This document shows, piece after piece, positions 1 through 64,000 of a stretch of DNA of 64,000 nucleotides. Under the pieces are notes generated by a model, which was not told the origin of the DNA, ran no database searches, and was given only the letters and a program-made list of their open reading frames with translations. Numbering within the stretch: position 1 is the stretch's first letter; each line of letters opens with the position of its first letter. A program made the translations under genes and the position numbers. Origin of the DNA: Deltaproteobacteria bacterium HGW-Deltaproteobacteria-19 (lineage in GTDB: Bacteria; Desulfobacterota; Syntrophia; Syntrophales; PHBD01); the NCBI GenBank assembly GCA_002841865.1, contig PHBD01000002.1, positions 1-64,000 on the forward strand. Reading direction: 5' to 3'.

Positions 1-353
1 CTCTGGAAACCCCCGGTCGCGCCCCCGCGAACGTCGGTCGGGGAGGGGGGCTTCCCGGAGCGTGAATAGCGGCTTTTTCGGGGTACCCTGCCGTCGCAGT
101 GCAGCGCCCGCAAAGTCATCAGTCTCTGCACCGCCAGGTGCGAGTTATGACTTTGCAGCGGAGCGAGACGTTGCAGGGTCGGAAAAACGCTTCTGAGCGC
201 GAGGGATGCCCCGCTCCAACATGCCGGCCTCCCATCCGCGTCTGATTTTCTGTAAAAAAGGAGAAAAAAGTAAGAGGAACGGATTTGAAATCCGTCGCTC
301 TTTAGGGTGAATGACGAAGGAAACGAAGTTGACGGGCGTTTTTCAGCAGCCCG
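1..353. repeat. Intergenic region with imperfect inverted-repeat element
   Basis: No gene is visible here. The stretch from about 69 to 191 can fold on itself: an exact 10-base inverted repeat pairs 110-119 with 147-156, an inner GCACC/GGTGC pair lies between them, and weaker outer pairing joins the CCCTGC near 86-91 to the GCAGGG near 173-178. A 13-base palindrome, GGATTTGAAATCC, lies at about 281-293. A CGGGC/GCCCG stem at about 333-353 lies just downstream of the ccsA stop and could act in termination. Whether the large element recurs elsewhere in the genome cannot be seen from this window. Confidence 0.45.
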
Positions 354-1196
354 CTACATGTAGGCGTGGAGACTGGGCAAGTAATTCACCCCCAGGTACG
401 TAAACAGCATCGCCGCAAAGCCCACCAGGGCGAGAACGGCCAGCCGGCGCCCCCGCCATCCCCGCACATACCGGGCATGGAGAAGGCCGGCGTAGATGAC
501 CCAGGTGACGAGAGACCACGTCTCCTTCGGATCCCAGCTCCAGTAAGTTCCCCAGGCATAGTGAGCCCAGACGGACCCGGTGATGATCCCCAGGGTCAGG
601 AAGACGAATCCCAGAAGCACGCTCTGGTAGAGCAGCTCCTCCAGATCGTGCTCGTCCGGAATGAGCGTGAGAAAACGGGAGGGTTCCCTCCCCGGCTTCC
701 TCTGCCGGTTCTTGATCAGGTGCAGGATCGCCAGGCCGAAGGCCACCGTGAAGGCGGCATACCCCATGAAGCAGGTGATGACGTGGCTCGTGAGCCAGTT
801 GCTCTGGAGGGCCGGGATCAGGGGCTGGATCCGGTCGCTGACGCCGGGGGAAATGGAGGCATAGGCCATCAGGAGGAAGGCGACGGGAACCACGAAGACC
901 CCGGGTGTACGGTTCCGGGTCCGCCACTCCACCAGAAGGTACAGAAAGACCACCGCCCAGGCGAAAAAAACAAGGGATTCATAGAGATTCGAGAGCGGGG
1001 CATGCCCCATCCCCAGGGCATAGGATGCCCTCCAGCGGAGGAGCAGGGCGGCCGTGTGGGCCAGAAGCCCCGCCGCCGCAGTCCAGGAAGCCAGCCTCGC
1101 CCATCGGTCCCGCCCGCGGATCAGGCCGATCAGGTATCCGGTGAAGGAAGCGAAATAGACAAAGGTTACCCAGCTCAGAATCTTCGCGCTGATCAT
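354..1196 (-). CDS. ccsA: Cytochrome c biogenesis protein CcsA/ResC (system II)
   Basis: This 280-residue integral membrane protein is the heme-handling subunit of system II cytochrome c maturation; with ResB it exports heme and attaches it to CxxCH motifs outside the membrane. It has about eight hydrophobic segments. The family's tryptophan-rich periplasmic motif (WGTYWSWDPKETW) lies at about residues 215-227, and conserved histidines flank it. The chosen ATG overlaps the upstream resB stop as ATGA, which indicates translational coupling; an in-frame reading upstream of it lies inside resB and is not believable. The gene serves the many multiheme cytochromes encoded nearby on the same strand. 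The family assignment is secure. CcsA/CcsB naming varies between databases. Confidence 0.93.
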   Translation of the reverse strand: MISAKILSWVTFVYFASFTGYLIGLIRGRDRWARLASWTAAAGLLAHTAALLLRWRASYALGMGHAPLSNLYESLVFFAWAVVFLYLLVEWRTRNRTPGVFVVPVAFLLMAYASISPGVSDRIQPLIPALQSNWLTSHVITCFMGYAAFTVAFGLAILHLIKNRQRKPGREPSRFLTLIPDEHDLEELLYQSVLLGFVFLTLGIITGSVWAHYAWGTYWSWDPKETWSLVTWVIYAGLLHARYVRGWRGRRLAVLALVGFAAMLFTYLGVNYLPSLHAYM

Positions 1197-2578
1197 CCCT
1201 GCGCGTCCCCCTTTTCCCGAAATACCCGGACGAGGTCCGACAGCTCCCGGTCCAGCCCCGCGGACGTCCGCAGTCCCCGCCCCGTCACGGCGACCCGCAC
1301 CTTGCCTTTGGCCTCTTCCACCAGGACCCACACCCGGCGGTGATCCACGATAAACACGAGCAGCAGGCCCGCCATCAGGAACAGGCCACCCGCCGCCACC
1401 AGGGGCACGCCGGGGTCGGTCGCGGCCTTCAGCACGGTGTAGTACCGCGCGTCGATGCCGCGGAGTGAAAAGACATAGGGGGCAAACAGTCCCGGATTGA
1501 AAAGGGGCACCTGTTCGAAGAGCCCCGGGTTCCCCTCCCGGATCCGCTCGATTTCCTGAAAGACCCAGAACTGGACGGCGCCTCGGCCGGACCGGACGCC
1601 GAGCTTCACCGCCGGGCCCATCTGCATCATGTTCTCCTCGACCCGCAGGACCTGCACCGTCCCTTCCCCGTTCGGAAGGATGAAAGACTCTCCGAGCGTG
1701 ACGGCTTCATCCTTCCGGTCGCCGCCTTTCCTGGAATAGGACAGCCGGGCCTTTCCGTCGGCGGACTGGCCGTAGCTCGACTGGTAAAAGCGGATCCCTT
1801 CGAAGGTCAGGGGATGATTTACCAGGAGCGCACCCTGAAGAGCCGGGCGCCCGTTCTTCAGGAACGTCAGGTCCGACTGGTAGGTCTTGGGCATTCCGTT
1901 TTCGTACGTCTCGATCAGGAACCGGTCGCAGCGGATTCCGAACCCGAGGTTGTGCTGTCCCTTTCCGCCCATGAGGTCGGCCGTCGTGGCCGTTTCCCCC
2001 TCACCGATATGTACATAGGCGTCAAATCCGAAGAGGGAGCCCGCAACGCCCCCTGCCACGATCAGGAGGACGCCCAGATGGACGGCATACACGCCGAGGT
2101 GGGTGATGCGCCCCTTCTGACCTTGGAGGACGGGTCCCCGGGAGGCGTCCGTCCTGCGAACGTCGCGGTAACGCCGGCGGAGCGCCTGTTCGGCCCGCGT
2201 GACGACTTCGTCCCGGGTTCCTTTGACGTACACCGTACGCTCCGGGGGCAGGTCCCGAAACAGGTGTTCGTCCGCAGGGGCCTCCGCCTTGAAACGCCGC
2301 CAGGAAGCGGGAAAACGGTTGATGGAGCAGATGATGAGGTTGGCCGTCAGCAGGCCCATCGCGAGGAGAAACCACACGGAGTGATACAGATCGAAGACCT
2401 GGAGGGTTCCGAGGATCCGGATCGTCCCCGGCGACAGCCGCTTCGCCAGCTCCTGGGCCGATTCCTGCTGCGGGACCAGCGTTCCCACCACGGCCAGGAC
2501 GGCCAGGACGGCCAGGAGGACCAGAGTGAGGCGAAGGGACGAAAAAAAGGACCAGACGGGATTATTCCTGATGCCCAA
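1193..2578 (-). CDS. resB: Cytochrome c biogenesis protein ResB
   Basis: This 461-residue ResB-family protein is the partner of CcsA in system II heme attachment. An N-terminal transmembrane segment (about residues 14-35) and a second (about 65-88) precede a long extracytoplasmic domain. A further membrane segment lies near residues 165-185 and another near 390-410, the usual ResB layout. The start is a TTG at 2576-2578, preceded at good spacing by GGAGG; no better ATG exists. Its stop overlaps the ccsA start. Together the two genes close the minus-strand cytochrome locus. Confidence 0.92.
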   Translation of the reverse strand: MGIRNNPVWSFFSSLRLTLVLLAVLAVLAVVGTLVPQQESAQELAKRLSPGTIRILGTLQVFDLYHSVWFLLAMGLLTANLIICSINRFPASWRRFKAEAPADEHLFRDLPPERTVYVKGTRDEVVTRAEQALRRRYRDVRRTDASRGPVLQGQKGRITHLGVYAVHLGVLLIVAGGVAGSLFGFDAYVHIGEGETATTADLMGGKGQHNLGFGIRCDRFLIETYENGMPKTYQSDLTFLKNGRPALQGALLVNHPLTFEGIRFYQSSYGQSADGKARLSYSRKGGDRKDEAVTLGESFILPNGEGTVQVLRVEENMMQMGPAVKLGVRSGRGAVQFWVFQEIERIREGNPGLFEQVPLFNPGLFAPYVFSLRGIDARYYTVLKAATDPGVPLVAAGGLFLMAGLLLVFIVDHRRVWVLVEEAKGKVRVAVTGRGLRTSAGLDRELSDLVRVFREKGDAQG

Positions 2579-2818
2579 TGGGCGGACCTCCGGTGTGGAT
2601 ATGGCTTCCCGACTGTCCGCCCGTCTTCTCCGGCAGCGCCCGCGGGAATGGCCTTTTCTTTACCATCGACCAAACGGCAAGGCAAGAGACGAGACGCGCG
2701 GGACGATGGACGTGGACCGTCTTTCCCGCGCCATCGGCAAGAAACTGTGCCTCATTGAGGAAGCGATCTCACCGGTTCCCTCACGGAGAGTGTCTCCCGG
2801 AAAATCCTTTTCGGGCTC

Positions 2819-3610
2819 TCACTTTCCGGTGAATTCGGGGCGGCGCTTGGCAAAAAACGCCCGGGCCCCTTCCTGGTAGTCGCGGGTTTTGCCCGCCCGG
2901 ATCATCCCCGACCGCTCCCGCTCCAGCTGGCGCTCCAGGAGATCCATCATGGAGTGGTTCATGTTCTCCTTGGCGATGGCAAAGGCCGTCGTGGCGCCCC
3001 GGGCCAGGTGCCCGGCCAGTTCGAGGGCCTCCCGTTCCAGCTCCGCGTCCTCCACGACGCGGTTGACGAGCCCCCACTCCAGGGCCTGGCGGGCATCGAA
3101 CACCGGATCCAGGAGCATCAGTTCGTTTGCCCTGGAAAACCCGATCAGCAGGGGAACCAGGAGCGCCCAGGCGCCGTCAGGGACCAGGCCCAGACTCGTG
3201 TAGGCCTGGCGGAACCGGGCCGAGGCTACACAGATTCTCAGATCGCAGGCGGCGGCCAGGCTGATGCCTGCCCCTCCCGCGGCTCCGTTGACGGCGGCGA
3301 TGACGGGCTTGCGCATCGTCCGGATGGCCAGGATGGCGATGTTCAGGAGTTTGATGATCTGCCGGAGGGGCTCAGAGGGATTGGTGTCCAGGGAATCCCG
3401 GAACTCGCCGATGTCTCCTCCGGAGCAGAAGGCCCGTCCCTGCCCCGTCAGGATCACGCAGCGGACACCCTCATCCTCGGCGCAGAGTTCCAGCCCCTTC
3501 ACCAGGTCCGTCAGGTGGCCCGTGCTCAGGGCGTTCAGCGACTGCGGCCGGTTCATGCGGACGATGGCGATCGAATCTTTTCCATCCAGCACGATGTTGT
3601 CGAAGACCAT
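2819..3610 (-). CDS. Enoyl-CoA hydratase/isomerase family protein
   Basis: This 263-residue crotonase-fold protein is predicted to be cytoplasmic. It shows the crotonase substrate and oxyanion-hole segments (SGGDIGEF near residue 75 and GAAGGAGISLA near residue 110) and the C-terminal segment containing NRVVED. The chosen ATG at 3608-3610 has AGGAGGG at ideal spacing; an upstream in-frame ATG lacks a site. The segment SLGLVPDGAWALLVPLLIG resembles the active-site helix of hydratases, but where many members have a second catalytic glutamate here there is Asp-Gly-Ala, so the exact reaction (hydration, isomerisation or other acyl-CoA chemistry) is open. It sits between resB and the cytochrome locus with no other beta-oxidation gene adjacent. 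Confidence 0.85.
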   Translation of the reverse strand: MVFDNIVLDGKDSIAIVRMNRPQSLNALSTGHLTDLVKGLELCAEDEGVRCVILTGQGRAFCSGGDIGEFRDSLDTNPSEPLRQIIKLLNIAILAIRTMRKPVIAAVNGAAGGAGISLAAACDLRICVASARFRQAYTSLGLVPDGAWALLVPLLIGFSRANELMLLDPVFDARQALEWGLVNRVVEDAELEREALELAGHLARGATTAFAIAKENMNHSMMDLLERQLERERSGMIRAGKTRDYQEGARAFFAKRRPEFTGK

Positions 3611-3664
3611 ACGGTTCCCTCCTTTTCCGGAACACCGGTACATGCATGGACCCGCCGGGGCGCC

Positions 3665-5536
3665 TCAAGGCGCCAGCATCGCCCAGATGATGAGCACCGT
3701 CAGGAGGAGGCCCAGGAGCAGGCTTCCCAGGCCGAAGACGGCGGCAAACAGCTTCACGGCGATGCCGGGGTGCTCCCGCTTGAGGCCTTCCAGTCTCTCT
3801 TCCGCCATCACCCGCTCATATTCCAGGGGACGCTGCTCCCTCATTTCATCAAGGGTATAGGTGCCCGAGAAGATGAGACGATCCAGGGGAAACTTCGTCG
3901 GGATGAAGTGGGTGTTGAAAAAGTGGACCGTAAAGATGAACAGGGCCGCCAGAAGCGCTTCCTCGGAATGGACCAGGGTCGCAACGTTCAGGACCCAGCC
4001 GGGGACGATCCAGGAGGACCACTCCGTCTTCCACAGGAGAAGGCCCGAGACGCCGATGGCGAACATGCCCCAGAAGACCGCCCAGAAGTCGAACTTCTCC
4101 CAGTAGGTCCAGCGCTCGAACTTCGGCATGGGCCCCCGATCGAAGAACCAGAGGAACATGTCCCGGATGTCCCGGATGTCCTTGAAGTTGGGAACCAGCG
4201 ACTCGGGACCGAATATGCGGCCGACGAGGCCCTTCATACCCTGCCCTTTGGGGAAGAAGTAGATCAGGCCCTTGATCGCTACAATCGTCACCAGGACGAT
4301 GAGAACGAAGGCCGCCAGCCGGTGGAAGAATCCGGCCACTTCGTTGCCTCCCCACAGTTCGAGCAGGAATTTCGACCAGGCCACGGAGGGGTACTTGATG
4401 GGGAATCCCGTCAGGATCAGCGTGAAGAACGAGATGATCAGGATCACGTGCATCAGCCGCTCCCAGGGACGGAAGCGCTGGACCTGAACGTGGCCTTCTG
4501 TTCCCGGGAAATACTGCTCCGGAAGGAGTCCTTCCTTTTCCCGCCGGTGCTTCTCCCAGTATACCTTCCGCCACCACAGGAAGGTGTGGGTCCAGAAAAA
4601 GAGGAACACCCCTCCCAGGAGGATCTCCATGAAAATGAAGGCCCAGTAGAGGGCGGGGTAATTCTCCCGGTCGTGGTAGTCCGGGTGGGCGCTGTAGGAA
4701 ACGAAACGGGGATGGAATCCCTGGTGGCAGGCGCCGCAGTTCTTCACGAGGTTGGCGGGATAGAGGCTGGAACCGGGATCCGTCTTGGGAAGGATGTCGT
4801 GCCCCTTGTGACAGTCGGCGCATCCTGCGACCTGGGTCGGGTAGCCGGCGTCGCGGACCTTGCCGTGATAGGTCTGCTCGTAAGAGGCGACGATATTCGG
4901 CCGGAGCTTGTTCCGCTTCACAAGATCCGCGTCGGAGTGGCATTTCTCGCACCGTTCCGTGTAATGTGTCCGTGCCTCCTTCGGATATGCCCCCCCGGCC
5001 GTATGAAAAGCCCGGGTGTCGTGAAGCCCGTGGCAGTCGGCGCAGGAGGCGGCGTCCTCGTTGCCCTTCAGGACGGCCTCGGCATGCCCCGCGGCGACGT
5101 ACTCGTCCCGGCTGTGGCATCGCGTGCAGTCCTCGACGATGGCCTTTTTGACGCTTCCCTCCGTTTTCCGGAGCCCGTGGATCTCCCCATGGCAGTCGGC
5201 GCACTGGAAATTTTCCCGGAGGAAATGAACGTTCTTCCCGTACGCCCGGGCGACTTCACCGTGGCAGTCGCCGCAGGCCACGGGCTCCGGTCTCTCCTCG
5301 CCCCGCATGTGGCGGCCCGCGTCGGCGATCCCCCGGTGGCAACTCGTGCAGCTGTTCGCCCCGTGGGCAGACCCGGCATATCGGGATTTGAACGGCTCGC
5401 CGCTGTGGCAGCCGAGACAGGTGGAGGACGAGACCGAGGCGTAACCGGGGACCGTCGTGAGGATCCAGGCCAGGCATGCACCCGCCGCGACCAGGAGAGC
5501 GCCATGACGACGCAGCCAGCAATATAATCGTTCCAT
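3665..5536 (-). CDS. Nine-heme cytochrome c fused to cytochrome b membrane domain (CbcL-like)
   Basis: This 623-residue protein has an N-terminal hydrophobic signal/anchor (about residues 12-32). A periplasmic part with nine CxxCH heme motifs follows (up to about residue 275), then a C-terminal membrane part with about five helices carrying histidines typical of di-heme cytochrome b. The architecture, nine c hemes plus a HydB/FdnI-like b domain, matches the inner-membrane quinol oxidase CbcL known from Geobacter. The predicted role is to move electrons from menaquinol to periplasmic cytochromes. A short conserved soluble tail and a last membrane helix follow. It lies 21 bases after the rhodanese gene in the same direction and is probably co-transcribed. 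The CbcL function is inferred from architecture; the true acceptor is unknown. Confidence 0.85.
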   Translation of the reverse strand: MERLYCWLRRHGALLVAAGACLAWILTTVPGYASVSSSTCLGCHSGEPFKSRYAGSAHGANSCTSCHRGIADAGRHMRGEERPEPVACGDCHGEVARAYGKNVHFLRENFQCADCHGEIHGLRKTEGSVKKAIVEDCTRCHSRDEYVAAGHAEAVLKGNEDAASCADCHGLHDTRAFHTAGGAYPKEARTHYTERCEKCHSDADLVKRNKLRPNIVASYEQTYHGKVRDAGYPTQVAGCADCHKGHDILPKTDPGSSLYPANLVKNCGACHQGFHPRFVSYSAHPDYHDRENYPALYWAFIFMEILLGGVFLFFWTHTFLWWRKVYWEKHRREKEGLLPEQYFPGTEGHVQVQRFRPWERLMHVILIISFFTLILTGFPIKYPSVAWSKFLLELWGGNEVAGFFHRLAAFVLIVLVTIVAIKGLIYFFPKGQGMKGLVGRIFGPESLVPNFKDIRDIRDMFLWFFDRGPMPKFERWTYWEKFDFWAVFWGMFAIGVSGLLLWKTEWSSWIVPGWVLNVATLVHSEEALLAALFIFTVHFFNTHFIPTKFPLDRLIFSGTYTLDEMREQRPLEYERVMAEERLEGLKREHPGIAVKLFAAVFGLGSLLLGLLLTVLIIWAMLAP

Positions 5537-5557
5537 CTTTCTACCTATGGGTTCTTC

Positions 5558-6373
5558 CTAGCGTTTGCCCCGGGATTTCGATTCCTTTTCCAGAAACACC
5601 TGCCACTGCCGCATCCCTCCGAAAAGGCGCACCGCATCGAGCCCCTTTCTCCGGAGATACGACGCCGCGAGAAACGACCGCTCGCCGCGGTCGTCCACAA
5701 CCAGAATCGGTTTGTCGAGGGGGATTTCCGGATAGCGCTCGTGAAGCTCCTCGAGGGGAATATTGACGGCCTCCCCGATGCGGCCTTGCTTGTACGCGCC
5801 GGGCATCCGGATGTCGAGGACCGTCAGGGGCCGTTTCTGCTCCAGCCAACCCTTGAGCACGGCGGGCCGGACTGCAGGCCGGGGCGTCCGGGGAATCCGC
5901 CCGGGAGACTCGACGGAGAACCCGGCCTCTTTCCAGGCAGCCAGGCCGCCCTTGAGCACCAGGACCTTCGTGTAACCAAGGGGCCGCGCGGCCGCAAGAT
6001 ACGGATCCGCCTGGGGGCATTCCCGAATCCCGCAGTAGAGAACCAGCGGGCGATTCCGGTCCGGCGCAAGCCGGGGAAGCAGCACCGCCGGATCCCCGGC
6101 GGACGGACAGATCGAACCCGGAATCCGGCTGTCCAGGCACTCGATCCGGCTTATGACGTTCAGCACGGTGGCGCCCCCCTCCTTCAGCAGGCGGTCCAGG
6201 TCCGCAGGATTGACGGTCGCAGGACCCGCACCGGCGGCGCCTGCCGCCCGGGCAGGTCCCGGCAGGAAGAGCAGAAAGGCCATCAGGACCAGGCCGCCTG
6301 TTTTGAGGCTCCGGGAGACCTGCACGGCGAGCCGCCCGGAACGGCGAATCCGGTTATTCATGGGATGGAACAC
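5558..6373 (-). CDS. Exported tandem rhodanese-domain protein
   Basis: This 271-residue protein has an N-terminal signal sequence (basic residues, then a hydrophobic run ending in PARAAG) and two rhodanese domains. The first (about residues 50-145) keeps a cysteine in the active-site loop (YCGIREC), so it could carry a persulfide. The second (about 160-260) has VVDDRGERS at that position, with aspartate replacing the catalytic cysteine, and is probably inactive. The start is a GTG at 6371-6373 that overlaps the end of the 8-heme cytochrome gene by 20 bases; an ATG four codons later is the alternative. The context suggests sulfur or selenium handling next to periplasmic cytochromes, but no substrate can be read from sequence. 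Confidence 0.8.
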   Translation of the reverse strand: MFHPMNNRIRRSGRLAVQVSRSLKTGGLVLMAFLLFLPGPARAAGAAGAGPATVNPADLDRLLKEGGATVLNVISRIECLDSRIPGSICPSAGDPAVLLPRLAPDRNRPLVLYCGIRECPQADPYLAAARPLGYTKVLVLKGGLAAWKEAGFSVESPGRIPRTPRPAVRPAVLKGWLEQKRPLTVLDIRMPGAYKQGRIGEAVNIPLEELHERYPEIPLDKPILVVDDRGERSFLAASYLRRKGLDAVRLFGGMRQWQVFLEKESKSRGKR

Positions 6374-8354
6374 GGGTCAGCCCCCATTCGCTCATCTGGG
6401 GAACCGCATTGGGCTCCTTCAGGTTCGGGTAGTCGTCCTTGAGAAATCCCCTCGGATTCTTCATCTGCATCTTCGTGAAGAAAGGAGCCGCGTCGTCGTG
6501 GCACTGGGTGCATCCCTTCGCTCCAAGCGTCTTCTTCTGCTTCAGGGGAGTGATGCCGTGCTCTACGGGATAGGATTTGACAATATCGGTCAGGGGCTCC
6601 GCCGCGATCCCGCCCCCTTCGAGCCGGTAGACCCGGTCGGAGACGAAGACCACGCTCCGGAATCCCCTTTTCTGCAGGGCCTGGATCATCCCGAGGATGT
6701 CGGCATCCGATACCGCGGCGGGCAGATGAACGTTCTTCCCGTCTCCGCCATTCACCGCCAGGGCCGTCAGACCCCGAACCCCGCCTGCGGCCCGCTGCAC
6801 ATGCCGGAGCGGAATCGGACGGATCTCCCCGTTTTTCATCCGCTCGCCGAACCATACCTTCAGTTTCGGAACATGGGACAGGTATTTCTCCCGGGGAACT
6901 CCTCCCGCCCGGCCTCTGGCCTGCCAGGGAAGCCACGGCGTCCGGGCCGGCCGGCCATAATCCGCCGGTACAAGGGCGAGATCGAAACCGTCCGCCGTGA
7001 AGCCCGCCTCCCGGCCGGCGCTCATATCCAGAAGCAGGAGCCCCCGGGCGGACCGTTCCGTGGCGTGGCAGCCGGTGCACGCAACCAGGGAAAAGTGAAA
7101 AGACCCCCTGGGAAATCTCTTCCCATGGGTGATTTGCGGATCCTTTGCCTCCGCGGGCATTCCGGGCCGGGAAGGCTTGTACTTCCTCTCGTAATGGCAT
7201 CCGGCGCAGGTCTTCATGTCCCGCCCGTCCAGGTCGTTCCGCACCGCCACCGCCGGATTCCATCCCTTTGCGATCTGGTGCCGGAGTCGCTCGGCTTTGG
7301 ACCTCCCGACCAGGGGGTGGCAGTCGGTACAGCGGAGGCCCGCCGCAGCGTGGGCGTCATGGGGAGCGGCATTGACCGTCCCGGAGTTCCTGGCGTCCGA
7401 TTCCCGGTGGCAGGCCAGGCAATTCTCCGACCGGACTGCCCGGGAAATGACGGATCCGCGAAGACGCCCCTCCTTCGTGAACAGCCGCCCGTCGGCCCAG
7501 GAATACTCAGCCACGGGCCGCTTCGTGAAGTTCCACGTTCCCCGGAGAAACGCCTTCGATTCCGGTCCCGCCCCGGGAGCGGCATACGTGAAAACGGCGC
7601 CGGAGATCTTTCCGAGGCCTCCGCCCGCCGTCGCGGCCCAGCGGTAATTGCGGCGGTTGATCTGCTCGATCCGATCCCCGAAGCGATAACCCCTGCTGTG
7701 GCAGATCAGGCAGTCCGCCTCCAGGACGCCGCTCTCCCGAAAATGGCTCCGGCCGTCCGGCGCCAGGTGGGAAGAGTAGTCGCCGTCGAGAGGGGCTTTC
7801 GAGGACCGCTCCGCCTCGATGTGGTTCGCCGCCGTGTTTTGTCGTCCGTCGGCCCGGCGGCCGTATTCGAGAGGACCTCCGCCGGGATGGCACCAGCCGC
7901 AGGCCACGGACTCGACGCCGGCCTTCTTGCTCCGCTTTCCGTAACCGCCGATCCAGTCGTACGTGGAGAGGTCGATTTCCCGGGCACTGCCGTTCGCCTT
8001 CCGGGCGACACGGCCGGCGGCGGCAAAGGGGGACCAGTTTCCGAACATGCCGGGGGAAAGGATCCAGGGTGTCTTCGGATCGTGACGGTCGCTCATCTCG
8101 TCGAAGCCCTGCTGGAAATGATAGCCCGACGTGATCACGTCATAGTTGTGGCAGGCCCCGCAGGATTTTTTCGGGCTGTACGGGTCCACCCGGTTCTGGG
8201 AGGGGGTGATCCGGTCGCCCTGCTCGTTGTTCAACCAGATATCCGGATGGACCCGGGCGAATGCCGAGGAAACCGCCAGCAGGACGATCGCCAACGAATA
8301 CAGTATGAGAACCGCAACAATGCGTGACACACAGGGCGATTTCAGTTGCTTCAT
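6354..8354 (-). CDS. Periplasmic octaheme cytochrome c
   Basis: This 666-residue exported protein has a clear signal peptide (MKQLK start, hydrophobic core, cleavage after AFA near residue 34) and eight CxxCH motifs: CGACH, CGWCH, CLICH, CLACH, CTDCH, CAGCH, CTGCH and CTQCH. The hemes are unevenly spaced, and a heme-free stretch of about 200 residues lies before the last one. It is not one of the classical octaheme nitrite or hydroxylamine enzymes, because it lacks a CxxCK motif and is longer. The ATG at 8352-8354 was preferred because the signal peptide begins there and GGATGGGG precedes it; an upstream in-frame ATG at 8370-8372 is possible. A role as an electron conduit or terminal reductase is inferred from location only. 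Confidence 0.82.
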   Translation of the reverse strand: MKQLKSPCVSRIVAVLILYSLAIVLLAVSSAFARVHPDIWLNNEQGDRITPSQNRVDPYSPKKSCGACHNYDVITSGYHFQQGFDEMSDRHDPKTPWILSPGMFGNWSPFAAAGRVARKANGSAREIDLSTYDWIGGYGKRSKKAGVESVACGWCHPGGGPLEYGRRADGRQNTAANHIEAERSSKAPLDGDYSSHLAPDGRSHFRESGVLEADCLICHSRGYRFGDRIEQINRRNYRWAATAGGGLGKISGAVFTYAAPGAGPESKAFLRGTWNFTKRPVAEYSWADGRLFTKEGRLRGSVISRAVRSENCLACHRESDARNSGTVNAAPHDAHAAAGLRCTDCHPLVGRSKAERLRHQIAKGWNPAVAVRNDLDGRDMKTCAGCHYERKYKPSRPGMPAEAKDPQITHGKRFPRGSFHFSLVACTGCHATERSARGLLLLDMSAGREAGFTADGFDLALVPADYGRPARTPWLPWQARGRAGGVPREKYLSHVPKLKVWFGERMKNGEIRPIPLRHVQRAAGGVRGLTALAVNGGDGKNVHLPAAVSDADILGMIQALQKRGFRSVVFVSDRVYRLEGGGIAAEPLTDIVKSYPVEHGITPLKQKKTLGAKGCTQCHDDAAPFFTKMQMKNPRGFLKDDYPNLKEPNAVPQMSEWGLTRVPSHE

Positions 8355-8491
8355 GATCCGGTCCCCATCCATTCAAAACCGGGGAGCGCGCGAACAGCCG
8401 ACGAGCCCCATTCCTGCGGGGAGGAGGTACTGCTTGAGAATGCCGTGTTCCCGCCGGCGGGGTCGTTTCCAATCCCGCGAGGGGGAAAACC

Positions 8492-8540
8492 GTCCGCCCC
8501 GAGGGGACAGATCTGGAACCTGTCCCCTTGTGTGGCGGAC
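8492..8540. terminator. Nested perfect hairpin between two genes (GGGGACAG motif)
   Basis: GTCCGCC (8492-8498) pairs with GGCGGAC (8534-8540), and inside it GGGGACAG (8503-8510) pairs with CTGTCCCC (8520-8527). It lies between the tandem-rhodanese gene and the octaheme cytochrome gene, both on the minus strand. It could act as an intercistronic stabiliser, a terminator or a REP-like element; a related GGGACAG hairpin occurs near 27947-27994. Confidence 0.55.
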
Positions 8541-8556
8541 GGTGTGCGTTGCTTTC

Positions 8557-9444
8557 CTACTCCATGGGCGCAGACGGGTCTTTCGCCCACTCCATGAAGG
8601 ATCCGTCATAGATCTTCACATCCTTGTAACCGAGCCAGGATGAAAGGACAAAGGCCCAGGACGTGCACGTCTTCCCGGTATCGCAATAGAGAATGATCTC
8701 TCTGGCGAGATCCATCCCCACGGTTTTCGAGGCCATGGAGGCAAGGGTGTCCTTCAACTTATAAAGTCCCTCCGGCGTATAGAGAGCGCCGACGGGCAGG
8801 TTGACGGCACCCTTGATGCGTCCTGTCTTCGGAACGAAGGGCAGCTTTTCCTTGCCGCCATAAAATGCCGGCCCCCGGGTGTCCAGAATGACAGCCTTTC
8901 CCAGCCTGTCCGCTACATAGGCCTTGGAGACGAACAGTCCCTTGTTCATCTTCCCCCGGAAGGGCTTTGCCTTGGGCCTCACCATCTCCTGGGAAAGAGC
9001 CTTCTTTTCCTTCACCCATTTCTCCTGACCGCCGTCCAGGATCGCCACCTGGTCGACCCCCATGTACTTCAGCGTCCAGGCCACCCGGGTCATGTCGAAG
9101 CGGTCGGGCATCGCCGCCGTCCTGCCGATCAGGACGACCCAGGAATCCGGGCCGATTCCGGCCCCGCCGATCGTGTCCGCCAAGTCATCGGCCGGCGGCA
9201 GTTCATTCAGGAGATCCCCCTTCTTGATCGCCCAGGACCCGTAGAATACGTTGACTGCTCCGGGGATATGCCCCGCCTTGTATTCCTCCACCTTCCGGAC
9301 GTCCACCATGACCAGTTTCGCGTTTCCCAGGTTCTTCTCCAGCCAGTCGGTGGTGACGACGGGATCCAGAACCTGCGCCCAGGCCGCCAGGGGCAGCAGC
9401 AGCGCTGCCATTACGACTGCCAACAGCATGCTCCTTCGCTTCAT
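8557..9444 (-). CDS. Exported thiosulfate sulfurtransferase-like tandem rhodanese
   Basis: This 295-residue protein has a signal peptide (MKRRSM start, cleavage near AWAQ, residue 23) and two rhodanese domains, as in thiosulfate or 3-mercaptopyruvate sulfurtransferases. The N-terminal domain lacks the loop cysteine. The C-terminal loop reads CDTGKTC, giving a catalytic cysteine and a second cysteine six residues later, which differs from the canonical C-x4-[T/R] loop. AAGGAGG precedes the ATG. It is a paralogue of the protein encoded at 16642-17538. It lies 23 bases after the ExtKL-like cytochrome, an arrangement that recalls the rhodanese-like ExtH beside ExtKL in Geobacter selenite/tellurite loci; that equivalence is inference. 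Confidence 0.83.
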   Translation of the reverse strand: MKRRSMLLAVVMAALLLPLAAWAQVLDPVVTTDWLEKNLGNAKLVMVDVRKVEEYKAGHIPGAVNVFYGSWAIKKGDLLNELPPADDLADTIGGAGIGPDSWVVLIGRTAAMPDRFDMTRVAWTLKYMGVDQVAILDGGQEKWVKEKKALSQEMVRPKAKPFRGKMNKGLFVSKAYVADRLGKAVILDTRGPAFYGGKEKLPFVPKTGRIKGAVNLPVGALYTPEGLYKLKDTLASMASKTVGMDLAREIILYCDTGKTCTSWAFVLSSWLGYKDVKIYDGSFMEWAKDPSAPME

Positions 9445-9467
9445 CGTTTATCCTCCTTGAATCGATT

Positions 9468-10706
9468 TTACTGCGTGATCGGCCTGATCGGACAGATCAG
9501 TCTGCTGTTCGCCGTGGAGCCGTCCCTGATCAACTGTTCCTTTGTCAGGAAGCCCGTTTTCTCCACATGGCAGGTATCGCAGTTCCGGGTCCGGTCCGTC
9601 CGCTTCCGGATGTTGTGGACCGGGCTGTCCCAGTAGTTGGGGAGCGCGTCGAAATGCTCCATTTTGAGTCCCGCGGGTGCAAATGTGTCACGCACGGTGG
9701 GGATGAGCCTGAGCGTGGTGAGCTTTTTCCTGTCCCGGGGATTCAGTCCCAGGCGGAAGGCGGAGGACGACTTGGAGTGACCGCCGTGGCAATCGCTGCA
9801 ATCCCTGTATTGCCCGGATGAGTGGCATCCGTAGCAGGTCACCTTGTCCCTGTGTCCCTCGTGGGCCGCCCGGGCATAGAGCTTCGGGCTCTTCGCCAGC
9901 TTGTGGCAGTTCGTGCAGGAGGGCCGGTCCTTCACCTCCATCTTCGACTTGTAGGCCGTCCCGTCGCCGTGCATCTCCGCCTTCCGGTGGCAATCCATGC
10001 ACATCATCCCCTTCTGGTAATGCACGTCCGGGGATCCTCCGAACTCGCCGGTAAACTCCGGGTAGACGCGGCCGCCGTGGCAGAAGGCACAGGTTTTGCC
10101 CTCGTCCTTCTTCACGAACTTGTGCCCCCGGATCAGCCCCAGGCCGATGCCGGACACGGGCGGAGACTTGACATGGCAGTCTCCGCAGGATGCATGGCAA
10201 CTCCGGCACGATTTTTCAAAGACCTTCTCCTCGAAGGCCTTGAATTCCGCCGTCGAAAAGCGGGGCCGGACACCATTCCGCTGGCCCGCGGAGGTATAGT
10301 GGAGGGACTTGCCATAGGTCTCCGTGATCTTTTTGTGGCACATGGCACACTTCTGGAGATTGTCCGACGGCTTCCGGACAAGGCCCTTGTGCGCCCTTTC
10401 CCTGGAGACGATGCTGTCGTCCCCCTGGTGGCAGAGCTTGCAGGGAAGCTTCAGGTGGACATCTTTCCCGATGAGGTCTTTGTCCACCACATATCCTTTG
10501 TAATATTCTTCCGCCTTGACCGGCGGAGGCGCTCCCGCTCACCCCTCCCCTGCGGCTTCCATTGCGGGGGGCTTCACCATGGCCTTCATCATCGACGCAT
10601 TGGTATGGCAGGTGACGCAGGAGCTTGTCTGAGCGGCGTCGGCGGCCAGGACCATAAGAAAAAACAGAGGCAGGAAGATTGAAAACGGTCTGAAAAGCCA
10701 TCGCAT
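9468..10706 (-). CDS. extKL: Undecaheme cytochrome c, ExtKL-like, with in-frame UGA (selenocysteine)
   Basis: The reading frame starting at ATG 10704-10706 encodes a signal peptide (MRWLFRPFS start), a first heme motif CVTCH at residues 30-34 and, at codon 56 (10539-10541), TGA. It then continues in the same frame for 356 codons with ten more CxxCH motifs, giving 412 residues and 11 hemes. A hairpin follows the TGA: stem TCCGCC/GGCGGA with loop GGTCAA, placing GGU 18-20 bases after the stop, close to the geometry of the bacterial SECIS of fdhF and identical to that of the selenoperoxiredoxin at 22835. The part after the TGA has no signal peptide of its own and so makes little sense as a separate gene. 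As I recall, Geobacter ExtK and ExtL are likewise two halves split at a selenocysteine codon. The role is probably periplasmic or surface electron transfer. Confidence 0.8.
10510..10541 (-). promoter_or_regulatory. UGA codon plus SECIS-like hairpin in extKL
   Basis: The TGA at 10539-10541 is followed by a 6-bp stem (TCCGCC with GGCGGA) closing a GGTCAA loop. The loop begins 18 bases after the TGA. GGU in an apical loop at this distance is the hallmark recognised by SelB in bacteria. It lies inside the coding sequence, as bacterial SECIS elements do. Confidence 0.72.
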
Positions 10707-11178
10707 GGCAGGGCCCTCACGGTGGATTCATGACTTAGGGTGGATTTATAACAAACCGGTTCTCCCCTGTCAAACACGGACAGAAAAAACAGAGCGATTG
10801 CCGCATCGGGATGGAATGCAGCTTCGTTGTTGGGGTTACCACTCCCGGGAAGCAGGGTGGGTCCCCATTGCGCGCCCCCGTCGATTAGTGGTTTCATGGA
10901 TTCCGCGAGCGGCATCCGGGATCATGGATCCGAGGGCTCCCGGAAACTGCCGCTTGCCGGCCGATCAATAATCCCGGGTCGCCGGGGTTGAAGCCGGAGG
11001 AACCGAAAAAAAACTGCCATTGTTTTTTAAAATGTAGTATAAATTCCGCGCGTCAAGCGAGTCGGAACATCAAAGGCGGTTCCTGGTTTCTTTCGAAGCG
11101 TCCCTCGGGTTTTATCATCCACCACCAACCATAAACCTGCCGAAGCGGCCTGATGCCGTTTCGTTCCGGGGATGAGTC
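10707..11178. other. Divergent intergenic region, no gene seen
   Basis: This 470-base gap separates the minus-strand cytochrome operon from plus-strand genes, so it should hold promoters for both. The only suggestive part is an A/T-rich patch at 11005-11045 ending in TAGTATAAATT, about 130 bases before the next start. No convincing pair of -35 and -10 boxes, sigma-54 site or strong hairpin was recognised. Confidence 0.35.
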
Positions 11179-11754
11179 ATGTTCCGACTGAACGGCCGTC
11201 CAGACCTTGCCCGTCGCCGCCCGTCCCTGCCGATGTTTCTCCTGTTCCTTGCCTTTTTGTTTGTCATCGGACCCCATGCAGCCTCCGCAGCGGAGCTGAT
11301 CCTCGGGAATGGCACGCCGATCCGGGTTTTTTTCAGCCCCCGGGGAGGCGCCGTCGCCGGGATCGTCCAGGCCGTTGCCGGGGCACGCTCGGAGATCCTG
11401 GTCCAGGCCCACAGCCTCTTGAGCCCTTCCATTACCCGGTCCCTCCTGGACGCCCGGGAACGGGGCGTCCAGGTCTCCGTCATCCTCGACAAGTCTGAGC
11501 GGCAGGAAGGCATGACGCCGGCTGTGCAACTGGCCAACGCCGGTGTCCCGGTTTTCCTGGACGGAATGCACGCCGCCGCCAACGACCGGGTAATCGTCAT
11601 CGACGGCCGCACCGTCATCACAGGATCCCTCAACTTCACGACTGTCTCGGACGAGATGAACGGAGAAAACCTCCTGATCATCAATTCGCCGGAACTGGCT
11701 TCCCTGTACTCGGAAAACTGGAAAACACACCGGGCCCATTCGGACCCGTACTGA
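11179..11754 (+). CDS. Exported phospholipase D-like protein with degenerate HKD motif
   Basis: This 191-residue protein has a long basic N-terminus, a hydrophobic signal segment (about residues 18-38, cleavage near ASAAE) and one PLD domain. The characteristic ending (DGRTVITGSLNFT) is present. However, the catalytic H-x-K-x4-D reads N-D-R-V-I-V-I-D, so the nucleophilic histidine and the lysine are both replaced. A single-domain exported PLD normally works as a homodimeric nuclease or phospholipase; this copy is predicted to be inactive as an enzyme and may bind phosphodiesters only. GGGGATGAG precedes the ATG. It is followed after about 50 bases by the DUF4142 gene. Confidence 0.75.
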   Translation: MFRLNGRPDLARRRPSLPMFLLFLAFLFVIGPHAASAAELILGNGTPIRVFFSPRGGAVAGIVQAVAGARSEILVQAHSLLSPSITRSLLDARERGVQVSVILDKSERQEGMTPAVQLANAGVPVFLDGMHAAANDRVIVIDGRTVITGSLNFTTVSDEMNGENLLIINSPELASLYSENWKTHRAHSDPY

Positions 11755-11805
11755 CGAAGGAACGGCATCTCCCGACGGGGAACAGACATTCGGAAAGGAA
11801 GAAGG

Positions 11806-12351
11806 ATGAACATTGGCAGGAAATATAGATGGCTGCTTTACGGCCTTTTGCCGGTTCTCGTGACACTCGGCATGGCTATCGCCGATGATTCGAACAGATC
11901 TCTACCCGAACCGGACCGCTCATTCATCAGGCAGGCGGCGAAGGACAGCCTCTGGCACATCTCCCTGGGAGAGCTCGCCCTGAAGCAGGCAGCAGGTGGA
12001 AACATCCGGAAGTACGGGGAGGACATGATCCTTGGAAACCGCCGGATACAAGCTGACATTCAATCCCTGGCCAAAAAGAAAGGGGTTGACCTCGAGATCG
12101 ATCAGGATCCTTTGCAGAACCAGACGCTGGAACACCTTTCGCGTGAGCCTGGGGCCGGCTTCGACCGCCAGTACATCAGCCTCATGATCGACGAGCAGGA
12201 AAAGAGCGAACGCCTCTACCGGGAGGAGGCCGATCACGGACAGGACCGGGAGACCCGGGGCTTTGCCGGAGGCGTCCTTCCGTGGATCGATACGCAACTG
12301 AAGCGGGCAAGGGATATCCTGCTGGGAATCCCGCAGCCCTTTTTAAAATAG
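11806..12351 (+). CDS. DUF4142-type exported ferritin-like protein
   Basis: This 181-residue protein has an N-terminal hydrophobic segment (about residues 10-26) and a helical DUF4142-like body. The typical features are FIRQAAKDSLWHISLGELALKQ and a later long helix containing YISLMIDEQEKSERLY. Members are usually periplasmic, form four-helix bundles and have no firmly established biochemical role. GAAGGAAGAAGG gives a good ribosome binding site. It sits between the PLD-like gene and the flavoprotein gene; no functional link can be read. Confidence 0.7.
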   Translation: MNIGRKYRWLLYGLLPVLVTLGMAIADDSNRSLPEPDRSFIRQAAKDSLWHISLGELALKQAAGGNIRKYGEDMILGNRRIQADIQSLAKKKGVDLEIDQDPLQNQTLEHLSREPGAGFDRQYISLMIDEQEKSERLYREEADHGQDRETRGFAGGVLPWIDTQLKRARDILLGIPQPFLK

Positions 12352-12548
12352 GACAATTCATCAGCCATCCAACGAAAGGAGGCACGCCGGAAAGGACACG
12401 GGCAAAGCATCGGACAGGAATCGGACCGGGCTATCACGGCGCCGATCCGCGTCGATTCATCGTGGGAATCGGGGGCGGGAAACCGGGCGCGCGATCGGCT
12501 CCATGGGGTTTTCGGATCCAAACCAACGTCTTTTCAAGGAGGTATGGA

Positions 12549-14118
12549 ATGATGAAACGTGAAGACACGGAAGCGGCGGTGACAAAAGGCGTGAGCAGGC
12601 GTTCTGTTCTCAAAGGCGCCGTGGCGATGGGGGCCGGCGGCGGCCGGCGGCATCGCCCTCAATATGGGGATTCCCGGGACTGCAGAGGCCATGATCAAGA
12701 AGCTGCCGGCCAAGTGGGATGAGACCTGGGACGTGGTGATCGTCGGTTCCGGGTTCGCGGGACTCGCGGCGGCGGCCGAAGCGGCGGGAAAGGGCGCCAA
12801 GGTCGTTGTCCTGGAGAAGATGCCGACCTACGGCGGGAACTCCATCATCAATGGAGGAGTCTATGCAGCCTGGGACAGCAAGTACCATTACAGGCAGAAA
12901 CTGAACCTCGGAGATGACAGTCCCAGACAGCACGTGGAAGACACGCTCAAGGGCGGCGACTTCTACAACATCCCGGAATTGGTACAGATTATGGCCGACG
13001 GCGCCGCGGACGCCCTCAACTGGATGATCGACGAGGGCGGCGCCCGGGTTCGTGAGACCGTCACCCGGGCCGGAGGCCACACGGCCTACCGGACCCATTC
13101 AGCCGTAGCCGGCGTAGGGCGCGAATACACCGAAGCCCTCCGGAAGATCGCCGAGAAACGGGGCGCTAAGACCGCTCTGAACTCCGAGGTCACCTGGATC
13201 TGGCGGAAAGACGCAGATCCCAAGAGCCCCGTGCTCGGCGTGCAGGTCAAGCGGGGCCGGAGAACGCTCAACATCAAGGCGGCCAAGGCCCTCATTCTCG
13301 CGTCCGGCGGGTTCAGCCGGGACATCAAGATGCGGATGGCCCACAACCCCAGGCTCGTGCCCGCCTTCGGCTGCACCAACCAGCCGGGGGCCACGGGAGA
13401 AATGATCCGGTTCGCCCAGGCGATCGGCGCCGACACCCTGCAAATGAATTTCATCCAGCTCTATCCCTTTGCCGAACCGGAGACGAGCATCCTCGACACG
13501 CCGGCGGTGTATCCCTTCAACGGACCGGGGTACGGCATCGTCTACGTGAACAAGCTGGGCAAGCGCTTCGTCAACGAGCTGGAGCGCCGGGACGTCTGCG
13601 CCTTCGCCCAGATCAACCTGGGAGCCAATATGAAGCCCACCTGGAGCATCTTCAACCGTGCCATGGTCCTGAAGATGGGCGGCTCCTACGAGGAAGTCGA
13701 TGCTGGCCTGAAGAAGGGCCGGTTCATCCAGGCCGATTCCATCCGCGAGATGGCGGGCAAGCTCGGTATTCCGGCGGACGCGCTGGTGAAGACCATCGAG
13801 GACCACAACCGTTACATCGAGCAGGGAAAGGACCCCGACTTCAACAAGTCCATCACGAAGGTCATGATCCCCCTGGTGGAAGGCCCCTTCTACTCCGTCG
13901 CCCAGTGGCCGGCGGTCCATCACTGCATGGGGGGCGTCCGGATCAGCCCGACCGCCCAGGTCATCGATGTCTTCGGGGCCGTGATCCCGAAACTCTATGC
14001 AGCCGGTGAAGTCGCCGGCGGCGTCCACGGGTCGAACCGCCTGGGCAGCAACGCCATTCCCGACGCCGTGTCCTTCGGCCGCGTGGCGGGCACCAATGCC
14101 GCCAGGGAAAGGGCATAA
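12549..14118 (+). CDS. Tat-exported FAD flavoprotein, fumarate/enoate reductase family, frameshifted
   Basis: The start at 12549 has AAGGAGG and leads into a twin-arginine signal (SRRSVLKGAVAMGAGG). Reading then continues in another frame from about 12640, through the FAD motif VVIVGSGFAGLAAAAEA to the end. Removing one base in the run of GGC repeats at 12630-12652 would restore one 522-residue protein, so this is a 1-base frameshift or a sequencing error. The family's catalytic residues are visible: HHCMGG, the arginine of ELERRD and HGSNRLG. The position that is histidine in fumarate reductases (Q-x-H-P) is tyrosine (QLYP), as in some reductases of other 2-enoates such as urocanate. The adjacent 7-heme cytochrome is the likely electron donor. 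Confidence 0.83.
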
Positions 14119-14135
14119 ACACCATCCCCCTTGCC

Positions 14136-14170
14136 GGGGAGTCCGCGAAGGAGTTCTTCGCGGGCTCCCC
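14136..14170 (+). terminator. Intercistronic stem-loop after flavoprotein gene
   Basis: GGGGAG-TCCGCGAAG pairs with CTTCGCGG-GCTCCCC around a GAGTT loop, followed by TTTTCC. It looks like an intrinsic terminator or attenuator, and it lies only about 20 bases before the start of the cytochrome gene, so it may lower expression of that gene relative to the flavoprotein. Confidence 0.6.
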
Positions 14171-14190
14171 TTTTCCAAGGAAGGTCACCC

Positions 14191-14904
14191 ATGAAGAAGA
14201 GATATTTCCTTTTGTTCCTGTTGCCGGCGTTCCTGGCGGTTTTCTTCACCCTTCCCGGAGACAGGGCGGACGGAGCGGCACAGAAGGCCGGGGTCTCCTG
14301 CAGTTCCTGCCACGCCGACCTGAAGGCGGTCGTTTCCAAGACCCATCCGCCCGTGACGGGGAACAACCTGGCCGCCTGCCTCCAGTGCCACGCCCCCGAC
14401 ATGGGCGGCGAGGCGAAGAAGAACCCCTTCTCCGTCAGGATCCACACCGGACACATTCCACCGAAAGGCAGCCTCGACTGCCTGACCTGCCACACCTGGA
14501 CGCCCGGCAGGAGCTTCGGACTGATCGGCGTGAAGGGAAGCTGGGGAGCCCCGACCGGGGAAGACATGGACCTGCTCAAGGAGATTTACGGTACACTTGC
14601 CAAGGAGGAATTCACGGCCAGGCTCCATGCCGACAAGGGCGTGGCCTGTGCGAGCTGCCACGGCAAGGCGCTTCCCAAGCCGGACGACACGGTGGAAAAT
14701 GCCCGCTGCCTGACCTGCCACGGTCCGCTGGAGAAGCTGGCGAAAAAGACGGAGCCCAAGGACTTTCCGGATCGCAATCCCCACAAGTCCCATTTGGGGG
14801 AAATCGCCTGCACCGTCTGCCACAAGGCCCACGGTCCTTCCAAGGTCTACTGCCTCGACTGCCACACGAAATTCCAGATGAAGATCCCCGGGCAGGCGAA
14901 ATAA
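14191..14904 (+). CDS. Periplasmic heptaheme cytochrome c
   Basis: This 237-residue protein has a signal peptide (MKKRYFLLF start, cleavage around residue 27-30) and seven CxxCH motifs: CSSCH, CLQCH, CLTCH, CASCH, CLTCH, CTVCH and CLDCH. AAGGAAGG precedes the ATG. Its position directly after the Tat-exported flavoprotein suggests that the pair forms a two-subunit periplasmic reductase. Known two-gene systems of this type are the methacrylate reductase Mrd with cytochrome Mcc; in Shewanella flavocytochromes both parts are fused. The number of hemes is higher than the four of the fused enzymes. Confidence 0.85.
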   Translation: MKKRYFLLFLLPAFLAVFFTLPGDRADGAAQKAGVSCSSCHADLKAVVSKTHPPVTGNNLAACLQCHAPDMGGEAKKNPFSVRIHTGHIPPKGSLDCLTCHTWTPGRSFGLIGVKGSWGAPTGEDMDLLKEIYGTLAKEEFTARLHADKGVACASCHGKALPKPDDTVENARCLTCHGPLEKLAKKTEPKDFPDRNPHKSHLGEIACTVCHKAHGPSKVYCLDCHTKFQMKIPGQAK

Positions 14905-14908
14905 CCTC

Positions 14909-14929
14909 CCTGCCATCCGGGATGGCAGG
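14909..14929. terminator. Perfect hairpin after heptaheme cytochrome
   Basis: CCTGCCATC and GATGGCAGG form a 9-bp stem around CGG, four bases after the stop codon. No U-tract follows, so it may be a pause or RNA-stabilising structure and not a full intrinsic terminator. Confidence 0.5.
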
Positions 14930-15098
14930 AAACCGCCGTCCCGGATGGCTTTCCTTCCCCCCATTGTCTTCGCCGCGCCGCCGGATCATCGCAATCCCGC
15001 ACCGGCCCTGCATCCACATCCTCCCCTGAACAACACACAACATCGGTTGAAAATCGATTGCAGATTCCTTATGATGAATTCACCTCTCTTGCAGCGGG

Positions 15099-16478
15099 AT
15101 GTGTATGAAACCAATTTTCTCAATGACCAGGACCGAAAACATCATACTCGACTCCATCGCCGACGGCGTGTTTACGGTGGACCGGGACTGGCGGATCACT
15201 ACCTTCAACCGGGCGGCCGAGCAGATCACCGGGGTCTCGCGCGGGGACGCCATCGGCCAGCCCTGCAAGGAAGTATTAAAGGCGGACATCTGCGAAAAAA
15301 CCTGCCTTCTCAGGCAGACACAGGAAACAGGCCGACCCATCGTCAACCGGACAGTCCGGATCATCACGGCCTCCGGGCACCGGATCCCCGTCAGCATCTC
15401 GACGGCCATCCTGAAGGACGAGTCCGGAAACGCCATCGGCGCCGTCGAGACCTTTCGCGACATCAGCGTGGAAGAAAAACTGAGGAAGAAGATCCAGGGA
15501 AGATACTCCTTCGAGGACATCCTGTCGAAGAATCCGAGAATGCAACAGTTGTTCGACATCCTCCCGGATTTGGCCGCAAGTGGAAGCACCGTCCTCCTGG
15601 AGGGGGAGAGCGGGACGGGAAAGGAACTATTCGCCCGGGCCATTCACAACCTCAGTTCCCGGAAAAGCGGGCCCTTTATCGCGGTCAACTGCGGCGCCCT
15701 TCCGGACACACTCCTGGAATCGGAGCTTTTCGGCTACAAGGCGGGAGCGTTCACGGACGCGAAGCGGGACAAGCCGGGGCGCTTCCGGCGGGCGGAGAAG
15801 GGGACCCTCTTCCTGGACGAAATCGGCGACATCTCCCCGGCCATGCAGGTCCGGCTGCTCCGGGTGCTCCAGGAAAGGACATATGAACCCCTCGGCTCGG
15901 TGGAGTCCGTTCCGGCTGACGCCCGGATCATCGCCGCCACGAACCGGAGGCTGGAAGACCTGGTCCACGAGGGAAAATTCCGTGAGGACCTCTATTACCG
16001 GATCAACGTCGTCCGCCTGGTCCTGCCGCCCTTGCGGGAGCGCATGGAAGACCTGCCCCTCCTGGCGGATCATTTTATCCGCCACATGAACGCCGTGCAG
16101 AACAAGGACATCCCGGGCATATCCGACGATGCCATGGCCTGCCTGATGTCTCACGAATTTCCGGGCAACATCCGGGAACTGGAAAACGTCATCGAGCGGT
16201 CCTTCATCCTCTGCAAGTCGGGTCCGATCCTGCCGCAGCACCTGCCCGAGTTTCTCTGGACCCGTGAAACGGACGAACTCTGCGGACTGCCGGCGGAGAC
16301 TCCGACCATAAAACAGATGGAGGCTTCGTTCCTCATCAGCGTCCTCCGCCGCAACGGCTGGAGCCGGATGAAAACGGCCAGCCAGCTCGGCATTCACAAG
16401 AGTACCCTCTTCCGGAAGATCCGGGCGCTTGGCATCCAACTCCCGGATCGCAAAGAACGGGACAAGCCGGTCGCATAA
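15099..16478 (+). CDS. Sigma-54-dependent activator, PAS-AAA-Fis HTH (GAFTDA variant)
   Basis: This 459-residue bacterial enhancer-binding protein has a PAS domain at about residues 15-125, a AAA+ domain at about 145-380 (Walker A GESGTGKE at 169-176) and a Fis-type helix-turn-helix at about 405-445. The sigma-54 contact loop reads GAFTDA, not GAFTGA. The PAS domain carries a C-x8-C-x3-C set (Cys56, 65, 69) shared with the paralogue at 33973, which suggests redox, heme or Fe-S sensing. Several in-frame ATGs (15099, 15105, 15123) are possible and none has a strong ribosome site. Likely targets are the adjacent rhodanese and the NifX/Mrp genes, both of which have sigma-54-like sites upstream. 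Confidence 0.9.
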   Translation: MCMKPIFSMTRTENIILDSIADGVFTVDRDWRITTFNRAAEQITGVSRGDAIGQPCKEVLKADICEKTCLLRQTQETGRPIVNRTVRIITASGHRIPVSISTAILKDESGNAIGAVETFRDISVEEKLRKKIQGRYSFEDILSKNPRMQQLFDILPDLAASGSTVLLEGESGTGKELFARAIHNLSSRKSGPFIAVNCGALPDTLLESELFGYKAGAFTDAKRDKPGRFRRAEKGTLFLDEIGDISPAMQVRLLRVLQERTYEPLGSVESVPADARIIAATNRRLEDLVHEGKFREDLYYRINVVRLVLPPLRERMEDLPLLADHFIRHMNAVQNKDIPGISDDAMACLMSHEFPGNIRELENVIERSFILCKSGPILPQHLPEFLWTRETDELCGLPAETPTIKQMEASFLISVLRRNGWSRMKTASQLGIHKSTLFRKIRALGIQLPDRKERDKPVA

Positions 16479-16583
16479 ACGCGACTCCCGAAAGTGTCCG
16501 TCATTCCGGCGGATCCAGGCCCATAGTAAACAACCAATCTGATTCATTGGACATTATTACTCATGTAGGATCGACGGCAACCG

Positions 16584-16599
16584 TGGCACGCCTTGTGTA
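16584..16599 (+). promoter_or_regulatory. Sigma-54-like promoter upstream of rhodanese gene
   Basis: TGGCACG at 16584-16590 matches the -24 element exactly. At the right distance GTGTA stands for TTGCA, so the -12 GC is GT. The start codon lies about 45 bases downstream. It immediately follows the gene for a sigma-54 activator, which raises its credibility. Confidence 0.45.
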
Positions 16600-16641
16600 T
16601 ATCCATTTATGGAACGTTTCGTTCGAGAAGGGAGGAGGATC

Positions 16642-17538
16642 ATGAAAAAATCATTTCTTTTCAGAACCGTGTCGCTGGTCTTCCTTCTGTTTGCCCTCTC
16701 CGCTCCGGCAGAAGCAAGGGACATTGCACCGATTGTATCGGCCGACTGGCTCGCAGCCAACATGGACAACCCCCGGCTGATCATTCTGGACGTGAGAAAG
16801 GTGGAGCAATACCAGGACGGCCACATTCCGAATGCCATCAGCTCTTTTTTCCGTGCCTGGGCCTTCAAGAGGGGGGAGCTCTACTCGGAGATCCCGGAGG
16901 TGGACGACCTGCAGGAAATGATCGGTGAGGCCGGCATCGGCCTGGACTCCCTCGTGGTCGTCACGGGCAGCGTCTCGTCGCCCGTGGAAAGCTACCAGAG
17001 CGCACGGGTGGCGTGCACCCTCCAGTATGCGGGGATCCCGAACGTGGCGCTTCTCGACGGAGGCGTCAATGCCTGGGTCCGGGGAAAGAAGCAGCTGTCC
17101 ACCGTATCCCGGAGGCCCGTGGCGAAGCCGTTCACGGCGAAACTCAGGCGGGATTTCTTCGCCGACAAGGAACACATGAAGGCGCGCCTGGGAAAGATCC
17201 TTCTCCTGGATGTGCGGGAACCGGAGATCTTTTCCGGCAAAAAGAAACTCGACTGCATCCCCCGGGCCGGCCACATCCCGGGGGCACTGAACATGCCTAC
17301 CTCCTGCGCCTTCAACGCGGATGGGACGTTCAAGACCCGTGATGAACTCGCCGCCATCGCGGAGGCGGCAATCGGCAAGGACCTTTCCCGGGAGGTCGTC
17401 ACCTATTGCGACGTAGGCCAGTGCTGCCCTACCTGGGCCTATCTCCTGCGAGAACTTCTCGGCTATCGCAATATCCGTCTCTATGACGGCTCAAGCCAGG
17501 AATGGATGTCGGATCCGACGGCGCCGGTCGAGAAGTAG
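16642..17538 (+). CDS. Exported tandem rhodanese (sulfurtransferase-like)
   Basis: This 298-residue paralogue of the protein at 8557 has a signal peptide (MKKSFLFRT start, cleavage near AEARD, residue 25) followed by two rhodanese domains. The N-terminal loop lacks cysteine. The C-terminal loop is CDVGQCC, with three cysteines including an adjacent pair, unlike the CRxGx[T/R] loop of classical thiosulfate sulfurtransferase. GGGAGGAGG precedes the ATG, and a longer in-frame reading starting at 16609 lacks a site. The sigma-54-like promoter and the neighbouring activator suggest conditional expression. The substrate, whether sulfane sulfur or a selenium species, is not determinable here. Confidence 0.83.
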   Translation: MKKSFLFRTVSLVFLLFALSAPAEARDIAPIVSADWLAANMDNPRLIILDVRKVEQYQDGHIPNAISSFFRAWAFKRGELYSEIPEVDDLQEMIGEAGIGLDSLVVVTGSVSSPVESYQSARVACTLQYAGIPNVALLDGGVNAWVRGKKQLSTVSRRPVAKPFTAKLRRDFFADKEHMKARLGKILLLDVREPEIFSGKKKLDCIPRAGHIPGALNMPTSCAFNADGTFKTRDELAAIAEAAIGKDLSREVVTYCDVGQCCPTWAYLLRELLGYRNIRLYDGSSQEWMSDPTAPVEK

Positions 17539-17623
17539 CCGGGAGTCGTTCCCGGACAGGACATTCGAGCGGAACAGCCCGGCTTTGGGCTTTTAAAGAT
17601 TGCGGTTTCGCAACTTTATGCCC

Positions 17624-17655
17624 CGGAGAAGGTTGCATTTATGCACCCTTCTCCG
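17624..17655. terminator. Long hairpin between rhodanese and NifX-like genes
   Basis: CGGAGAAGG (17624-17632) pairs with CCTTCTCCG (17647-17655), and the loop itself contains TGCA/TGCA. It probably terminates the rhodanese transcript. Confidence 0.55.
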
Positions 17656-17733
17656 AAATCACCCACCCTTCGCCACAGGCAATCTCCCTTCCACCCTCCG
17701 TTATTTCGGTATGTTATCTCTTTCGAGGGAAAC

Positions 17734-17748
17734 TGGCACGATTACTGA
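17734..17748 (+). promoter_or_regulatory. Sigma-54-like promoter upstream of NifX/Mrp locus
   Basis: TGGCACG (17734-17740) is followed after ATTA by CTGA, giving GG-N10-GA where GG-N10-GC is expected. The start codon at 17773 would lie about 13 bases after the predicted transcription start, with GAGG in between, which is short but workable. Confidence 0.4.
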
Positions 17749-17772
17749 AAAGGAGCCGACGAGGCAAGTCCC

Positions 17773-18174
17773 ATGAAGATCGCCGTACCTTTCTGGAACG
17801 GCCATGTTGCGACCGTCTTCGAGGCGGCCGACGAGATGGTCGTGATCGAAAACCTGCCCGAGGGGGATCGGGTTCAGCGGATGGAATTCCTGAAAGGGTC
17901 TTCCCCGCTCGACCGGGCGGTTCATCTCAAGGACCTCGGGATCGACGTCCTGATCTGCGGCGCCCTTTCGAGATCCGCAGCGCACCGGGTCGAGGCGGCG
18001 GGCATCCGTCTGATCCCCTTTGTCCGGGGTCCTGTGGAAGAGGTGATCGATGCGTTTCGTGAGGACAGGCTCGACGGGGAGCGTTATTTTCTTCCCGGAT
18101 GCCGCGCCATGGCACAAAACCAGGGGAAATTATGCCGGCGGCGGCGCAATCCCCTGGAGGGATCGGATTCGTGA
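17773..18174 (+). CDS. NifX/NifB-type (dinitrogenase Fe-Mo cofactor domain) protein
   Basis: This 133-residue protein has the small ribonuclease H-like fold of NifX, NafY and orange-protein (ORP) relatives. The start MKIAVPFWNGHVATVF and the central LICGALSRSAAHRVEAAGI are typical. In Desulfovibrio, ORP holds a molybdenum-copper sulfide cluster and is encoded beside Mrp-like and MinD-like ATPases; that is the same company kept here. It ends with a basic tail (KLCRRRRN). The next gene is an Mrp ATPase, 230 bases on, across a hairpin. Four proteins of this family are encoded in the window. Cofactor binding is inference. Confidence 0.8.
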   Translation: MKIAVPFWNGHVATVFEAADEMVVIENLPEGDRVQRMEFLKGSSPLDRAVHLKDLGIDVLICGALSRSAAHRVEAAGIRLIPFVRGPVEEVIDAFREDRLDGERYFLPGCRAMAQNQGKLCRRRRNPLEGSDS

Positions 18175-18226
18175 TCGTCGCCTTTACATCACTGTTTTGC
18201 TCTCGTTGCATCCTTCCTCCTTCGTC

Positions 18227-18254
18227 CTCCCCCGCGCTACCGTTGGCGGGGGAG
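18227..18254. terminator. Hairpin between NifX-like and Mrp genes
   Basis: CTCCCCCGC (18227-18235) and GCGGGGGAG (18246-18254) form a perfect 9-bp stem. No clear U-tract follows. It may separate expression of the two genes. Confidence 0.5.
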
Positions 18255-18406
18255 GCCCCGCCGGAAGGGACCGCAAGCATGCAGAACCGGAAACATGGTT
18301 GACAAAACGGGCAGACAGAGAGAGCAAAGGAACCGGACTGTCCGGACGGCAAACAACCGCCGCAAAATGAAGAAAACGATTCAAACCCGAAGGAGGATAT
18401 AGCGAG

Positions 18407-19276
18407 ATGCAAGATTGCGGGGCAGGCGAAAAGAGAATCCCCGAAAAGCGGGAAGCCGATAACATGGACGAGCGGCTGCGGGAGCAGATGAAACGTATCC
18501 GTCACAAGGTCATGGTCCTGTCGGGTAAGGGTGGTGTCGGGAAGAGCACCGTGGCCGCCAACATCTCCGTGGCCCTGGCCCTGGAGGGGAAAGCGGTGGG
18601 TCTCCTGGACGTGGATTTTCACGGACCCAGCATTCCCAAGCTTCTTAACCTCGAGGGGCCGCCGCCGATGACGCAGGGCGGCAAGCTTGCCCCGGCGGTC
18701 TACGGGGAAAACCTCAAGGTCGTGTCCCTGGGTTTCCTTCTGCCCGAAAAGGACTCGGCGGTCATCTGGCGCGGCCCTTTGAAAATGGGCGTCATCAAGC
18801 AGCTCCTGGCCGACGTCGACTGGGGCGACCTGGATTACCTGATCATCGATTTTCCCCCGGGCACCGGGGACGAACCCCTCTCGGTGGCGCAGCTCATTCC
18901 GGACAGCAACGGCGCCGTCATCGTCACGACTCCCCAGGAACTCTCCCTGTCGGACGTGCGCAAGTCCATCGATTTCTGCCGGAAGGTTAAGGTGCCCGTC
19001 CTGGGAGTGATCGAGAATATGAGCGGGTTTGTCTGCCCGAACTGCAAGACCGTGATCGACATCTTCAAGCGGGGGGGCGGGGAGAGCATGGCGCAATCCA
19101 TGGGCGTCCCTTTCCTCGGCCGCATTCCCATCGATCCGCGGATCGTCGAGGCCTCCGACAGCGGCACACCCTTCGTGTACCATTACAGCGGCACCGAAGC
19201 AGCGGTGGCGTTCCAGCCGATCATCGGGATGCTTCTCAACCTGAAGGAAAAAACGATCCTCCCCTGTCTGCATTAA
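18407..19276 (+). CDS. mrp: Mrp/NBP35-family P-loop ATPase
   Basis: This 289-residue ATPase has a deviant Walker A (GKGGVGKST, about residues 41-49), LLDVDFHGPSIP and the FPPGTGDEPLS segment typical of Mrp/ApbC. A CPNC pair (about residue 207) can hold the bridging [4Fe-4S] cluster of the dimer. Such proteins carry and transfer Fe-S clusters in the cytoplasm. An AAGGAGG site precedes the ATG by about ten bases. In Desulfovibrio the ORP operon includes an Mrp-like ATPase next to the NifX-like protein; here NifX-like genes lie on both sides, supporting a similar complex. Confidence 0.9.
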   Translation: MQDCGAGEKRIPEKREADNMDERLREQMKRIRHKVMVLSGKGGVGKSTVAANISVALALEGKAVGLLDVDFHGPSIPKLLNLEGPPPMTQGGKLAPAVYGENLKVVSLGFLLPEKDSAVIWRGPLKMGVIKQLLADVDWGDLDYLIIDFPPGTGDEPLSVAQLIPDSNGAVIVTTPQELSLSDVRKSIDFCRKVKVPVLGVIENMSGFVCPNCKTVIDIFKRGGGESMAQSMGVPFLGRIPIDPRIVEASDSGTPFVYHYSGTEAAVAFQPIIGMLLNLKEKTILPCLH

Positions 19277-19300
19277 ACAAAAACACGGAAAGGAATTCCC

Positions 19301-19651
19301 ATGAAATCAAACATAACCATCGCCATTCCCATCAGCGGCGGTCGGCTCTGCGCCCATTTCGGCCATTGCGATACCTTTGCCCTGCTGGAGGCCGACAGGG
19401 ACCGCCGGATCGTTGTCAGCCGAAAGGACCTCCAGCCGCCGCCCCACGAACCGGGCGTCCTCCCCACCTGGCTGCATGAGCAGGGGGCGGACCTGATCAT
19501 CGCGGGAGGGATGGGGGCCCGGGCACAGAATCTCTTCACAGCCCGGGGAATCCAGGTCATCGTGGGCGCGCCGGCGGATGAACCGGAACGGCTTGCGGAG
19601 GCCTGGCTGGCAGGAAACCTGGCAACGGGAATCAACGCCTGCGATCATTGA
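19301..19651 (+). CDS. NifX/NifB-type protein
   Basis: This 116-residue second member of the NifX-like family at this locus starts with MKSNITIAIPISGGRLCAHF. GHCDTF resembles the substrate-facing HFGHA segment of NifB C-terminal and ORP-type proteins, and LIIAGGMGARAQNLF is the usual glycine-rich segment. Its start follows the mrp stop by 24 bases with AAAGGAA nearby. It is likely to be a partner of the Mrp ATPase in handling a metal-sulfur cluster. Function is inferred from family and neighbours. Confidence 0.82.
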   Translation: MKSNITIAIPISGGRLCAHFGHCDTFALLEADRDRRIVVSRKDLQPPPHEPGVLPTWLHEQGADLIIAGGMGARAQNLFTARGIQVIVGAPADEPERLAEAWLAGNLATGINACDH

Positions 19652-19674
19652 AGGAGGGCCACGGCGTCGAAACG

Positions 19675-20133
19675 ATGAGTTCATCCATGCCAGACCGGGG
19701 TCCCCTCCTCCCAATCGCCGGACATGAAGGTCACGGAACGGACTTTTCCGACCGGGTTCTCGACTACGGGACAAGCCCTCGAAACTACGGCTCCCTGGCC
19801 GTTCCAGACGGGTATGCGAAATACAAGGGCCCCTGCGGAGACACCGTGGAGATGTTCCTGCTTGTCGCCGATGGGCGGATCACCGGTGCCTCCTTCCGGA
19901 CGGACGGCTGCACGCCGGCCATGGCAGCCGCATCCGCCGTCACCGTCATGGTGACGGGCAAGACACTCTGGGAGTGCGTTCGGATCGATCAGGATGCCGT
20001 CCTGGCCCATCTGGGCGGACTGCCCGACGACTCGCGTCACTGCGCCCTCCTGGCCGTGAGGACTCTCCGCAGGGCTCTCCGCAGCTTCGCGAAAACAAGG
20101 AAGCCCGGTGCACAGCCGGCCCCCCCGGAATGA
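19675..20133 (+). CDS. IscU/NifU-like iron-sulfur scaffold protein
   Basis: This 152-residue protein has the three cluster-ligand cysteines of the U-type scaffold in the expected contexts: GPCGDTVEM, TDGCTPAMAAAS and RHCALLAV. Such proteins assemble Fe-S clusters before transfer. The scaffold histidine usually next to the third cysteine is present. The start is uncertain: ATG at 19675 is used here, while a TTG at 19648 coincides with the AAGGAGGG motif itself and is less likely. Its stop overlaps the following methyltransferase start as ATGA. No IscS is seen in the window. Confidence 0.78.
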   Translation: MSSSMPDRGPLLPIAGHEGHGTDFSDRVLDYGTSPRNYGSLAVPDGYAKYKGPCGDTVEMFLLVADGRITGASFRTDGCTPAMAAASAVTVMVTGKTLWECVRIDQDAVLAHLGGLPDDSRHCALLAVRTLRRALRSFAKTRKPGAQPAPPE

Positions 20134-21155
20134 CGGAAACGGATTTTTCCCGCACGATCCGTTCCATCCGGGAACGTCCGCAGGAAGACATCCCGGCCAT
20201 ATGGTGCAACCTGATCCGGTTTCGGGATCTTGGCTTCCTGCAGGGGCAACTTTGGGCGGAAGAAACTCCGGCGGGTGTCTATCGACCCCTTGCGGCCCTT
20301 GTCGATCTGCAGGATCCCGTGGAGCTGAACGGCTTCTGGCCTTCCGTCATGGCCCGTCCCGTAGAGAGAAACGAGGAAGCGTGGCTGGCCTCCTTCCTGT
20401 CGAGCCAGGATCCAAACGAGGTGGAACTGATCGTCCCGGAACGGAATACAGCCCGCCTGATGGACTGGGGCCGTTTTGACGAGGCCCCGGAACACCCTGT
20501 CTATGCAAACCGGATCCATCCGGCCGTCATCGATGCCGTCGAAGAGATCCGCAATCGCTGGGAGGCGCGGTCGATTCATCCCTGCTTCGCATACCGGCGG
20601 GACGCGGGTTGCACGTCCCTGGAACCCCTCGACAGGCTCCTCGACGTCGGGTGCGGCTGCGGGGACCTGATACAGGGACTCCAGGAGGGCATCCGCAGAA
20701 AGGAAGAGGCATTGAAGCGCTGCGGCTGCATGGCTCTTCAGCAGCTCCGGAGGACGGGACTGGGGAGGTTCCTGGAATGTCACGGCATCGACATCAATCC
20801 GGACAACGTCGAGGAGGCCAGATGCCGGGGCCTGGCAAATGTCCGGACCGGCGAAGGCGAAGATTTCGCCGGATTGCCCGGGGAATCAGCCTTCGACATT
20901 CTGATCTTCTGCGGGCTCTTGAATCGACAGGTCACTACCCGGGAACAGTCGGAGGCGATCCTGCACACGGCTCTCTCCAGGCTGCGTCGATCGGGACACG
21001 TCATCATCACCGGATACACTTCCTGCCACCTGACGGCGGACGATCTCTCACGGCTGGGACTTATGGTGCTCCAAAAATGCTTCCCCGACCGCCTGTTCCT
21101 GGACTATAACGATTACCATCTGCGGCAGTTTTACGTCGCCCGAAAGGACGCATGA
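20130..21155 (+). CDS. SAM-dependent class I methyltransferase
   Basis: This 341-residue protein has a first half without recognised motifs followed by a Rossmann methyltransferase domain: LLDVGCGCGDLI (about residue 173) is motif I, GIDINPDNVEEA the acidic motif, and FDILIFCGLL motif IV. The substrate is unknown. A cluster of cysteines (Cys195, 197 region: KRCGCMALQQL) sits inside an insertion between the first two motifs. It overlaps the scaffold gene by four bases and is followed after three bases by trmO, so it is probably translated together with them. Confidence 0.75.
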   Translation: MTETDFSRTIRSIRERPQEDIPAIWCNLIRFRDLGFLQGQLWAEETPAGVYRPLAALVDLQDPVELNGFWPSVMARPVERNEEAWLASFLSSQDPNEVELIVPERNTARLMDWGRFDEAPEHPVYANRIHPAVIDAVEEIRNRWEARSIHPCFAYRRDAGCTSLEPLDRLLDVGCGCGDLIQGLQEGIRRKEEALKRCGCMALQQLRRTGLGRFLECHGIDINPDNVEEARCRGLANVRTGEGEDFAGLPGESAFDILIFCGLLNRQVTTREQSEAILHTALSRLRRSGHVIITGYTSCHLTADDLSRLGLMVLQKCFPDRLFLDYNDYHLRQFYVARKDA

Positions 21156-21158
21156 CCC

Positions 21159-21668
21159 ATGGCAGACCGCATTTCGTTCCGGCCCATCGGCATCATTCAC
21201 TCGCCCTTTACCAACCCTGCCGGCATGCCCATCCAGCCGACCGGTGCCGAGGGCGTTCCCGGCCGCGTGGTGATCGACCCGGCCTGCCGGGACGGCCTGA
21301 AAGACCTCGACGGCTTTTCGCACATTCATCTGCTGTATGCATTCCACCTGGCTGATGGATTTACCCTGCACGTCAAGCCCTTCCTGGACAACCGGCTCCG
21401 CGGTGTCTTCTCGACGAGGGCTCCCCGGCGGCCCAACGCCATAGGCCTGTCCGTCGTCCGGCTGGTCCGGATCGAGGAAAACATCCTCCACATCGAAGAC
21501 GTCGATGTAATCGACGGGACGCCGCTTCTGGACATCAAGCCCTATGTGCCGGCCTTCGACGTCCGGCCTGCGGAGCGGACGGGATGGCTGGCGACCCGGG
21601 CGGAGGGAGCGGCCGATGTGCGGTCGGACCGGCGGTTTGCAGCGCCGGATGAACGGGAGCCCCATTGA
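21159..21668 (+). CDS. trmO: TsaA/TrmO-type tRNA (m6t6A) methyltransferase family protein
   Basis: This 169-residue protein has the TsaA beta-barrel signatures: FRPIGIIHSPF at the start, FSHIHLLYAFH, GVFSTRAPRRPNAIGLS and the ending DIKPYVPAFD. TrmO methylates t6A at position 37 of some tRNAs using S-adenosylmethionine. In anaerobes, homologues often sit with NifX, Mrp and metal-binding proteins, as here, so a different substrate in this context is conceivable. It starts three bases after the methyltransferase stop. Confidence 0.82.
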   Translation: MADRISFRPIGIIHSPFTNPAGMPIQPTGAEGVPGRVVIDPACRDGLKDLDGFSHIHLLYAFHLADGFTLHVKPFLDNRLRGVFSTRAPRRPNAIGLSVVRLVRIEENILHIEDVDVIDGTPLLDIKPYVPAFDVRPAERTGWLATRAEGAADVRSDRRFAAPDEREPH

Positions 21669-21715
21669 CAGCAACAGGCTGAAATGCCATTAAAAAAAAC
21701 CAAGAGGAGGGAATC

Positions 21716-22741
21716 ATGTTTCACGAAGACCGATGCGATTTCTGTGGAGACTGCCTGGCGCGGTGCCATTACCTGCCCTTCGACAAAGAGACGGGGGCGG
21801 CGGCGTTCCGCAAGTTTGTGGAAGAGGGGAAGGCCGACTGGCTCTACGACTGCGTCACCTGCATCGCCTGCAATGAATACTGCCCGAGGGACGCACGCCC
21901 CTTCGACCTGATCCTGCAGAAAATGGAGGCGGCGGGGAACTTCACCGACCCCGCCCTCAAAACTCAGATGGCCGACCGCTTCAAGGCCGAGGGAACGCCA
22001 AAGGCCGTCGCTCCCGCCGAGCGGGTCATGTCCCTGTGCGTCATGGAGGGAAGCATGCCCTGGGCCCTCCATGGAAGGCTCTTCGAGGGGATTCCGCTCC
22101 TGAAGGGGCGCCATTACTTCTGCAACGTCCTCTTCGCCCACATGGGGGACGAGTCGATCATGCGGGACCGCCTTCAGGGCCTCGTCGACAATCTGGCCCT
22201 GTCGGGCGCGAAGGAGATCGTCTTCGTCCATGACGACTGCTATGCCGTCCTGAAAGGCATGGCACCCGAGTTCGGCGTCACACTACCCTTCCGGCCCGTG
22301 TCCATTTTTGAGTACCTGCGGGATTACCTGAAGGAGCACAAGGCCGACATAACGCCCCTGAACATGAAGGTCGCCTACCAGCGGCCCTGCGCCTCCCGGT
22401 ACACCCCCGAGAAGGACCCCTTCCTGGACGAGATTCTCGACCTGATCGGCGTGGAGCGGGTCAAACGGGAGTACGACGGTGTCAACGCCATCTGCTGCGG
22501 CGTCGAGCTGGCGGGACCGAACCTGAAGCTCTTTCCCCGGGGGAAGAACTTCGAGCCCTTCCGGGAGAAGAACATCGCCGATGCGAAAGAGCACAGTGCC
22601 GAGGCCATGCTGTATCTCTGTCCCATGTGCTATCGGACCCTGAGCAAAAAGGCCGGTGGAGCAGGCCTTGCAAACTACATGATCAGCGACCTGTGCCGGC
22701 TCGCCCTCGGCGAGACCCTGCCGGAGGACAAGCCCGCCTGA
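21716..22741 (+). CDS. Heterodisulfide reductase-like Fe-S protein (CCG domains)
   Basis: This 341-residue protein begins with an N-terminal ferredoxin part: CDFCGDCLARC and CVTCIACNEYCPR fit two [4Fe-4S] sites. Two cysteine-rich segments of CCG type follow (PCASRY... with ICCGVELAG, and YLCPMCYRTL). The layout is that of HdrD/GlpC/LutA-type electron-transfer or thiol-disulfide subunits. GAGGAGGG precedes the ATG. It is followed by the selenoperoxiredoxin, and a 56-residue protein encoded at 24915 reproduces only its first and last few motifs. A partner flavoprotein is not seen. Confidence 0.82.
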   Translation: MFHEDRCDFCGDCLARCHYLPFDKETGAAAFRKFVEEGKADWLYDCVTCIACNEYCPRDARPFDLILQKMEAAGNFTDPALKTQMADRFKAEGTPKAVAPAERVMSLCVMEGSMPWALHGRLFEGIPLLKGRHYFCNVLFAHMGDESIMRDRLQGLVDNLALSGAKEIVFVHDDCYAVLKGMAPEFGVTLPFRPVSIFEYLRDYLKEHKADITPLNMKVAYQRPCASRYTPEKDPFLDEILDLIGVERVKREYDGVNAICCGVELAGPNLKLFPRGKNFEPFREKNIADAKEHSAEAMLYLCPMCYRTLSKKAGGAGLANYMISDLCRLALGETLPEDKPA

Positions 22742-22834
22742 TGCGGGTCCTGCTGCGACCGGCTGCCCGTCACGGAGAGCCCCCGAAAAGGGGTGTGGAT
22801 ATTCAACCTGCATGATTCCGGAAAGGAGGTTCCC

Positions 22835-23560
22835 ATGGCGAAAGAGATGAAAGTGGGTTGCGCCCGGCCCACGGGGGGCCCCGTGGGCGAGGCCGTGATC
22901 GAGGCAACCGGAGGAAAAACCCAGCAACCGCAGCAGAAGGAGGTGAGGCAGATGGTGACGGTCGGCAAGAAGGCCCCGGATTTTACGGCGCCGGCGTATC
23001 AGAAGGGCAAGTTCATCGAGGTGAAACTGTCGGAGTACCTCGGAAAGTGGGTCGTCCTCTGCTTCTACCCGGGTGATTTCACGTTCGTATGAGCCACGGA
23101 GATCTCGGCGGTCGCCGAGAAATACCCCGAATTCAAAAAGCTGGGCGTGGAGATCCTCTCCATGAGCGTCGACAGCGTCTTCGTCCACAAGATGTGGAAC
23201 GACCATGAGCTCTCCAAAATGGTCAAGGGAGGAGTTCCCTTCCCCATGCTCTCCGACGGCGGCGGCAAGGTCGGGAGCGTCTACGGCGTCTATCTGGAGG
23301 ATGCGGGCGTGGAGGCCCGGGGCCGGTTCATCATCGACCCCGACGGGATCATCCAGGGCTTCGAGGTCCTGACTCCACCGGTGGGCCGGAACATCCTCGA
23401 GTCCATCCGCCAGATCCAGGCGTTCCAGGTTGTCCGGAAATCAAAGGGCACGGAGGCGACGCCCTCGGGCTGGAAACCCGGGAAGATGACCCTGAAGCCG
23501 GGGCCGGACCTGGTCGGACGGGTCTGGGAAGTCTGGAAAACGAAGATGGCCTTCGACTGA
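22835..23560 (+). CDS. Selenocysteine-containing peroxiredoxin (PrxU-like)
   Basis: This frame of 242 codons is interrupted only by TGA at codon 86 (23090-23092), exactly where typical 2-Cys peroxiredoxins have the peroxidatic cysteine: GDFTFV-U-ATE versus DFTFVCPTE. Downstream sequence continues as a complete AhpC/Prx domain. A perfect hairpin (CTCGGC/GCCGAG, loop GGTC) places GGU 18-20 bases after the TGA, as in a bacterial SECIS. The C-terminal resolving cysteine is missing (ATPSGWKPG where VCPANWKPG is usual). The protein should reduce peroxides with an external thiol partner. AAAGGAGG supports the ATG at 22835. The first 40 residues, with one cysteine, form an unusual extension. Confidence 0.9.
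23090..23119 (+). promoter_or_regulatory. UGA codon plus SECIS hairpin in selenoperoxiredoxin gene
   Basis: TGA at 23090-23092 is followed by a 6-bp perfect stem (23104-23109 with 23114-23119) and a four-base GGTC loop. The distance from UGA to GGU is the same as in the extKL gene of this window. Confidence 0.82.
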
Positions 23561-23584
23561 GGCATCCCGAAACGATCAGCACCG

Positions 23585-23616
23585 GTTCTCCCCGGGCCGG
23601 CCGGCCCGGGGAGAAC
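23585..23616. terminator. Perfect 32-base palindrome after peroxiredoxin gene
   Basis: The two 16-base halves (GTTCTCCCCGGGCCGG and its complement) are exactly complementary. It lies 24 bases past the stop and probably ends the transcript; no U-run follows. Confidence 0.6.
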
Positions 23617-23806
23617 ACCATCAAGTCCTTTGCCCCGAACGGAACCGGCACCCGATCATCCGGACCGGCCGGTCGGAGATGCGGAGGCGGTTTCTCCGGG
23701 CCGACCCGTCACCGGAGCTGCAGAAACGATTTCTTGAAAGCAACGGGATGGAAGAGTTCCATCCATCCCTGCGAATCCAATAAGAAGCAGAAAGGAGAAG
23801 TACCTG

Positions 23807-24763
23807 ATGCAGCCCATCCCCATCAACGAAGTGGACCGGGTGGAGATCCTCACCCTCCAGGACAACTACATCGAGATCACCGCCATGGACAACAGCGCGG
23901 TGGTGAATCGCGCCACGGCCCTAAAGGACATGGAGTTCAAGAGCTCCATCCTGGCGGAGCATGGTTTCTCCGCCCTGGTGAAGACCTCGACGGGCGACCG
24001 GACCCGGACGCTCCTGTTCGACTTCGGCTTCTCCGAAATCGGCGCAGCCCACAACGCCCGCGTCCTGGGGGCCGACCTGTCCCGGGTGGAGGCCATCGCC
24101 CTCTCCCACGGGCACTCGGACCACACGGGTGGATTCCACGACATGATGGCCATGATCGGGAAGAAGGGGCTCGAACTGACGGTCCACCCCTCGGTCTTCA
24201 AGAAGCCCCGCTACCTGAAGATCGCCCCGGAGTTCAAGATCCACTTCCCGAAGTTCGACCGTGAAACCGTCGAGAAGGCGGGACTGAAGGTCGTGGAGTC
24301 GAAGGAGCCGCGGCCTCTCCTGGACGGCGACGTCCTGTTCCTGGGCGAAGTCCCCCGGCGGACGGATTTCGAGAAGGGGTTCCCCATCGCCTTCTGCCAG
24401 GAGGGCGGCGAGGAGAAGTGGGACGCCATCGAGGACGACACCTCCGTCGTCATGAACGTGAAGGGCAAAGGGCTGGTGATCCTCTCCGGCTGCGCCCACT
24501 CGGGGATCGTCAACACGGTCCTCTATGCCCGGGAGGTGACGGGCGTGGAGCAGGTCCATGTCGTCATGGGAGGCTTCCACCTGAGCGGACCCCTCTTCGA
24601 GCCCATCATCAGCCGAACCACGGAGGAGCTGAAGAAGATCAGCCCCGCCTACATCATCCCCACCCATTGTACGGGCCGGAAGGCCATCATGGAGATGGAA
24701 AAGGAGATGAAGGATGCCTTTATCCTGAACATGTCGGGAACGAAGCTCACCTTCGTGGCGTGA
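23807..24763 (+). CDS. Metallo-beta-lactamase-fold hydrolase (DHPP synthase-like)
   Basis: This 318-residue soluble protein has the metal-binding SHGHSDHTGGF (about residues 105-115), a later SGCAHSGIVNT and PTHCTGRKA, which together define the family related to archaeal dihydropterin ribofuranosylaminobenzene phosphate synthase. A cysteine follows the last metal histidine. The substrate in bacteria is unknown. AAAGGAG precedes the ATG. The gene sits between the selenoperoxiredoxin and a mini Fe-S protein, each unit ending in its own hairpin. Confidence 0.82.
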   Translation: MQPIPINEVDRVEILTLQDNYIEITAMDNSAVVNRATALKDMEFKSSILAEHGFSALVKTSTGDRTRTLLFDFGFSEIGAAHNARVLGADLSRVEAIALSHGHSDHTGGFHDMMAMIGKKGLELTVHPSVFKKPRYLKIAPEFKIHFPKFDRETVEKAGLKVVESKEPRPLLDGDVLFLGEVPRRTDFEKGFPIAFCQEGGEEKWDAIEDDTSVVMNVKGKGLVILSGCAHSGIVNTVLYAREVTGVEQVHVVMGGFHLSGPLFEPIISRTTEELKKISPAYIIPTHCTGRKAIMEMEKEMKDAFILNMSGTKLTFVA

Positions 24764-24803
24764 CGGAAGGGCGGTTTCCTCTCCGGAAGCAGGCCCGTGG
24801 AAA

Positions 24804-24833
24804 GAGGCCCGGCGGAGCAATCAGCCGGGCCTC
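24804..24833 (+). terminator. Hairpin after metallo-hydrolase gene
   Basis: GAGGCCCGGC (24804-24813) pairs perfectly with GCCGGGCCTC (24824-24833) around a 10-base loop, 40 bases after the stop codon. Confidence 0.6.
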
Positions 24834-24914
24834 CGAACGATGGAGGGAATGAAAGGGACAGGGGGGGTACCCCCTGAAACCTATGGAAAGAGGAATCCTC
24901 AAGGAGAGAAATTC

Positions 24915-25085
24915 ATGTGGGATGCATCGAAGTGCGATCTATGCGGCGAGTGCCTGACGCGGCGCCTGTACGTCGAGTACGACCGGGTGCTCCGCAAGCC
25001 GGCGGCGGCCAGAGGGCTGACGAAAATCTACGTGACCCACCTGTGCCGGATGGCCCTGGGGGAGATCCCCTTCCCGGCGGCGTAG
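24915..25085 (+). CDS. Small cysteine-containing protein, internally shortened relative of the Fe-S protein at 21716
   Basis: This 56-residue reading frame has AAGGAGAG before its ATG. Its first 20 residues (CDLCGECLTRRLYVEYD) resemble the N-terminus of the Fe-S protein at 21716, and its last 20 (THLCRMALGEIP) resemble that protein's C-terminus (SDLCRLALGETLP). Everything between is missing. One cluster cysteine is replaced by arginine, so a full [4Fe-4S] site is unlikely. It may be a small regulatory or metal-binding protein or a decayed copy. The next gene starts 15 bases on. Confidence 0.6.
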   Translation: MWDASKCDLCGECLTRRLYVEYDRVLRKPAAARGLTKIYVTHLCRMALGEIPFPAA

Positions 25086-25100
25086 CAGGAGAAACGGACC

Positions 25101-25640
25101 ATGGTGCCGGAAAAAATATTTCTGACCAAAGGGGTGGGAAGCCACCGGGAAGAGCTGCATTCCTTCGAGTTGGCCCTCCGGGATGCAGGGATCGAAAAAT
25201 GTAACCTTGTCCAGGTATCGAGCATCATGCCGCCGGGCTGCAGGACCATCTCCCGGCACCAGGGACTGAAAGAAATCAGGCCGGGCGCCATCACCTACTG
25301 CGTCATGAGCCGGTGTTGCAGCAATGAGCCCCGGAGGCTCCTGGCGGCGTCCGTCGGCCTCGCCGTCCCGAAGGACAAGAGGGCACACGGATACATCAGC
25401 GAGCACCATGCCTTCGGTCAGACTGAAAAACAGGCCGGCGATTACGCAGAGGATCTGGCAGCGGCCATGCTGGCCTCCACGCTGGGAATCGATTTTAACA
25501 TGGACGAAAGCTGGGATGAAAAAAAGGAGATCTTCCGGATCAGCGACAAGATCGTATCGACCCGCAACATCACCCAGTCGAATATCGTGAAAGGCCAAGG
25601 CTACACGACCGTCCTGGCTGCAGTGATCTTCGGGTTTTGA
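25101..25640 (+). CDS. pdaD: Pyruvoyl-dependent arginine decarboxylase
   Basis: This 179-residue proenzyme shows the self-cleavage site VSSIMPPGC: cleavage between Ser40 and Ser41 would turn Ser41 into the pyruvoyl group. Conserved downstream features include the acidic EHHAFG segment and the CTRNIT-like end of the family (STRNITQSN). The reaction is arginine to agmatine plus carbon dioxide, the first step to putrescine or part of acid resistance. GGAGAAACGGACC precedes the ATG. It follows the mini Fe-S gene closely. No agmatinase or agmatine deiminase is visible here. Confidence 0.88.
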   Translation: MVPEKIFLTKGVGSHREELHSFELALRDAGIEKCNLVQVSSIMPPGCRTISRHQGLKEIRPGAITYCVMSRCCSNEPRRLLAASVGLAVPKDKRAHGYISEHHAFGQTEKQAGDYAEDLAAAMLASTLGIDFNMDESWDEKKEIFRISDKIVSTRNITQSNIVKGQGYTTVLAAVIFGF

Positions 25641-25695
25641 AATTTCTATTCATACGCGGGAAAAGGCGCGGACAATCTCATCCATAAGGATTTAT

Positions 25696-26517
25696 ATGAA
25701 ATTGTTACTAAATTATTTTTCAGCGACAGGAAATACGGCCAAGATAGCGAAAGTACTTGAGGAGGCGTTTGCAGCAGCAGGAGCAGAGGTAGACTTGCAC
25801 GATATAACGCCTTACTCTCGACGACGGGAAAAGATTGAGTTGAAGCCCTACCAGGCGGTGGTATTCGGAGCGCCGATTCACTCCTGGCGGGCACCAAGGC
25901 TCGTCAGGGAATGGATGCGGACTCTCGACGGTCAGGGCAAAAAATGTTCCATGTTCTTTTCGTACGGCGGTTTTGGCGTCCATCCAACCCATTATTCGAC
26001 AAGAAAGATTTTAGAGGAACAGGGCTTTATCGTCGTTTCATCTGCTGAGTTTCCGGCGTCCCACACCTTCAATATCGGCGGCTGGAGGGCCATGGCAGGG
26101 CGGCCTGACGTCACCGATTTCGCGGCCGCCAAAGAATACGCCGAGAGAACCTACAAGCGATTCACCGGCGAGGACCCGGCCGTCACGGGAGAATTTGAAA
26201 AGACCGACTACACGGAAGAGACCCTGGACGCCATCGAGGCATTCCGGTTCAAGGTCCTGACGCAGTTGCCCGGACGAGGCGGAGACGATTGCAGCATGTG
26301 CATGATCTGTGAAGAATTATGCCCCTCGGGAGCCATGAACGCCGAACCCGGCGAAGCCGATAAAGAGAAATGCATTGCCTGTCTGGGTTGTGTGCACAAC
26401 TGTCCGGATAGCGTTTTGAAGATCAACGACATGTCCCAGGGGTGGGCACTCAAGCTGCAAATGGAACAGATCACGGAAGATGAAATGAGAAAGAAAAAGA
26501 GCAGGATCTATCTCTAG
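25696..26517 (+). CDS. EFR1-type flavodoxin-ferredoxin fusion protein
   Basis: This 273-residue protein has an N-terminal flavodoxin-like domain with the FMN loop FSATGNTAKIA (about residues 8-18) and a C-terminal bacterial ferredoxin with two [4Fe-4S] motifs: CSMCMICEELCPSG and CIACLGCVHNCPDS. Such EFR1 proteins shuttle electrons in anaerobes; partners are unknown. AAGGATTTAT precedes the ATG. Codon usage in the first part is visibly more A/T-rich than in neighbours, which may indicate recent transfer. Confidence 0.87.
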   Translation: MKLLLNYFSATGNTAKIAKVLEEAFAAAGAEVDLHDITPYSRRREKIELKPYQAVVFGAPIHSWRAPRLVREWMRTLDGQGKKCSMFFSYGGFGVHPTHYSTRKILEEQGFIVVSSAEFPASHTFNIGGWRAMAGRPDVTDFAAAKEYAERTYKRFTGEDPAVTGEFEKTDYTEETLDAIEAFRFKVLTQLPGRGGDDCSMCMICEELCPSGAMNAEPGEADKEKCIACLGCVHNCPDSVLKINDMSQGWALKLQMEQITEDEMRKKKSRIYL

Positions 26518-26949
26518 CATGAAGGACATTCTACAGAGGTAATGAGCTGATATCCATGCGATATTTACTATTTTTTGCCCCAGTGACATGAGGCGCGAAA
26601 AGAGGACCCGGGAGGTTCTCTGAAAACGCGCTCCCGCTGCTTTTCCACCCGTAACCGATTCGCCCCTTCGTGTCATGTCGCGGGGAATGCGGCGTGGCAC
26701 GCGAAGGAGGCGAAATTGGTCCCCAGGATCCACAACAGATTCAAATCATTTCCTCACCATCACGACCAGCCGTGCGGGAGGCCTTCCGCTGTGGATCACC
26801 CTTGGCAGCACCGGGCATCGGATCATAGGGCCGCCGCACCGCAGACGGGTATACCGCACGATCCGCTCTCAGTATGACTCCGTGCGAGGCGGCTTCGCAA
26901 CTTAACCCGATACGGATAAAAAAAGAATGAATCCATTGGAGCAGAACGA
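26518..26949. other. Intergenic region, no gene seen
   Basis: These 430 bases hold no reading frame with a protein-like sequence or ribosome site. A TGGCACG occurs at about 26694, but the -12 GC is absent at the required distance. The final 60 bases before the radical SAM gene are A/T-rich and could hold its promoter. Confidence 0.35.
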
Positions 26950-27945
26950 ATGAAAGTAGATGATTTCATCATAAAGTCTCAGGATGGCGGAAGTTTCGCG
27001 AAAGAGGATTTACTGGAAATGCTGGGTTATCCTCCCGACTCTGCCACAACCTACCGGATCATGGCGGAAGCGAACCGTATTTCCAAGGAGCTGACCGGGA
27101 ACAGGGCCGAAGTACATGCCCAGCTTGCCCTTAATCTTGCACCCTGCGCCTGCAATTGCATCTTCTGTTCCTTTGCCGAGACCAATGGGGTTTTTCATCA
27201 GGAAACGAGGATCTCCCCGGAAGAAGCCGTGGCATCTGCCCGGCAATTGGAAACAGACGGGGCCAACGCGGTCTTTCTTATGACCACGGCTCACTTCCCC
27301 TTTGGTGCCTTTCTGGATATTTCACAGGAGGTGAGAGGACACCTGAAACCCGAAACCAAACTGATCGCCAACGTGGGCGATCAGCCTTTCTCGAATGCAG
27401 TCAGGATGAAAGATGCAGGTTTTGAAGGGGTGTACCACGCCCTGCGGCTTCGCGAGGGGACGGATACGACCATCCCTCCGGAACGACGCCGGGAGAGCAT
27501 CCGGATCTTCCAGGAGGCTGGATTGAAAGTCGGCACCTGTGTCGAGCCCGTTGGGCCGGAGCATACGAATGAAGAAATCGCCGAGATGATTCTTTATACA
27601 GGTTCTTTCGGTCCCGCTTACAGCGGCGCCGGGCGCCGCATTTCCATCCCCGGTACGACCATGGCGAAGAGAGGGATGATCACCGAGTTGCGCATGGCCC
27701 AGATCGTCGCCGTCACGCGTCTTGCCATGCCCAGAACGGTTTTGGGAAACTGCACCCACGAACCCTGCACGCTGGGGGCAATGGCCGGGGCCAATCTGTT
27801 CTGGGCGGAGGTGGGGGCCAATCCACGGGATACGACGGAAAGAACCGAAACGGGAAGAGGACATACCGTTCCAGAATGCCGAAGCCTTTTTTATGAAAGC
27901 GGATTGGGCGTTCTGGAAGGGCCGTCCCGTTTTTATGGAGCATGA
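26950..27945 (+). CDS. Radical SAM protein, BioB/HydE-like
   Basis: This 331-residue radical SAM enzyme has its cluster motif in APCACNCIFCSFA (about residues 60-72), i.e. C-x3-C-x2-C plus one extra cysteine. The rest of the barrel resembles the biotin synthase/HydE/PylB group (VGTCVEPVGPEHTNEEI, GNCTHEPCTLGAMAGANLFWAEVG). Biotin synthase itself has further conserved [2Fe-2S] ligands that are not obvious here, so a different product is likely. The ribosome site is weak (GGAGCAGAACGA). The gene converges on the molybdopterin oxidoreductase gene across a hairpin. No other cofactor or hydrogenase maturation gene is nearby. Confidence 0.8.
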   Translation: MKVDDFIIKSQDGGSFAKEDLLEMLGYPPDSATTYRIMAEANRISKELTGNRAEVHAQLALNLAPCACNCIFCSFAETNGVFHQETRISPEEAVASARQLETDGANAVFLMTTAHFPFGAFLDISQEVRGHLKPETKLIANVGDQPFSNAVRMKDAGFEGVYHALRLREGTDTTIPPERRRESIRIFQEAGLKVGTCVEPVGPEHTNEEIAEMILYTGSFGPAYSGAGRRISIPGTTMAKRGMITELRMAQIVAVTRLAMPRTVLGNCTHEPCTLGAMAGANLFWAEVGANPRDTTERTETGRGHTVPECRSLFYESGLGVLEGPSRFYGA

Positions 27946-27946
27946 A

Positions 27947-27994
27947 AAAGGGAACAGATTTTTCTTTGCAGACAGGAGTTTATCTGTCCCCTTT
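27947..27994. terminator. Inverted repeat between convergent genes (GGGACAG motif)
   Basis: AAAGGGAACAGAT (27947-27959) pairs with ATCTGTCCCCTTT (27982-27994), with one mismatch. It ends four bases before the stop of the molybdopterin enzyme gene. It fits a bidirectional terminator; the sequence also resembles the GGGGACAGATTT repeats seen around REP-associated transposases in related bacteria. Confidence 0.5.
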
Positions 27995-27997
27995 CGG

Positions 27998-30079
27998 CTA
28001 GGCCTTCCGGCGGATCCGGCAAGGCAGGCTCTTGAGGTTCGGCGTGCCGTACTCCTTTCCCAGTTTGCCGACGGACGTGAGCATGTTGAAATTGGCCGAG
28101 CGCCAGTCGTACTGGGACGCCGGGTCTCCCTCGGGAAACCACCAGCCATGGGCCGCACAGACAACCCCCTGCATCAGGTTGTCGGTCAGGCGTGCCGTCT
28201 GTTCCACCTGCCCGTACTTCGTCTCGATGATCACCAGGTCACCATCGGCGACACCATTGAGAACGGCCGTCTCCGGGTGGATCTCCATAAGCGGCCGGGG
28301 TTCCCTCTTCCGGAGCTTTTCCAACCACCGGTAGGAGGAATGGAGGTAATTCCCGCTCTTGGCGCTCGTCAGGACCAGGGGATAATCGGCATCCTCCGCT
28401 TCCGGAAGGCCCAGCCAGTCCGGCATCGCCGACAGGCGGAATTTCTCTGCCACGCTCAACTTCAGCTCCACCTTCCCCGTGGGGGTCCTGAAGCCCTTTT
28501 CCTTCCAGGAGCCGAAGCGGTCCGGTCCCTTGAGGTATCCCTTCTCCACGAACTGGGCATAGGTCATCCCCGCGGGCTTCACCACGTCCTCCAGGAACTG
28601 CTCGAAGTCGTCATGCCAGAGCGAGGGGTCGCTCACCCGCCTGCCCAGCTCGTTCATGATCTTCATGTCGGGCCAGCACTCTTCCGGCGGCTCGACGATC
28701 TTCGGCCGCGCCAGGATGTAGCCATGGCCGATGCCGTAATGGCCTATGTCGTTGATCTCGAAGGTGGTGGCCGCCGGCAGGACCACATCCGCCATGGCCG
28801 CCGTGGGCGTCATGAAGACCTCCGCCACGGCGACGAAATCCAGCTTTCGGAAAGCCTCATAGGTGAGGCGGCTGTCGGCGTAGGAGAGCATGGGGTTGGA
28901 GCACATGCCGTAGAATCCCTTCACAGGGTAGGGAACTCCCTCCAGGACGGCCTTCCGGAAGTATGCCGGGGCGATGGTCATGAGCCGCGGGATCACCCGG
29001 TGGTGGGCGCTGATCATGTCCTTGCGCTTGTCCGGGATGAGATCGGCCCGGACGAAGGGGCCGAGGCCCATGATCCGGGGATCGTGGGCCTCCATGTTGC
29101 CGCCGGGGACATCCAGGTTTCCCGTGACGGCCATGAGGCAGATGAGCGCCCGGGTGGCGTCGAAGGTGTGGACTGTGTGCTCCAGCGGGTTTCCCCACTG
29201 GATCACCGCCGGCTTGGCGGCGGCGTAGGCCCGGGCAGCCTCGCGGATGAGCCCCGCCTCGACGCGGGTGATGGCGGAGACGGCCGCGGGGGTGTATTTT
29301 TTCACATGCTCGGCCAGATCGGCGAATCCCTCTGTCCACTGCTCCACGAATGCCTTGTCGTAGAGGCCCTCTCCGATGATGACGTTCAGGAAACCCAGGG
29401 CCAGGGCCGGGTCCGTCCCGGGCCGGATCGGGAGCCAGAACTTCGCCTTCTTCGCCAGGTCGATGCGGCGCGGGTCGATGACGATCAGCTCCATGCCGTC
29501 CTTCACCTGGTCCAGAAGCAGCTTGCAGATCTCCCCCTCCTCGTTCGTGGACGTAATGTTGCTGCCCCAGAGGACCGCCAGGGCGCTTTTGTGATGGAAA
29601 TCCGCCACGGGATAGAAGCCGCAGGTGTGGAGCCCCGTGATCTCCCGGGGTGCGTGGCAGACGTCCTGGGAGGCGATGACGTTGGGGGATCCGAAGAGGT
29701 TGGCCAGGCGGATCAGGACAAAATGCTCCAGCCCCTTGGGCATGCCGACGCCGAAGGCCACGGCCCTGGGGCCGTGCTCTTCCCGGATCTTCAGGAGGCC
29801 GCCGGCGACCGTCTCCAGGGCCTCGTCCCAGGAAATGCGCTCCCACTTTCCCTCTCCTCGGTCTCCCTTTCGTTTCAAAGGATACCTCAGCCGGTCCGGG
29901 TGGGTCAGCCGGTCCGGCGAGGCCACCCCCTTGGGGCAGATGTATCCCCGGCTCAAAAAGCCCTCCGGGTCCCCCTTGACCCGGACGATCTCGTTTCCCT
30001 TCACGCCCACGAGCAGCGCGCAGCCGCCGTGATCCATCCTTGCACAGTGGGTCTTCACCCAGCGGACGCCTTCCTCCAT
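27998..30079 (-). CDS. Molybdopterin oxidoreductase (DMSO reductase superfamily), copy 1
   Basis: This 693-residue enzyme has no signal peptide, so it is predicted to be cytoplasmic. It carries an N-terminal Fe-S segment, a bis-MGD binding body (LGSPNV-type GSPNVIASQDVCHAPRE region, with Cys the likely Mo ligand) and the C-terminal dinucleotide-binding domain. The Fe-S segment CARMDHGGC with Cys48 gives only three cysteines (12, 20, 48), with Asp16 or His17 in place of the fourth. Overall layout and length resemble acetylene hydratase and related enzymes. It is closely similar along its whole length to the 693-residue copy at 35389. GGAGGAG precedes the ATG. The substrate is unknown. Confidence 0.88.
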   Translation of the reverse strand: MEEGVRWVKTHCARMDHGGCALLVGVKGNEIVRVKGDPEGFLSRGYICPKGVASPDRLTHPDRLRYPLKRKGDRGEGKWERISWDEALETVAGGLLKIREEHGPRAVAFGVGMPKGLEHFVLIRLANLFGSPNVIASQDVCHAPREITGLHTCGFYPVADFHHKSALAVLWGSNITSTNEEGEICKLLLDQVKDGMELIVIDPRRIDLAKKAKFWLPIRPGTDPALALGFLNVIIGEGLYDKAFVEQWTEGFADLAEHVKKYTPAAVSAITRVEAGLIREAARAYAAAKPAVIQWGNPLEHTVHTFDATRALICLMAVTGNLDVPGGNMEAHDPRIMGLGPFVRADLIPDKRKDMISAHHRVIPRLMTIAPAYFRKAVLEGVPYPVKGFYGMCSNPMLSYADSRLTYEAFRKLDFVAVAEVFMTPTAAMADVVLPAATTFEINDIGHYGIGHGYILARPKIVEPPEECWPDMKIMNELGRRVSDPSLWHDDFEQFLEDVVKPAGMTYAQFVEKGYLKGPDRFGSWKEKGFRTPTGKVELKLSVAEKFRLSAMPDWLGLPEAEDADYPLVLTSAKSGNYLHSSYRWLEKLRKREPRPLMEIHPETAVLNGVADGDLVIIETKYGQVEQTARLTDNLMQGVVCAAHGWWFPEGDPASQYDWRSANFNMLTSVGKLGKEYGTPNLKSLPCRIRRKA

Positions 30080-30377
30080 GACTCCTCCTTCTTCTCATTT
30101 ATTGAACAGTGACACGATACAGGAAGATGTTAAAAATAACATACCTCATGATCAAAAAAAAACCGTAAGACACATCGGCTGCCCGTGCATACCGACGCCC
30201 GGGATCGAAAGACTCCAAACATGCTCAAAGGGGAACAAGTTTTTTCTATGTGATGGCATGAGGGAACGCTCCCGTGGCAGATGTCACGAGAAGGAAAGCT
30301 GCAGCATGTTCGCCGGTCCCTGACATTTCCGCCCCTTGGAAACGGGCTTGCCCGGTGGACCGATTCCCGCCTGCCGT
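30080..30377. promoter_or_regulatory. Intergenic region with TGTTA-N4-TAACA palindrome
   Basis: About 300 bases lie upstream of molybdopterin oxidoreductase copy 1 and downstream of the MinD-ferredoxin operon. TGTTAAAAATAACA at 30128-30141 is a symmetric 14-base sequence about 50 bases upstream of the oxidoreductase start, in an A/T-rich patch. It is a reasonable operator candidate for an FNR- or other dimeric regulator, although it does not match the FNR consensus. No gene is seen. Confidence 0.4.
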
Positions 30378-31250
30378 TCATTCGATGAGCGCATCCCAGA
30401 CACTCCGCACATCTTCGACACACGGAGCATCGGCCTCCACGACGGCCCTTTCCTCGATCTGGGCCCGGGTCACGGAGCGGTCATAACGGACACGGCCGGC
30501 GATCCTTGCTCCCATCCCCAACGCCCTTTTCTCGATACGTTCCGTCATTCCAGGGTTCAGGTCCCACTTGTTCACACAGACAGCCGCCGGAATCCGGAAA
30601 TGCTTCGTCAGCGAGAGAACCCTTTCCAGATCATGCTCCCCGGACACGGTCGGCTCCGTTACGGCCAGCACCTGTGTCGACCCGGTCAGGGACGCGATGA
30701 CGGGGCAGCCGATCCCCGGCGGGCCGTCCACCAGGATGAGGGAACGGTTCTCCTCCTCGGCGATGCGCCCGGCCTCCCGGCGAACCGTGGAGACGAGCTT
30801 CCCCGAGTTTTCCGCTGCGATGTCCAGTCGGGCGTGAACCATAGGACCGCAGCGGGTTTCCGAGATCATCCACTCTCCGCAGAGACGCTCCGGGAAATCG
30901 ATGGCCTCCACCGGACAGAAGCGAACGCAGACCCCGCACCCCTCACAGGAAATCGGGTCGATGGCAAACATGGAACGGCCCGAGGGTTCCTCGATCCTCT
31001 TCACGGCTTCAAAACGGCAAAAGTCCAGGCACAGGCCACAGTCGATGCAGTCCTCCGGGCGGATGACCGCTTCGTGACCGCTGCGGAAGGCATACCGCTC
31101 TTTTACCTGCGGCGAGAGGACCAGGTGCAGATCCGCGGCGTCCACATCGCAATCCGCAATGACCGGCCGGTCTGCCAGCACGGCGAATGATGCGGCCAGA
31201 CTCGTCTTCCCCGTCCCTCCCTTGCCGCTGATAATGACAATTTCCTTCAT
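30378..31250 (-). CDS. MinD-family ATPase with inserted ferredoxin domain (ORP-complex type)
   Basis: This 290-residue protein has a deviant Walker A (SGKGGTGKTSLA, about residues 8-19). An inserted 2[4Fe-4S] ferredoxin domain (CIDCGLCLDFCRF and CEGCGVCVRFCPV) and the second ATPase half (LVDGPPGIGCPV) follow. The chosen ATG starts just before the P-loop, as in the neighbouring homologue; a longer in-frame start is possible. Two such ATPases in tandem with NifX-like proteins under sigma-54 control are the hallmark of the ORP complex of Desulfovibrio vulgaris, linked there to cell division. It is the last gene of this operon. Confidence 0.88.
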   Translation of the reverse strand: MKEIVIISGKGGTGKTSLAASFAVLADRPVIADCDVDAADLHLVLSPQVKERYAFRSGHEAVIRPEDCIDCGLCLDFCRFEAVKRIEEPSGRSMFAIDPISCEGCGVCVRFCPVEAIDFPERLCGEWMISETRCGPMVHARLDIAAENSGKLVSTVRREAGRIAEEENRSLILVDGPPGIGCPVIASLTGSTQVLAVTEPTVSGEHDLERVLSLTKHFRIPAAVCVNKWDLNPGMTERIEKRALGMGARIAGRVRYDRSVTRAQIEERAVVEADAPCVEDVRSVWDALIE

Positions 31251-31344
31251 GATACCGTCCATTCCGTGTCTCCATTCCAACACTTCGGCAACGGGCGGAA
31301 CCGAACCCGCCGCACCGGTCACACTCGTATTCATACGTCGGCAT
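31247..31344 (-). pseudogene. Possible tiny FmdB-type zinc-ribbon gene, apparently frameshifted
   Basis: The frame from ATG 31342-31344 begins MPTYEYECDRCGG, the signature start of FmdB-type zinc ribbons. It then runs into the MinD gene in the wrong frame. Adding one base at about 31305 would give the continuation RFRPLPKCWNGDTEW and a stop whose TGA overlaps the ATG of the MinD-ferredoxin gene. It is either a frameshifted 32-residue gene, a sequencing error or chance. Confidence 0.35.
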
Positions 31345-31347
31345 GAC

Positions 31348-32196
31348 TCAAACCCTCTTGTTCATTTTCCCTTGCATGGTTTTCTCAATAAACCCGCGGA
31401 AGAGATCCCTGTATTCCGGAAGCGCCTCCACGATGAGTTCCCCTCGGGAATATGCTTCGGCGATGCGCCGGTCGTCCGGGATTTCCAGGAGAATCGGAAT
31501 GCCTTCCTCCCGGCAGTATGCATGGACCCGATCATCGCCGACTCCGACCCGGTTGATCACGACGCCGAAGGGAATCCCGAGTTCCCGCACCGTCTCCACA
31601 GCAAGCTTCAGGTCGTGGAGGCCGAAGGGCGTCGGCTCCGTGACCAGAACGACGAAGTCGACGTCCCGGAGCGTGGCGATCACGGGGCACGACGTCCCGG
31701 GGGGCGCGTCCAGGATCGCGGGGCTGCCGTCCCGGAGGCGGGCCTTCACCGCCCGGATGAGGGGGGGCGCCATGGCCACACCGACATCGAGGCGCCCCTG
31801 GATCAGGGTGATGTTCCCCGTCCGGACCGTCTCGATCACCCCGATGCGCCGGTCGACTTCCCGGATCGCCTTCGGGGGACACACCATCGTGCATCCTCCG
31901 CAGCCATGGCACATCTCGGGAAAGACGAGGGGAAGGGTCCCAAAGGAAACGATGGCGTGGTACTCGCAGAAGGATCCGCATTCACCACATCCGTCGCAGA
32001 GAGACTCGTCCACCTCGGGAACCGGAATGCTGACTGCATCCACTTTGTTGACGCCTTCTGGAAGGAAGAGGTGGGCGTTCGGCTCCTCCACGTCGCAGTC
32101 CAGGAGCAGCACCTCGGAGTCGAGAACCCTTGCCGCATTCACCGCAACGGTTGTCTTTCCGGTGCCACCCTTCCCCGACGCTATGGCCAGTATCAT
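31348..32196 (-). CDS. MinD-family ATPase with inserted ferredoxin domain, second copy
   Basis: This 282-residue homologue of the ATPase at 30378 has ASGKGGTGKTTVA (about residues 5-17), an inserted ferredoxin (CDGCGECGSFCEYH and CHGCGGCTMVCPP) and LDAPPGTSCPV. The ATG at 32194-32196 starts directly at the P-loop strand (MILAIASGK). The two ATPases probably form a heterodimer. The gene follows the NifX-like gene by about 100 bases, and the next gene in the operon encodes the other ATPase. The role in cluster assembly or in ORP-complex positioning is inferred from Desulfovibrio. Confidence 0.88.
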   Translation of the reverse strand: MILAIASGKGGTGKTTVAVNAARVLDSEVLLLDCDVEEPNAHLFLPEGVNKVDAVSIPVPEVDESLCDGCGECGSFCEYHAIVSFGTLPLVFPEMCHGCGGCTMVCPPKAIREVDRRIGVIETVRTGNITLIQGRLDVGVAMAPPLIRAVKARLRDGSPAILDAPPGTSCPVIATLRDVDFVVLVTEPTPFGLHDLKLAVETVRELGIPFGVVINRVGVGDDRVHAYCREEGIPILLEIPDDRRIAEAYSRGELIVEALPEYRDLFRGFIEKTMQGKMNKRV

Positions 32197-32293
32197 TTCA
32201 CAACCCCCAATGGCTTCCCGGCATGAAATTTCAGGCAACAATCCCTTCGGCCTCCGGCCGGGCACCGTGAAAGGTCCTCCCAGGCACCGCCTC

Positions 32294-32656
32294 TCACGAC
32301 CAGTGACCCTCGACATTGGCGGCATCCGCTTCGGTCAGGCCTCCCGCACGGTAGAGCTCCAGGGCCTCCTGAACCGTCGGGGCGCCGGTATTGAAAATCC
32401 GGATCCCCGCGGCGGAAAGCACGCGAAAGGCCTTGGGGCCGCAGTTCCCGGTGACGACGGCCTTGGCGCCCGAACGGGCCACGGTCTGTGCCGACTGGAT
32501 GCCCGCCCCCTGGGCCGAATCCATGGTCTTCAGGTTGTCGATCACCATGAAGGTGTCCGTATCCAGGTCATAAACGAGAAACTTAGGGGCCCGGCCGAAA
32601 CGGGTGTCCAGCGGCGCGCCGAGGTCTTCCCCCGATGTCGAAAATGCAATCTTCAA
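32294..32656 (-). CDS. NifX-like / orange-protein-type protein, TTG start
   Basis: This 120-residue protein reads MKIAFSTSGEDLGAPLDTRFGRAPKF if the TTG at 32654-32656 is the start. AAAGGAGG lies six bases before it, and the in-frame ATG further upstream has no site. The DTRFGRA segment and GAKAVVTGNCGPKA are typical of the DUF134-associated NifX/ORP group. ORP proteins bind a Mo-Cu-S cluster, and the single cysteine in GNCGP is not part of a classical motif. It lies between the DUF5320 gene and the two MinD-ferredoxin ATPases. Confidence 0.83.
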   Translation of the reverse strand: MKIAFSTSGEDLGAPLDTRFGRAPKFLVYDLDTDTFMVIDNLKTMDSAQGAGIQSAQTVARSGAKAVVTGNCGPKAFRVLSAAGIRIFNTGAPTVQEALELYRAGGLTEADAANVEGHWS

Positions 32657-32751
32657 AATGAACCTCCTTTTATGCTGCAACGGCGTTGTGGTCAGCCGCG
32701 CCGGCCCTTTTACCGGTGCGTCTGACCTGGGAATGCTGCCAACGGCCGTTG

Positions 32752-33132
32752 TCAGGCCGTCGCCCCGGCCTCCATCTCGGCGAGACGCTTACGGATCAGG
32801 TTCAGTTCCGACTCCATAGCACTCACCTGATTCCGGAGGGTCTTCCTTTCCGTCTCCGGATCGGGATTCGGGTTGGCCATCGGGTAACCGCACGGCGCCG
32901 CATCCGCACCGGACCGCATCCAGCCCGGCCGGCCGGTGGCGAAGAACCTGTTTCTCCAGCCCCGTCCGCCGCCGCCGAAACCCCGTCCGCGACCGAACCC
33001 CATCCCGAATCCGCCGCCTTGCCCGGGTACCGTGTTCATGTACCCCGGAACGCTGAAGCCGGCGCAGAACCCGGTAGCGCGACCGCTCATCGCACCCAGT
33101 CCCCTGGGTCCCGTTCCATCTCCTCTCGGCAT
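32752..33132 (-). CDS. DUF5320-type glycine/methionine-rich small protein
   Basis: This 126-residue protein starts MPRGDGTGPRGLGAMSGR, the signature of DUF5320 proteins. A glycine- and arginine-rich middle (GFGMGFGRGRGFGGGGRGW) and a C-terminal coiled coil (about residues 95-120, LRNQVSAMESELNLIRKRL) follow. Such proteins usually sit next to NifX/MinD genes in anaerobes and have no known activity. GGAGG with eight-base spacing selects the second ATG at 33130-33132. The coiled coil suggests oligomerisation within the complex. Confidence 0.78.
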   Translation of the reverse strand: MPRGDGTGPRGLGAMSGRATGFCAGFSVPGYMNTVPGQGGGFGMGFGRGRGFGGGGRGWRNRFFATGRPGWMRSGADAAPCGYPMANPNPDPETERKTLRNQVSAMESELNLIRKRLAEMEAGATA

Positions 33133-33162
33133 GTTCATATCCTCCTTCCGAGTTTTTTCTTC

Positions 33163-33795
33163 TTATTCCCTGGTCATCGTGGTGCCACACTCCGGGCACT
33201 GCCGCTCGATGCAGGGCATGCCCCGCTGATGGGGCTCCCGGTGTCCGCACTGGGGACAGACACACTCACCCGTCGGTCCCGCCATCTTCCGGCCTCCCAT
33301 GCGGCCTGGCCCCTGACCTGCGCCACCCGTGCGGCCCACCCCTTGACCGGCACCGCCCTGGCCGCGCCCGCCGCCCTGACCTCTTCCTCCGCCTCTTCCG
33401 TCCATGATGGAATCCTCCCAAGTTGTGCCATTCATTTGCCTGAACCGGCCCCGCCCCCTCCCGGAGCAGCCCGGCATGGCAAAGGCGTCACCCTTCAGGC
33501 CGCCCCGGATCCATGCCTGGACAACTTCCCGCAGGTCTCCCGCCACGAAGGGGATTACCCGGATGCCATAGGCAATGACCATTCCGTGGAGGGGGCGGGA
33601 AATCGCGCCGCACACCAGCGTGCCGACTCCCAGCTCCGCGAGGCGCAACGCCTTCTGAACCGGAAGATCCCCGGGGAGGACCTGCTGTTCTTCCCCGATG
33701 ATCCGCCCCGAGTCGACCCGGACAAGCAGGACCTGCCGGGCGTTGTCGAAGACCGGCGCGATTCGATTGTTCCAGCAGGAAAACGCTGTATTCAT
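33163..33795 (-). CDS. NifX-like protein with glycine-rich linker and C-terminal zinc ribbon
   Basis: This 210-residue protein has three parts: an N-terminal NifX domain (about residues 1-105, TAFSCWNNRIAPVFDNA start and LVCGAISRPLHG); a glycine/arginine/glutamine-rich linker (about 125-170); and a zinc-ribbon-like tail (CVCPQCGHRE with CIERQCPECG). The ATG at 33793-33795 is preceded by GAGG and lies about 25 bases downstream of the predicted transcription start. It is the first gene of the sigma-54-driven operon. The added ribbon may bind metal or partner proteins. Confidence 0.8.
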   Translation of the reverse strand: MNTAFSCWNNRIAPVFDNARQVLLVRVDSGRIIGEEQQVLPGDLPVQKALRLAELGVGTLVCGAISRPLHGMVIAYGIRVIPFVAGDLREVVQAWIRGGLKGDAFAMPGCSGRGRGRFRQMNGTTWEDSIMDGRGGGRGQGGGRGQGGAGQGVGRTGGAGQGPGRMGGRKMAGPTGECVCPQCGHREPHQRGMPCIERQCPECGTTMTRE

Positions 33796-33830
33796 GCGAA
33801 GCCTCATGCACTCTTTTGAAATCAGAAAAC

Positions 33831-33845
33831 GCATTCTCCGTGCCA
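33831..33845 (-). promoter_or_regulatory. Sigma-54 promoter of the MinD/NifX operon
   Basis: Read on the minus strand the sequence is TGGCACGGAGAATGC: a perfect -24 TGGCACG with GG-N10-GC spacing and TGC at -12. It lies 36 bases upstream of the first start codon of the operon. A sigma-54 activator gene is immediately upstream. Confidence 0.8.
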
Positions 33846-33972
33846 ACATCCCGCAACGAGCGAGAAGACTTCTTATCTATTTACAATAACATGCTAATTT
33901 TTGATTGAAGGGACTGCCGGGAAGGATTATGGAGTACTTATTATGCTACTGAATAGCGATGATACAGGTGCG

Positions 33973-35370
33973 TTACAGCTTCTCTTTAATGGCCCGGCAG
34001 GAGCGGCCGTCCTGTTTCGGAAGGGAAATCCCTAGTCTTTTCAGTTTCCGGAAAAGAGTGGTCTTGTGGATGCCGAGTTCCCGAGCCGCCGCCAGGCGAT
34101 TGTATCCGTTCCTTTCCAGTGCCGCTTTGATGGATTGAATGTCGAGCATGTCATGGGCGGAACGAACATCCGCATCGGCGTCCGTCGCAATCCCGCGGGA
34201 CGTCAACTCGTCGGGGAGGTGAGCAATGCCGATGAATCCCTCCCGGCAGAGGATAAAGGCCCGCTCGATCACGTTTTCGAGCTCCCGCACGTTACCCGGC
34301 CAGTCATGGGCCATGAGCAGGGCGATGGCCTCGGCGGCGATTCCCCGGATGGACTTGCCCTGCAGCCGATTGAAACGCTGGACGAACTGCTCCGCCAGAA
34401 GCGGGATGTCTTCCTTGCGCCGGCGGAGAGGCGGCAATTCGACCCGCACCACGTTCACGCGGTAGTAGAGGTCCTCCCGGAAGGCCCCCGCACGCATCCG
34501 CTCCGCAAGATCCCGGTTGGTGGCGACAATCACCCGCGCGTCCGCCGTCTCGGTGCGCGTACCCCCCAACGGCTCGTAGGTCCGCTCCTGCAGGACCCGG
34601 AGGAGCCGTACCTGCAGAGCCGGGCTGATCTCGCCGATCTCGTCGAGGAAGATGCTCCCGCCCTGTGCCAGGGCGAAACGGCCGGGCTTGTCCTTTGCCG
34701 CCCCAGTGAAGGCGCCGGCCTTGTAACCGAAAAGCTCGGATTCGAGCAGCGTGTCCGGCAGAGCACCGCAGTTCACGGCGACGAACGGGCCTTCCCGCCG
34801 GGGACTCAGGTCGTGGATGGTCCGGGCGATCAATTCCTTGCCCGTTCCCGTTTCGCCGAGCACCAGGACCGTGCTCGGGCTGGCCGCGATGGCCGGCAGG
34901 ACCTCGAAGAGCCTCTGCATCAGGGGACTCCGGCTCACGAGGTCGCCCACCCTCACCCGGCCCGCCAGCTCCTGACGCAGGGCCTCCACCTCGGAGAGAT
35001 CCCGGAAGGTCTCGGCGCCCCCGATCACCCGGCCGTCAGCGTTCTTGAGCACCGCCGTGGAAACGCTGATAGGGATGCGGTTTCCCTCCGCGTCGATGAT
35101 GTAGCCGGATTTTCCGATGTCGGGCCTGCCGGTTTTCAGGGTCTTCTGAAGCGCGCAGTCGGCACCGCACATGCTGGATCGGAACACTTCCGAGCAGGGA
35201 CGGCCGATGGCCTCCCGGCGGGGCACTCCGGTGATCTCCTCGGCGGCCCGGTTGAAGGAGGAAATGCGCCACTCCATGTCCACGGTGAAGACGCCGTCGG
35301 AGATGCTCTCCAGGATGGCCTCGGTGGGTGTTGTGATCGTTGCCTGTCCACTGGTTTTCCGACGGCCCAT
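33973..35370 (-). CDS. Sigma-54-dependent activator, PAS-AAA-Fis HTH
   Basis: This 465-residue paralogue of the activator at 15099 has a PAS domain at about residues 17-130 with the same C-x8-C-x3-C cysteines (59, 68, 72). The AAA+ domain has GETGTGKE and a canonical GAFTGA loop, and a Fis-type helix-turn-helix ends the protein (AARELGIHKTTLFRKL). GGGAGGAGG precedes the ATG. It lies 18 bases after molybdopterin oxidoreductase copy 2 and just upstream of the sigma-54 promoter of the MinD/NifX operon, which is its obvious target. The corresponding regulator in Desulfovibrio controls both orp operons. Confidence 0.92.
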   Translation of the reverse strand: MGRRKTSGQATITTPTEAILESISDGVFTVDMEWRISSFNRAAEEITGVPRREAIGRPCSEVFRSSMCGADCALQKTLKTGRPDIGKSGYIIDAEGNRIPISVSTAVLKNADGRVIGGAETFRDLSEVEALRQELAGRVRVGDLVSRSPLMQRLFEVLPAIAASPSTVLVLGETGTGKELIARTIHDLSPRREGPFVAVNCGALPDTLLESELFGYKAGAFTGAAKDKPGRFALAQGGSIFLDEIGEISPALQVRLLRVLQERTYEPLGGTRTETADARVIVATNRDLAERMRAGAFREDLYYRVNVVRVELPPLRRRKEDIPLLAEQFVQRFNRLQGKSIRGIAAEAIALLMAHDWPGNVRELENVIERAFILCREGFIGIAHLPDELTSRGIATDADADVRSAHDMLDIQSIKAALERNGYNRLAAARELGIHKTTLFRKLKRLGISLPKQDGRSCRAIKEKL

Positions 35371-35388
35371 TCCGGATGCCTCCTCCCG

Positions 35389-37470
35389 CTAAGCCTTTCG
35401 GCGGATCCGGCACGGCAGATTCTTCAGATTCGGCGTACCGAACTCCTTTCCAAGCTTCCCGGCGGAGGTCAACATGTTGAAATTGGCCGTCTGCCATTCG
35501 TACTGGCCCGCCGGGTCTCCCTCGGGGAACCACCAGCCCAGGGAGGCGCTGACGACGAGGGGATGGACGATGTCGGTGACGCGGGCCTTCTGGGTGATGG
35601 CGCCGTACTTTGTCTCGATGACGACGTCGTCGCCGTCCCGGATGTCGAACCGGGCCGCCGTGTCGGGATGGAGCTCCACCGTCGGATGGGGACACTTCTC
35701 CCGAAGCCGCTTGACCCACCGGTAGGACGAGAGGAGATAGTACCGGCTCTTGGCGCTGATGAGGAGCAGGGGGTACTCCGGATCGTCCTCCTCCGGGAAA
35801 CCGGTGAACTCCGGCAGCGGCTTGAGGCCAAACTTTTCCGCCGTGCTGAGGCGCAGTTCCACCTTGCCCGTCGGCGTCGGGAACCCCTTCGTTTCATAGG
35901 AGCGGACAATCTCCGGCCCCTTGAGGTAGCCTTTCCCGACAAACTCCCGGTAGGTCAATCCCGCCGGGCGGACGAGGTCCTCGAGGAACTGCTCGTGATC
36001 CTCGGGCCACAGGTCCGGGGGCGACACGCGCTTGCCCAGCTCGTTCATGATCTTCATGTCGGGCCAGCACTCCTCCGGCGGCTCGACGATCTTGGGGCGG
36101 GCGAAGATCATGCCGTGGCCGATGCCGTAGTGGCCGATGTCGTTCATCTCATACTGGTGCGCCACAGGAAGGACGATGTCAGCCATGGCGGCCGTGGGCG
36201 TCATGAAGATCTCCGCGACGGCCATGAAGTCGAGGCTCCGGAAGGCCTCGTGGGTCAGGCGGCTGTCCGCCCAGTTGACCAGCGGATTCGTGCACATGCC
36301 GTAGTACCCCCGGACCGGGTAGGGTACCCCCTCCAGGACGGCCCGGCGGAAATAGGCCGGGGGGATGGTCATGAGGCGCGGGATCACGCGGTGGTGGGCA
36401 CTGACCATGTCCTTGCGCTTGTCCGGAATGAGGTCGGCCCGGACAAACTGCGCCAACCCCATGATCTTGGGCTCCCGGGCGTGAACGTTGCCGCCGGGAA
36501 CCTCCAGGTTGCCGCAGAGGGCCATCAGGCAGGCGAGCGACCGGACGGCGTCGAAGGCGTGGACGTCGTGCTCGAGGGGATTCCCCCACTGGAGCGCCGC
36601 CGGCTTGGCCTCGGCGTACATCCGGGCTGCCTGGCGGATCCTGTCGGCGGGCACCCAGGTGACCTCCGCCATTTTCTCGGGGGGATAGGCCTTCAGGTGT
36701 TCACGGAGATCCTCGAAGCCGTGGGTGTACTTCTCAACGAACTCCCTGTCGTAGAGGGATTCCTCGCAGATCACGTGCATGATCGACAGGGCCAGGGCCT
36801 GGGCCGTACCCGGACGGAGCTGCAGCCAGAGGTCCGCCCTTTCGGCCAGCTCGGTCCGCCGGGGATCCACGACAATCATCCGGGCGCCTTTTTTCAACTG
36901 GTCATGAAGGAGGCTTACGATCTGCCCCTCCTCGTTGGTGGCCGTCAGGTTGCTGGCCCAGAGGAAAAGGAGCCTGGACGGATTGTGCAGATCCGCCACG
37001 GGATAGAAGCCGCAGGTGTGGACCCCCGTGACCTCCCGCGGGGCGTGGCACACGTCCTGGGAGGCGATCACGTTGGGGGATCCGAAAATATTGGCCAGGC
37101 GGATCAGGACGAAGTGCTCCAGTCCTTTGGGCATGCCGACGCCGAATCCGACGGCCCGGGCGCCGTGTTTCTCCTTGATCTTGAGAAGATTCTCCGCCGT
37201 CTCCTCCAGGGCCTGGTCCCAGGAGATGCTTTGCCAGCGCCCCTCACCCCGTTCTCCGACCCGTTTCAGGGGATGCCGGAGACGATCCGGGTGCGTGAGG
37301 CGGTCCGCCGACACCCGTCCCTTGAAGCAGGTGTAGCCGTGGTTCAGGTACCCCTCGGGGTCCCCCTTGATCTGGACGATCTCGTCTCCCTTCACACCCA
37401 CGAGCAGCGCACAGCCGCCGTGGTCCATCCTCGCACAATGGGTCTTCACCCAGCGGATGCCTTCCTCCAT
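35389..37470 (-). CDS. Molybdopterin oxidoreductase (DMSO reductase superfamily), copy 2
   Basis: This 693-residue protein is colinear with copy 1 at 27998. It has the same three-cysteine Fe-S segment (Cys12, 20, 48 with Asp16/His17), the DVCHAPREVTGVHTC region around the likely Mo-ligating cysteine, and the same C-terminal domain ending in CRIRRKA. No signal peptide is present. The two copies flank the NifX/MinD operon and its regulator, which suggests a duplication of the block or a functional link between the Mo enzyme and the ORP-like proteins. AAAGGGAGG precedes the ATG. The substrate is unknown; acetylene-hydratase-like chemistry is one possibility, not a claim. Confidence 0.88.
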   Translation of the reverse strand: MEEGIRWVKTHCARMDHGGCALLVGVKGDEIVQIKGDPEGYLNHGYTCFKGRVSADRLTHPDRLRHPLKRVGERGEGRWQSISWDQALEETAENLLKIKEKHGARAVGFGVGMPKGLEHFVLIRLANIFGSPNVIASQDVCHAPREVTGVHTCGFYPVADLHNPSRLLFLWASNLTATNEEGQIVSLLHDQLKKGARMIVVDPRRTELAERADLWLQLRPGTAQALALSIMHVICEESLYDREFVEKYTHGFEDLREHLKAYPPEKMAEVTWVPADRIRQAARMYAEAKPAALQWGNPLEHDVHAFDAVRSLACLMALCGNLEVPGGNVHAREPKIMGLAQFVRADLIPDKRKDMVSAHHRVIPRLMTIPPAYFRRAVLEGVPYPVRGYYGMCTNPLVNWADSRLTHEAFRSLDFMAVAEIFMTPTAAMADIVLPVAHQYEMNDIGHYGIGHGMIFARPKIVEPPEECWPDMKIMNELGKRVSPPDLWPEDHEQFLEDLVRPAGLTYREFVGKGYLKGPEIVRSYETKGFPTPTGKVELRLSTAEKFGLKPLPEFTGFPEEDDPEYPLLLISAKSRYYLLSSYRWVKRLREKCPHPTVELHPDTAARFDIRDGDDVVIETKYGAITQKARVTDIVHPLVVSASLGWWFPEGDPAGQYEWQTANFNMLTSAGKLGKEFGTPNLKNLPCRIRRKA

Positions 37471-37641
37471 AACCCCTCCCTTTTGCGGTTCGCGGAACCG
37501 GCGGCAGAATTGGGACCGCCGTTAGCAAAACCATACAATACGGACGGGAATCGGCACAATGAATAGTTTGCCCGTTCGCCCGGAGCCGAAGAAGGGAGAG
37601 GTTTGGAGCGTGTCACGACGTCCGCGGGGCTCACCGCAAAA

Positions 37642-37677
37642 GGGCCCGTCCGCGACGAAAGGCGCCGGGACGGGCCC
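37642..37677 (-). terminator. Hairpin downstream of beta-barrel gene region
   Basis: GGGCCCGTC (37642-37650) pairs exactly with GACGGGCCC (37669-37677). It lies 15 bases past the stop of the minus-strand beta-barrel gene and is a likely terminator for it. Confidence 0.55.
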
Positions 37678-37691
37678 GCAGGCAATGCCGT

Positions 37692-38579
37692 CTAGAACAG
37701 AAACGTGATGCCGAAGAGGTAGGTTATGTCTGTTTCCGCCTTGTTCAGGCCGAACTTGACCCCGCCGTCCAGCCGGATCTTTTCCGTGACGGCATAGGCG
37801 ACCCCGCCCAGGGCATAGGCCGGGTGGGTATCGTCGCCGGGAGTCGGATTCCGGCTTACACCGATGTCGGCCATCAGCTTCCAGTCCTTCACGACCTCGT
37901 ACTCCGCCGCCAGGGAGGCGTGCCAGAGGTCCTGGTGGTTCCCTTCGTTATTCGAGGTCCGAAGATAGCCCAGGTTCGCATGGAGGGCGACTGGTCCCAG
38001 TTCCCTGCTGCCGATCAGGAAAAGGCGGTAGCTCGTCCGCCCGTCGCCCAGTCCCTTGTCTTCGTTGCCCGTGGGAAAGGTGATGCCCGGTTTCAGCGCC
38101 AGACCCCAGCCTTCCTGTTCGAAAAACCGCCACTTGACGTCGAGGTTGATATCGCCGATCCCGCTTTCCCGGGAAACGAGCGCATCGTTTGTCTCCACGG
38201 ACTGCCAGACATAGGGAACGGCCATGACCAAGTCCACCCGGTCGTGAAGGCCGACCGACACGGACGCCGCGATTTCACCGCCCTCGGACTTGTCGGTCGT
38301 CACCGCATCGGCGACGTTCTTGTGGTACCAGAGCTGGGATCCGATCTCCACCTGCGCCTTCCCCCGCCCCAGGGTGCCCGCGTCGTCCGTGACGAGGGGA
38401 TGGCCTGCCCAGGCCGTCGTTGAGGCGAAGAGGACGCAAACGGAAATGACGGCCAGGAGAAGCGGCTTTTTCACACCGCAGCCCGCACCGACTCCGGCCC
38501 GACGGGAGAGGAACCCGGGAAAAATCAATCCGTTTACTGTAAGGATGAAAACCACCAGGACGGCATGGATCAGACTCAT
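37692..38579 (-). CDS. Outer-membrane beta-barrel protein, phenol MetA-pathway transporter-like
   Basis: This 295-residue protein begins with a first hydrophobic stretch, followed by a standard signal peptide (about residues 36-58, ending TTAWAG). The mature part is rich in alternating beta strands and ends in FGITFLF, with the C-terminal phenylalanine of outer-membrane proteins. The body (HPLVTDDAGTLGRGKAQVE start, SGIGDINLDVKWRFF) matches the MetA-pathway transporter-like family. AGGAGG precedes the ATG at 38577-38579. A GTG about 35 codons later, at the signal peptide, is an alternative start. No catabolic genes are adjacent, so the cargo is unknown. Confidence 0.75.
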   Translation of the reverse strand: MSLIHAVLVVFILTVNGLIFPGFLSRRAGVGAGCGVKKPLLLAVISVCVLFASTTAWAGHPLVTDDAGTLGRGKAQVEIGSQLWYHKNVADAVTTDKSEGGEIAASVSVGLHDRVDLVMAVPYVWQSVETNDALVSRESGIGDINLDVKWRFFEQEGWGLALKPGITFPTGNEDKGLGDGRTSYRLFLIGSRELGPVALHANLGYLRTSNNEGNHQDLWHASLAAEYEVVKDWKLMADIGVSRNPTPGDDTHPAYALGGVAYAVTEKIRLDGGVKFGLNKAETDITYLFGITFLF

Positions 38580-38994
38580 GCAAGCCTCCTTAAAAAGATT
38601 GTTCGACATATCCTTCCGGCAAAACTGGGCAGCACGGTACCCGGTCGATAAGAAAGGCCGCCCCCCAGGAGAGGATGGCCTGGTAGCAGGACGACAAGAC
38701 CGGCCCGTTTCCAGACACCAAACTCCCGGTTCATGGCGGCAGCCGCCGCAACACGACGCATACATGTAGCACGAAATTCATGAAAGCGCATACAGAAAAC
38801 AGCCTGTGGACTTTCCGGAAAAGGCTCATTCGGAGTGAAATCTCGCCCAGCCTGATGTCGCGTGAATCTCCTGCGGGAATTTCAAGAAGTTCCACTTGAA
38901 ACGACCCGTCCTATCCGTTAACATGCGGGTCGAAATGGCCCTCTTGCATGCAGCCGGGCCCATCTATCAAACCTGGGACACGATCGACTCGAAC
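38580..38994. other. Divergent intergenic region
   Basis: About 400 bases lie between the minus-strand barrel gene and the plus-strand MORN gene. The second half contains in-frame alternative starts of the MORN gene (TTG 38896, ATG 38923) without ribosome sites. No clear promoter boxes or repeats were recognised. Confidence 0.35.
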
Positions 38995-41130
38995 ATGTGG
39001 AAGACGCTTCAGCGGGGAGTTTCCCCGGAACAGCCCTATCGGGTTTCCTGGTCCGACGCCGGCTTCGACGGAGAAGGCACGGCGGCGCTGGCCGACGGAA
39101 GCACTTACTCCGGCGAATTCCTCAACGGTCGTTTTCACGGATTCGGCGTCTATACCTGGCCTGACGGCAGCCGATATGAAGGCTCCTGGGAAGACGGCGT
39201 TCCCGAGGGTTCGGGAAGGCTGATCCAGGCCGACGGGTCGGTCCTGGAAGGAACCTGGACGGCAGGCAGCAGGGTGATTGAAGAACCACCGGTCGTTCCG
39301 GAAACCGTCGAAACGGCCGAAGAGGAACCCATCGCCCCGGGAAAGGAGGCGGAACCAAAGCCTGCAATACCGCCGGTCGCGCAGGAATTGGAGAACGCCG
39401 TCCCCGAATCAGCCGTCGTGCCCGAACCGACTGGAGAACCGGAACCGCCGCCCCCGGAAACGCAGGTTCCGGCGGATATGGAAACAGTTGCTCCGCCGCC
39501 TTCGGAGAAACCGGAAAAGCCGGTCGATGAGACGCCGGTCCCGGGAAAGGCGTCCGGGAGAGGAAAACGGGTCGTCGAAGAACCTCCTGCCGTTTCAATA
39601 GAGGTCGAAACGGAGCCCATCGTCCCGGAGGAACAGGAAGAAGTGCTCCCGGAGGAAACGCCCGTCGTTGAACTGCCGCCTCCGGAAGAACCGATGATCC
39701 CTGTCATGCCCGAAGCTGCCCCGGAACCGATGGAAGCCGTTCCGGCCGAACCGCTTGCAGAAGCCGAGCAAATCGAGCCTGCCGCGGCTGAAACCATCCC
39801 CGAGCCCGAAGAGATCCCGGAATCGTTTCCCTCCGAAGAGCCGGCCCCCTTGTCCGCAACAGCCTCCGGACCTGAACGGGAGACCGTCATCCCTGAAACG
39901 GCCTCCTTGTCCGAACCACTGCAGGAACCTGAAGTATCGGTGGCAGAACCGCTTCAGCCGCTGGATGAAGAACCGGAACCGGTATCCGTGGAGGCCGCGA
40001 CGCCGCCCCGGGAAGAACCGGGACAGCCGGTCGAGGAAGAAAGGCCCGCCGCAGTACAGGCCGTTCGGGAAGAGCCCCCGGCCGATAACGGGGTGGGAGC
40101 AATGCCGGAGCCGCCGGAATTTAAAGCGGCTGAGATTCCCGAGGACAAGCCCCTCGAAGAACCGGAGATACCCATGGCAGCATCACCGAGAAAACAGGGA
40201 CGGCAGGTGCGGGAAAGCGCGAAGGCCGAAGCGGCGGAAGAAGAGAAAGAGCGATTGAAGCCCACAACGGCACGAGCTGAAAAGCAGGGGCCGCATGAAG
40301 AACCGGCGCTGGCCGAACCGGCGGAAGAAGCCCCCCGGCCCCGGGGATCAAAGAGCCGCCGGAAGGCCAAACCCCCGGTGGAGATGGAGGAAGCTCCCGC
40401 TCCCCCTCCCGTTGAGACTCCCAGCGACCTGTTCGAGGATCTGGGCAGGGATCTTGGCGAGGAAATGGGAAAGGCGGAACCGGAGGCAGTGGCTCCCGAG
40501 GCAACCGCAACGGAACTTCCCGACGGCAGTCTGTACACGGGCGACTTGGAAGCGGACCGCCCCCACGGCCGAGGCATCGCGACTCATCCGGACGGGCAGA
40601 GTTACATGGGGGAATGGCGCGTCGGCTTCCGGGACGGCATGGGAGTCCTTCATTACGCCGATGGGGCCGCCTACATGGGCGGTTGGCGCAACGACCGGAA
40701 GGAAGGTCTGGGAATCATGACCTACCCCACCGGCCGTACCTACATGGGAGAATGGCGGGACGATCGCTGCCATGGCCAGGGAACCGACATCTTTCCGGAC
40801 GGCATGCGTTACGAAGGCCAGTTCGAAAAGGGAAAGTTCAACGGTTCCGGAACACTGATCCTTCCGGACGGCCGGAAGTACGTCGGCCGTTTCGTTGACG
40901 GTCTCTTCAACGGGAAGGGCATCCTGACGTTCCCCAACGGGGACCGCTACGAGGGTGAATTCAGGGAGAACAAGTATCACGGGCTTGGCGTCATGACGAT
41001 GGTGGATGGAAGGAAGTACGTGGGGCAGTTGGAAAACGGGCGTCCCCACGGCGAGGGAACCATGACCATGGCGGATGGACGCCGCCTGCAGGGTGAGTTC
41101 AGGGATGGTAAATTCGTCTCCAAGAAATGA
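38995..41130 (+). CDS. MORN-repeat protein with long Pro/Glu-rich linker
   Basis: This protein of about 711 residues has two or three N-terminal MORN repeats, then roughly 380 residues rich in Pro, Glu and Ala that should be unstructured, then about eight C-terminal MORN repeats of the form DG-x-x-Y-x-G-x-W/F. There is no signal peptide. The start at 38995 (MWKTLQRG) was chosen because it aligns with the start of the second MORN protein at 41181; longer in-frame starts exist. MORN repeats bind lipids or proteins and act as scaffolds. The partner is unknown. The two MORN genes are separated by 50 bases. Confidence 0.8.
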   Translation: MWKTLQRGVSPEQPYRVSWSDAGFDGEGTAALADGSTYSGEFLNGRFHGFGVYTWPDGSRYEGSWEDGVPEGSGRLIQADGSVLEGTWTAGSRVIEEPPVVPETVETAEEEPIAPGKEAEPKPAIPPVAQELENAVPESAVVPEPTGEPEPPPPETQVPADMETVAPPPSEKPEKPVDETPVPGKASGRGKRVVEEPPAVSIEVETEPIVPEEQEEVLPEETPVVELPPPEEPMIPVMPEAAPEPMEAVPAEPLAEAEQIEPAAAETIPEPEEIPESFPSEEPAPLSATASGPERETVIPETASLSEPLQEPEVSVAEPLQPLDEEPEPVSVEAATPPREEPGQPVEEERPAAVQAVREEPPADNGVGAMPEPPEFKAAEIPEDKPLEEPEIPMAASPRKQGRQVRESAKAEAAEEEKERLKPTTARAEKQGPHEEPALAEPAEEAPRPRGSKSRRKAKPPVEMEEAPAPPPVETPSDLFEDLGRDLGEEMGKAEPEAVAPEATATELPDGSLYTGDLEADRPHGRGIATHPDGQSYMGEWRVGFRDGMGVLHYADGAAYMGGWRNDRKEGLGIMTYPTGRTYMGEWRDDRCHGQGTDIFPDGMRYEGQFEKGKFNGSGTLILPDGRKYVGRFVDGLFNGKGILTFPNGDRYEGEFRENKYHGLGVMTMVDGRKYVGQLENGRPHGEGTMTMADGRRLQGEFRDGKFVSKK

Positions 41131-41180
41131 TCACCCTCCATGCGGCGGGATCCCCCCAATACGGCTAACCGGGCAGCACC

Positions 41181-41813
41181 ATGAATGAATATTTAAAAAA
41201 GATTACGGATGGAGACGGCATCTCACTCGCCTGGGAGGAATCCCTTCAGGAGGGCGAGGGAACGATCGCTTTCCCCGATGGAGGAAGCTATACGGGCTCG
41301 TTCCTTCCAGGCCGCTTTTCCGGTTCCGGAAAATACACCTGGCCCGATGAGGCCGTTTATAACGGACAATGGGAGGAAGGACTGCCCAACGGGACAGGCT
41401 GGATGATTCTTCCGGACGGGAGGATCTACGACGGGGAATGGCGGGAAGGAATCCCCCACGGCACGGGAACGGAGACCCTGGCCGACGGAGGCCGCTACGA
41501 AGGCCAGTGGCAGGAAGGGAAACGCCACGGCGAAGGGTTGGAAACCCTGTCAGACGGCGGGCGCTACGACGGTCAGTGGCTGATGGGACAGAAATCGGGC
41601 AAAGGCATGATGGTCTTCGGCGACGGGAAGAAATATGACGGCGAATGGGATCACGACGTCTGTCACGGGCAGGGTACCCTGCACTTCGCAGACGGATCGC
41701 GATATACCGGCATCTGGAAGGATGGGGATTTCTTCGGGAAAGGGACCCTGACCCTGGCCAGCGGCTCGTCCTTTGAGGGGGAGTGGAAGGGGGAGGAGTT
41801 CATCATGCACTGA
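41181..41813 (+). CDS. MORN-repeat protein
   Basis: This 210-residue protein consists almost entirely of MORN repeats (about eight, such as DGRIYDGEWREGIPHGTGTE and DGSRYTGIWKDGDFFGKG) after a short N-terminus MNEYLKKITDG. It looks like the flanking parts of the larger MORN protein joined without the linker, so duplication is likely. No ribosome site stronger than GGGCAGC is visible before the ATG, so translation may be coupled to the upstream gene. No enzymatic domain is present. Confidence 0.85.
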   Translation: MNEYLKKITDGDGISLAWEESLQEGEGTIAFPDGGSYTGSFLPGRFSGSGKYTWPDEAVYNGQWEEGLPNGTGWMILPDGRIYDGEWREGIPHGTGTETLADGGRYEGQWQEGKRHGEGLETLSDGGRYDGQWLMGQKSGKGMMVFGDGKKYDGEWDHDVCHGQGTLHFADGSRYTGIWKDGDFFGKGTLTLASGSSFEGEWKGEEFIMH

Positions 41814-41849
41814 CGGCGCCCGGCTGGTTCTCCAAGGCACCGTCCGCCT

Positions 41850-41877
41850 CCCGGCAGCCCTGCCGGGAAGAGCTTTT
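41850..41877 (+). terminator. Terminator after MORN genes
   Basis: CCCGGCAG (41850-41857) and CTGCCGGG (41860-41867) form a tight stem with a two-base loop, followed by AAGAGCTTTT. It serves the plus-strand MORN genes and faces the convergent biotin carboxylase gene. Confidence 0.65.
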
Positions 41878-41943
41878 CCTCCCGCCCCACCGGATTACAA
41901 AAGCGCCTGCACGAACAAAACGACCCACCGGTCCGGAACCGCT

Positions 41944-43701
41944 TCAGATATCCCCCGTACACACCACGATCATGGTGTCGCCCACGTCGACGGAGTCTCC
42001 CGGCTCGATCAGCACGTCCGACACCCGGCCGTCCAGCTCGGCGATGACATGAGTGTGCATCTTCATCGCCTCCAGATCGATCAGGATGTCGCCCACGAAA
42101 ACCTCGTCTCCCACATCGACGAGGACGCGGTTGACCTTCCCCTTGATGGACGACTTGATGATCCCTTCCCGCTTGAGCTCTTCGATTTCCTGGGTCGTCA
42201 GGATCCGTTTCTCCAGCAGGCGGCGTGTTCGCTCCTTCCGCTCCCGGTCGTCCGTGATCACGGCCTGGCCGTGCTCGTCGACGGTCACGCTGGTCTTGTA
42301 GACCGTCTCCTCCAGGATGTAATGGTCCAGATCGGGATAACGGAAAATGGCCGGGTGGGTGTCCAAGTAAGACGTATCGAACTTCCGCGACAGGAAATCA
42401 GGCTCGTCACAGATGGCCAGATACAGGGGGATCGTCGTCTTGGGCCAGACGATGGTGAAGTCCTTCAAGGCCCGCTTCAGCCGCTGCACTGTCTGGTCCC
42501 ACTGGTATCCGCGAACGATCAGTTTCACCAGGAGCGAGTCGTACACTGTGGGGACCCGGTATCCCTTGTAAATGGCCCCGTCCACCCGGACCCCGGGCCC
42601 GCCGGGGGACTCGTAGATCTCAATCATCTTCCCGCCTTCCGGCAGGAAGCTGTTCTTGGGATCCTCCGCGTTGATGCGCACCTCGATGGCGATTCCGTTA
42701 ATCTGGATGTCTTCCTGCCTGAGGCCCAGGGGATGGCCTTCGGCGATCCGGATCTGGTGCTGGACGATATCTTCCCCGGTGATCATCTCGCTGACCGTGT
42801 GCTCGACCTGCAGGCGGGTGTTGACCTCCATGAACCAGAACTCACTGGTCTTCGCATCCATCAGGAACTCCACCGTCCCGGCGTTGACGTAACCGGCCGC
42901 CCTGGCTGCCTTCACGGCGGCGTCCTGAATCGACGCGGTCACCTCGGGAGGCAGCTCCGCCGGGGCAATCTCCAGGAGTTTCTGATGCCGGCGCTGAATG
43001 GAGCAGTCGCGGGTGCCCAGGTGAATCACGTTTCCCTGGATGTCGGCGAGGATCTGAACCTCGATATGGCGGGGGTTGACAATGCATTTTTCCGCATAGA
43101 TGCGGTCGTCGTGAAACGCGAGCAATGCCTCTGCCCGGGCCAGGGGCATCTCTTTCCTTAGTTCCTGCTCGCTCTCGATTCTCCGCACCCCGCGGCCGCC
43201 TCCGCCGGCGGTCGCCTTCAGGATAATGGGAAACCCGCATTTCAGGGCGAAGGCCAAGGCCTCTTCGATACCCGCCTCGCCGGAAGAAAAGCTGTTCGTC
43301 CCCGGGATGATGGGAATCCCGGCCTCGGACATGGTCTCCCGCGCCAGGACCTTGTCCCCCAGGTCGCGAATGACGGAGGGCGGAGGGCCGATGAACAGAA
43401 TGCCCGCCCGTTCGCAGGCGGCGGCCAGATTCGGGTTTTCCGCCAGGAAGCCATAACCGGGATGAATGGCGTCGGCACCGGTTTTCAGGGCTGCATCGAT
43501 GATCCGTTCGACATTCAGATAGCCCATGCCCGGTTCGTCGCTGATCTTGATGGCCCGATCGGCGAAACGCAGGAAATAGGCCTCATAATCGGGCTTTTCG
43601 TAGACGGCGATGGCCTCGATGCCCATCTCCTTGAGAGTATTCATGATTCGGAGAGCGATCTCCCCCCGGTTGGCAATCAAGACTTTCCTGATCGTCTTCA
43701 T
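41944..43701 (-). CDS. Biotin carboxylase fused to biotinyl carrier domain
   Basis: This 585-residue protein has an N-terminal biotin carboxylase (KVLIANRGEIALRI, ATP-grasp loop KATAGGGGRGVR, EVNTRLQVEH) at about residues 1-450 and a C-terminal biotinyl domain with EAMKMH, whose lysine is biotinylated. It carboxylates biotin using ATP and bicarbonate, for an acyl-CoA or pyruvate carboxylase. No carboxyltransferase gene is adjacent, so the acceptor is unknown. The ATG at 43699-43701 has AGGATATGAC before it; an earlier in-frame start has no site. The linker between the two domains (about 450-510) is unusual in having a basic helical stretch. Confidence 0.9.
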   Translation of the reverse strand: MKTIRKVLIANRGEIALRIMNTLKEMGIEAIAVYEKPDYEAYFLRFADRAIKISDEPGMGYLNVERIIDAALKTGADAIHPGYGFLAENPNLAAACERAGILFIGPPPSVIRDLGDKVLARETMSEAGIPIIPGTNSFSSGEAGIEEALAFALKCGFPIILKATAGGGGRGVRRIESEQELRKEMPLARAEALLAFHDDRIYAEKCIVNPRHIEVQILADIQGNVIHLGTRDCSIQRRHQKLLEIAPAELPPEVTASIQDAAVKAARAAGYVNAGTVEFLMDAKTSEFWFMEVNTRLQVEHTVSEMITGEDIVQHQIRIAEGHPLGLRQEDIQINGIAIEVRINAEDPKNSFLPEGGKMIEIYESPGGPGVRVDGAIYKGYRVPTVYDSLLVKLIVRGYQWDQTVQRLKRALKDFTIVWPKTTIPLYLAICDEPDFLSRKFDTSYLDTHPAIFRYPDLDHYILEETVYKTSVTVDEHGQAVITDDRERKERTRRLLEKRILTTQEIEELKREGIIKSSIKGKVNRVLVDVGDEVFVGDILIDLEAMKMHTHVIAELDGRVSDVLIEPGDSVDVGDTMIVVCTGDI

Positions 43702-43876
43702 GTCATATCCTGTTTTGTCTTTCGGAGTGCCTGGAAAATCAAGCAATGGCGATCACGGATGGTTTCTGCGTGCAAGGCGATCCGCAATCAACGGGCGTGG
43801 TGATAGCACATTTGCCGTCCCCTGACAATCGGTGAATTGAAGGGAAACGAAACATATCCGGCTTCAGGATCTCCGA

Positions 43877-44692
43877 TCAGGGTTCCTGGCGGCCGTCGCC
43901 GGTTTCCTCTTCCGAAGCAGGGGGGTGCGCCGATCCGGCCGATTCCTCCGGCTCAGGGGGGTGCTCCGTTGCCGGCTCCTGCGGAGGAGGCGTATCCGTG
44001 GCGATGGGAACTACAGGCCGAGGGGGCTCCAGCTCAGAGATCCAGAGGGGATGACGGTGCCTGGCATAGTCGAGGCGCACCTTCCCGGTCAGGATACCCC
44101 GGAACATCGGGCGGTTGGGTTTGAGGAGGATGGCCCCGATATGGGCCAGGAATGCCAGGAAGAACAGCATGAAGAACGCGTTGTGCGCCCACGTGGCCCA
44201 CAGGAGAACCGTCAGGGACATGTCCGGCGCATAGAGATTCTTGTATGTCTTCACCAGCCCCGAAACGATCAGGCCGGCGATGATTACCGCCATGCCCAGG
44301 TAGGCCAGGCGCTGCTCCGGAAGATATTTGTGAAAGGGAGGCTCCTCACCCTTTCCGAAGAAACTCAGGATCACCTGCCAGGACGCCTTGAGATCGCCCT
44401 TGCGTGGCAGGAGGTCGTAGTCTCCACGGATGGCATGGTAGACCAGGTGGAAGACCCCTGCGGCGATGAACACGACGGATGCCGCGTAATGCACGTTCAG
44501 AGAAGTTATAAAATCGCCTGACCAGGCCAGACCGGGCAGCTTGTTGATGGAATAGCGGCCCGCAAGCGGCAGCTCGAACATGCCGGAAACGAGAAGGAGG
44601 AGTCCCGAGAGGGCAATCGTCCAGTGCTCCAGAAGCTCCACGAGGCCATGACGGACCACCCGGCCTTTTTCTTCCAGGATTCGTTCAGCCAT
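43877..44692 (-). CDS. Cytochrome b membrane subunit (formate dehydrogenase gamma / ExtP-like)
   Basis: This 271-residue protein has about four membrane helices with histidines placed as b-heme ligands (LLEHWTIA, NVHYAAS, GVFHLVYH, TWAHNAFF, LAHIGAIL). It ends in an acidic proline-rich tail of about 55 residues. It should link menaquinone to an external Fe-S subunit. It overlaps the Fe-S subunit gene by eight bases. The pair resembles the b-type cytochrome and Fe-S subunits named ExtP and ExtO in Geobacter ext loci, which would fit the ExtKL-like gene elsewhere in the window; that link is inference. Confidence 0.82.
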   Translation of the reverse strand: MAERILEEKGRVVRHGLVELLEHWTIALSGLLLLVSGMFELPLAGRYSINKLPGLAWSGDFITSLNVHYAASVVFIAAGVFHLVYHAIRGDYDLLPRKGDLKASWQVILSFFGKGEEPPFHKYLPEQRLAYLGMAVIIAGLIVSGLVKTYKNLYAPDMSLTVLLWATWAHNAFFMLFFLAFLAHIGAILLKPNRPMFRGILTGKVRLDYARHRHPLWISELEPPRPVVPIATDTPPPQEPATEHPPEPEESAGSAHPPASEEETGDGRQEP

Positions 44693-45698
44693 CCTGCTTT
44701 TCCTCCTCCTTCACACGCTCTTTCCGCTTGGACAGATAACCGAGAGCCCCGGCGATGCCCGCCGCCGCACCCGCCACCGGCGAGATGAGAACCGCGCGGC
44801 CCAGGCCGTCGGTCTTCTCCATCTTCCGCGGCATCGGACCGAATCCGGGCTGTCCCTTGCCTTTCGCAACCGCCCGGTCAAGAACATCGAAGGGAACCGG
44901 CGATACGTAGAGCGTGGACGTGCCTCCGTTTTCCTTCTTCCCGTAAAGGAATCCGCCGGATTTGCCCGCCCGCTCTTCCGCGAGGGCGAAGATCTTCTCC
45001 CGCGGCCCGATCAGCAGGGCCTGGCGGGGACATGCCTCGACGCAGGCGGGCAGGCCGCCATCCCTCAATCGGTCCACGCAGAGGTCGCACTTGAACATCA
45101 CCCCGTTGCCGGCCAGCGTCGGCAGAATGTGCAGGTAGATCCCAACGCCCGACTGGCGCTGGGGAATTTCCCAGGGGCAGACGGTGCGGCACTTGGCGCC
45201 GCCGAAGCAGAGATCCGGATCGATGACGACGGCACCGCTCTCGTTCTTGTGGTTGGCCGCGAAGGGGCAGATGGTGGCGCAGGCGGGATTGTCGCAGTGC
45301 ATGCACCGTCTCGGGATGGAGAGCATCCGCTTCGTTCCGTCGACCTCCACTTCCGCCTTCTGGACGAAGATCCGGTTGTAGGGAGTCAACCGGTCGTGGA
45401 CATCCTGCTTTTTTGACCAGTCCTCGATCCCCTTATTTCCGACGGGGAAAGGCAAGGGTATGGGATTGACCGGTTTCGGAACCTGGGCGTTCCGGGCGGA
45501 CTTGCAGGCAGTAATGCAGGCCGGGACAGGACGATCCGGGCAGCCGTCGCAGAGATTCAGGTCGATCAGGGTCGCCAGCCGCCCTTCTCTTTGTTCCGCC
45601 CTCGCCACCTGGGGAACCATAAACCCGCCCGCTGCGGCGAGTCCCGCTCCTGCCTTGAAAAAGTTCCGGCGGGATATCCCTTCTTCCTTTTTTCTCAT
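44685..45698 (-). CDS. Tat-exported four-cluster Fe-S subunit (ExtO/HybA-like)
   Basis: This 337-residue protein has a twin-arginine signal (SRRNFFKAGAGLAAAG). Cysteine motifs of the DMSO/Hyb Fe-S subunit type follow (CDGCPDRPVPACITACK, CMHCDNPACATICPF, CFGGAKCRTVCPW, CDLCVDRLRDGGLPACVEACP) and give up to four clusters. A C-terminal hydrophobic segment (about residues 305-325) should anchor it to the membrane. It acts outside the cytoplasmic membrane with the cytochrome b encoded next. ATG 45698 is chosen for the Tat signal; weaker in-frame starts lie upstream. No catalytic Mo subunit is adjacent, so electrons may go to or come from soluble cytochromes. Confidence 0.85.
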   Translation of the reverse strand: MRKKEEGISRRNFFKAGAGLAAAGGFMVPQVARAEQREGRLATLIDLNLCDGCPDRPVPACITACKSARNAQVPKPVNPIPLPFPVGNKGIEDWSKKQDVHDRLTPYNRIFVQKAEVEVDGTKRMLSIPRRCMHCDNPACATICPFAANHKNESGAVVIDPDLCFGGAKCRTVCPWEIPQRQSGVGIYLHILPTLAGNGVMFKCDLCVDRLRDGGLPACVEACPRQALLIGPREKIFALAEERAGKSGGFLYGKKENGGTSTLYVSPVPFDVLDRAVAKGKGQPGFGPMPRKMEKTDGLGRAVLISPVAGAAAGIAGALGYLSKRKERVKEEEKQDG

Positions 45699-45823
45699 GA
45701 CAGCCATCCTGGATCTCGCATTCAGTTTTTCATTTTCTCTACCGATAAGTACGAGCGAAAGCATCGGTTGGTTATAGGTAAGATGATAGTAAGCGGGAAT
45801 GCGTTTGTCAAACAGGGTACCTT

Positions 45824-45842
45824 GCCGTTCCTGCGGAACGGC
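45824..45842. promoter_or_regulatory. Perfect 8-bp hairpin in divergent region
   Basis: GCCGTTCC (45824-45831) and GGAACGGC (45835-45842) flank TGC. It lies between the minus-strand Fe-S subunit gene and the plus-strand TPR gene, 126 bases upstream of the former. It could be an operator or a leader hairpin. Confidence 0.4.
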
Positions 45843-46047
45843 ATAATCGGCTTGAATATCCCGGGAAAACGGGTTATCAGATACACAGTGGATTCAGTCG
45901 TTGGGGCATGCCGCCCGGGTGGGATACAAGATCCCGTATCCTGGACCCTCTGCCTGAACATCAAGAGGCAAAGGATGGCGGGAGAAGCGCGTCCGAAGTC
46001 CATTTCCCGCCCGCCTGGCAGGAACCTTTGATCGAAGGAGGAAGGAT

Positions 46048-46521
46048 ATGGCAGCACTGAAGCTATCGTTCGGTCGTGGAGCGAAGAAGGAGAAAGCCCC
46101 TGCACAGGCCGGCGTGGTCCCCGTCAGAAGCAAGACCAAAAACACGGATTCGCCGGGTGAGGAATGGCGGATCCGGGGACTCTCATCCCTGATGAAGGAC
46201 GACTTTGCTGGTGCCATCGAGGCCTTCACCCAGGCTGTTTCGGCCGATCCCGGCAACGGCCGGGCCTTCCACAACCGAGGTTTCGCCGCCTATAAACTCG
46301 AACAGTTCGAGGCAGCCGTCCGGGATTTCGACCAGGCCATCGACCTGGACCCGGGCTACGCCGAGGAAGCCGGCAGCTACGTCTACCGGGGCCTGTGCAA
46401 CGAAAAGATCGGCAAGCACGAGCAGGCCATCGAGGACATGAAAATGGCCGTCACCTTCAAAAACAAGGACGCCGAGCACTACCTGCTGTGGCTAAGCCGC
46501 GGCGGTGATTCACAGCGATAG
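46048..46521 (+). CDS. TPR-repeat protein
   Basis: This 157-residue soluble protein has a basic, charged N-terminus (about 35 residues) followed by about three tetratricopeptide repeats, including FAGAIEAFTQAVSADPGNGRAFHNRGFAAYKL and FEAAVRDFDQAI. It probably mediates protein-protein contact. GAAGGAGGAAGG gives a strong ribosome site. It is followed by the DUF3617 gene after 23 bases. No partner can be named. Confidence 0.8.
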   Translation: MAALKLSFGRGAKKEKAPAQAGVVPVRSKTKNTDSPGEEWRIRGLSSLMKDDFAGAIEAFTQAVSADPGNGRAFHNRGFAAYKLEQFEAAVRDFDQAIDLDPGYAEEAGSYVYRGLCNEKIGKHEQAIEDMKMAVTFKNKDAEHYLLWLSRGGDSQR

Positions 46522-46544
46522 ATTCTGAAGACGGAAGGATCGCC

Positions 46545-47012
46545 ATGAACAGGAAGTTCTTCATCGTGATGGCGCTTTTTCCGTTTTTTTTCGCTCCCTC
46601 CGCAACCGCAGGGCCGGCCCTCTCCGAGGGTCTCTGGGAAATCACGACAACCATGGAAATCCAGGGGCTTGCCCCCGGCCTGTCCCGCCCCAATGTCTAT
46701 CAGCGCTGCCTGACCGGTAAGGATCCGATTCCCCGCGAACCCGAGCGGGACCGGCAGTGTCGCCTCCTCCGGTCAAGCCTTGAAGGCGATGCCCTCATGT
46801 GGAGTGTCCAGTGCGGGCTGGACAGGGGATCGATGATCGGAAAGGGACGGGTTCTATTTCACGGGGAGACGCTGACGGGTGTAATGCGGGGAAAGATTCA
46901 GGGGGAAGGGAAGAAAACACTCTCGATGACCCAGCGGATCGAAGGGCGACGGATCGGCAATTGCCCGAAACCTATGGAAGGTCCGCGCAGATCCGCGCCA
47001 CCACCTCCGTAA
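46545..47012 (+). CDS. DUF3617-type exported protein
   Basis: This 155-residue protein has a signal peptide (MNRKFFIVM start, cleavage near ATAGP, residue 23) and the DUF3617 core: LSEGLWEITTTMEIQG at the start of the mature part, then paired cysteines (CLTGKDP, CRLL, VQCG, NCPKP). The family is periplasmic in Proteobacteria and of unknown function. Its 3' end overlaps the convergent ATP-grasp gene by 41 bases. GAAGGATCGCC precedes the ATG. Confidence 0.75.
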   Translation: MNRKFFIVMALFPFFFAPSATAGPALSEGLWEITTTMEIQGLAPGLSRPNVYQRCLTGKDPIPREPERDRQCRLLRSSLEGDALMWSVQCGLDRGSMIGKGRVLFHGETLTGVMRGKIQGEGKKTLSMTQRIEGRRIGNCPKPMEGPRRSAPPPP

Positions 47013-47949
47013 CGTCCAGACCAGCCTCCCCGGCCGCCGCCAGGAACCCCGCGTCCGGCGACAGGCAAGGATTCGTGTTGACCTCGAGCACCCAGGGACG
47101 ACCTTTCTCATCCACCCGGAAATCAACCCGCCCATACCCTCGAAGCCGGAAAACCTCCCAGCATTGCAGAGCATTTTTTTTCAGAGAACCCAGCAGTTCC
47201 GCGTCCTCTTCCCGGAAACAAAAACTTCTCGGAGTTTTCCGGTACTCGAAGGAATCGGTTTCCCATTTGGCCCGGTAGTCCACCAGGCGGAGTTTCCCGG
47301 GAGGAAAGCCGTCAAAGAGGATCTCCGCCGGGGGAAGAACCCGGGGCCCTGTCCCATCCGCCAGCAGGGAAATATTGAATTCCCGGCCGTCGACATAGAT
47401 CTCGGCAAAGAAGGGTCCGCCGGGCATGTCACGGCGGATACGGAGGGCCTTCCGAAGCGCGGCATCCCCTTCTGCGTGAAGAACCGATTCTTCGTCAATG
47501 CCGATGGAGGCGTGTTCCCAGGCGGACTTGAGGATATAGCGGCCCGGCGTAAACAGACCGGATGGATTCTCTTCGACTGAAAGCCACGGCGGCGTGTCGA
47601 TCCCCTCCAGGGTCATGATCCGCTTGGCCAGAAGTTTGTTCGATGTCAGGTAGGTCGCATCGGCGGAGGCCCCGGTGAAGGGGATGTTCAGGAAGTCCAG
47701 GATCAGCGGGCCCAGCGAGATGAGGTTCCCCTTCCCTGCCACCGACTCGACGAGGTTGAAGGCGAACCGTGGCCGGAGACGACGGAGGGATTCGACGGCC
47801 GCTCCAAGGGACAGGGACAGGGGAACGGGAACGGGCCGATGTCCGAGCGCCGCCAAGGCCTGACAGACGGTCTCCACCTCCACCAGCACGTCCTGCTCGT
47901 CCATTCCGGAACCGTCGGCGACGGCTCCATGCAGCACGGCCACGTTCAT
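46972..47949 (-). CDS. ATP-grasp ligase, D-alanine-D-alanine ligase-like (1)
   Basis: This 325-residue ATP-grasp protein of the D-Ala-D-Ala ligase type has an N-terminal domain (VAVLHGAVADGSGMDEQD), an ATP-binding middle (RYILKSAWEHASIGI) and the C-terminal metal-binding end (YGRVDFRVDEKGRPWVLEVNTNPCL). It should activate a carboxylate with ATP and join it to an amine. Its ATG overlaps the stop of the second ATP-grasp gene (ATGA). Together with that gene and an aminomutase it forms a three-gene operon; classical peptidoglycan genes are absent, so a special amino acid or peptide product is more likely than cell-wall D-Ala-D-Ala. Confidence 0.83.
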   Translation of the reverse strand: MNVAVLHGAVADGSGMDEQDVLVEVETVCQALAALGHRPVPVPLSLSLGAAVESLRRLRPRFAFNLVESVAGKGNLISLGPLILDFLNIPFTGASADATYLTSNKLLAKRIMTLEGIDTPPWLSVEENPSGLFTPGRYILKSAWEHASIGIDEESVLHAEGDAALRKALRIRRDMPGGPFFAEIYVDGREFNISLLADGTGPRVLPPAEILFDGFPPGKLRLVDYRAKWETDSFEYRKTPRSFCFREEDAELLGSLKKNALQCWEVFRLRGYGRVDFRVDEKGRPWVLEVNTNPCLSPDAGFLAAAGEAGLDVTEVVARICADLP

Positions 47950-48962
47950 GATCCAGGTCCGCCTTCACTCCCCGTTATGCGCCGCAGGGCCGAGTTCATG
48001 ATCCGGGCGATCAGGTCCCGGTAGGGGATCCCGCCGAGGGTGCAGAGAATCGGGAGGTCCGAGTGCTCCGGATGGAGACCCGCCAGGGGATTGACTTCCA
48101 TGAAGTGGGGCTCCCCCCGTTCGTCCGAGCGGATGTCCACCCGCCCACCGTCGCGGCAACCCAGTCCGCACCACGCATCCAGGGCAACCGCCGCGGCCCG
48201 TCGCGCTTCAGCGTCATCGGCCAGGCGGTACCGCACCAGTTGCTCGCAGTACTCCTTGTTGATGTACGAGTAAACCTCCTTTTCCGCTTCCGCCAGGAGG
48301 AAAACCTCCATGACGCCGACGGTCTCCGCTTCCTCGCCGGTGCCGACGACGCCCACGGTAAATTCGCGCCCCGAGAGGAACCGCTCTACAAGGACGGGCT
48401 GGCCGTAGGTTTTCAGCAGATGACGGCAGACCCTCTCCAGCGCCTCGGGAGAACGGATCACCGAGTCCCCCGTGATGCCCTTGCCCGTTCCTTCCGCCAC
48501 GGGCTTGACGAAGAGGGGAAAGGGGAGGCCGACGGCGGCGATGTCCGTCTCCTTCTCCACGACGGCAAAATCCGGGGTGGAGATGCCCAGGTCGCGGATG
48601 ACCCGTTTGCATACACCCTTGTGGAGGGTCAGGGAGAGGACGAGAGGATCGGAAAAGACATATGGAATGCCGTAGGCTTCCAGGAGGGCCGGCACAAGGC
48701 TCTCGCGTCCATAGCCCCGGAGACCTTCGGCGATATTGAAGACCAGATCCCACCGGGCGCCCGCAGCAAGCCGGTAGACGAGGGCACGGGCATGACCGAT
48801 GCGCTCCGTCCGATACGACAGGGAGCAGAGGGTATCCTCAACGGCGTCGATCGTCTCGGCCCGGTCGAACTCGGCTGTTTCCTCTTCGGAGTAGCCCTCC
48901 GCCAGGTAGTCGTCGCGGAGGTCGTAGGTGAGGCCGACGGTCACGCCCGTTCCACTGTGCAT
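47946..48962 (-). CDS. ATP-grasp ligase, D-alanine-D-alanine ligase-like (2)
   Basis: This 338-residue ATP-grasp protein is related to but clearly distinct from the one at 46972. VGLTYDLRDDYLAEGYSEEETAEFD at the start and FNIAEGLRGYGRESLVPALLE, PLFVKPVAEGTGKGI and GRVDIRSDERGEPHFMEVNPLAG mark the domains. The ATG at 48960-48962 lies after AAGGG; a GTG one codon upstream is possible. It is eight bases downstream of the aminomutase gene and overlaps the next ligase. Two different ligases in sequence suggest two successive amide bonds. Confidence 0.83.
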   Translation of the reverse strand: MHSGTGVTVGLTYDLRDDYLAEGYSEEETAEFDRAETIDAVEDTLCSLSYRTERIGHARALVYRLAAGARWDLVFNIAEGLRGYGRESLVPALLEAYGIPYVFSDPLVLSLTLHKGVCKRVIRDLGISTPDFAVVEKETDIAAVGLPFPLFVKPVAEGTGKGITGDSVIRSPEALERVCRHLLKTYGQPVLVERFLSGREFTVGVVGTGEEAETVGVMEVFLLAEAEKEVYSYINKEYCEQLVRYRLADDAEARRAAAVALDAWCGLGCRDGGRVDIRSDERGEPHFMEVNPLAGLHPEHSDLPILCTLGGIPYRDLIARIMNSALRRITGSEGGPGS

Positions 48963-48973
48963 CACAGGCGCCC

Positions 48974-50287
48974 TTAATGGATCTCATGCCGGACGGGGCC
49001 GCCATCCGGATAGCGGAAGACCTTCCCCTCGTAATTGCGGATGAGGAGATCCGGACCGTCCCGTCCGACCACGTATTCGGGCAGGAGGGGAATCTTGCCT
49101 CCGCCGCCGGGGGCGTCGATGACGAAGGTCGGAACGGCATAACCCGAGGTGTGTCCCCGCAGGCCCTCGATAATCTCGATTCCCCGGATGACCGGCGTCC
49201 GGAAGTGAGCCGATCCCGGGATGGGGTCGCACTGGTACAGATAGTAGGGCCTGACGCGGACCCTGAGCAACCCCCGGAACAGCCGCCGCATCACCTCCAC
49301 TGAATCGTTGACGCCGGCCAGCAACACCGTCTGGCTGCCCAGGGGAATCCCCCCATCGGCCAGGCGCATGCAGGCCTGGCGCATCTCCGCGGTCAGCTCG
49401 TCGGGGTGGGTTACGTGGAGGCTGAGCCAGAGCGGGTGATACCGCTTGAGGATCTTGACCAGCTCGGGCGTGATTCGCTGTGGAAGGGTGACGGGAACTT
49501 TCGTGCCGATCCGGAGCATCTCCACGTGCGGGATCCGGCTGAGCCGGGAAAGCAGCCACTCGATCTTGCGATCGTGGAGTGTCAGGGGATCGCCGCCGGA
49601 CAGGAGGACATCCCTGATTGCCGGGTGGGATGCGATGTAGTCGATCGCCTTCTCCCAGTGAACCCTCAGGCTGCCCTCGGCACCGGAGCGCCCGATGATG
49701 CGGGAGCGCGTGCAGTACCGGCAATAGGCCGCACAGGTCCCGGTCACGAGAAAGAGGACGCGGTCCGGATAACGATGGACCAGTCCGGGCACCGGGCTAT
49801 CCTTTTCTTCATCCAGGGGGTCTTCCTTTTCGCCGTCCACACGGAAACATTCCTGCATCACCGGAATCATGGAGCGGCGCAGCGAATGCGACACGTCCAT
49901 CGCATCAAGCAGGCTGGCATAGTAAGGGGTAATGGCCACGGGACGGGGCCCCGCCGCATAGGTCATGGCGCTTCGCTCTTCCTCGGAGAGCCAGACCATC
50001 AAGCCCAGGGACTCGTGATCGCTGATTCGGTTCTTCAGCTGCCAGCGCCAGTCCTGCCAGTCTTCCCGCGAAACACCGGGATAGAAACGCTTGCGGAAGA
50101 CCTGTGAACGGCGGCTGTCTGTGAAACAGGAGGGATGCCGGTCGGGACGGACCGGAACGACGGGCGGGGGTGAAGAGACGGGTTCCTGAGGGAGAATCAG
50201 ATCGTGAGCGGCCTTCTCCAGACCGGTCAAGCCATTCAGCTGGCCCGGGGGCTCCATTTCTTCACTGAACAGGGACTCGATTTCCAT
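48974..50287 (-). CDS. Lysine 2,3-aminomutase-like radical SAM enzyme
   Basis: This 437-residue KamA-family enzyme has a radical SAM motif CAAYCRYC with Cys185, 189 and 192, and a PLP lysine in DAPGGGGKIP (Lys398). Both aspartates that hold the side-chain amino group in lysine 2,3-aminomutase are present (YQCDPIPGSAHFR, Asp354; VIDAPGG, Asp391), which favours lysine or a similar diamino acid over glutamate. The N-terminus is longer than usual and proline-rich. GGAGG precedes the ATG at 50285-50287; an upstream in-frame ATG is less good. The tight link to two ATP-grasp ligases suggests a beta-lysine-containing product. Confidence 0.88.
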   Translation of the reverse strand: MEIESLFSEEMEPPGQLNGLTGLEKAAHDLILPQEPVSSPPPVVPVRPDRHPSCFTDSRRSQVFRKRFYPGVSREDWQDWRWQLKNRISDHESLGLMVWLSEEERSAMTYAAGPRPVAITPYYASLLDAMDVSHSLRRSMIPVMQECFRVDGEKEDPLDEEKDSPVPGLVHRYPDRVLFLVTGTCAAYCRYCTRSRIIGRSGAEGSLRVHWEKAIDYIASHPAIRDVLLSGGDPLTLHDRKIEWLLSRLSRIPHVEMLRIGTKVPVTLPQRITPELVKILKRYHPLWLSLHVTHPDELTAEMRQACMRLADGGIPLGSQTVLLAGVNDSVEVMRRLFRGLLRVRVRPYYLYQCDPIPGSAHFRTPVIRGIEIIEGLRGHTSGYAVPTFVIDAPGGGGKIPLLPEYVVGRDGPDLLIRNYEGKVFRYPDGGPVRHEIH

Positions 50288-50531
50288 CTTTCGACGCCTC
50301 CGGTTTGCTGAGTCCTCTTTTTTTCCTTCTCCGACCAGAATTCCCATTCTGAGCGCGCTGCCGTTCAACCCCGGAAAAGCCCGTTTTCACGAGCGTTTTC
50401 TATTGCGTCTCATAAGGTAAACAGCGACATTTTGTCAATAAAAAAGGCGCCGGAATTTCACTTTTTCTTTTCTCTTGACCGGACGGTCATCCTGACCTTA
50501 CATGCCATTGAATTCACAAGGAGTCCTGCGT

Positions 50532-51317
50532 ATGCCCGAATTACCGGAAGTGGAGACGTTGCGCCGTCAGCTGGTTCGAAAAATCAAAGGGAAGCGTATT
50601 CTGGCGCTCACCGTCTACGACGTGAAGCTGGGGCCAGTTCCGAACCTGGAGGGACAACGGGTGAACGATGTCAGGCGACAGGGAAAGTTCCTGGAGATGA
50701 CCCTCAACGACGGATCTGCACTGAGGATCCATCTCCGGATGACGGGCCGCCTTTTCTGGCGACGCGCGGTGGAGGGCACGGAGATGCCCGCTCATACGCG
50801 GTTCCGGCTGGTCTTCGAAGGACATGAAATCCTCGGCGTCGATCCCCGGCGATTCGCCACCCTGACCCTGGAGCACCCGACCGGGTCATGCACATCCCAG
50901 CCTGATCTTCTGAAGCCCCCCGATCCTTCGACTTTTCTCCGAGCCGCTCGGCGGAGGCGCCTGGCGGTCAAGGCATTCCTCCTGGACCAGTCGCTGTTTC
51001 CAGGCATGGGAAACATCTATGCCTGCGAGATTCTCCACGCGGCGGCCGTAGATCCGAGACGGCCGGCGTCAACGGTGGCACAGGGCGAGTGGGAGAAGAT
51101 CGGCCGCGAGGCAAAACGGATCCTGAATCTAGCTATCCGCTGCCGGGGAACATCCGTGTCGGACTGGCGCGATCTCGACGGACGCACCGGGGACTTCCAG
51201 CACCGCCTCCGCGTATACGGGCGGCAAGGAGTCCCATGCCCCCGATGCGGGTCCGGTATCGAGCGAATCGTATTGGGTGGCAGGGGGACCTGGTTCTGTC
51301 CCGGATGCCAGAGATGA
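50532..51317 (+). CDS. mutM: Formamidopyrimidine-DNA glycosylase
   Basis: This 261-residue base-excision repair enzyme starts with the required MPELPEVET; after loss of Met, Pro1 is the nucleophile and Glu2 the acid. A conserved helix-two-turn-helix region (LLDQSLFPGMGNIYACEILH) and a C-terminal zinc finger (CPRCGSGIERIVLGGRGTWFCPGC) are complete. AAGGAG precedes the ATG at 50532; an earlier ATG at 50502 would ruin the N-terminus. It removes 8-oxoguanine and other oxidised bases. It is divergent from the aminomutase operon. Confidence 0.95.
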   Translation: MPELPEVETLRRQLVRKIKGKRILALTVYDVKLGPVPNLEGQRVNDVRRQGKFLEMTLNDGSALRIHLRMTGRLFWRRAVEGTEMPAHTRFRLVFEGHEILGVDPRRFATLTLEHPTGSCTSQPDLLKPPDPSTFLRAARRRRLAVKAFLLDQSLFPGMGNIYACEILHAAAVDPRRPASTVAQGEWEKIGREAKRILNLAIRCRGTSVSDWRDLDGRTGDFQHRLRVYGRQGVPCPRCGSGIERIVLGGRGTWFCPGCQR

Positions 51318-51476
51318 CTACCGATGGTCGTCTTCAGGACGCTCAGATCGGCAGTCCCCTCCCTGGTCGAACACTGACCAAGGAAACGAAACGACATTTT
51401 TTACATCCTGACCGGCCTGCCTTTTCCCCCGGCCTTCCTGATTGAAGGAAGATGGCTTTCCTGTCCGTTTCGTTGT

Positions 51477-52136
51477 TCATTCTCTTCTCAAAATCAGCAT
51501 GATAATGATTGTAAAAGCGGTCAATACAAGAAGGAGCACGGACATCAATATAAATAAGTTCGCAACACCATAATCGAGAATTGACGCAAGGACTCCTCTT
51601 ACCTCCATCGGGAAGTCAATATATGTCACATTGTCCGGATAAGTGACACGGTATCTTTTGTCATACCTTCCCTTGGGAGCCGTTGTCCATGAATCCGTCC
51701 AGACAATGACTTTTATCTCACTTCCCGCCGGCATTGAACCGACAGGTATTTTCCTGTTAAACTCAGATGATGAAATCACTTTTTCATCTTTGATAATCTG
51801 GAAGATGCCCTCAAATGGCATTTCTAGAGAAATACCTGCGATTTCATCATCTTCTTGATTTTTCAGCAAAACAACAAGCAGGGAGTTTGTTTCGGAAATA
51901 CTCTTGATTTCCTCTCTTAATTCATCATTAGAAATTTTCCCGATTCCCCACTTAATGGAAGCCGGAAAGTGGTAAGCAGAATGGCGGCCATATACCTCCA
52001 GTTTATTAAAGTTGGGTTTTAAGTAATCATAAAATGTAACCCCCAACCAGATTACACAAAGAAGTATAGACACTCTTATTATCAGCATCCCGATATGACG
52101 CAGGCTTTCGAGTCTGTTGCCTTTTCTTCGATGCAT
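51477..52136 (-). CDS. Hypothetical membrane protein with extracytoplasmic domain
   Basis: This 219-residue protein has one membrane helix near the N-terminus (about residues 15-35) and one at the C-terminus (about 190-215). A beta-rich domain of about 150 residues between them probably lies outside the cytoplasm. No family was recognised. The gene is clearly more A/T-rich than its surroundings. AGGACATA precedes the ATG. It opens a block of similar composition that runs to about 54781. Confidence 0.65.
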   Translation of the reverse strand: MHRRKGNRLESLRHIGMLIIRVSILLCVIWLGVTFYDYLKPNFNKLEVYGRHSAYHFPASIKWGIGKISNDELREEIKSISETNSLLVVLLKNQEDDEIAGISLEMPFEGIFQIIKDEKVISSSEFNRKIPVGSMPAGSEIKVIVWTDSWTTAPKGRYDKRYRVTYPDNVTYIDFPMEVRGVLASILDYGVANLFILMSVLLLVLTAFTIIIMLILRRE

Positions 52137-52301
52137 TATGTCCTGCCCATCGATACACTCCGATAGTCTACGAATTCACATTCCTGCAATCAACTCGTCC
52201 TGACTGCAGCCCGTCACCCACTCGGTGGATGGACGCGCAGATCGAATCGCTCCTTGCCTGTCCATGATAAAGAGGGCATCGGATGCACTCTCCGCAACCG
52301 G

Positions 52302-53225
52302 TCAGGAATATATCTCGTTTTTGCTGAGAGTATCCTCCATGAGCTTGCGCTCCGTGATGTCACAGTTCAAGCAGACAATTCTTGATTGTTTTCCATCTCC
52401 ATCCAATATCAAAATGCCATTAGCCCTGATGTCTCTTACCATTTTATCGGGCCGAACAATGCGGAATTCGATGTCAAATCTTCTTTCTTCAACCACTTCG
52501 GGCCGGATATCTCCCAGCACTCTGTCGCGATCTTCAGGATGAATGCAATTTATCCAGGTATCGGGCGATACGGTCATGGAATCTCTTGAAATACCGTAGA
52601 TGTCGTAGGTATGTTCGTCCAAAATCATGACATTTTTCTTTACATCCCAATCCCAAACACCAAAATGTCCCACCTTTAAGGCCAGGCTGAGACGTTGTTC
52701 TCTTTCCTCCATTTTGTAATAGGCCTCACGAACCGCCCGCAACGGGAAAGAACGGAAAAAAAGGAAGATCAATATTCCCGTCAGGGCAGAGCTCGCACTG
52801 ATGAGACCCGTCTGCAAAATGAGGGGGAATATGGAACGGGTGATCTCAATGTTTGCCACTTTTTCGTCCACATCATGAACGGGTTCGCTGAATCTCAGCA
52901 CGGGACCTGTCAGGGTTTCCGTTGTCTCGGCAACAAGCCGCTCCCGCTTATTCCTGATTGCCCGCTTCTCACGGGTTCCATAATCGAGCCGTTTTTCCAG
53001 GATCTCCCGGAGACGGACTTCCTGATACTGCCAGGATTTGGGATTTTTACTGACCAGTTCTTCAACGGATTGTGTGGCTAACAGGAGTTCGGCGTTGATG
53101 CTTCCTTCCATGTATTGATAGGCAATGATGAAGTAGCCGACAGGAATACAGATGGCCACAATGAGGCTGATGATGCCCGTCAAAACGGATGAGATGCGGC
53201 TTATGGAGTCGTTACGTGGTTTCAT
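52302..53225 (-). CDS. Membrane-bound PAS sensor protein without output domain
   Basis: This 307-residue protein has two membrane helices (about residues 15-38 and 140-160) enclosing a periplasmic domain of about 100 residues. A cytoplasmic PAS/PAC domain follows (LSLALKVGHFGVWDWDVKKN to NCDITERKLMEDTL), and the protein then stops. The usual kinase, GGDEF or regulator part is missing, so it is a truncated sensor or one that signals through another protein. Its start overlaps the end of the binding-protein gene by four bases, which couples it to that gene. It is A/T-rich. Confidence 0.78.
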   Translation of the reverse strand: MKPRNDSISRISSVLTGIISLIVAICIPVGYFIIAYQYMEGSINAELLLATQSVEELVSKNPKSWQYQEVRLREILEKRLDYGTREKRAIRNKRERLVAETTETLTGPVLRFSEPVHDVDEKVANIEITRSIFPLILQTGLISASSALTGILIFLFFRSFPLRAVREAYYKMEEREQRLSLALKVGHFGVWDWDVKKNVMILDEHTYDIYGISRDSMTVSPDTWINCIHPEDRDRVLGDIRPEVVEERRFDIEFRIVRPDKMVRDIRANGILILDGDGKQSRIVCLNCDITERKLMEDTLSKNEIYS

Positions 53226-54067
53226 TTGCCGTCAATTGTAATCAGAACTCCGTATTTCTCCGTAATGGCGCGCCCTTTCTTCGAGTAGACGAATTCCAGG
53301 AACCTTGAGGCGGCATTCGGAAGCCTGTCGGTCGTGACAAAGCTTATCTCCTTGGCGAGCGGGTAGGCTCCGTCTTTAAGGGTCTTTCGGCTCGGCTTGA
53401 CACCGTTGAGATCAATTACCTTCAGCGGTAATTTGCCTACAAGAACATGGGTCAGAGTTGACGTACCGATACCACCCGCAATCCGGGACACCGCCTCAAT
53501 CGACTCGGGATCGGTCATGGCGATCATCAATCCTCGCCGTTGATGTGCCTTGGTGATGGCCTCGGCCATGCCCGGCGAAAGATGCTTCAGGATCTTCGTA
53601 TCTGTCTCCTCGTTCGGACGCAGGATGATCCTGATGGTTTCTCCGTTGGACCATTTCAACGTCCTGCCGGCATAAACATCCTCCAGTTCCCTCGTTGTAA
53701 TGGTTTTCAGGGGGGTCCTTTTTTCGGTTACGATGACCAGGGGGGTTTTGCCGAAAGGTTTGAGTTTTCCTCCCCGGGCGATTTCCTCCGGCTTTAAAGG
53801 ACGAGCGACGACCGCAATGTCGAGAGCTCCGTCAAGAAGCGCCTTGATCGCGCCTGAACTGCCCAGCGGTTTTTCCATATTGAACGAAACGCCCCGAGAG
53901 ACCTTGCCGTAGGCTTTCATGAGGGGCTTCATCATTTCCAGGCAGGTTCCGGATCCGTTGATGCGAATCGTGTCTCCTGCCAGTGCATCCGGCATGCCCG
54001 CACAAAATAGAAAAGCCATGAGGAGGAGATAAAAAGGGGGACGCAGGATACGAGTTACACGATGCAT
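53222..54067 (-). CDS. PstS-like periplasmic substrate-binding protein
   Basis: This 281-residue exported protein has a signal peptide (MHRVTRILRPPFY start, cleavage near ALAGD) and the PBP-like fold of phosphate-binding proteins (IRINGSGTCLEMMKPLMKAY, EKPLGSSGAIKALLDGALDIAVVARPL). AGGAGGAGATT precedes the ATG at 54065-54067. No ABC permease or ATPase is near, and the gene is translationally coupled to the PAS sensor. It therefore more probably delivers a ligand signal to the sensor than feeds transport. The ligand may be phosphate or another oxyanion. Confidence 0.75.
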   Translation of the reverse strand: MHRVTRILRPPFYLLLMAFLFCAGMPDALAGDTIRINGSGTCLEMMKPLMKAYGKVSRGVSFNMEKPLGSSGAIKALLDGALDIAVVARPLKPEEIARGGKLKPFGKTPLVIVTEKRTPLKTITTRELEDVYAGRTLKWSNGETIRIILRPNEETDTKILKHLSPGMAEAITKAHQRRGLMIAMTDPESIEAVSRIAGGIGTSTLTHVLVGKLPLKVIDLNGVKPSRKTLKDGAYPLAKEISFVTTDRLPNAASRFLEFVYSKKGRAITEKYGVLITIDGK

Positions 54068-54253
54068 AATCTCCTCCTGCAAAATAGAGGACATGAATAG
54101 TTTGGAACTCCAATTTCGTTCGACTACATAAATTATATTGGTAGAGAACGGCAATGCATTTTTCGAGATAGTCCCCAGAAACAGCCCCGGTTTCCCGGGT
54201 GAAGGCCATCTGCGACAAGATGGCTGCATTGCTTATGATGGGGGGGGGATGGA

Positions 54254-54781
54254 TCACAGGTCTTCCAGGCAGATCTTCCATCCGCTTCTTTCAAGGATCA
54301 GGCGGAACAAGGCCGTGTCAGTCCGCATGGGGATAGACTCCCGCTGATACTTGTCGAGAAAATGACTGATCTTCTGACACACGAAGATATAGGAGTCCAG
54401 GTTGCCTGCCGGCAATCTGTCTGACCCCACGTCCTGCAGGACATCGCCCATGATCCCCGTGAAATCCGGTGCCGTTATGGTTGCGATGGCCGTTGCCCGG
54501 TCATGGTCCGTGTCTGTTGTCTCGATCGTGAAGGTAATGTTACGTGCAATCATATTGGCAATCAGGCCACTGCCCAGGGAGCAGCGCATTTTATAGTCGG
54601 CCAGGGACTCCCGGGCACAATCTTGTGCGGAAAGGTAATGATAGGCCTCTTCCGTGCGGCCGCCGATGAGGGCGTTCAAGTAATTGCCCAGAGTCTCCCC
54701 GGCCGTCGAATCCTTCCCCCTCCTGATGAGAAAAAAGGTGAACAGCGAGAGAATCGTCGCCAGAATGAGTAGTGACATCAT
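54254..54781 (-). CDS. Hypothetical exported or membrane-anchored protein
   Basis: This 175-residue protein has a hydrophobic N-terminus (about residues 2-20) followed by a soluble alpha/beta domain with the pattern of DUF4878-like NTF2-fold lipid-anchored proteins (GETLGNYLNALIGGRTEEAYHYLS). No catalytic motif is seen. GGAAGGTGATCC precedes the ATG. It lies upstream of the binding protein and PAS sensor on the same strand, with a gap of about 190 bases. Confidence 0.6.
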   Translation of the reverse strand: MMSLLILATILSLFTFFLIRRGKDSTAGETLGNYLNALIGGRTEEAYHYLSAQDCARESLADYKMRCSLGSGLIANMIARNITFTIETTDTDHDRATAIATITAPDFTGIMGDVLQDVGSDRLPAGNLDSYIFVCQKISHFLDKYQRESIPMRTDTALFRLILERSGWKICLEDL

Positions 54782-55005
54782 GGATCACCTTCCCTGCATC
54801 GTTTAGGGAGACGGTCTCGCCTGCCATTTCCGGTCCCGATGATCTTCACGAAAACCCGCGTACATTGCCCGTCCTGAAGAAACTCTCCACAGAAGATTTG
54901 TGACTTGCCTCCGAATCATGGTCAGAATTCTGCTATGGCTCCCATGGAGGATCAACATGCTCTGAGCCATCGTCGGACACATCATCGATGTAGCAATCCG
55001 AATCT

Positions 55006-55434
55006 TCAGGGGCGGTCAGTAACGAGAGTTTTGGTCACCGCCGTGACGAACGTATTCCCCTGCCCATCAGAGACCAGGCCTTTCAATGTCACGACGGTTC
55101 CGGAAAGAGTCGGTTCGTCCTGGACGGCTGTCACCTCCCAGGAGATTTCGACTTCTTGACCCGCCTTCACCGCCCGGTGGGCGACACAGGAGAACTCGAG
55201 CCCGACACCGATGCGGCCGGAAGGCTGGAAGAAATGGGTGGCCACCAGACCCGTCATGAGGGATATCAATTGGCCACCCGGGACGACCAGGTTTCCGAAA
55301 CGGCTCCGGCGGGCGAAATCTTCATCGCTGTGGATCGGGTTCTCGTCTCCGGTTATGGCGGCGAATCGCCTGGCTTCATCGGCGCCTACCAGGACCTTGC
55401 GGTGGAACCGCTCACCGATGGCTATATTCTCCAT
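55006..55434 (-). CDS. MaoC-like hot-dog dehydratase
   Basis: This 142-residue hot-dog-fold protein has the MaoC/(R)-hydratase signature: FAAITGDENPIHSDEDFARRSRFGNLVVPGGQLISL contains the catalytic Asp and His. It probably hydrates 2-enoyl-CoA or dehydrates (R)-3-hydroxyacyl-CoA. GGGGAGATCCC precedes the ATG. It lies downstream of the TRAP transporter genes on the same strand, 317 bases away, so uptake of a carboxylic acid and acyl-CoA metabolism may be linked. This is a weak inference. Confidence 0.83.
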   Translation of the reverse strand: MENIAIGERFHRKVLVGADEARRFAAITGDENPIHSDEDFARRSRFGNLVVPGGQLISLMTGLVATHFFQPSGRIGVGLEFSCVAHRAVKAGQEVEISWEVTAVQDEPTLSGTVVTLKGLVSDGQGNTFVTAVTKTLVTDRP

Positions 55435-55751
55435 ACAGGGATCTCCCCTTCATTCTTCCGGAGTTGTCGAGGCGAAGGTTGCCTATCCTGACCACGAGCC
55501 ATGTACCACATCCAGATTTGGATTTCTGCTCTATTGAGGGGCCCCCAAAAACCGGTCTCGTTTTCGGGAGTCAGACCGAGTGATAGGCCCCGAGGAAGCC
55601 GATCCGGATCTCTTCTTTGAGATTCCGGCATAACATGGGAGGGGGGCAGAGGCGGTACAGGATCTGTCATGTGGACCGACGTTATCAACACTCGGGCTTC
55701 CACCTTCCTGTTGCTCGTTTTCATCTGGAAGCCTGTCTTATTAAGAACTTT
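55435..55751. other. Intergenic region, no gene seen
   Basis: These 317 bases lie between dctM and the MaoC-like gene, both on the minus strand. No protein-like frame, strong hairpin or promoter consensus was recognised. Confidence 0.35.
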
Positions 55752-57035
55752 TCATTGCACGCCCATGAAGATTTTCGGAAGAACCATAACAAACCAGGGG
55801 AAATAGGTGCAGATCAGAAGCACTGCGATAAGGATGATGACCATGGGCCAAATCGCCCTGCTGATCTGCTCCAGGGAGCGGCCGCTGATTGCACTGGCCA
55901 CGAAAATGTTGATGGCCATGGGCGGGGTAGCCATGCCGATGGCCAGGCCGATCGTCATGATCACGCCGAAATGAACGGTGTCACCCCCGATTGCGGCAAT
56001 GAGGGGAAGGAAAATGGGCGTTAAAATAATCAGGGCGGACGCCGTCTCCATGAAAAAACCGGCGATCAGGATAATGACGCTCATGATCAGGTAAATCAGG
56101 AAATCATTGTTTCCGGCGATGATGAGCATGGATTTGGCCACGGCTTCGGGGATTTCATAGAAGGCAAGCCCCCAGCCGAAGATTTTCGCGGTGCCGATGA
56201 TGAACATGATCAGGGCGGACGTGACCCCCGCACCGACCACCAGCTCATAGAACCGCTTGAAGGTCAGGCTCCTGTAGACGAGCCAGGCGATGAGCAGCGT
56301 ATAGTCAACGGCGATGGCAGCCGCTTCCGAGGGGGTAAAATAGCCGGCAAAAATACCACCCAGGATGATTACGGGGGTCATAAGCCCCCAGAGGGAATTG
56401 AATAAGCGCTGGACGACCACGCGGGCAGGAAGCTTTTCGCTGGCGGGATAGCCCTGCCGGTTCGAATACCATATGGCATACGTGATCAGGCCGACTCCCA
56501 TCATGGTTCCCGGAATGAAGCCTCCCATGAAGAGCTTGGCCACGGATTCCCCGGCGATGACCGCATAGAGAACCATGGGGACGCTGGGCGGGATGACGAC
56601 TCCGATGGTTCCGGAGGACGCGATGAGAGCCGCGGAAAAATCCGTGTCATATTTTTTCTTGTTCATCTCCGGCAGGAGCGATGCGCCCACCGCCGCCGTG
56701 GTCGCCGCCCCGGAACCGGAAATCGCGGCGATGAACATGGACGTGCAGGTGGCCACGATTCCAAGGCCCCCCCGGATTCGCCCGATGGTCGCTTCGGCGA
56801 TGGCCAGAATCCGTTCCGAGATGCCTCCCCGGGCCAGAATGTCTCCGGCAAGGATGAAAAAGGGAACGGCTACCAGGGCATAGGAGCTGCTTCCTTCAAA
56901 GAAGGTCTGGGGCACCATCTGCAGGGGAATGCCTGAAACGACAAAGATGATAAGTGCGGAGAGGCCCACCGCCAGCCCGACGGGAACGCCGACGAGTAGG
57001 AAGAGGAAGAAGCTTCCGAACAGGAGCCAGCCCAT
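55752..57035 (-). CDS. dctM: TRAP transporter large permease DctM
   Basis: This 427-residue protein of about 12 membrane helices belongs to the DctM family (FFILAGDILARGGISERIL, AAISGSGAATTAAVGASLLPEM, GVVIPPSVPMVLYAVIAG). It is the sodium- or proton-coupled permease of a tripartite ATP-independent transporter. It starts three bases after the dctQ stop. The operon order on the minus strand is dctP, dctQ, dctM. Confidence 0.93.
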   Translation of the reverse strand: MGWLLFGSFFLFLLVGVPVGLAVGLSALIIFVVSGIPLQMVPQTFFEGSSSYALVAVPFFILAGDILARGGISERILAIAEATIGRIRGGLGIVATCTSMFIAAISGSGAATTAAVGASLLPEMNKKKYDTDFSAALIASSGTIGVVIPPSVPMVLYAVIAGESVAKLFMGGFIPGTMMGVGLITYAIWYSNRQGYPASEKLPARVVVQRLFNSLWGLMTPVIILGGIFAGYFTPSEAAAIAVDYTLLIAWLVYRSLTFKRFYELVVGAGVTSALIMFIIGTAKIFGWGLAFYEIPEAVAKSMLIIAGNNDFLIYLIMSVIILIAGFFMETASALIILTPIFLPLIAAIGGDTVHFGVIMTIGLAIGMATPPMAINIFVASAISGRSLEQISRAIWPMVIILIAVLLICTYFPWFVMVLPKIFMGVQ

Positions 57036-57038
57036 GGC

Positions 57039-57563
57039 TCAGGCCTTCCCGATTGTCTGCCGGATCCCGGCCAGAAGGTGAAGGATGATCACCGCACCCA
57101 TGACGGGAAATGCAACATAGATCCAAAACATTGGAATTTGCAGGCCCGGCGACAGCTGTTGAGATTCGGTCCCCATGAGCAGGGTTCCGTAAATTGCAAT
57201 GACAGCGAAGAAGAGCATCCCGAGGAGATGAACCCCGATCGCCAGAGCCTTTTGCACCGCCCCGGGAAGGCGCTGGACGACGAACGTCACCGCAATGTGG
57301 GAGCCTCTCTTGAATGCCACGGAGGCCCCCACCAGGGATGCGAAAAAAAGGAGGAAGCAGGTGATCTCTTCGGTCCAGGAAAACGCAGTGAAGAAGACCC
57401 GAAAGACAACCTGAATGGTGGTAAAAAAGATCATGGCCAGCATCAGCACGAACAGGAGTTTTTCACTCCAGCCGTTGATCCGGTCGCTCAACTGCAAAAG
57501 GCGGGAAGAGGCGGTCGCTGCCCCCTCTTCCCGTTTCTGCCCCGACGCCGTCACGGATTCCAT
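57039..57563 (-). CDS. dctQ: TRAP transporter small permease DctQ
   Basis: This 174-residue protein has four membrane helices and the DctQ pattern (FTTIQVVFRVFF, WTEEITCFLLFFASLVGASVAFKRGSHIAV). The ATG at 57561-57563 overlaps the dctP stop; a GTG one codon earlier is also in frame. It bridges the binding protein and the large permease. Confidence 0.9.
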   Translation of the reverse strand: MESVTASGQKREEGAATASSRLLQLSDRINGWSEKLLFVLMLAMIFFTTIQVVFRVFFTAFSWTEEITCFLLFFASLVGASVAFKRGSHIAVTFVVQRLPGAVQKALAIGVHLLGMLFFAVIAIYGTLLMGTESQQLSPGLQIPMFWIYVAFPVMGAVIILHLLAGIRQTIGKA

Positions 57564-58525
57564 CACTTCGTGTTCTGGATGGATTCGATCAGGCCTTTTC
57601 CGTATTTGGGTGTGTACTGGTCATAGACCGGCTTGACGGCCTTGCGGAAGAGCTTCAAGTCCGGCGTCGCCACGACCATGCCTTTCGCCTTGAGTTCTTT
57701 CAGCCAGCCCGCCTCCATCCGGTTGTCCCAGGCCCGCTCGTATTCGGCCGCTTCCTGAGCGGCTTTCTTGACGATTCCCTGCTGTGCGGGGGTGAGCTTT
57801 TTCCAGGTGCTCATGCTCATGATGATGGGTGCGGGGGCATAGGCGTGACGTGTGATGCTCAGATATTTCTGTGTTTCGTACAGTTTGAAAGCCATGATGA
57901 CGTTGAGGGGGTTTTCCTGCCCGTCCACCGTTCCCTGCTGAAGCGCCGTGAGGACCTCCGTCCAGGCCATCGGCACGGCATTGGCTCCCAGGGCCTTGAA
58001 CGAATCCACATAGACCGGATTCTGCATGACCCGGATCTTCAATCCCTTGATGTCATTGGGGGTATTCACGGGGCGCTTGCTGTTCGTCAGGTTGCGGAAT
58101 CCCCTCTCGCCGAAGGCCAGACCCTTCCAGCCCTGGGATTCCAGATCGGCCATCAGTTTCTGCCCGATGCCTCCATCGAGGACTTTGTAAGCGTGCTTTG
58201 GATCCCGGAAAAGAAAAGGCAGATCGATCACTCCAAAGGAAGGAACAAAATTGATGATCGGACCGCTGGTGATGATTCCCGCATCGACGATGCCCATCTT
58301 CATCCGCTCCAGAAGCGTGCGCTCGTCTCCCAGTTTCGCGTTGGGGAAGATGGTGACCGTGAGGGCGCCCTGGGTGCGCTTTTCCACAAGTTCCTTAAAT
58401 TTCACTGCCGCCACTTGAAATGCATCTTTCTCGTTCACCACGTGAGCAAACTTGATTTCCATGGCAAATGCGGAACCGGCAAAAATGAATACCAGGATCA
58501 TCAAGACTGATAGAACTTTCTTCAT
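57563..58525 (-). CDS. dctP: TRAP transporter substrate-binding protein DctP
   Basis: This 320-residue periplasmic protein has a signal peptide (MKKVLSVLMILVF start, cleavage near AFAME). The carboxylate-clamping arginine lies in LKIRVMQNPVYVDSFKALGANAVPM, and GTVDGQENP is the family motif. The substrate is an organic acid, not further defined by sequence. AAGGAGGG precedes the ATG at 58523-58525. Confidence 0.92.
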   Translation of the reverse strand: MKKVLSVLMILVFIFAGSAFAMEIKFAHVVNEKDAFQVAAVKFKELVEKRTQGALTVTIFPNAKLGDERTLLERMKMGIVDAGIITSGPIINFVPSFGVIDLPFLFRDPKHAYKVLDGGIGQKLMADLESQGWKGLAFGERGFRNLTNSKRPVNTPNDIKGLKIRVMQNPVYVDSFKALGANAVPMAWTEVLTALQQGTVDGQENPLNVIMAFKLYETQKYLSITRHAYAPAPIIMSMSTWKKLTPAQQGIVKKAAQEAAEYERAWDNRMEAGWLKELKAKGMVVATPDLKLFRKAVKPVYDQYTPKYGKGLIESIQNTK

Positions 58526-58841
58526 CCGTCTTTCCCTCCTTGAAGGTAGTTTACCTCTGATAAAACATTTCTTTTTTGTGGACGAACCATAAGATACGAT
58601 AATATTTTGTGTCAATGGAAACCTGAATAGAAAATGCGAAATGCTATGTTGATGCTTGCGGGAAGGGTGTGGATGTCTTTGTCCTGTTGGGGGAACTGGG
58701 TGGTCTTGATAGAGTGCCGTTCGTAAACTTACTCAATGATGTCTTCGGTGAGGGCATGATGAATATGATATTAAAGGCAAATGAGAAAGCATCTATCTTT
58801 TTCACCTTGAAGAGTGGGGAGAGAACGGAGGGTGTCAGAAA

Positions 58842-58882
58842 AGAAAAAGGGCTTAGAAGCCGCTCGGATTCCATAAGCCCCT
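58842..58882 (-). terminator. Intrinsic terminator of tRNA-Leu
   Basis: On the minus strand GGGCTTA (58880-58874) pairs with TAAGCCC (58855-58849) and is followed by TTTTTCTTTTC. It lies about ten bases after the tRNA end. Confidence 0.8.
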
Positions 58883-58892
58883 TGATATTATC

Positions 58893-58979
58893 TGGTGCCG
58901 GAGGTCGGAATCGAACCGACATGACCTTGCGATCGGGGGATTTTGAGTCCCCTGCGTCTACCAGTTTCACCACTCCGGC
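58893..58979 (-). tRNA. tRNA-Leu (CAA)
   Basis: A GCCGGAG acceptor strand at 58979 pairs with CTCCGGC before an encoded CCA at 58893-58895. The anticodon loop CTCAAAA between GGGGA and TCCCC gives anticodon CAA. A long variable arm and the GGTTCGATTCC T-loop fit leucine tRNA. Total length is 87 bases with CCA. Confidence 0.93.
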
Positions 58980-59076
58980 ACGGCGGCGAGATTAGCCGCC
59001 GGGGTATGCAAAGTCAAGAGAATTGTATTGACAATGCCGGAAACGCTGTGCTAGTTTCCCGTCCTCTTTGAGACAT

Positions 59077-59152
<76 letters not shown>

Positions 59153-59160
59153 TGACAAAA

Positions 59161-59196
59161 AAGGGGGCAGGCCAAAAGCCGGCCCCCTTCTTCTTT
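59161..59196 (+). terminator. Intrinsic terminator of tRNA-Ala
   Basis: GGGGGC-A-GGC pairs with GCC-G-GCCCCC around CAAAA, followed by TTCTTCTTT, nine bases after the tRNA. Confidence 0.82.
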
Positions 59197-59549
59197 GCCT
59201 CCCATTGGCATCCATATTCACTCATCAATCAGCGTATCGGATGAACCTTCCATCCAACCTTCTCCGGGAATCTCTCGCGCCCGACACTGCATCTTCTTGC
59301 CGCATCTTTTCCATACCCTCCGCCTCACAGGATCTCATGTCTGTAAGCTGGCCAAGCCTACCTTCTACCTTGACTATGGGAAGCACCTCGGGCATTTATG
59401 GTCACAGCGTGTTTGTTCGTCGTTTGTACTCCACCCCGACGATGACGGAGAAACGCGGAAACTAGTCCGGAAGACGGCCATCCTCCAAGCTGCTGTAAGG
59501 CAACCCCGAAGGACCGTTCCGGCGAAAAACGAATAAAGGAGACTGCCTC
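59197..59549. other. Intergenic region, no gene seen
   Basis: About 350 bases lie between the tRNA-Ala terminator and the dehydrogenase gene. Only the last part, AAAGGAGACTGCC before the ATG, has a clear function as ribosome site. No promoter was recognised with confidence. Confidence 0.35.
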
Positions 59550-60443
59550 ATGAACATCAAGAACATAAGCGTTATCGGATTGGGAACTCTGGGAACCCAG
59601 ATCGCGGTTCAGGCGGCCTGCTACGGCTGCAACGTCCGGGGTTACGACCAGGATCCGGAAATCTTCCTGAAAAAGGTGGAAGAGCTGAAATTCTTGATGC
59701 TTGCGATGGGAAAGGATCCCACCGTGCCCAAGGAAGACTGGGGAAAGGCGGCGGCCACGGTGAAACTCACAAAAGATCTCGCCGAGGCCTTGGCGGACGC
59801 GGACCTCGTCATCGAGGCCGTGCCCGAGGTGCTGGAACTGAAGCGGAAGGTCTTCGCCGAAATGGACACTCTGGCGCCCAAGGCGGCACTCCTGGCCACC
59901 AACAGCTCCTCCATCCCGATCTCCCGGATCGAAGACGCCACCAAGCGCCCGGAGAAATGCCTGAACATGCACTTTTACCAGCCAGCCTTGGGCTTTACCC
60001 TCTGCGACATCATGGGCGGCACGAAGACGTCCCCCGAGGTGATCGAAGGAGCACGGCAGTGGGTCCGCTCCCTCGACCTGACACCGCTGAAGGTCAAGAA
60101 GGAGATCCTGGGTTTCTGCTTCAACAGCGTCTGGCGGGCGGTGAAGAAACAGGTCCTGTACATGGCGTGCAACGGTTTCGTGGACTACCAGGACATCGAC
60201 CGGGCCTGGCGGGTCTTCACGGGCATGCCCTACGGCCCCTTCACTATGATGGACATGGTAGGGCTTGACGTGGTCTACGACATCGAGATGTCCTACTACA
60301 ACGAATCCAAGGATCCGAAGGACCTGCCGCCCCAGGCCTTCAAGGACATGATCGATCGAAAGGAACTGGGCGCCAAGACGGGAAAGGGATTCTACACCTA
60401 TCCCAACCCCGATTGGGCCAAGCCCGATTTCCTCAAAGGATGA
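59550..60443 (+). CDS. 3-hydroxyacyl-CoA dehydrogenase
   Basis: This 297-residue enzyme has an N-terminal NAD-binding fold (ISVIGLGTLGTQIA, residues 6-19; acidic residue at the end of the second strand in YDQDP), the central ATNSSSIPIS and NMHFYQP with the catalytic histidine, and the helical C-terminal domain ending in KTGKGFYTYP. It oxidises 3-hydroxyacyl-CoA with NAD+ in fatty acid beta-oxidation or the related benzoyl-CoA route. GGGCC-type spacing in the GLGTLG motif (third glycine kept) is normal. It stands alone between tRNA-Ala and a terminator. Confidence 0.9.
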   Translation: MNIKNISVIGLGTLGTQIAVQAACYGCNVRGYDQDPEIFLKKVEELKFLMLAMGKDPTVPKEDWGKAAATVKLTKDLAEALADADLVIEAVPEVLELKRKVFAEMDTLAPKAALLATNSSSIPISRIEDATKRPEKCLNMHFYQPALGFTLCDIMGGTKTSPEVIEGARQWVRSLDLTPLKVKKEILGFCFNSVWRAVKKQVLYMACNGFVDYQDIDRAWRVFTGMPYGPFTMMDMVGLDVVYDIEMSYYNESKDPKDLPPQAFKDMIDRKELGAKTGKGFYTYPNPDWAKPDFLKG

Positions 60444-60850
60444 ATTGACAAGAGGCCGGTCGCATCCCGGGTCTCTGGGACATGACGACCGTGAATTACT
60501 GATCTCTCTCCGGAGAGGCCTGCATACCCGCCGGCCTCTCCGGATTCTTCCTGTCCGCAGACAACAATCAACCGGACTGCTCCCAAAACTGCTCCCGCTT
60601 TTTTCACATCGAGCAAGCGGCACGGGATCGGGCGAAGAAAGACCCTCGGGCAGCCGCATCGTTTGCGGATGCGACATCCATCCCTTTTTCGCCTCCGGCA
60701 GATGCCATCATTCTCTTCCCGTGCTGATCTCCAGGCGAGAGTTTCTGTTTCGGGGAGACGGGAATGGGTGATGGAAAGCGGGCGCCGATATGGACACGAT
60801 CCTCATCCGGCCTTGGAATGGCGGACCGGATCGGGCCTTGGATTGACTGA
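60444..60850. other. Convergent intergenic region
   Basis: These 400 bases lie between the convergent dehydrogenase and HDOD genes. Apart from the hairpin at 60510-60543, nothing coding or structured was recognised. Confidence 0.35.
60510..60543. terminator. Terminator after dehydrogenase gene
   Basis: CCGGAGAGGCC (60510-60520) and GGCCTCTCCGG (60533-60543) form a perfect 11-bp stem, followed by ATTCTTCC. Confidence 0.7.
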
Positions 60851-62434
60851 CTACGGATGTTTCTGCGTGATCACTTCAACGGCCATGTCGCGCAGATCCT
60901 CCATTTGCAGACACTGGCTTTCCGTCAGGAGAGGCCCGCTCTCGTTCCTGTCGGCATAAAACAGGCCGAGGCATTTTCCCTTGATGGCCAGCGGATAGAC
61001 AAGAAATGCCTGTGCTGCAACGGACGTCCGATACCATCCCGGAAGATTATGGACGATGTTGGGGGCGTTGGCGTCGGCGATGAGAATCCCCCTTCCCTGT
61101 GAAATGGCGATGTTGAAGATATCTGATGCCTGGCCGACCTGAATCTGGAACAGCGCAACCATTTCTTCCGATTTATCACCGAGTCCGAACCGCCCGACCA
61201 TCTTTTTCCCGCTCACATCCCGCAGGCAGAAAATCACCCGATTGAACTCAAACCCCCGGTACATCGTCTCCAGGATCATATACATGACGTCGCTGAGGTT
61301 GTATGAGCCTTTCATGACGTCGGCAATCTCGCTTATTCCGCTCGTGACGATCCGTTTCTTTTCCTGGGTGAGGACGGCTGCGGATTTTGTTACGGGGTGC
61401 ACGGTTCCGGCGGCAGTGCCTTTCAGCGGCTGCTGACCGTCGGGCGTTTCAGCGGGAGGCTCGTTCGCCTCGGTCGTGCGGTGCGCGGACAGCTTGTTTA
61501 TCAGCGGGCTGGAATTCTTGTCCAGATTGACGATCCCGGAAAAATTATCGATCTTCGCGGCCGCCGAATCCAGAAGCGTCTCCATCTGCTGTACGGGCAG
61601 GGGGATGGCCTTCTGATAGCGAATCGACATCTCGGACATGGCCTCTCCCCAGCCGTCCTCACGGGCATCTGCAACAGAGGCGCAAAGATCATGGGCATAA
61701 TGGGTCACGTACCGCAAGCGCTCGAGTTCCGTCATCGCCGGTTCAATGATGCCCGGCGGAGGACTTTCCATGCTCCGGACGATCATGTCCGGAAAGTTCC
61801 AGGACCGTGAAACCGCCATGCCAAGCTCATTGAACGAGATGCCGAGAATGGCGCGGGCCGCCTTGTCTTCATCAAGCCCGCTTTCCCGGATCTGCTCTTT
61901 AACCGCCTCGTATTCTTCAGGGAAATAACAGATGACGAGCAGTTTCCCGAGATGACGGAGCATGGCGCAAATGAACGCCTCTTCAGCCCGGCCCATTCTC
62001 ATTTTCTCGGCCAGATCCATCGCGATGACGCCGCTCAGGAAAGACTCCATGGCAACCTCTTTCAACTCTGCTGCCTGGCTCTTGTTCTGAAGGTGCTCGA
62101 AAATCATCAGGGCCGTGGCAATCATGCGCACCTTTTCGAACCCCAACAGCATCACGGCCTTGGAGACGGTCGTCACCCTGCCCGCAAGATTCCCGTAGAC
62201 GGCGGAATTGACAATCTTGAGGAGTTTATTGGTCAGGGAAAAGTCCTTCAGGATGATCTTGGCCAGATCCCCGGTGGCGGAAAGGGTGATTGCCTTCAGG
62301 GATGAGAGTTTGCTGTTGATCTCAACGATGTGGTTGGAAAATGCGGGCAGGTCTCCCTTGTGGCGCATTCGCCTCAGGAGAAAGTCCACCGTTCCATGTC
62401 CACTCCGGGCATTCGTATCATTCTCGTTTGTCAT
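60851..62434 (-). CDS. HDOD-GAF signalling protein
   Basis: This 527-residue cytoplasmic protein has an HDOD domain (about residues 25-270, LPAFSNHIVEINSKL, GFEKVRMIATALMIFEHL, AMLRHLGKLLVICYFP) that lacks most catalytic HD residues of phosphodiesterases. A linker of about 80 residues and a C-terminal GAF domain (about 365-525) follow. Such proteins take part in cyclic-di-nucleotide, motility or stress signalling. The ATG at 62434 has AAGGA upstream at longish spacing; a longer start would overlap the next gene. Confidence 0.85.
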   Translation of the reverse strand: MTNENDTNARSGHGTVDFLLRRMRHKGDLPAFSNHIVEINSKLSSLKAITLSATGDLAKIILKDFSLTNKLLKIVNSAVYGNLAGRVTTVSKAVMLLGFEKVRMIATALMIFEHLQNKSQAAELKEVAMESFLSGVIAMDLAEKMRMGRAEEAFICAMLRHLGKLLVICYFPEEYEAVKEQIRESGLDEDKAARAILGISFNELGMAVSRSWNFPDMIVRSMESPPPGIIEPAMTELERLRYVTHYAHDLCASVADAREDGWGEAMSEMSIRYQKAIPLPVQQMETLLDSAAAKIDNFSGIVNLDKNSSPLINKLSAHRTTEANEPPAETPDGQQPLKGTAAGTVHPVTKSAAVLTQEKKRIVTSGISEIADVMKGSYNLSDVMYMILETMYRGFEFNRVIFCLRDVSGKKMVGRFGLGDKSEEMVALFQIQVGQASDIFNIAISQGRGILIADANAPNIVHNLPGWYRTSVAAQAFLVYPLAIKGKCLGLFYADRNESGPLLTESQCLQMEDLRDMAVEVITQKHP

Positions 62435-62465
62435 GGATGCAAATATCCTTCTTATTCCACTGTGC

Positions 62466-63590
62466 TCAGCCGGCCGATCCGGCCATGGCATACTCCAGCT
62501 CTTCCCGCACGAGTCCTTCCGAACAGGCCGTCAGCCGGCGCAGGGTCTTTCCCGCCTCTTCGCCCCCGATCCGTCCCAGGGCCCACACAGCCATCCCCCG
62601 CACCCGCTCGTCCCCGTTTTCTTCCAGTGCGCGCACGAGATCCCGGACATACATCGGATCAAGAGCATTTCCCATGGCCCGGGCCGCATTCATTTTCCAG
62701 CGCCACAGATCGTCCGCCGGCATATAGAACATGTGCGGCCAGACACGGCTTTCGAAATACGCCCTGTCCATGTGCAGGAGGCTGGAGAGATTGAAGAAGG
62801 GTGCCCTGGCGGACACCCGGGGATTGGGAGTCCGCTCCTGAGCCGACCAGGCGTCATTGCGGGGGCAGACATCCTGGCACCGGTCACAACCATAGACATA
62901 CAGTCCCATGGGTTCCCGGAGGTCGCGAGGCGTGATTCCCTCGCCGAAATACGTCAGGTAGGATATGCACCTGCGGGGATCGATCCGCCCGTTCCCCTGC
63001 AGGGCCCGCGTCGGACAGGCGGCTATGCAGGTGTTGCGACACCATTCGGGACAGCCGTTGGAAACAGTCGGTTCATCCGGTGGAAACGCCCGGTCGATGA
63101 TGAACGTCACCGGAAGAATCCAGGAACTCCCCCGTACGGCCCTGTTGGCATAGAGCAGGCAGTTTTTGCCGAAGGTCCCCAACCCGGCCCTGGCGGCGGC
63201 AAGGCGGTGAGGGAGGTGGGCAGGCACCCGGGACTCGATGCCGCTCTCTCGGAGGAAGCGTCGGAAGGCCTTGATCCGGGGGGCCAGGCTGTCCCGGGTT
63301 ATCCGGTCGTCGTCCAGGTAACAACGCCCGAAATGCCTCTCCAGCAGAGGGGGGAAAGACTCCCGGAAATAACCTTCCAGGAGGACGATGACGGTCTTTG
63401 CCCCCGGCATGATCGCCCCGGGATCGGTTCCGGACAGCAGGGGCAGCCCTCTTGCCTCGGTCCATCCATACTCGTCTTTATGCTTCAGCAGATAATCCCG
63501 GTGAGAAAAGAAGGGTTCGGCGCTCGTGAATCCGGCGTCCACAAACCCCAGTCTTTCCGCTTCTGCCAGGATCTCCTCTTTCGTCAGCAT
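62466..63590 (-). CDS. QueG-like Fe-S reductase with HEAT-type C-terminus
   Basis: This 374-residue protein resembles epoxyqueuosine reductase: an N-terminal cobalamin-binding-like domain (RLAAARAGLGTFGKNCLLY, VTFIIDRAF), a two-cluster ferredoxin region and C-terminal HEAT-like helices. The second cluster motif (GCDRCQDVCPRN) is normal. The first is spaced C-x3-C-x3-C-x3-CP (CPEWCRNTCIAACP) where QueG has C-x2-C-x2-C-x3-CP. This makes it a divergent relative, possibly with another substrate. GGAGG precedes the ATG at 63588-63590. Confidence 0.8.
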   Translation of the reverse strand: MLTKEEILAEAERLGFVDAGFTSAEPFFSHRDYLLKHKDEYGWTEARGLPLLSGTDPGAIMPGAKTVIVLLEGYFRESFPPLLERHFGRCYLDDDRITRDSLAPRIKAFRRFLRESGIESRVPAHLPHRLAAARAGLGTFGKNCLLYANRAVRGSSWILPVTFIIDRAFPPDEPTVSNGCPEWCRNTCIAACPTRALQGNGRIDPRRCISYLTYFGEGITPRDLREPMGLYVYGCDRCQDVCPRNDAWSAQERTPNPRVSARAPFFNLSSLLHMDRAYFESRVWPHMFYMPADDLWRWKMNAARAMGNALDPMYVRDLVRALEENGDERVRGMAVWALGRIGGEEAGKTLRRLTACSEGLVREELEYAMAGSAG

Positions 63591-63815
63591 TCCAATCCGC
63601 CTCCGCAATGAATGGTCGTTCGGGAACCGACACGGTATCAGCGGAATGTATATCATGAAACCGGAGCGGGGGGAACGGCGCCATTCTTGACATCACCACT
63701 CCGGATGAATCTGTGGGAAAACTTCACGATCGGCATTTCGACAACCGATTTCCGATCAATCCTGTACCCGTAGGACAGCCCCGCATGTTCGTTCCGGCCG
63801 ATTCAGACTTTCGCC

Positions 63816-63856
63816 TTGACTTTGATTGCATTATCCATATAGAATCTATGGATAAT
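63816..63856 (+). promoter_or_regulatory. Sigma-70-like promoter overlapping a perfect inverted repeat
   Basis: TTGACT (63816-63821) and TAGAAT (63840-63845) are spaced 18 bases apart. The palindrome ATTATCCATA-N7-TATGGATAAT (63830-63839 and 63847-63856) covers the -10 region. This is the usual place for a TetR-type autorepressor operator. Confidence 0.6.
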
Positions 63857-63880
63857 TTGCCTTACGCAGAGGATACAGAG

Positions 63881-64000
63881 ATGAGAACGCCATTGGAAAA
63901 AGCCAAAAGAGATCCTGAATCAACCAAAGCAAAGATCCTGAAAGTGGCCAGAAAGATTTTCGGAGAATACGGTTATCATGGAGGAACGACCCGGATGATC
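63881..64000 (+). CDS. TetR-family transcriptional regulator (5' part only)
   Basis: The first 40 codons are present before the window ends. The sequence KAKILKVARKIFGEYGYHGGTTRMI is the start of the TetR helix-turn-helix. ATG 63881 is preferred because GAGG precedes it and because the upstream in-frame ATG at 63848 lies inside the presumed operator. The gene continues beyond the window, so the ligand domain is not seen. Confidence 0.8.
   Translation, partial: MRTPLEKAKRDPESTKAKILKVARKIFGEYGYHGGTTRMI

Follow-up and report, generated by a model that had tools for sequence, protein, structure and literature searches.

A multiheme cytochrome c family with a predicted selenocysteine after its first heme, often encoded beside a rhodanese

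ExtKL (NF040886), of the Geobacter extHIJKL cluster, is an exported multiheme cytochrome c with one selenocysteine (Sec) and with a rhodanese, ExtH, encoded nearby (PMC5877670, PMC6148476). It has five hemes, and its Sec follows the last of them, in the motif IPDGUPTPN. A 2026 inventory of 119 prokaryotic selenoprotein families (PMC13188914) lists ExtKL together with two other Sec-containing heme/CXXCH families: TIGR04315 (the tetrathionate reductase family octaheme proteins) and NF041027 (GSU2204). None of its entries matches the protein described here, and in the open-access literature searches for earlier Sec multiheme cytochromes with a UGA codon returned no paper, or else only ExtKL papers, reviews and unrelated papers.

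The gene in question lies in a window of 64,000 nt—the whole stretch of DNA that was analysed—from a genome of 3.98 Mb in 87 contigs (Table 1). Like ExtKL, its product is an exported multiheme cytochrome c with one predicted Sec and a rhodanese gene nearby, but it has 11 hemes rather than five, and its Sec comes after heme 1. When the TGA is read as a residue, the minus strand forms a single 412-codon frame, with no further stop, in which a signal peptide is followed by 11 CxxCH motifs, the marks of a multiheme cytochrome c; GAGGG lies ~7 nt upstream of the ATG. Residue 56, the U, falls between heme 1 (30–34) and heme 2 (89–93). According to the original prediction, the signal peptide and heme 1 share one frame with hemes 2–11, split only by the TGA, and the part after the TGA lacks a separate export signal; translation agrees with the former, and the sequence bears out the latter. 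Homologues, too, have ATG starts, Shine-Dalgarno-like sequences and hydrophobic N-termini, and a CxxCH motif lies no more than 45 aa upstream of the U in 155 of 156 loci. Codon 56 almost certainly inserts Sec, a read-through for which the conserved column, the constrained hairpin and the Sec machinery described below argue strongly, as had been proposed. We refer to the protein as the selenocytochrome. Some Syntrophales encode 17-heme versions (L025, L029 and L031), in which six extra N-terminal heme motifs precede it; the extension of L025 matches a generic triheme c7 domain, and this was the only match above cut-off that NCBIfam gave among the relatives tested.

Table 1. Features of the selenocytochrome gene and of the genes downstream of it, in window coordinates
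Feature	Position	Strand	Remarks
11-heme selenocytochrome CDS	9468..10706	(-)	412 aa + TAA stop; predicted Sec at residue 56
ATG start and signal peptide	10632..10706	(-)	About residues 1–25
Heme 1 motif CVTCH, residues 30–34	10605..10619	(-)	Upstream of UGA
In-frame UGA, predicted Sec 56, motif GEGUAG	10539..10541	(-)	Column kept in homologues
Predicted SECIS apical hairpin UCCGCC-GGUCAA-GGCGGA	10510..10527	(-)	GGU at 10521–10519
Heme motifs 2–11, residues 89–380	9567..10442	(-)	Ten CxxCH motifs
Exported two-domain rhodanese, loop CDTGKT	8557..9444	(-)	Pfam Rhodanese x2; directly downstream
672-aa multiheme cytochrome	6354..8372	(-)	Near selenocytochrome in 21/80 loci
Second exported rhodanese, two domains	5558..6373	(-)	Local operon
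Multiheme cytochrome fused to cytochrome b561-type membrane domain	3665..5536	(-)	Pfam Cytochrome_C7 x6, Ni_hydr_CYTB

The protein had been called 'ExtKL-like'. As a statement of family membership this is not supported: the heme count and the position of Sec differ, and NF040886 (cut-off 250 bits) gave no match to the selenocytochrome up to E 0.1, its best score in the same genome, 33.9 bits, being at another locus. When the profiles of the two families were compared, 33 columns aligned around the generic heme motif, with a probability of 42%. We have next to no doubt that the families are distinct; the resemblance is functional only, that of a Sec multiheme cytochrome beside a rhodanese. The TIGR04315 and NF041027 models likewise gave no match up to E 0.1, and no model in NCBIfam release 20 scored above its cut-off. 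The ExtM, ExtN and ExtO models show weak similarity in the heme region (31–34 bits, against cut-offs of 200–800 bits). Sequence searches of solved structures yielded heme-stretch matches only, such as the partial profile match, at E 8.8e-6, to 1sp3 ('cytochrome c, putative'), which we take to be the octaheme tetrathionate reductase; it leaves the Sec region uncovered. There is every appearance, then, of a separate family, and quite probably one that has not been described before.

ExtKL and the selenocytochrome seldom share a genome. In the 395-genome samples of the phylum ExtKL is found in 40 and the selenocytochrome in 54, at least six of these 54 matching only weakly and in part, with the Sec region not included; just one genome (G363) has both, at two separate loci, where about five would be expected by chance, an expectation confounded by lineage structure. 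Replacement or a lineage split is hinted at. This rarity of shared genomes, and a parts list of Sec multiheme cytochrome plus rhodanese that is the same in both systems, would suit a cytochrome that reduces selenite or tellurite by means of Sec, as has been proposed for the Geobacter ExtH–ExtKL locus, and deletion of extI does impair both reductions (PMC5877670). However, homology to ExtKL does not extend beyond the heme motif, no ExtI-type porin was noticed here, and in Geobacter it is for ExtI, not ExtKL, that selenite reduction was shown; we regard this reading of the selenocytochrome as rather improbable.

Our best guess from the genes nearby is sulfur, or a related chalcogen. The selenocytochrome is the first gene of an operon that continues with a rhodanese, a multiheme cytochrome, a second rhodanese and a multiheme/cytochrome b561 protein, the last of these being the likely link to quinones. 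The first rhodanese matches the NCBIfam MST and ExtH models below cut-off. A rhodanese gene lies directly downstream in 61 of 78 eligible selenocytochrome loci and is missing from that place in the other 17; the adjacency spans orders and phyla, Geobacter sp. OR-1 and Spirochaetota included, and nearly all of these rhodaneses retain the catalytic Cys loop. Several divergent loci with short flanks showed nothing similar to a rhodanese. One locus, L159 (in G426), joins the two functions in a single 717-aa open frame: a Sec-less homologue fused to two tandem C-terminal rhodanese domains. The far end of the operon, past an enoyl-CoA hydratase gene, holds ResB-like and CcsA-like genes for cytochrome c assembly, at positions 360–2659 of the window and on the same strand.

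We can envisage how these components might work together. The selenocytochrome would be a periplasmic 11-heme cytochrome c in whose synthesis SelB and tRNA-Sec read UGA 56, directed by the hairpin just downstream, and Sec, in the glycine-rich loop that follows heme 1, would be the catalytic residue. The selenolate would attack or accept sulfane sulfur—from thiosulfate, polysulfide, tetrathionate or a rhodanese persulfide, with selenite-derived species as a possible alternative substrate—and the Se–S adduct so formed would exchange electrons with a nearby heme. Electrons would then pass along the heme chain, in one direction or the other, between this site and the multiheme and cytochrome b proteins encoded nearby, and the rhodanese would handle the sulfane sulfur. 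Chemistry of this kind beside a heme has a possible working analogue in the cysteine-ligated cytochromes TsdA and SoxA, which use Cys rather than Sec and to which no sequence relationship was found; in TsdA, the cysteine heme ligand forms an S-thiosulfonate intermediate (PMC4423706). The Se–S version is inferred from this likeness. To the explanation as a whole—a Sec cytochrome of its own family, performing sulfane-sulfur redox chemistry at Sec near a heme—we give about even odds (roughly 0.5). Sulfane-sulfur chemistry considered by itself, with the substrate guessed from the neighbours, falls a little short of an even chance, and a role for Sec as a ligand of a heme, or as a catalyst at its side, is a tentative suggestion. 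The strictest version, a selenolate-heme enzyme whose Sec ligates or serves an active-site heme, performs sulfane-sulfur redox chemistry with a periplasmic rhodanese, and is hardly ever lost, seems to us doubtful.

What draws attention to Sec as a reactive or ligating group is its isolation: Sec56 is the sole conserved free chalcogen residue, conserved free Cys being absent. The eleven hemes have only nine invariant His outside the CxxCH motifs to share, which leaves at least one heme without a conserved His as its sixth ligand. That heme may be open, or may have some other ligand, possibly Sec. The same count could mean that Sec serves as an axial heme ligand for structure or for redox tuning, in a protein of pure electron transfer without catalysis, but the link to rhodanese suggests chemistry, and cells seldom bear the cost of Sec unless it is put to catalytic use; we think such a passive role unlikely. 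In the AlphaFold model of the 412-aa protein (mean pLDDT 72.5) the Sec loop falls below 50, and neither a PDB fold search nor VIA found structural relatives of the model. Should Sec prove to ligate or serve a heme, the selenocytochrome would contain a selenolate-heme centre of natural origin. With a rhodanese as partner, a sulfur or selenium role can be tested directly.

All of this presupposes Sec at position 56, for which the evidence is comparative. The original prediction looked to homologues for the state of the UGA column, and there the codon is kept. TGA stands in one column across 113 or more distinct homologues, which represent two phyla and reach down to ~30% identity; the figure, a lower bound, is the number of distinct contexts left once repeats were removed, all of them TGA. 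In the main alignment the column is TGA in 119 of 121 loci, to which the loci of a further alignment can be added. Nearly every full-length homologue has a single in-frame TGA. Of the 100 genomes sampled from the order, 43 have a homologue, or 42 of 99 if the window's own is set aside, and a contig search counted 511 relatives, the best 80 of which were examined. The two phyla are Desulfobacterota and Spirochaetota. A search of the phylum to which locus L128 (Spirochaetota) belongs found the selenocytochrome in 6 of 296 genomes, and L088 is the copy of Geobacter sp. OR-1. Certain divergent members (L164, L165 and L166) have the motif AGUGVSAP, or one similar, with a rhodanese downstream, and L164 also matches the GSU2203 decaheme model weakly.

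The exceptions found number three. L040 has Trp in the column (TGG, a one-base change), with the hairpin intact and SelB present; L076 has Ala (GCA), again with the hairpin intact; and in L159 the Sec residue is deleted. In the first two it is as if Sec had been lost recently. A non-Cys residue in this column had been named as evidence that would count against Sec, and apart from these rare cases none turned up. Trp and Ala each occur once, so the requirement for Sec may not be strict. None of the loci read (the best 80 of the 511 relatives, plus the genome samples) had Cys there. Cys forms exist for most selenoprotein families, whereas here Sec is present in more than 100 divergent sequences and Cys in none of those seen, which suggests chemistry beyond the reach of sulfur.

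Downstream of the UGA is a hairpin with the loop GGUCAA, its GGU 18–20 bases past the codon. Hairpin and TGA are retained together in more than 110 distinct homologues. Folded by itself, the window sequence is not unusual (z about -1.4); the proof for the putative SECIS element is comparative, rather than a matter of single-sequence folding. Among 88 ungapped coding sequences of 200 codons, 57 columns are fourfold degenerate, with a median entropy of 1.76 bits, and the three least variable of the 57 are stem positions of the hairpin. Within the stem, codon 9 (index 29) has G in 87 of 87 sequences, codon 4 (index 14) has T in 85 of 88, and codon 5 (index 17) has G in 73 of 88. Codon 8 can be CGG, AAG, CCG, AGG, TCG, ACG or CAG—six different residues—and its final base is G in 87 of 88. 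In codons 1–3 past the UGA, third positions (indices 5, 8 and 11) are free while Ala-Gly is fixed, and thus the stretch after the UGA is translated. A divergent 'UGG' subgroup (subgroup B) builds the stem differently, as GGCUCC-GUU-GGAGCC, and in some members the arms are swapped, GGAGCC-GUU-GGCUCC, turning APLEP in the protein into EPLAP. In this subgroup 95% of cells are paired, seven of them double-changed, a level that 0 of 500 shuffles reached, and RNAalifold recovers the same helix. Lying 3' of the UGA, with a G in the apical loop and under constraint at the RNA level, the hairpin looks as a bacterial SECIS element should, and the geometry foreseen for it is upheld by that constraint and by the compensatory swaps. 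It was said, also, to equal that of the peroxiredoxin gene in the window, and so it does: the hairpin of the Sec peroxiredoxin (PGDFTFVU; TGA at 23090–23092, plus strand), CUCGGC-GGUC-GCCGAG, has its GGU at the same offset from the TGA. The peroxiredoxin is a second selenoprotein gene within the window.

The genome has the means to decode such a codon. A check for selA, selB, selC and selD had been recommended, and SelA (611 bits), SelB (374 bits), SelD (391 bits) and tRNA-Sec (73.8 bits, over cut-off) are all present, the SelD gene itself having an in-frame TGA. Co-occurrence with SelB does not discriminate among relatives, because 94 of 100 of their genomes have SelB over cut-off. The informative points are two: G479, the genome of the Ala form L076, in which no SelB was found over cut-off, although its completeness is not established; and G025, 97% complete, which has neither SelB over cut-off nor a member of the selenocytochrome family.

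Could the UGA be read as an ordinary amino acid, such as Trp, rather than as Sec? The TGG of L040 would favour this, but a hairpin of SECIS geometry under RNA-level constraint, a geometry shared with the Sec peroxiredoxin, a complete set of Sec machinery in the genome, and the Ala form in a genome where SelB was not found leave it very little room. Least probable of all, and barely worth entertaining, is a true stop between two separate genes, the way ExtK and ExtL used to be annotated: a GTG at 10490 does open a 340-aa frame, but the downstream part would have no signal peptide when heme attachment must be periplasmic, the residues to either side of the UGA are kept although their third positions vary, and nearly every full-length homologue keeps the frame with its single TGA. 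Annotation pipelines can nevertheless be expected to cut Sec-containing genes of this kind at the UGA, losing the signal peptide and heme 1, and to do so in many syntrophic and metal-reducing bacteria.

An interrupted frame of another sort can be found on the plus strand of the window. At ~12550–12670 there is a Tat-type signal (SRRSVLKGAVAMG) whose frame differs from that of the FAD protein following it (12664–14118), and in a relative, L053, signal and FAD domain share one frame. The likely cause is an indel or a fault of assembly where the sequence is rich in GGC/CGG, near 12640.
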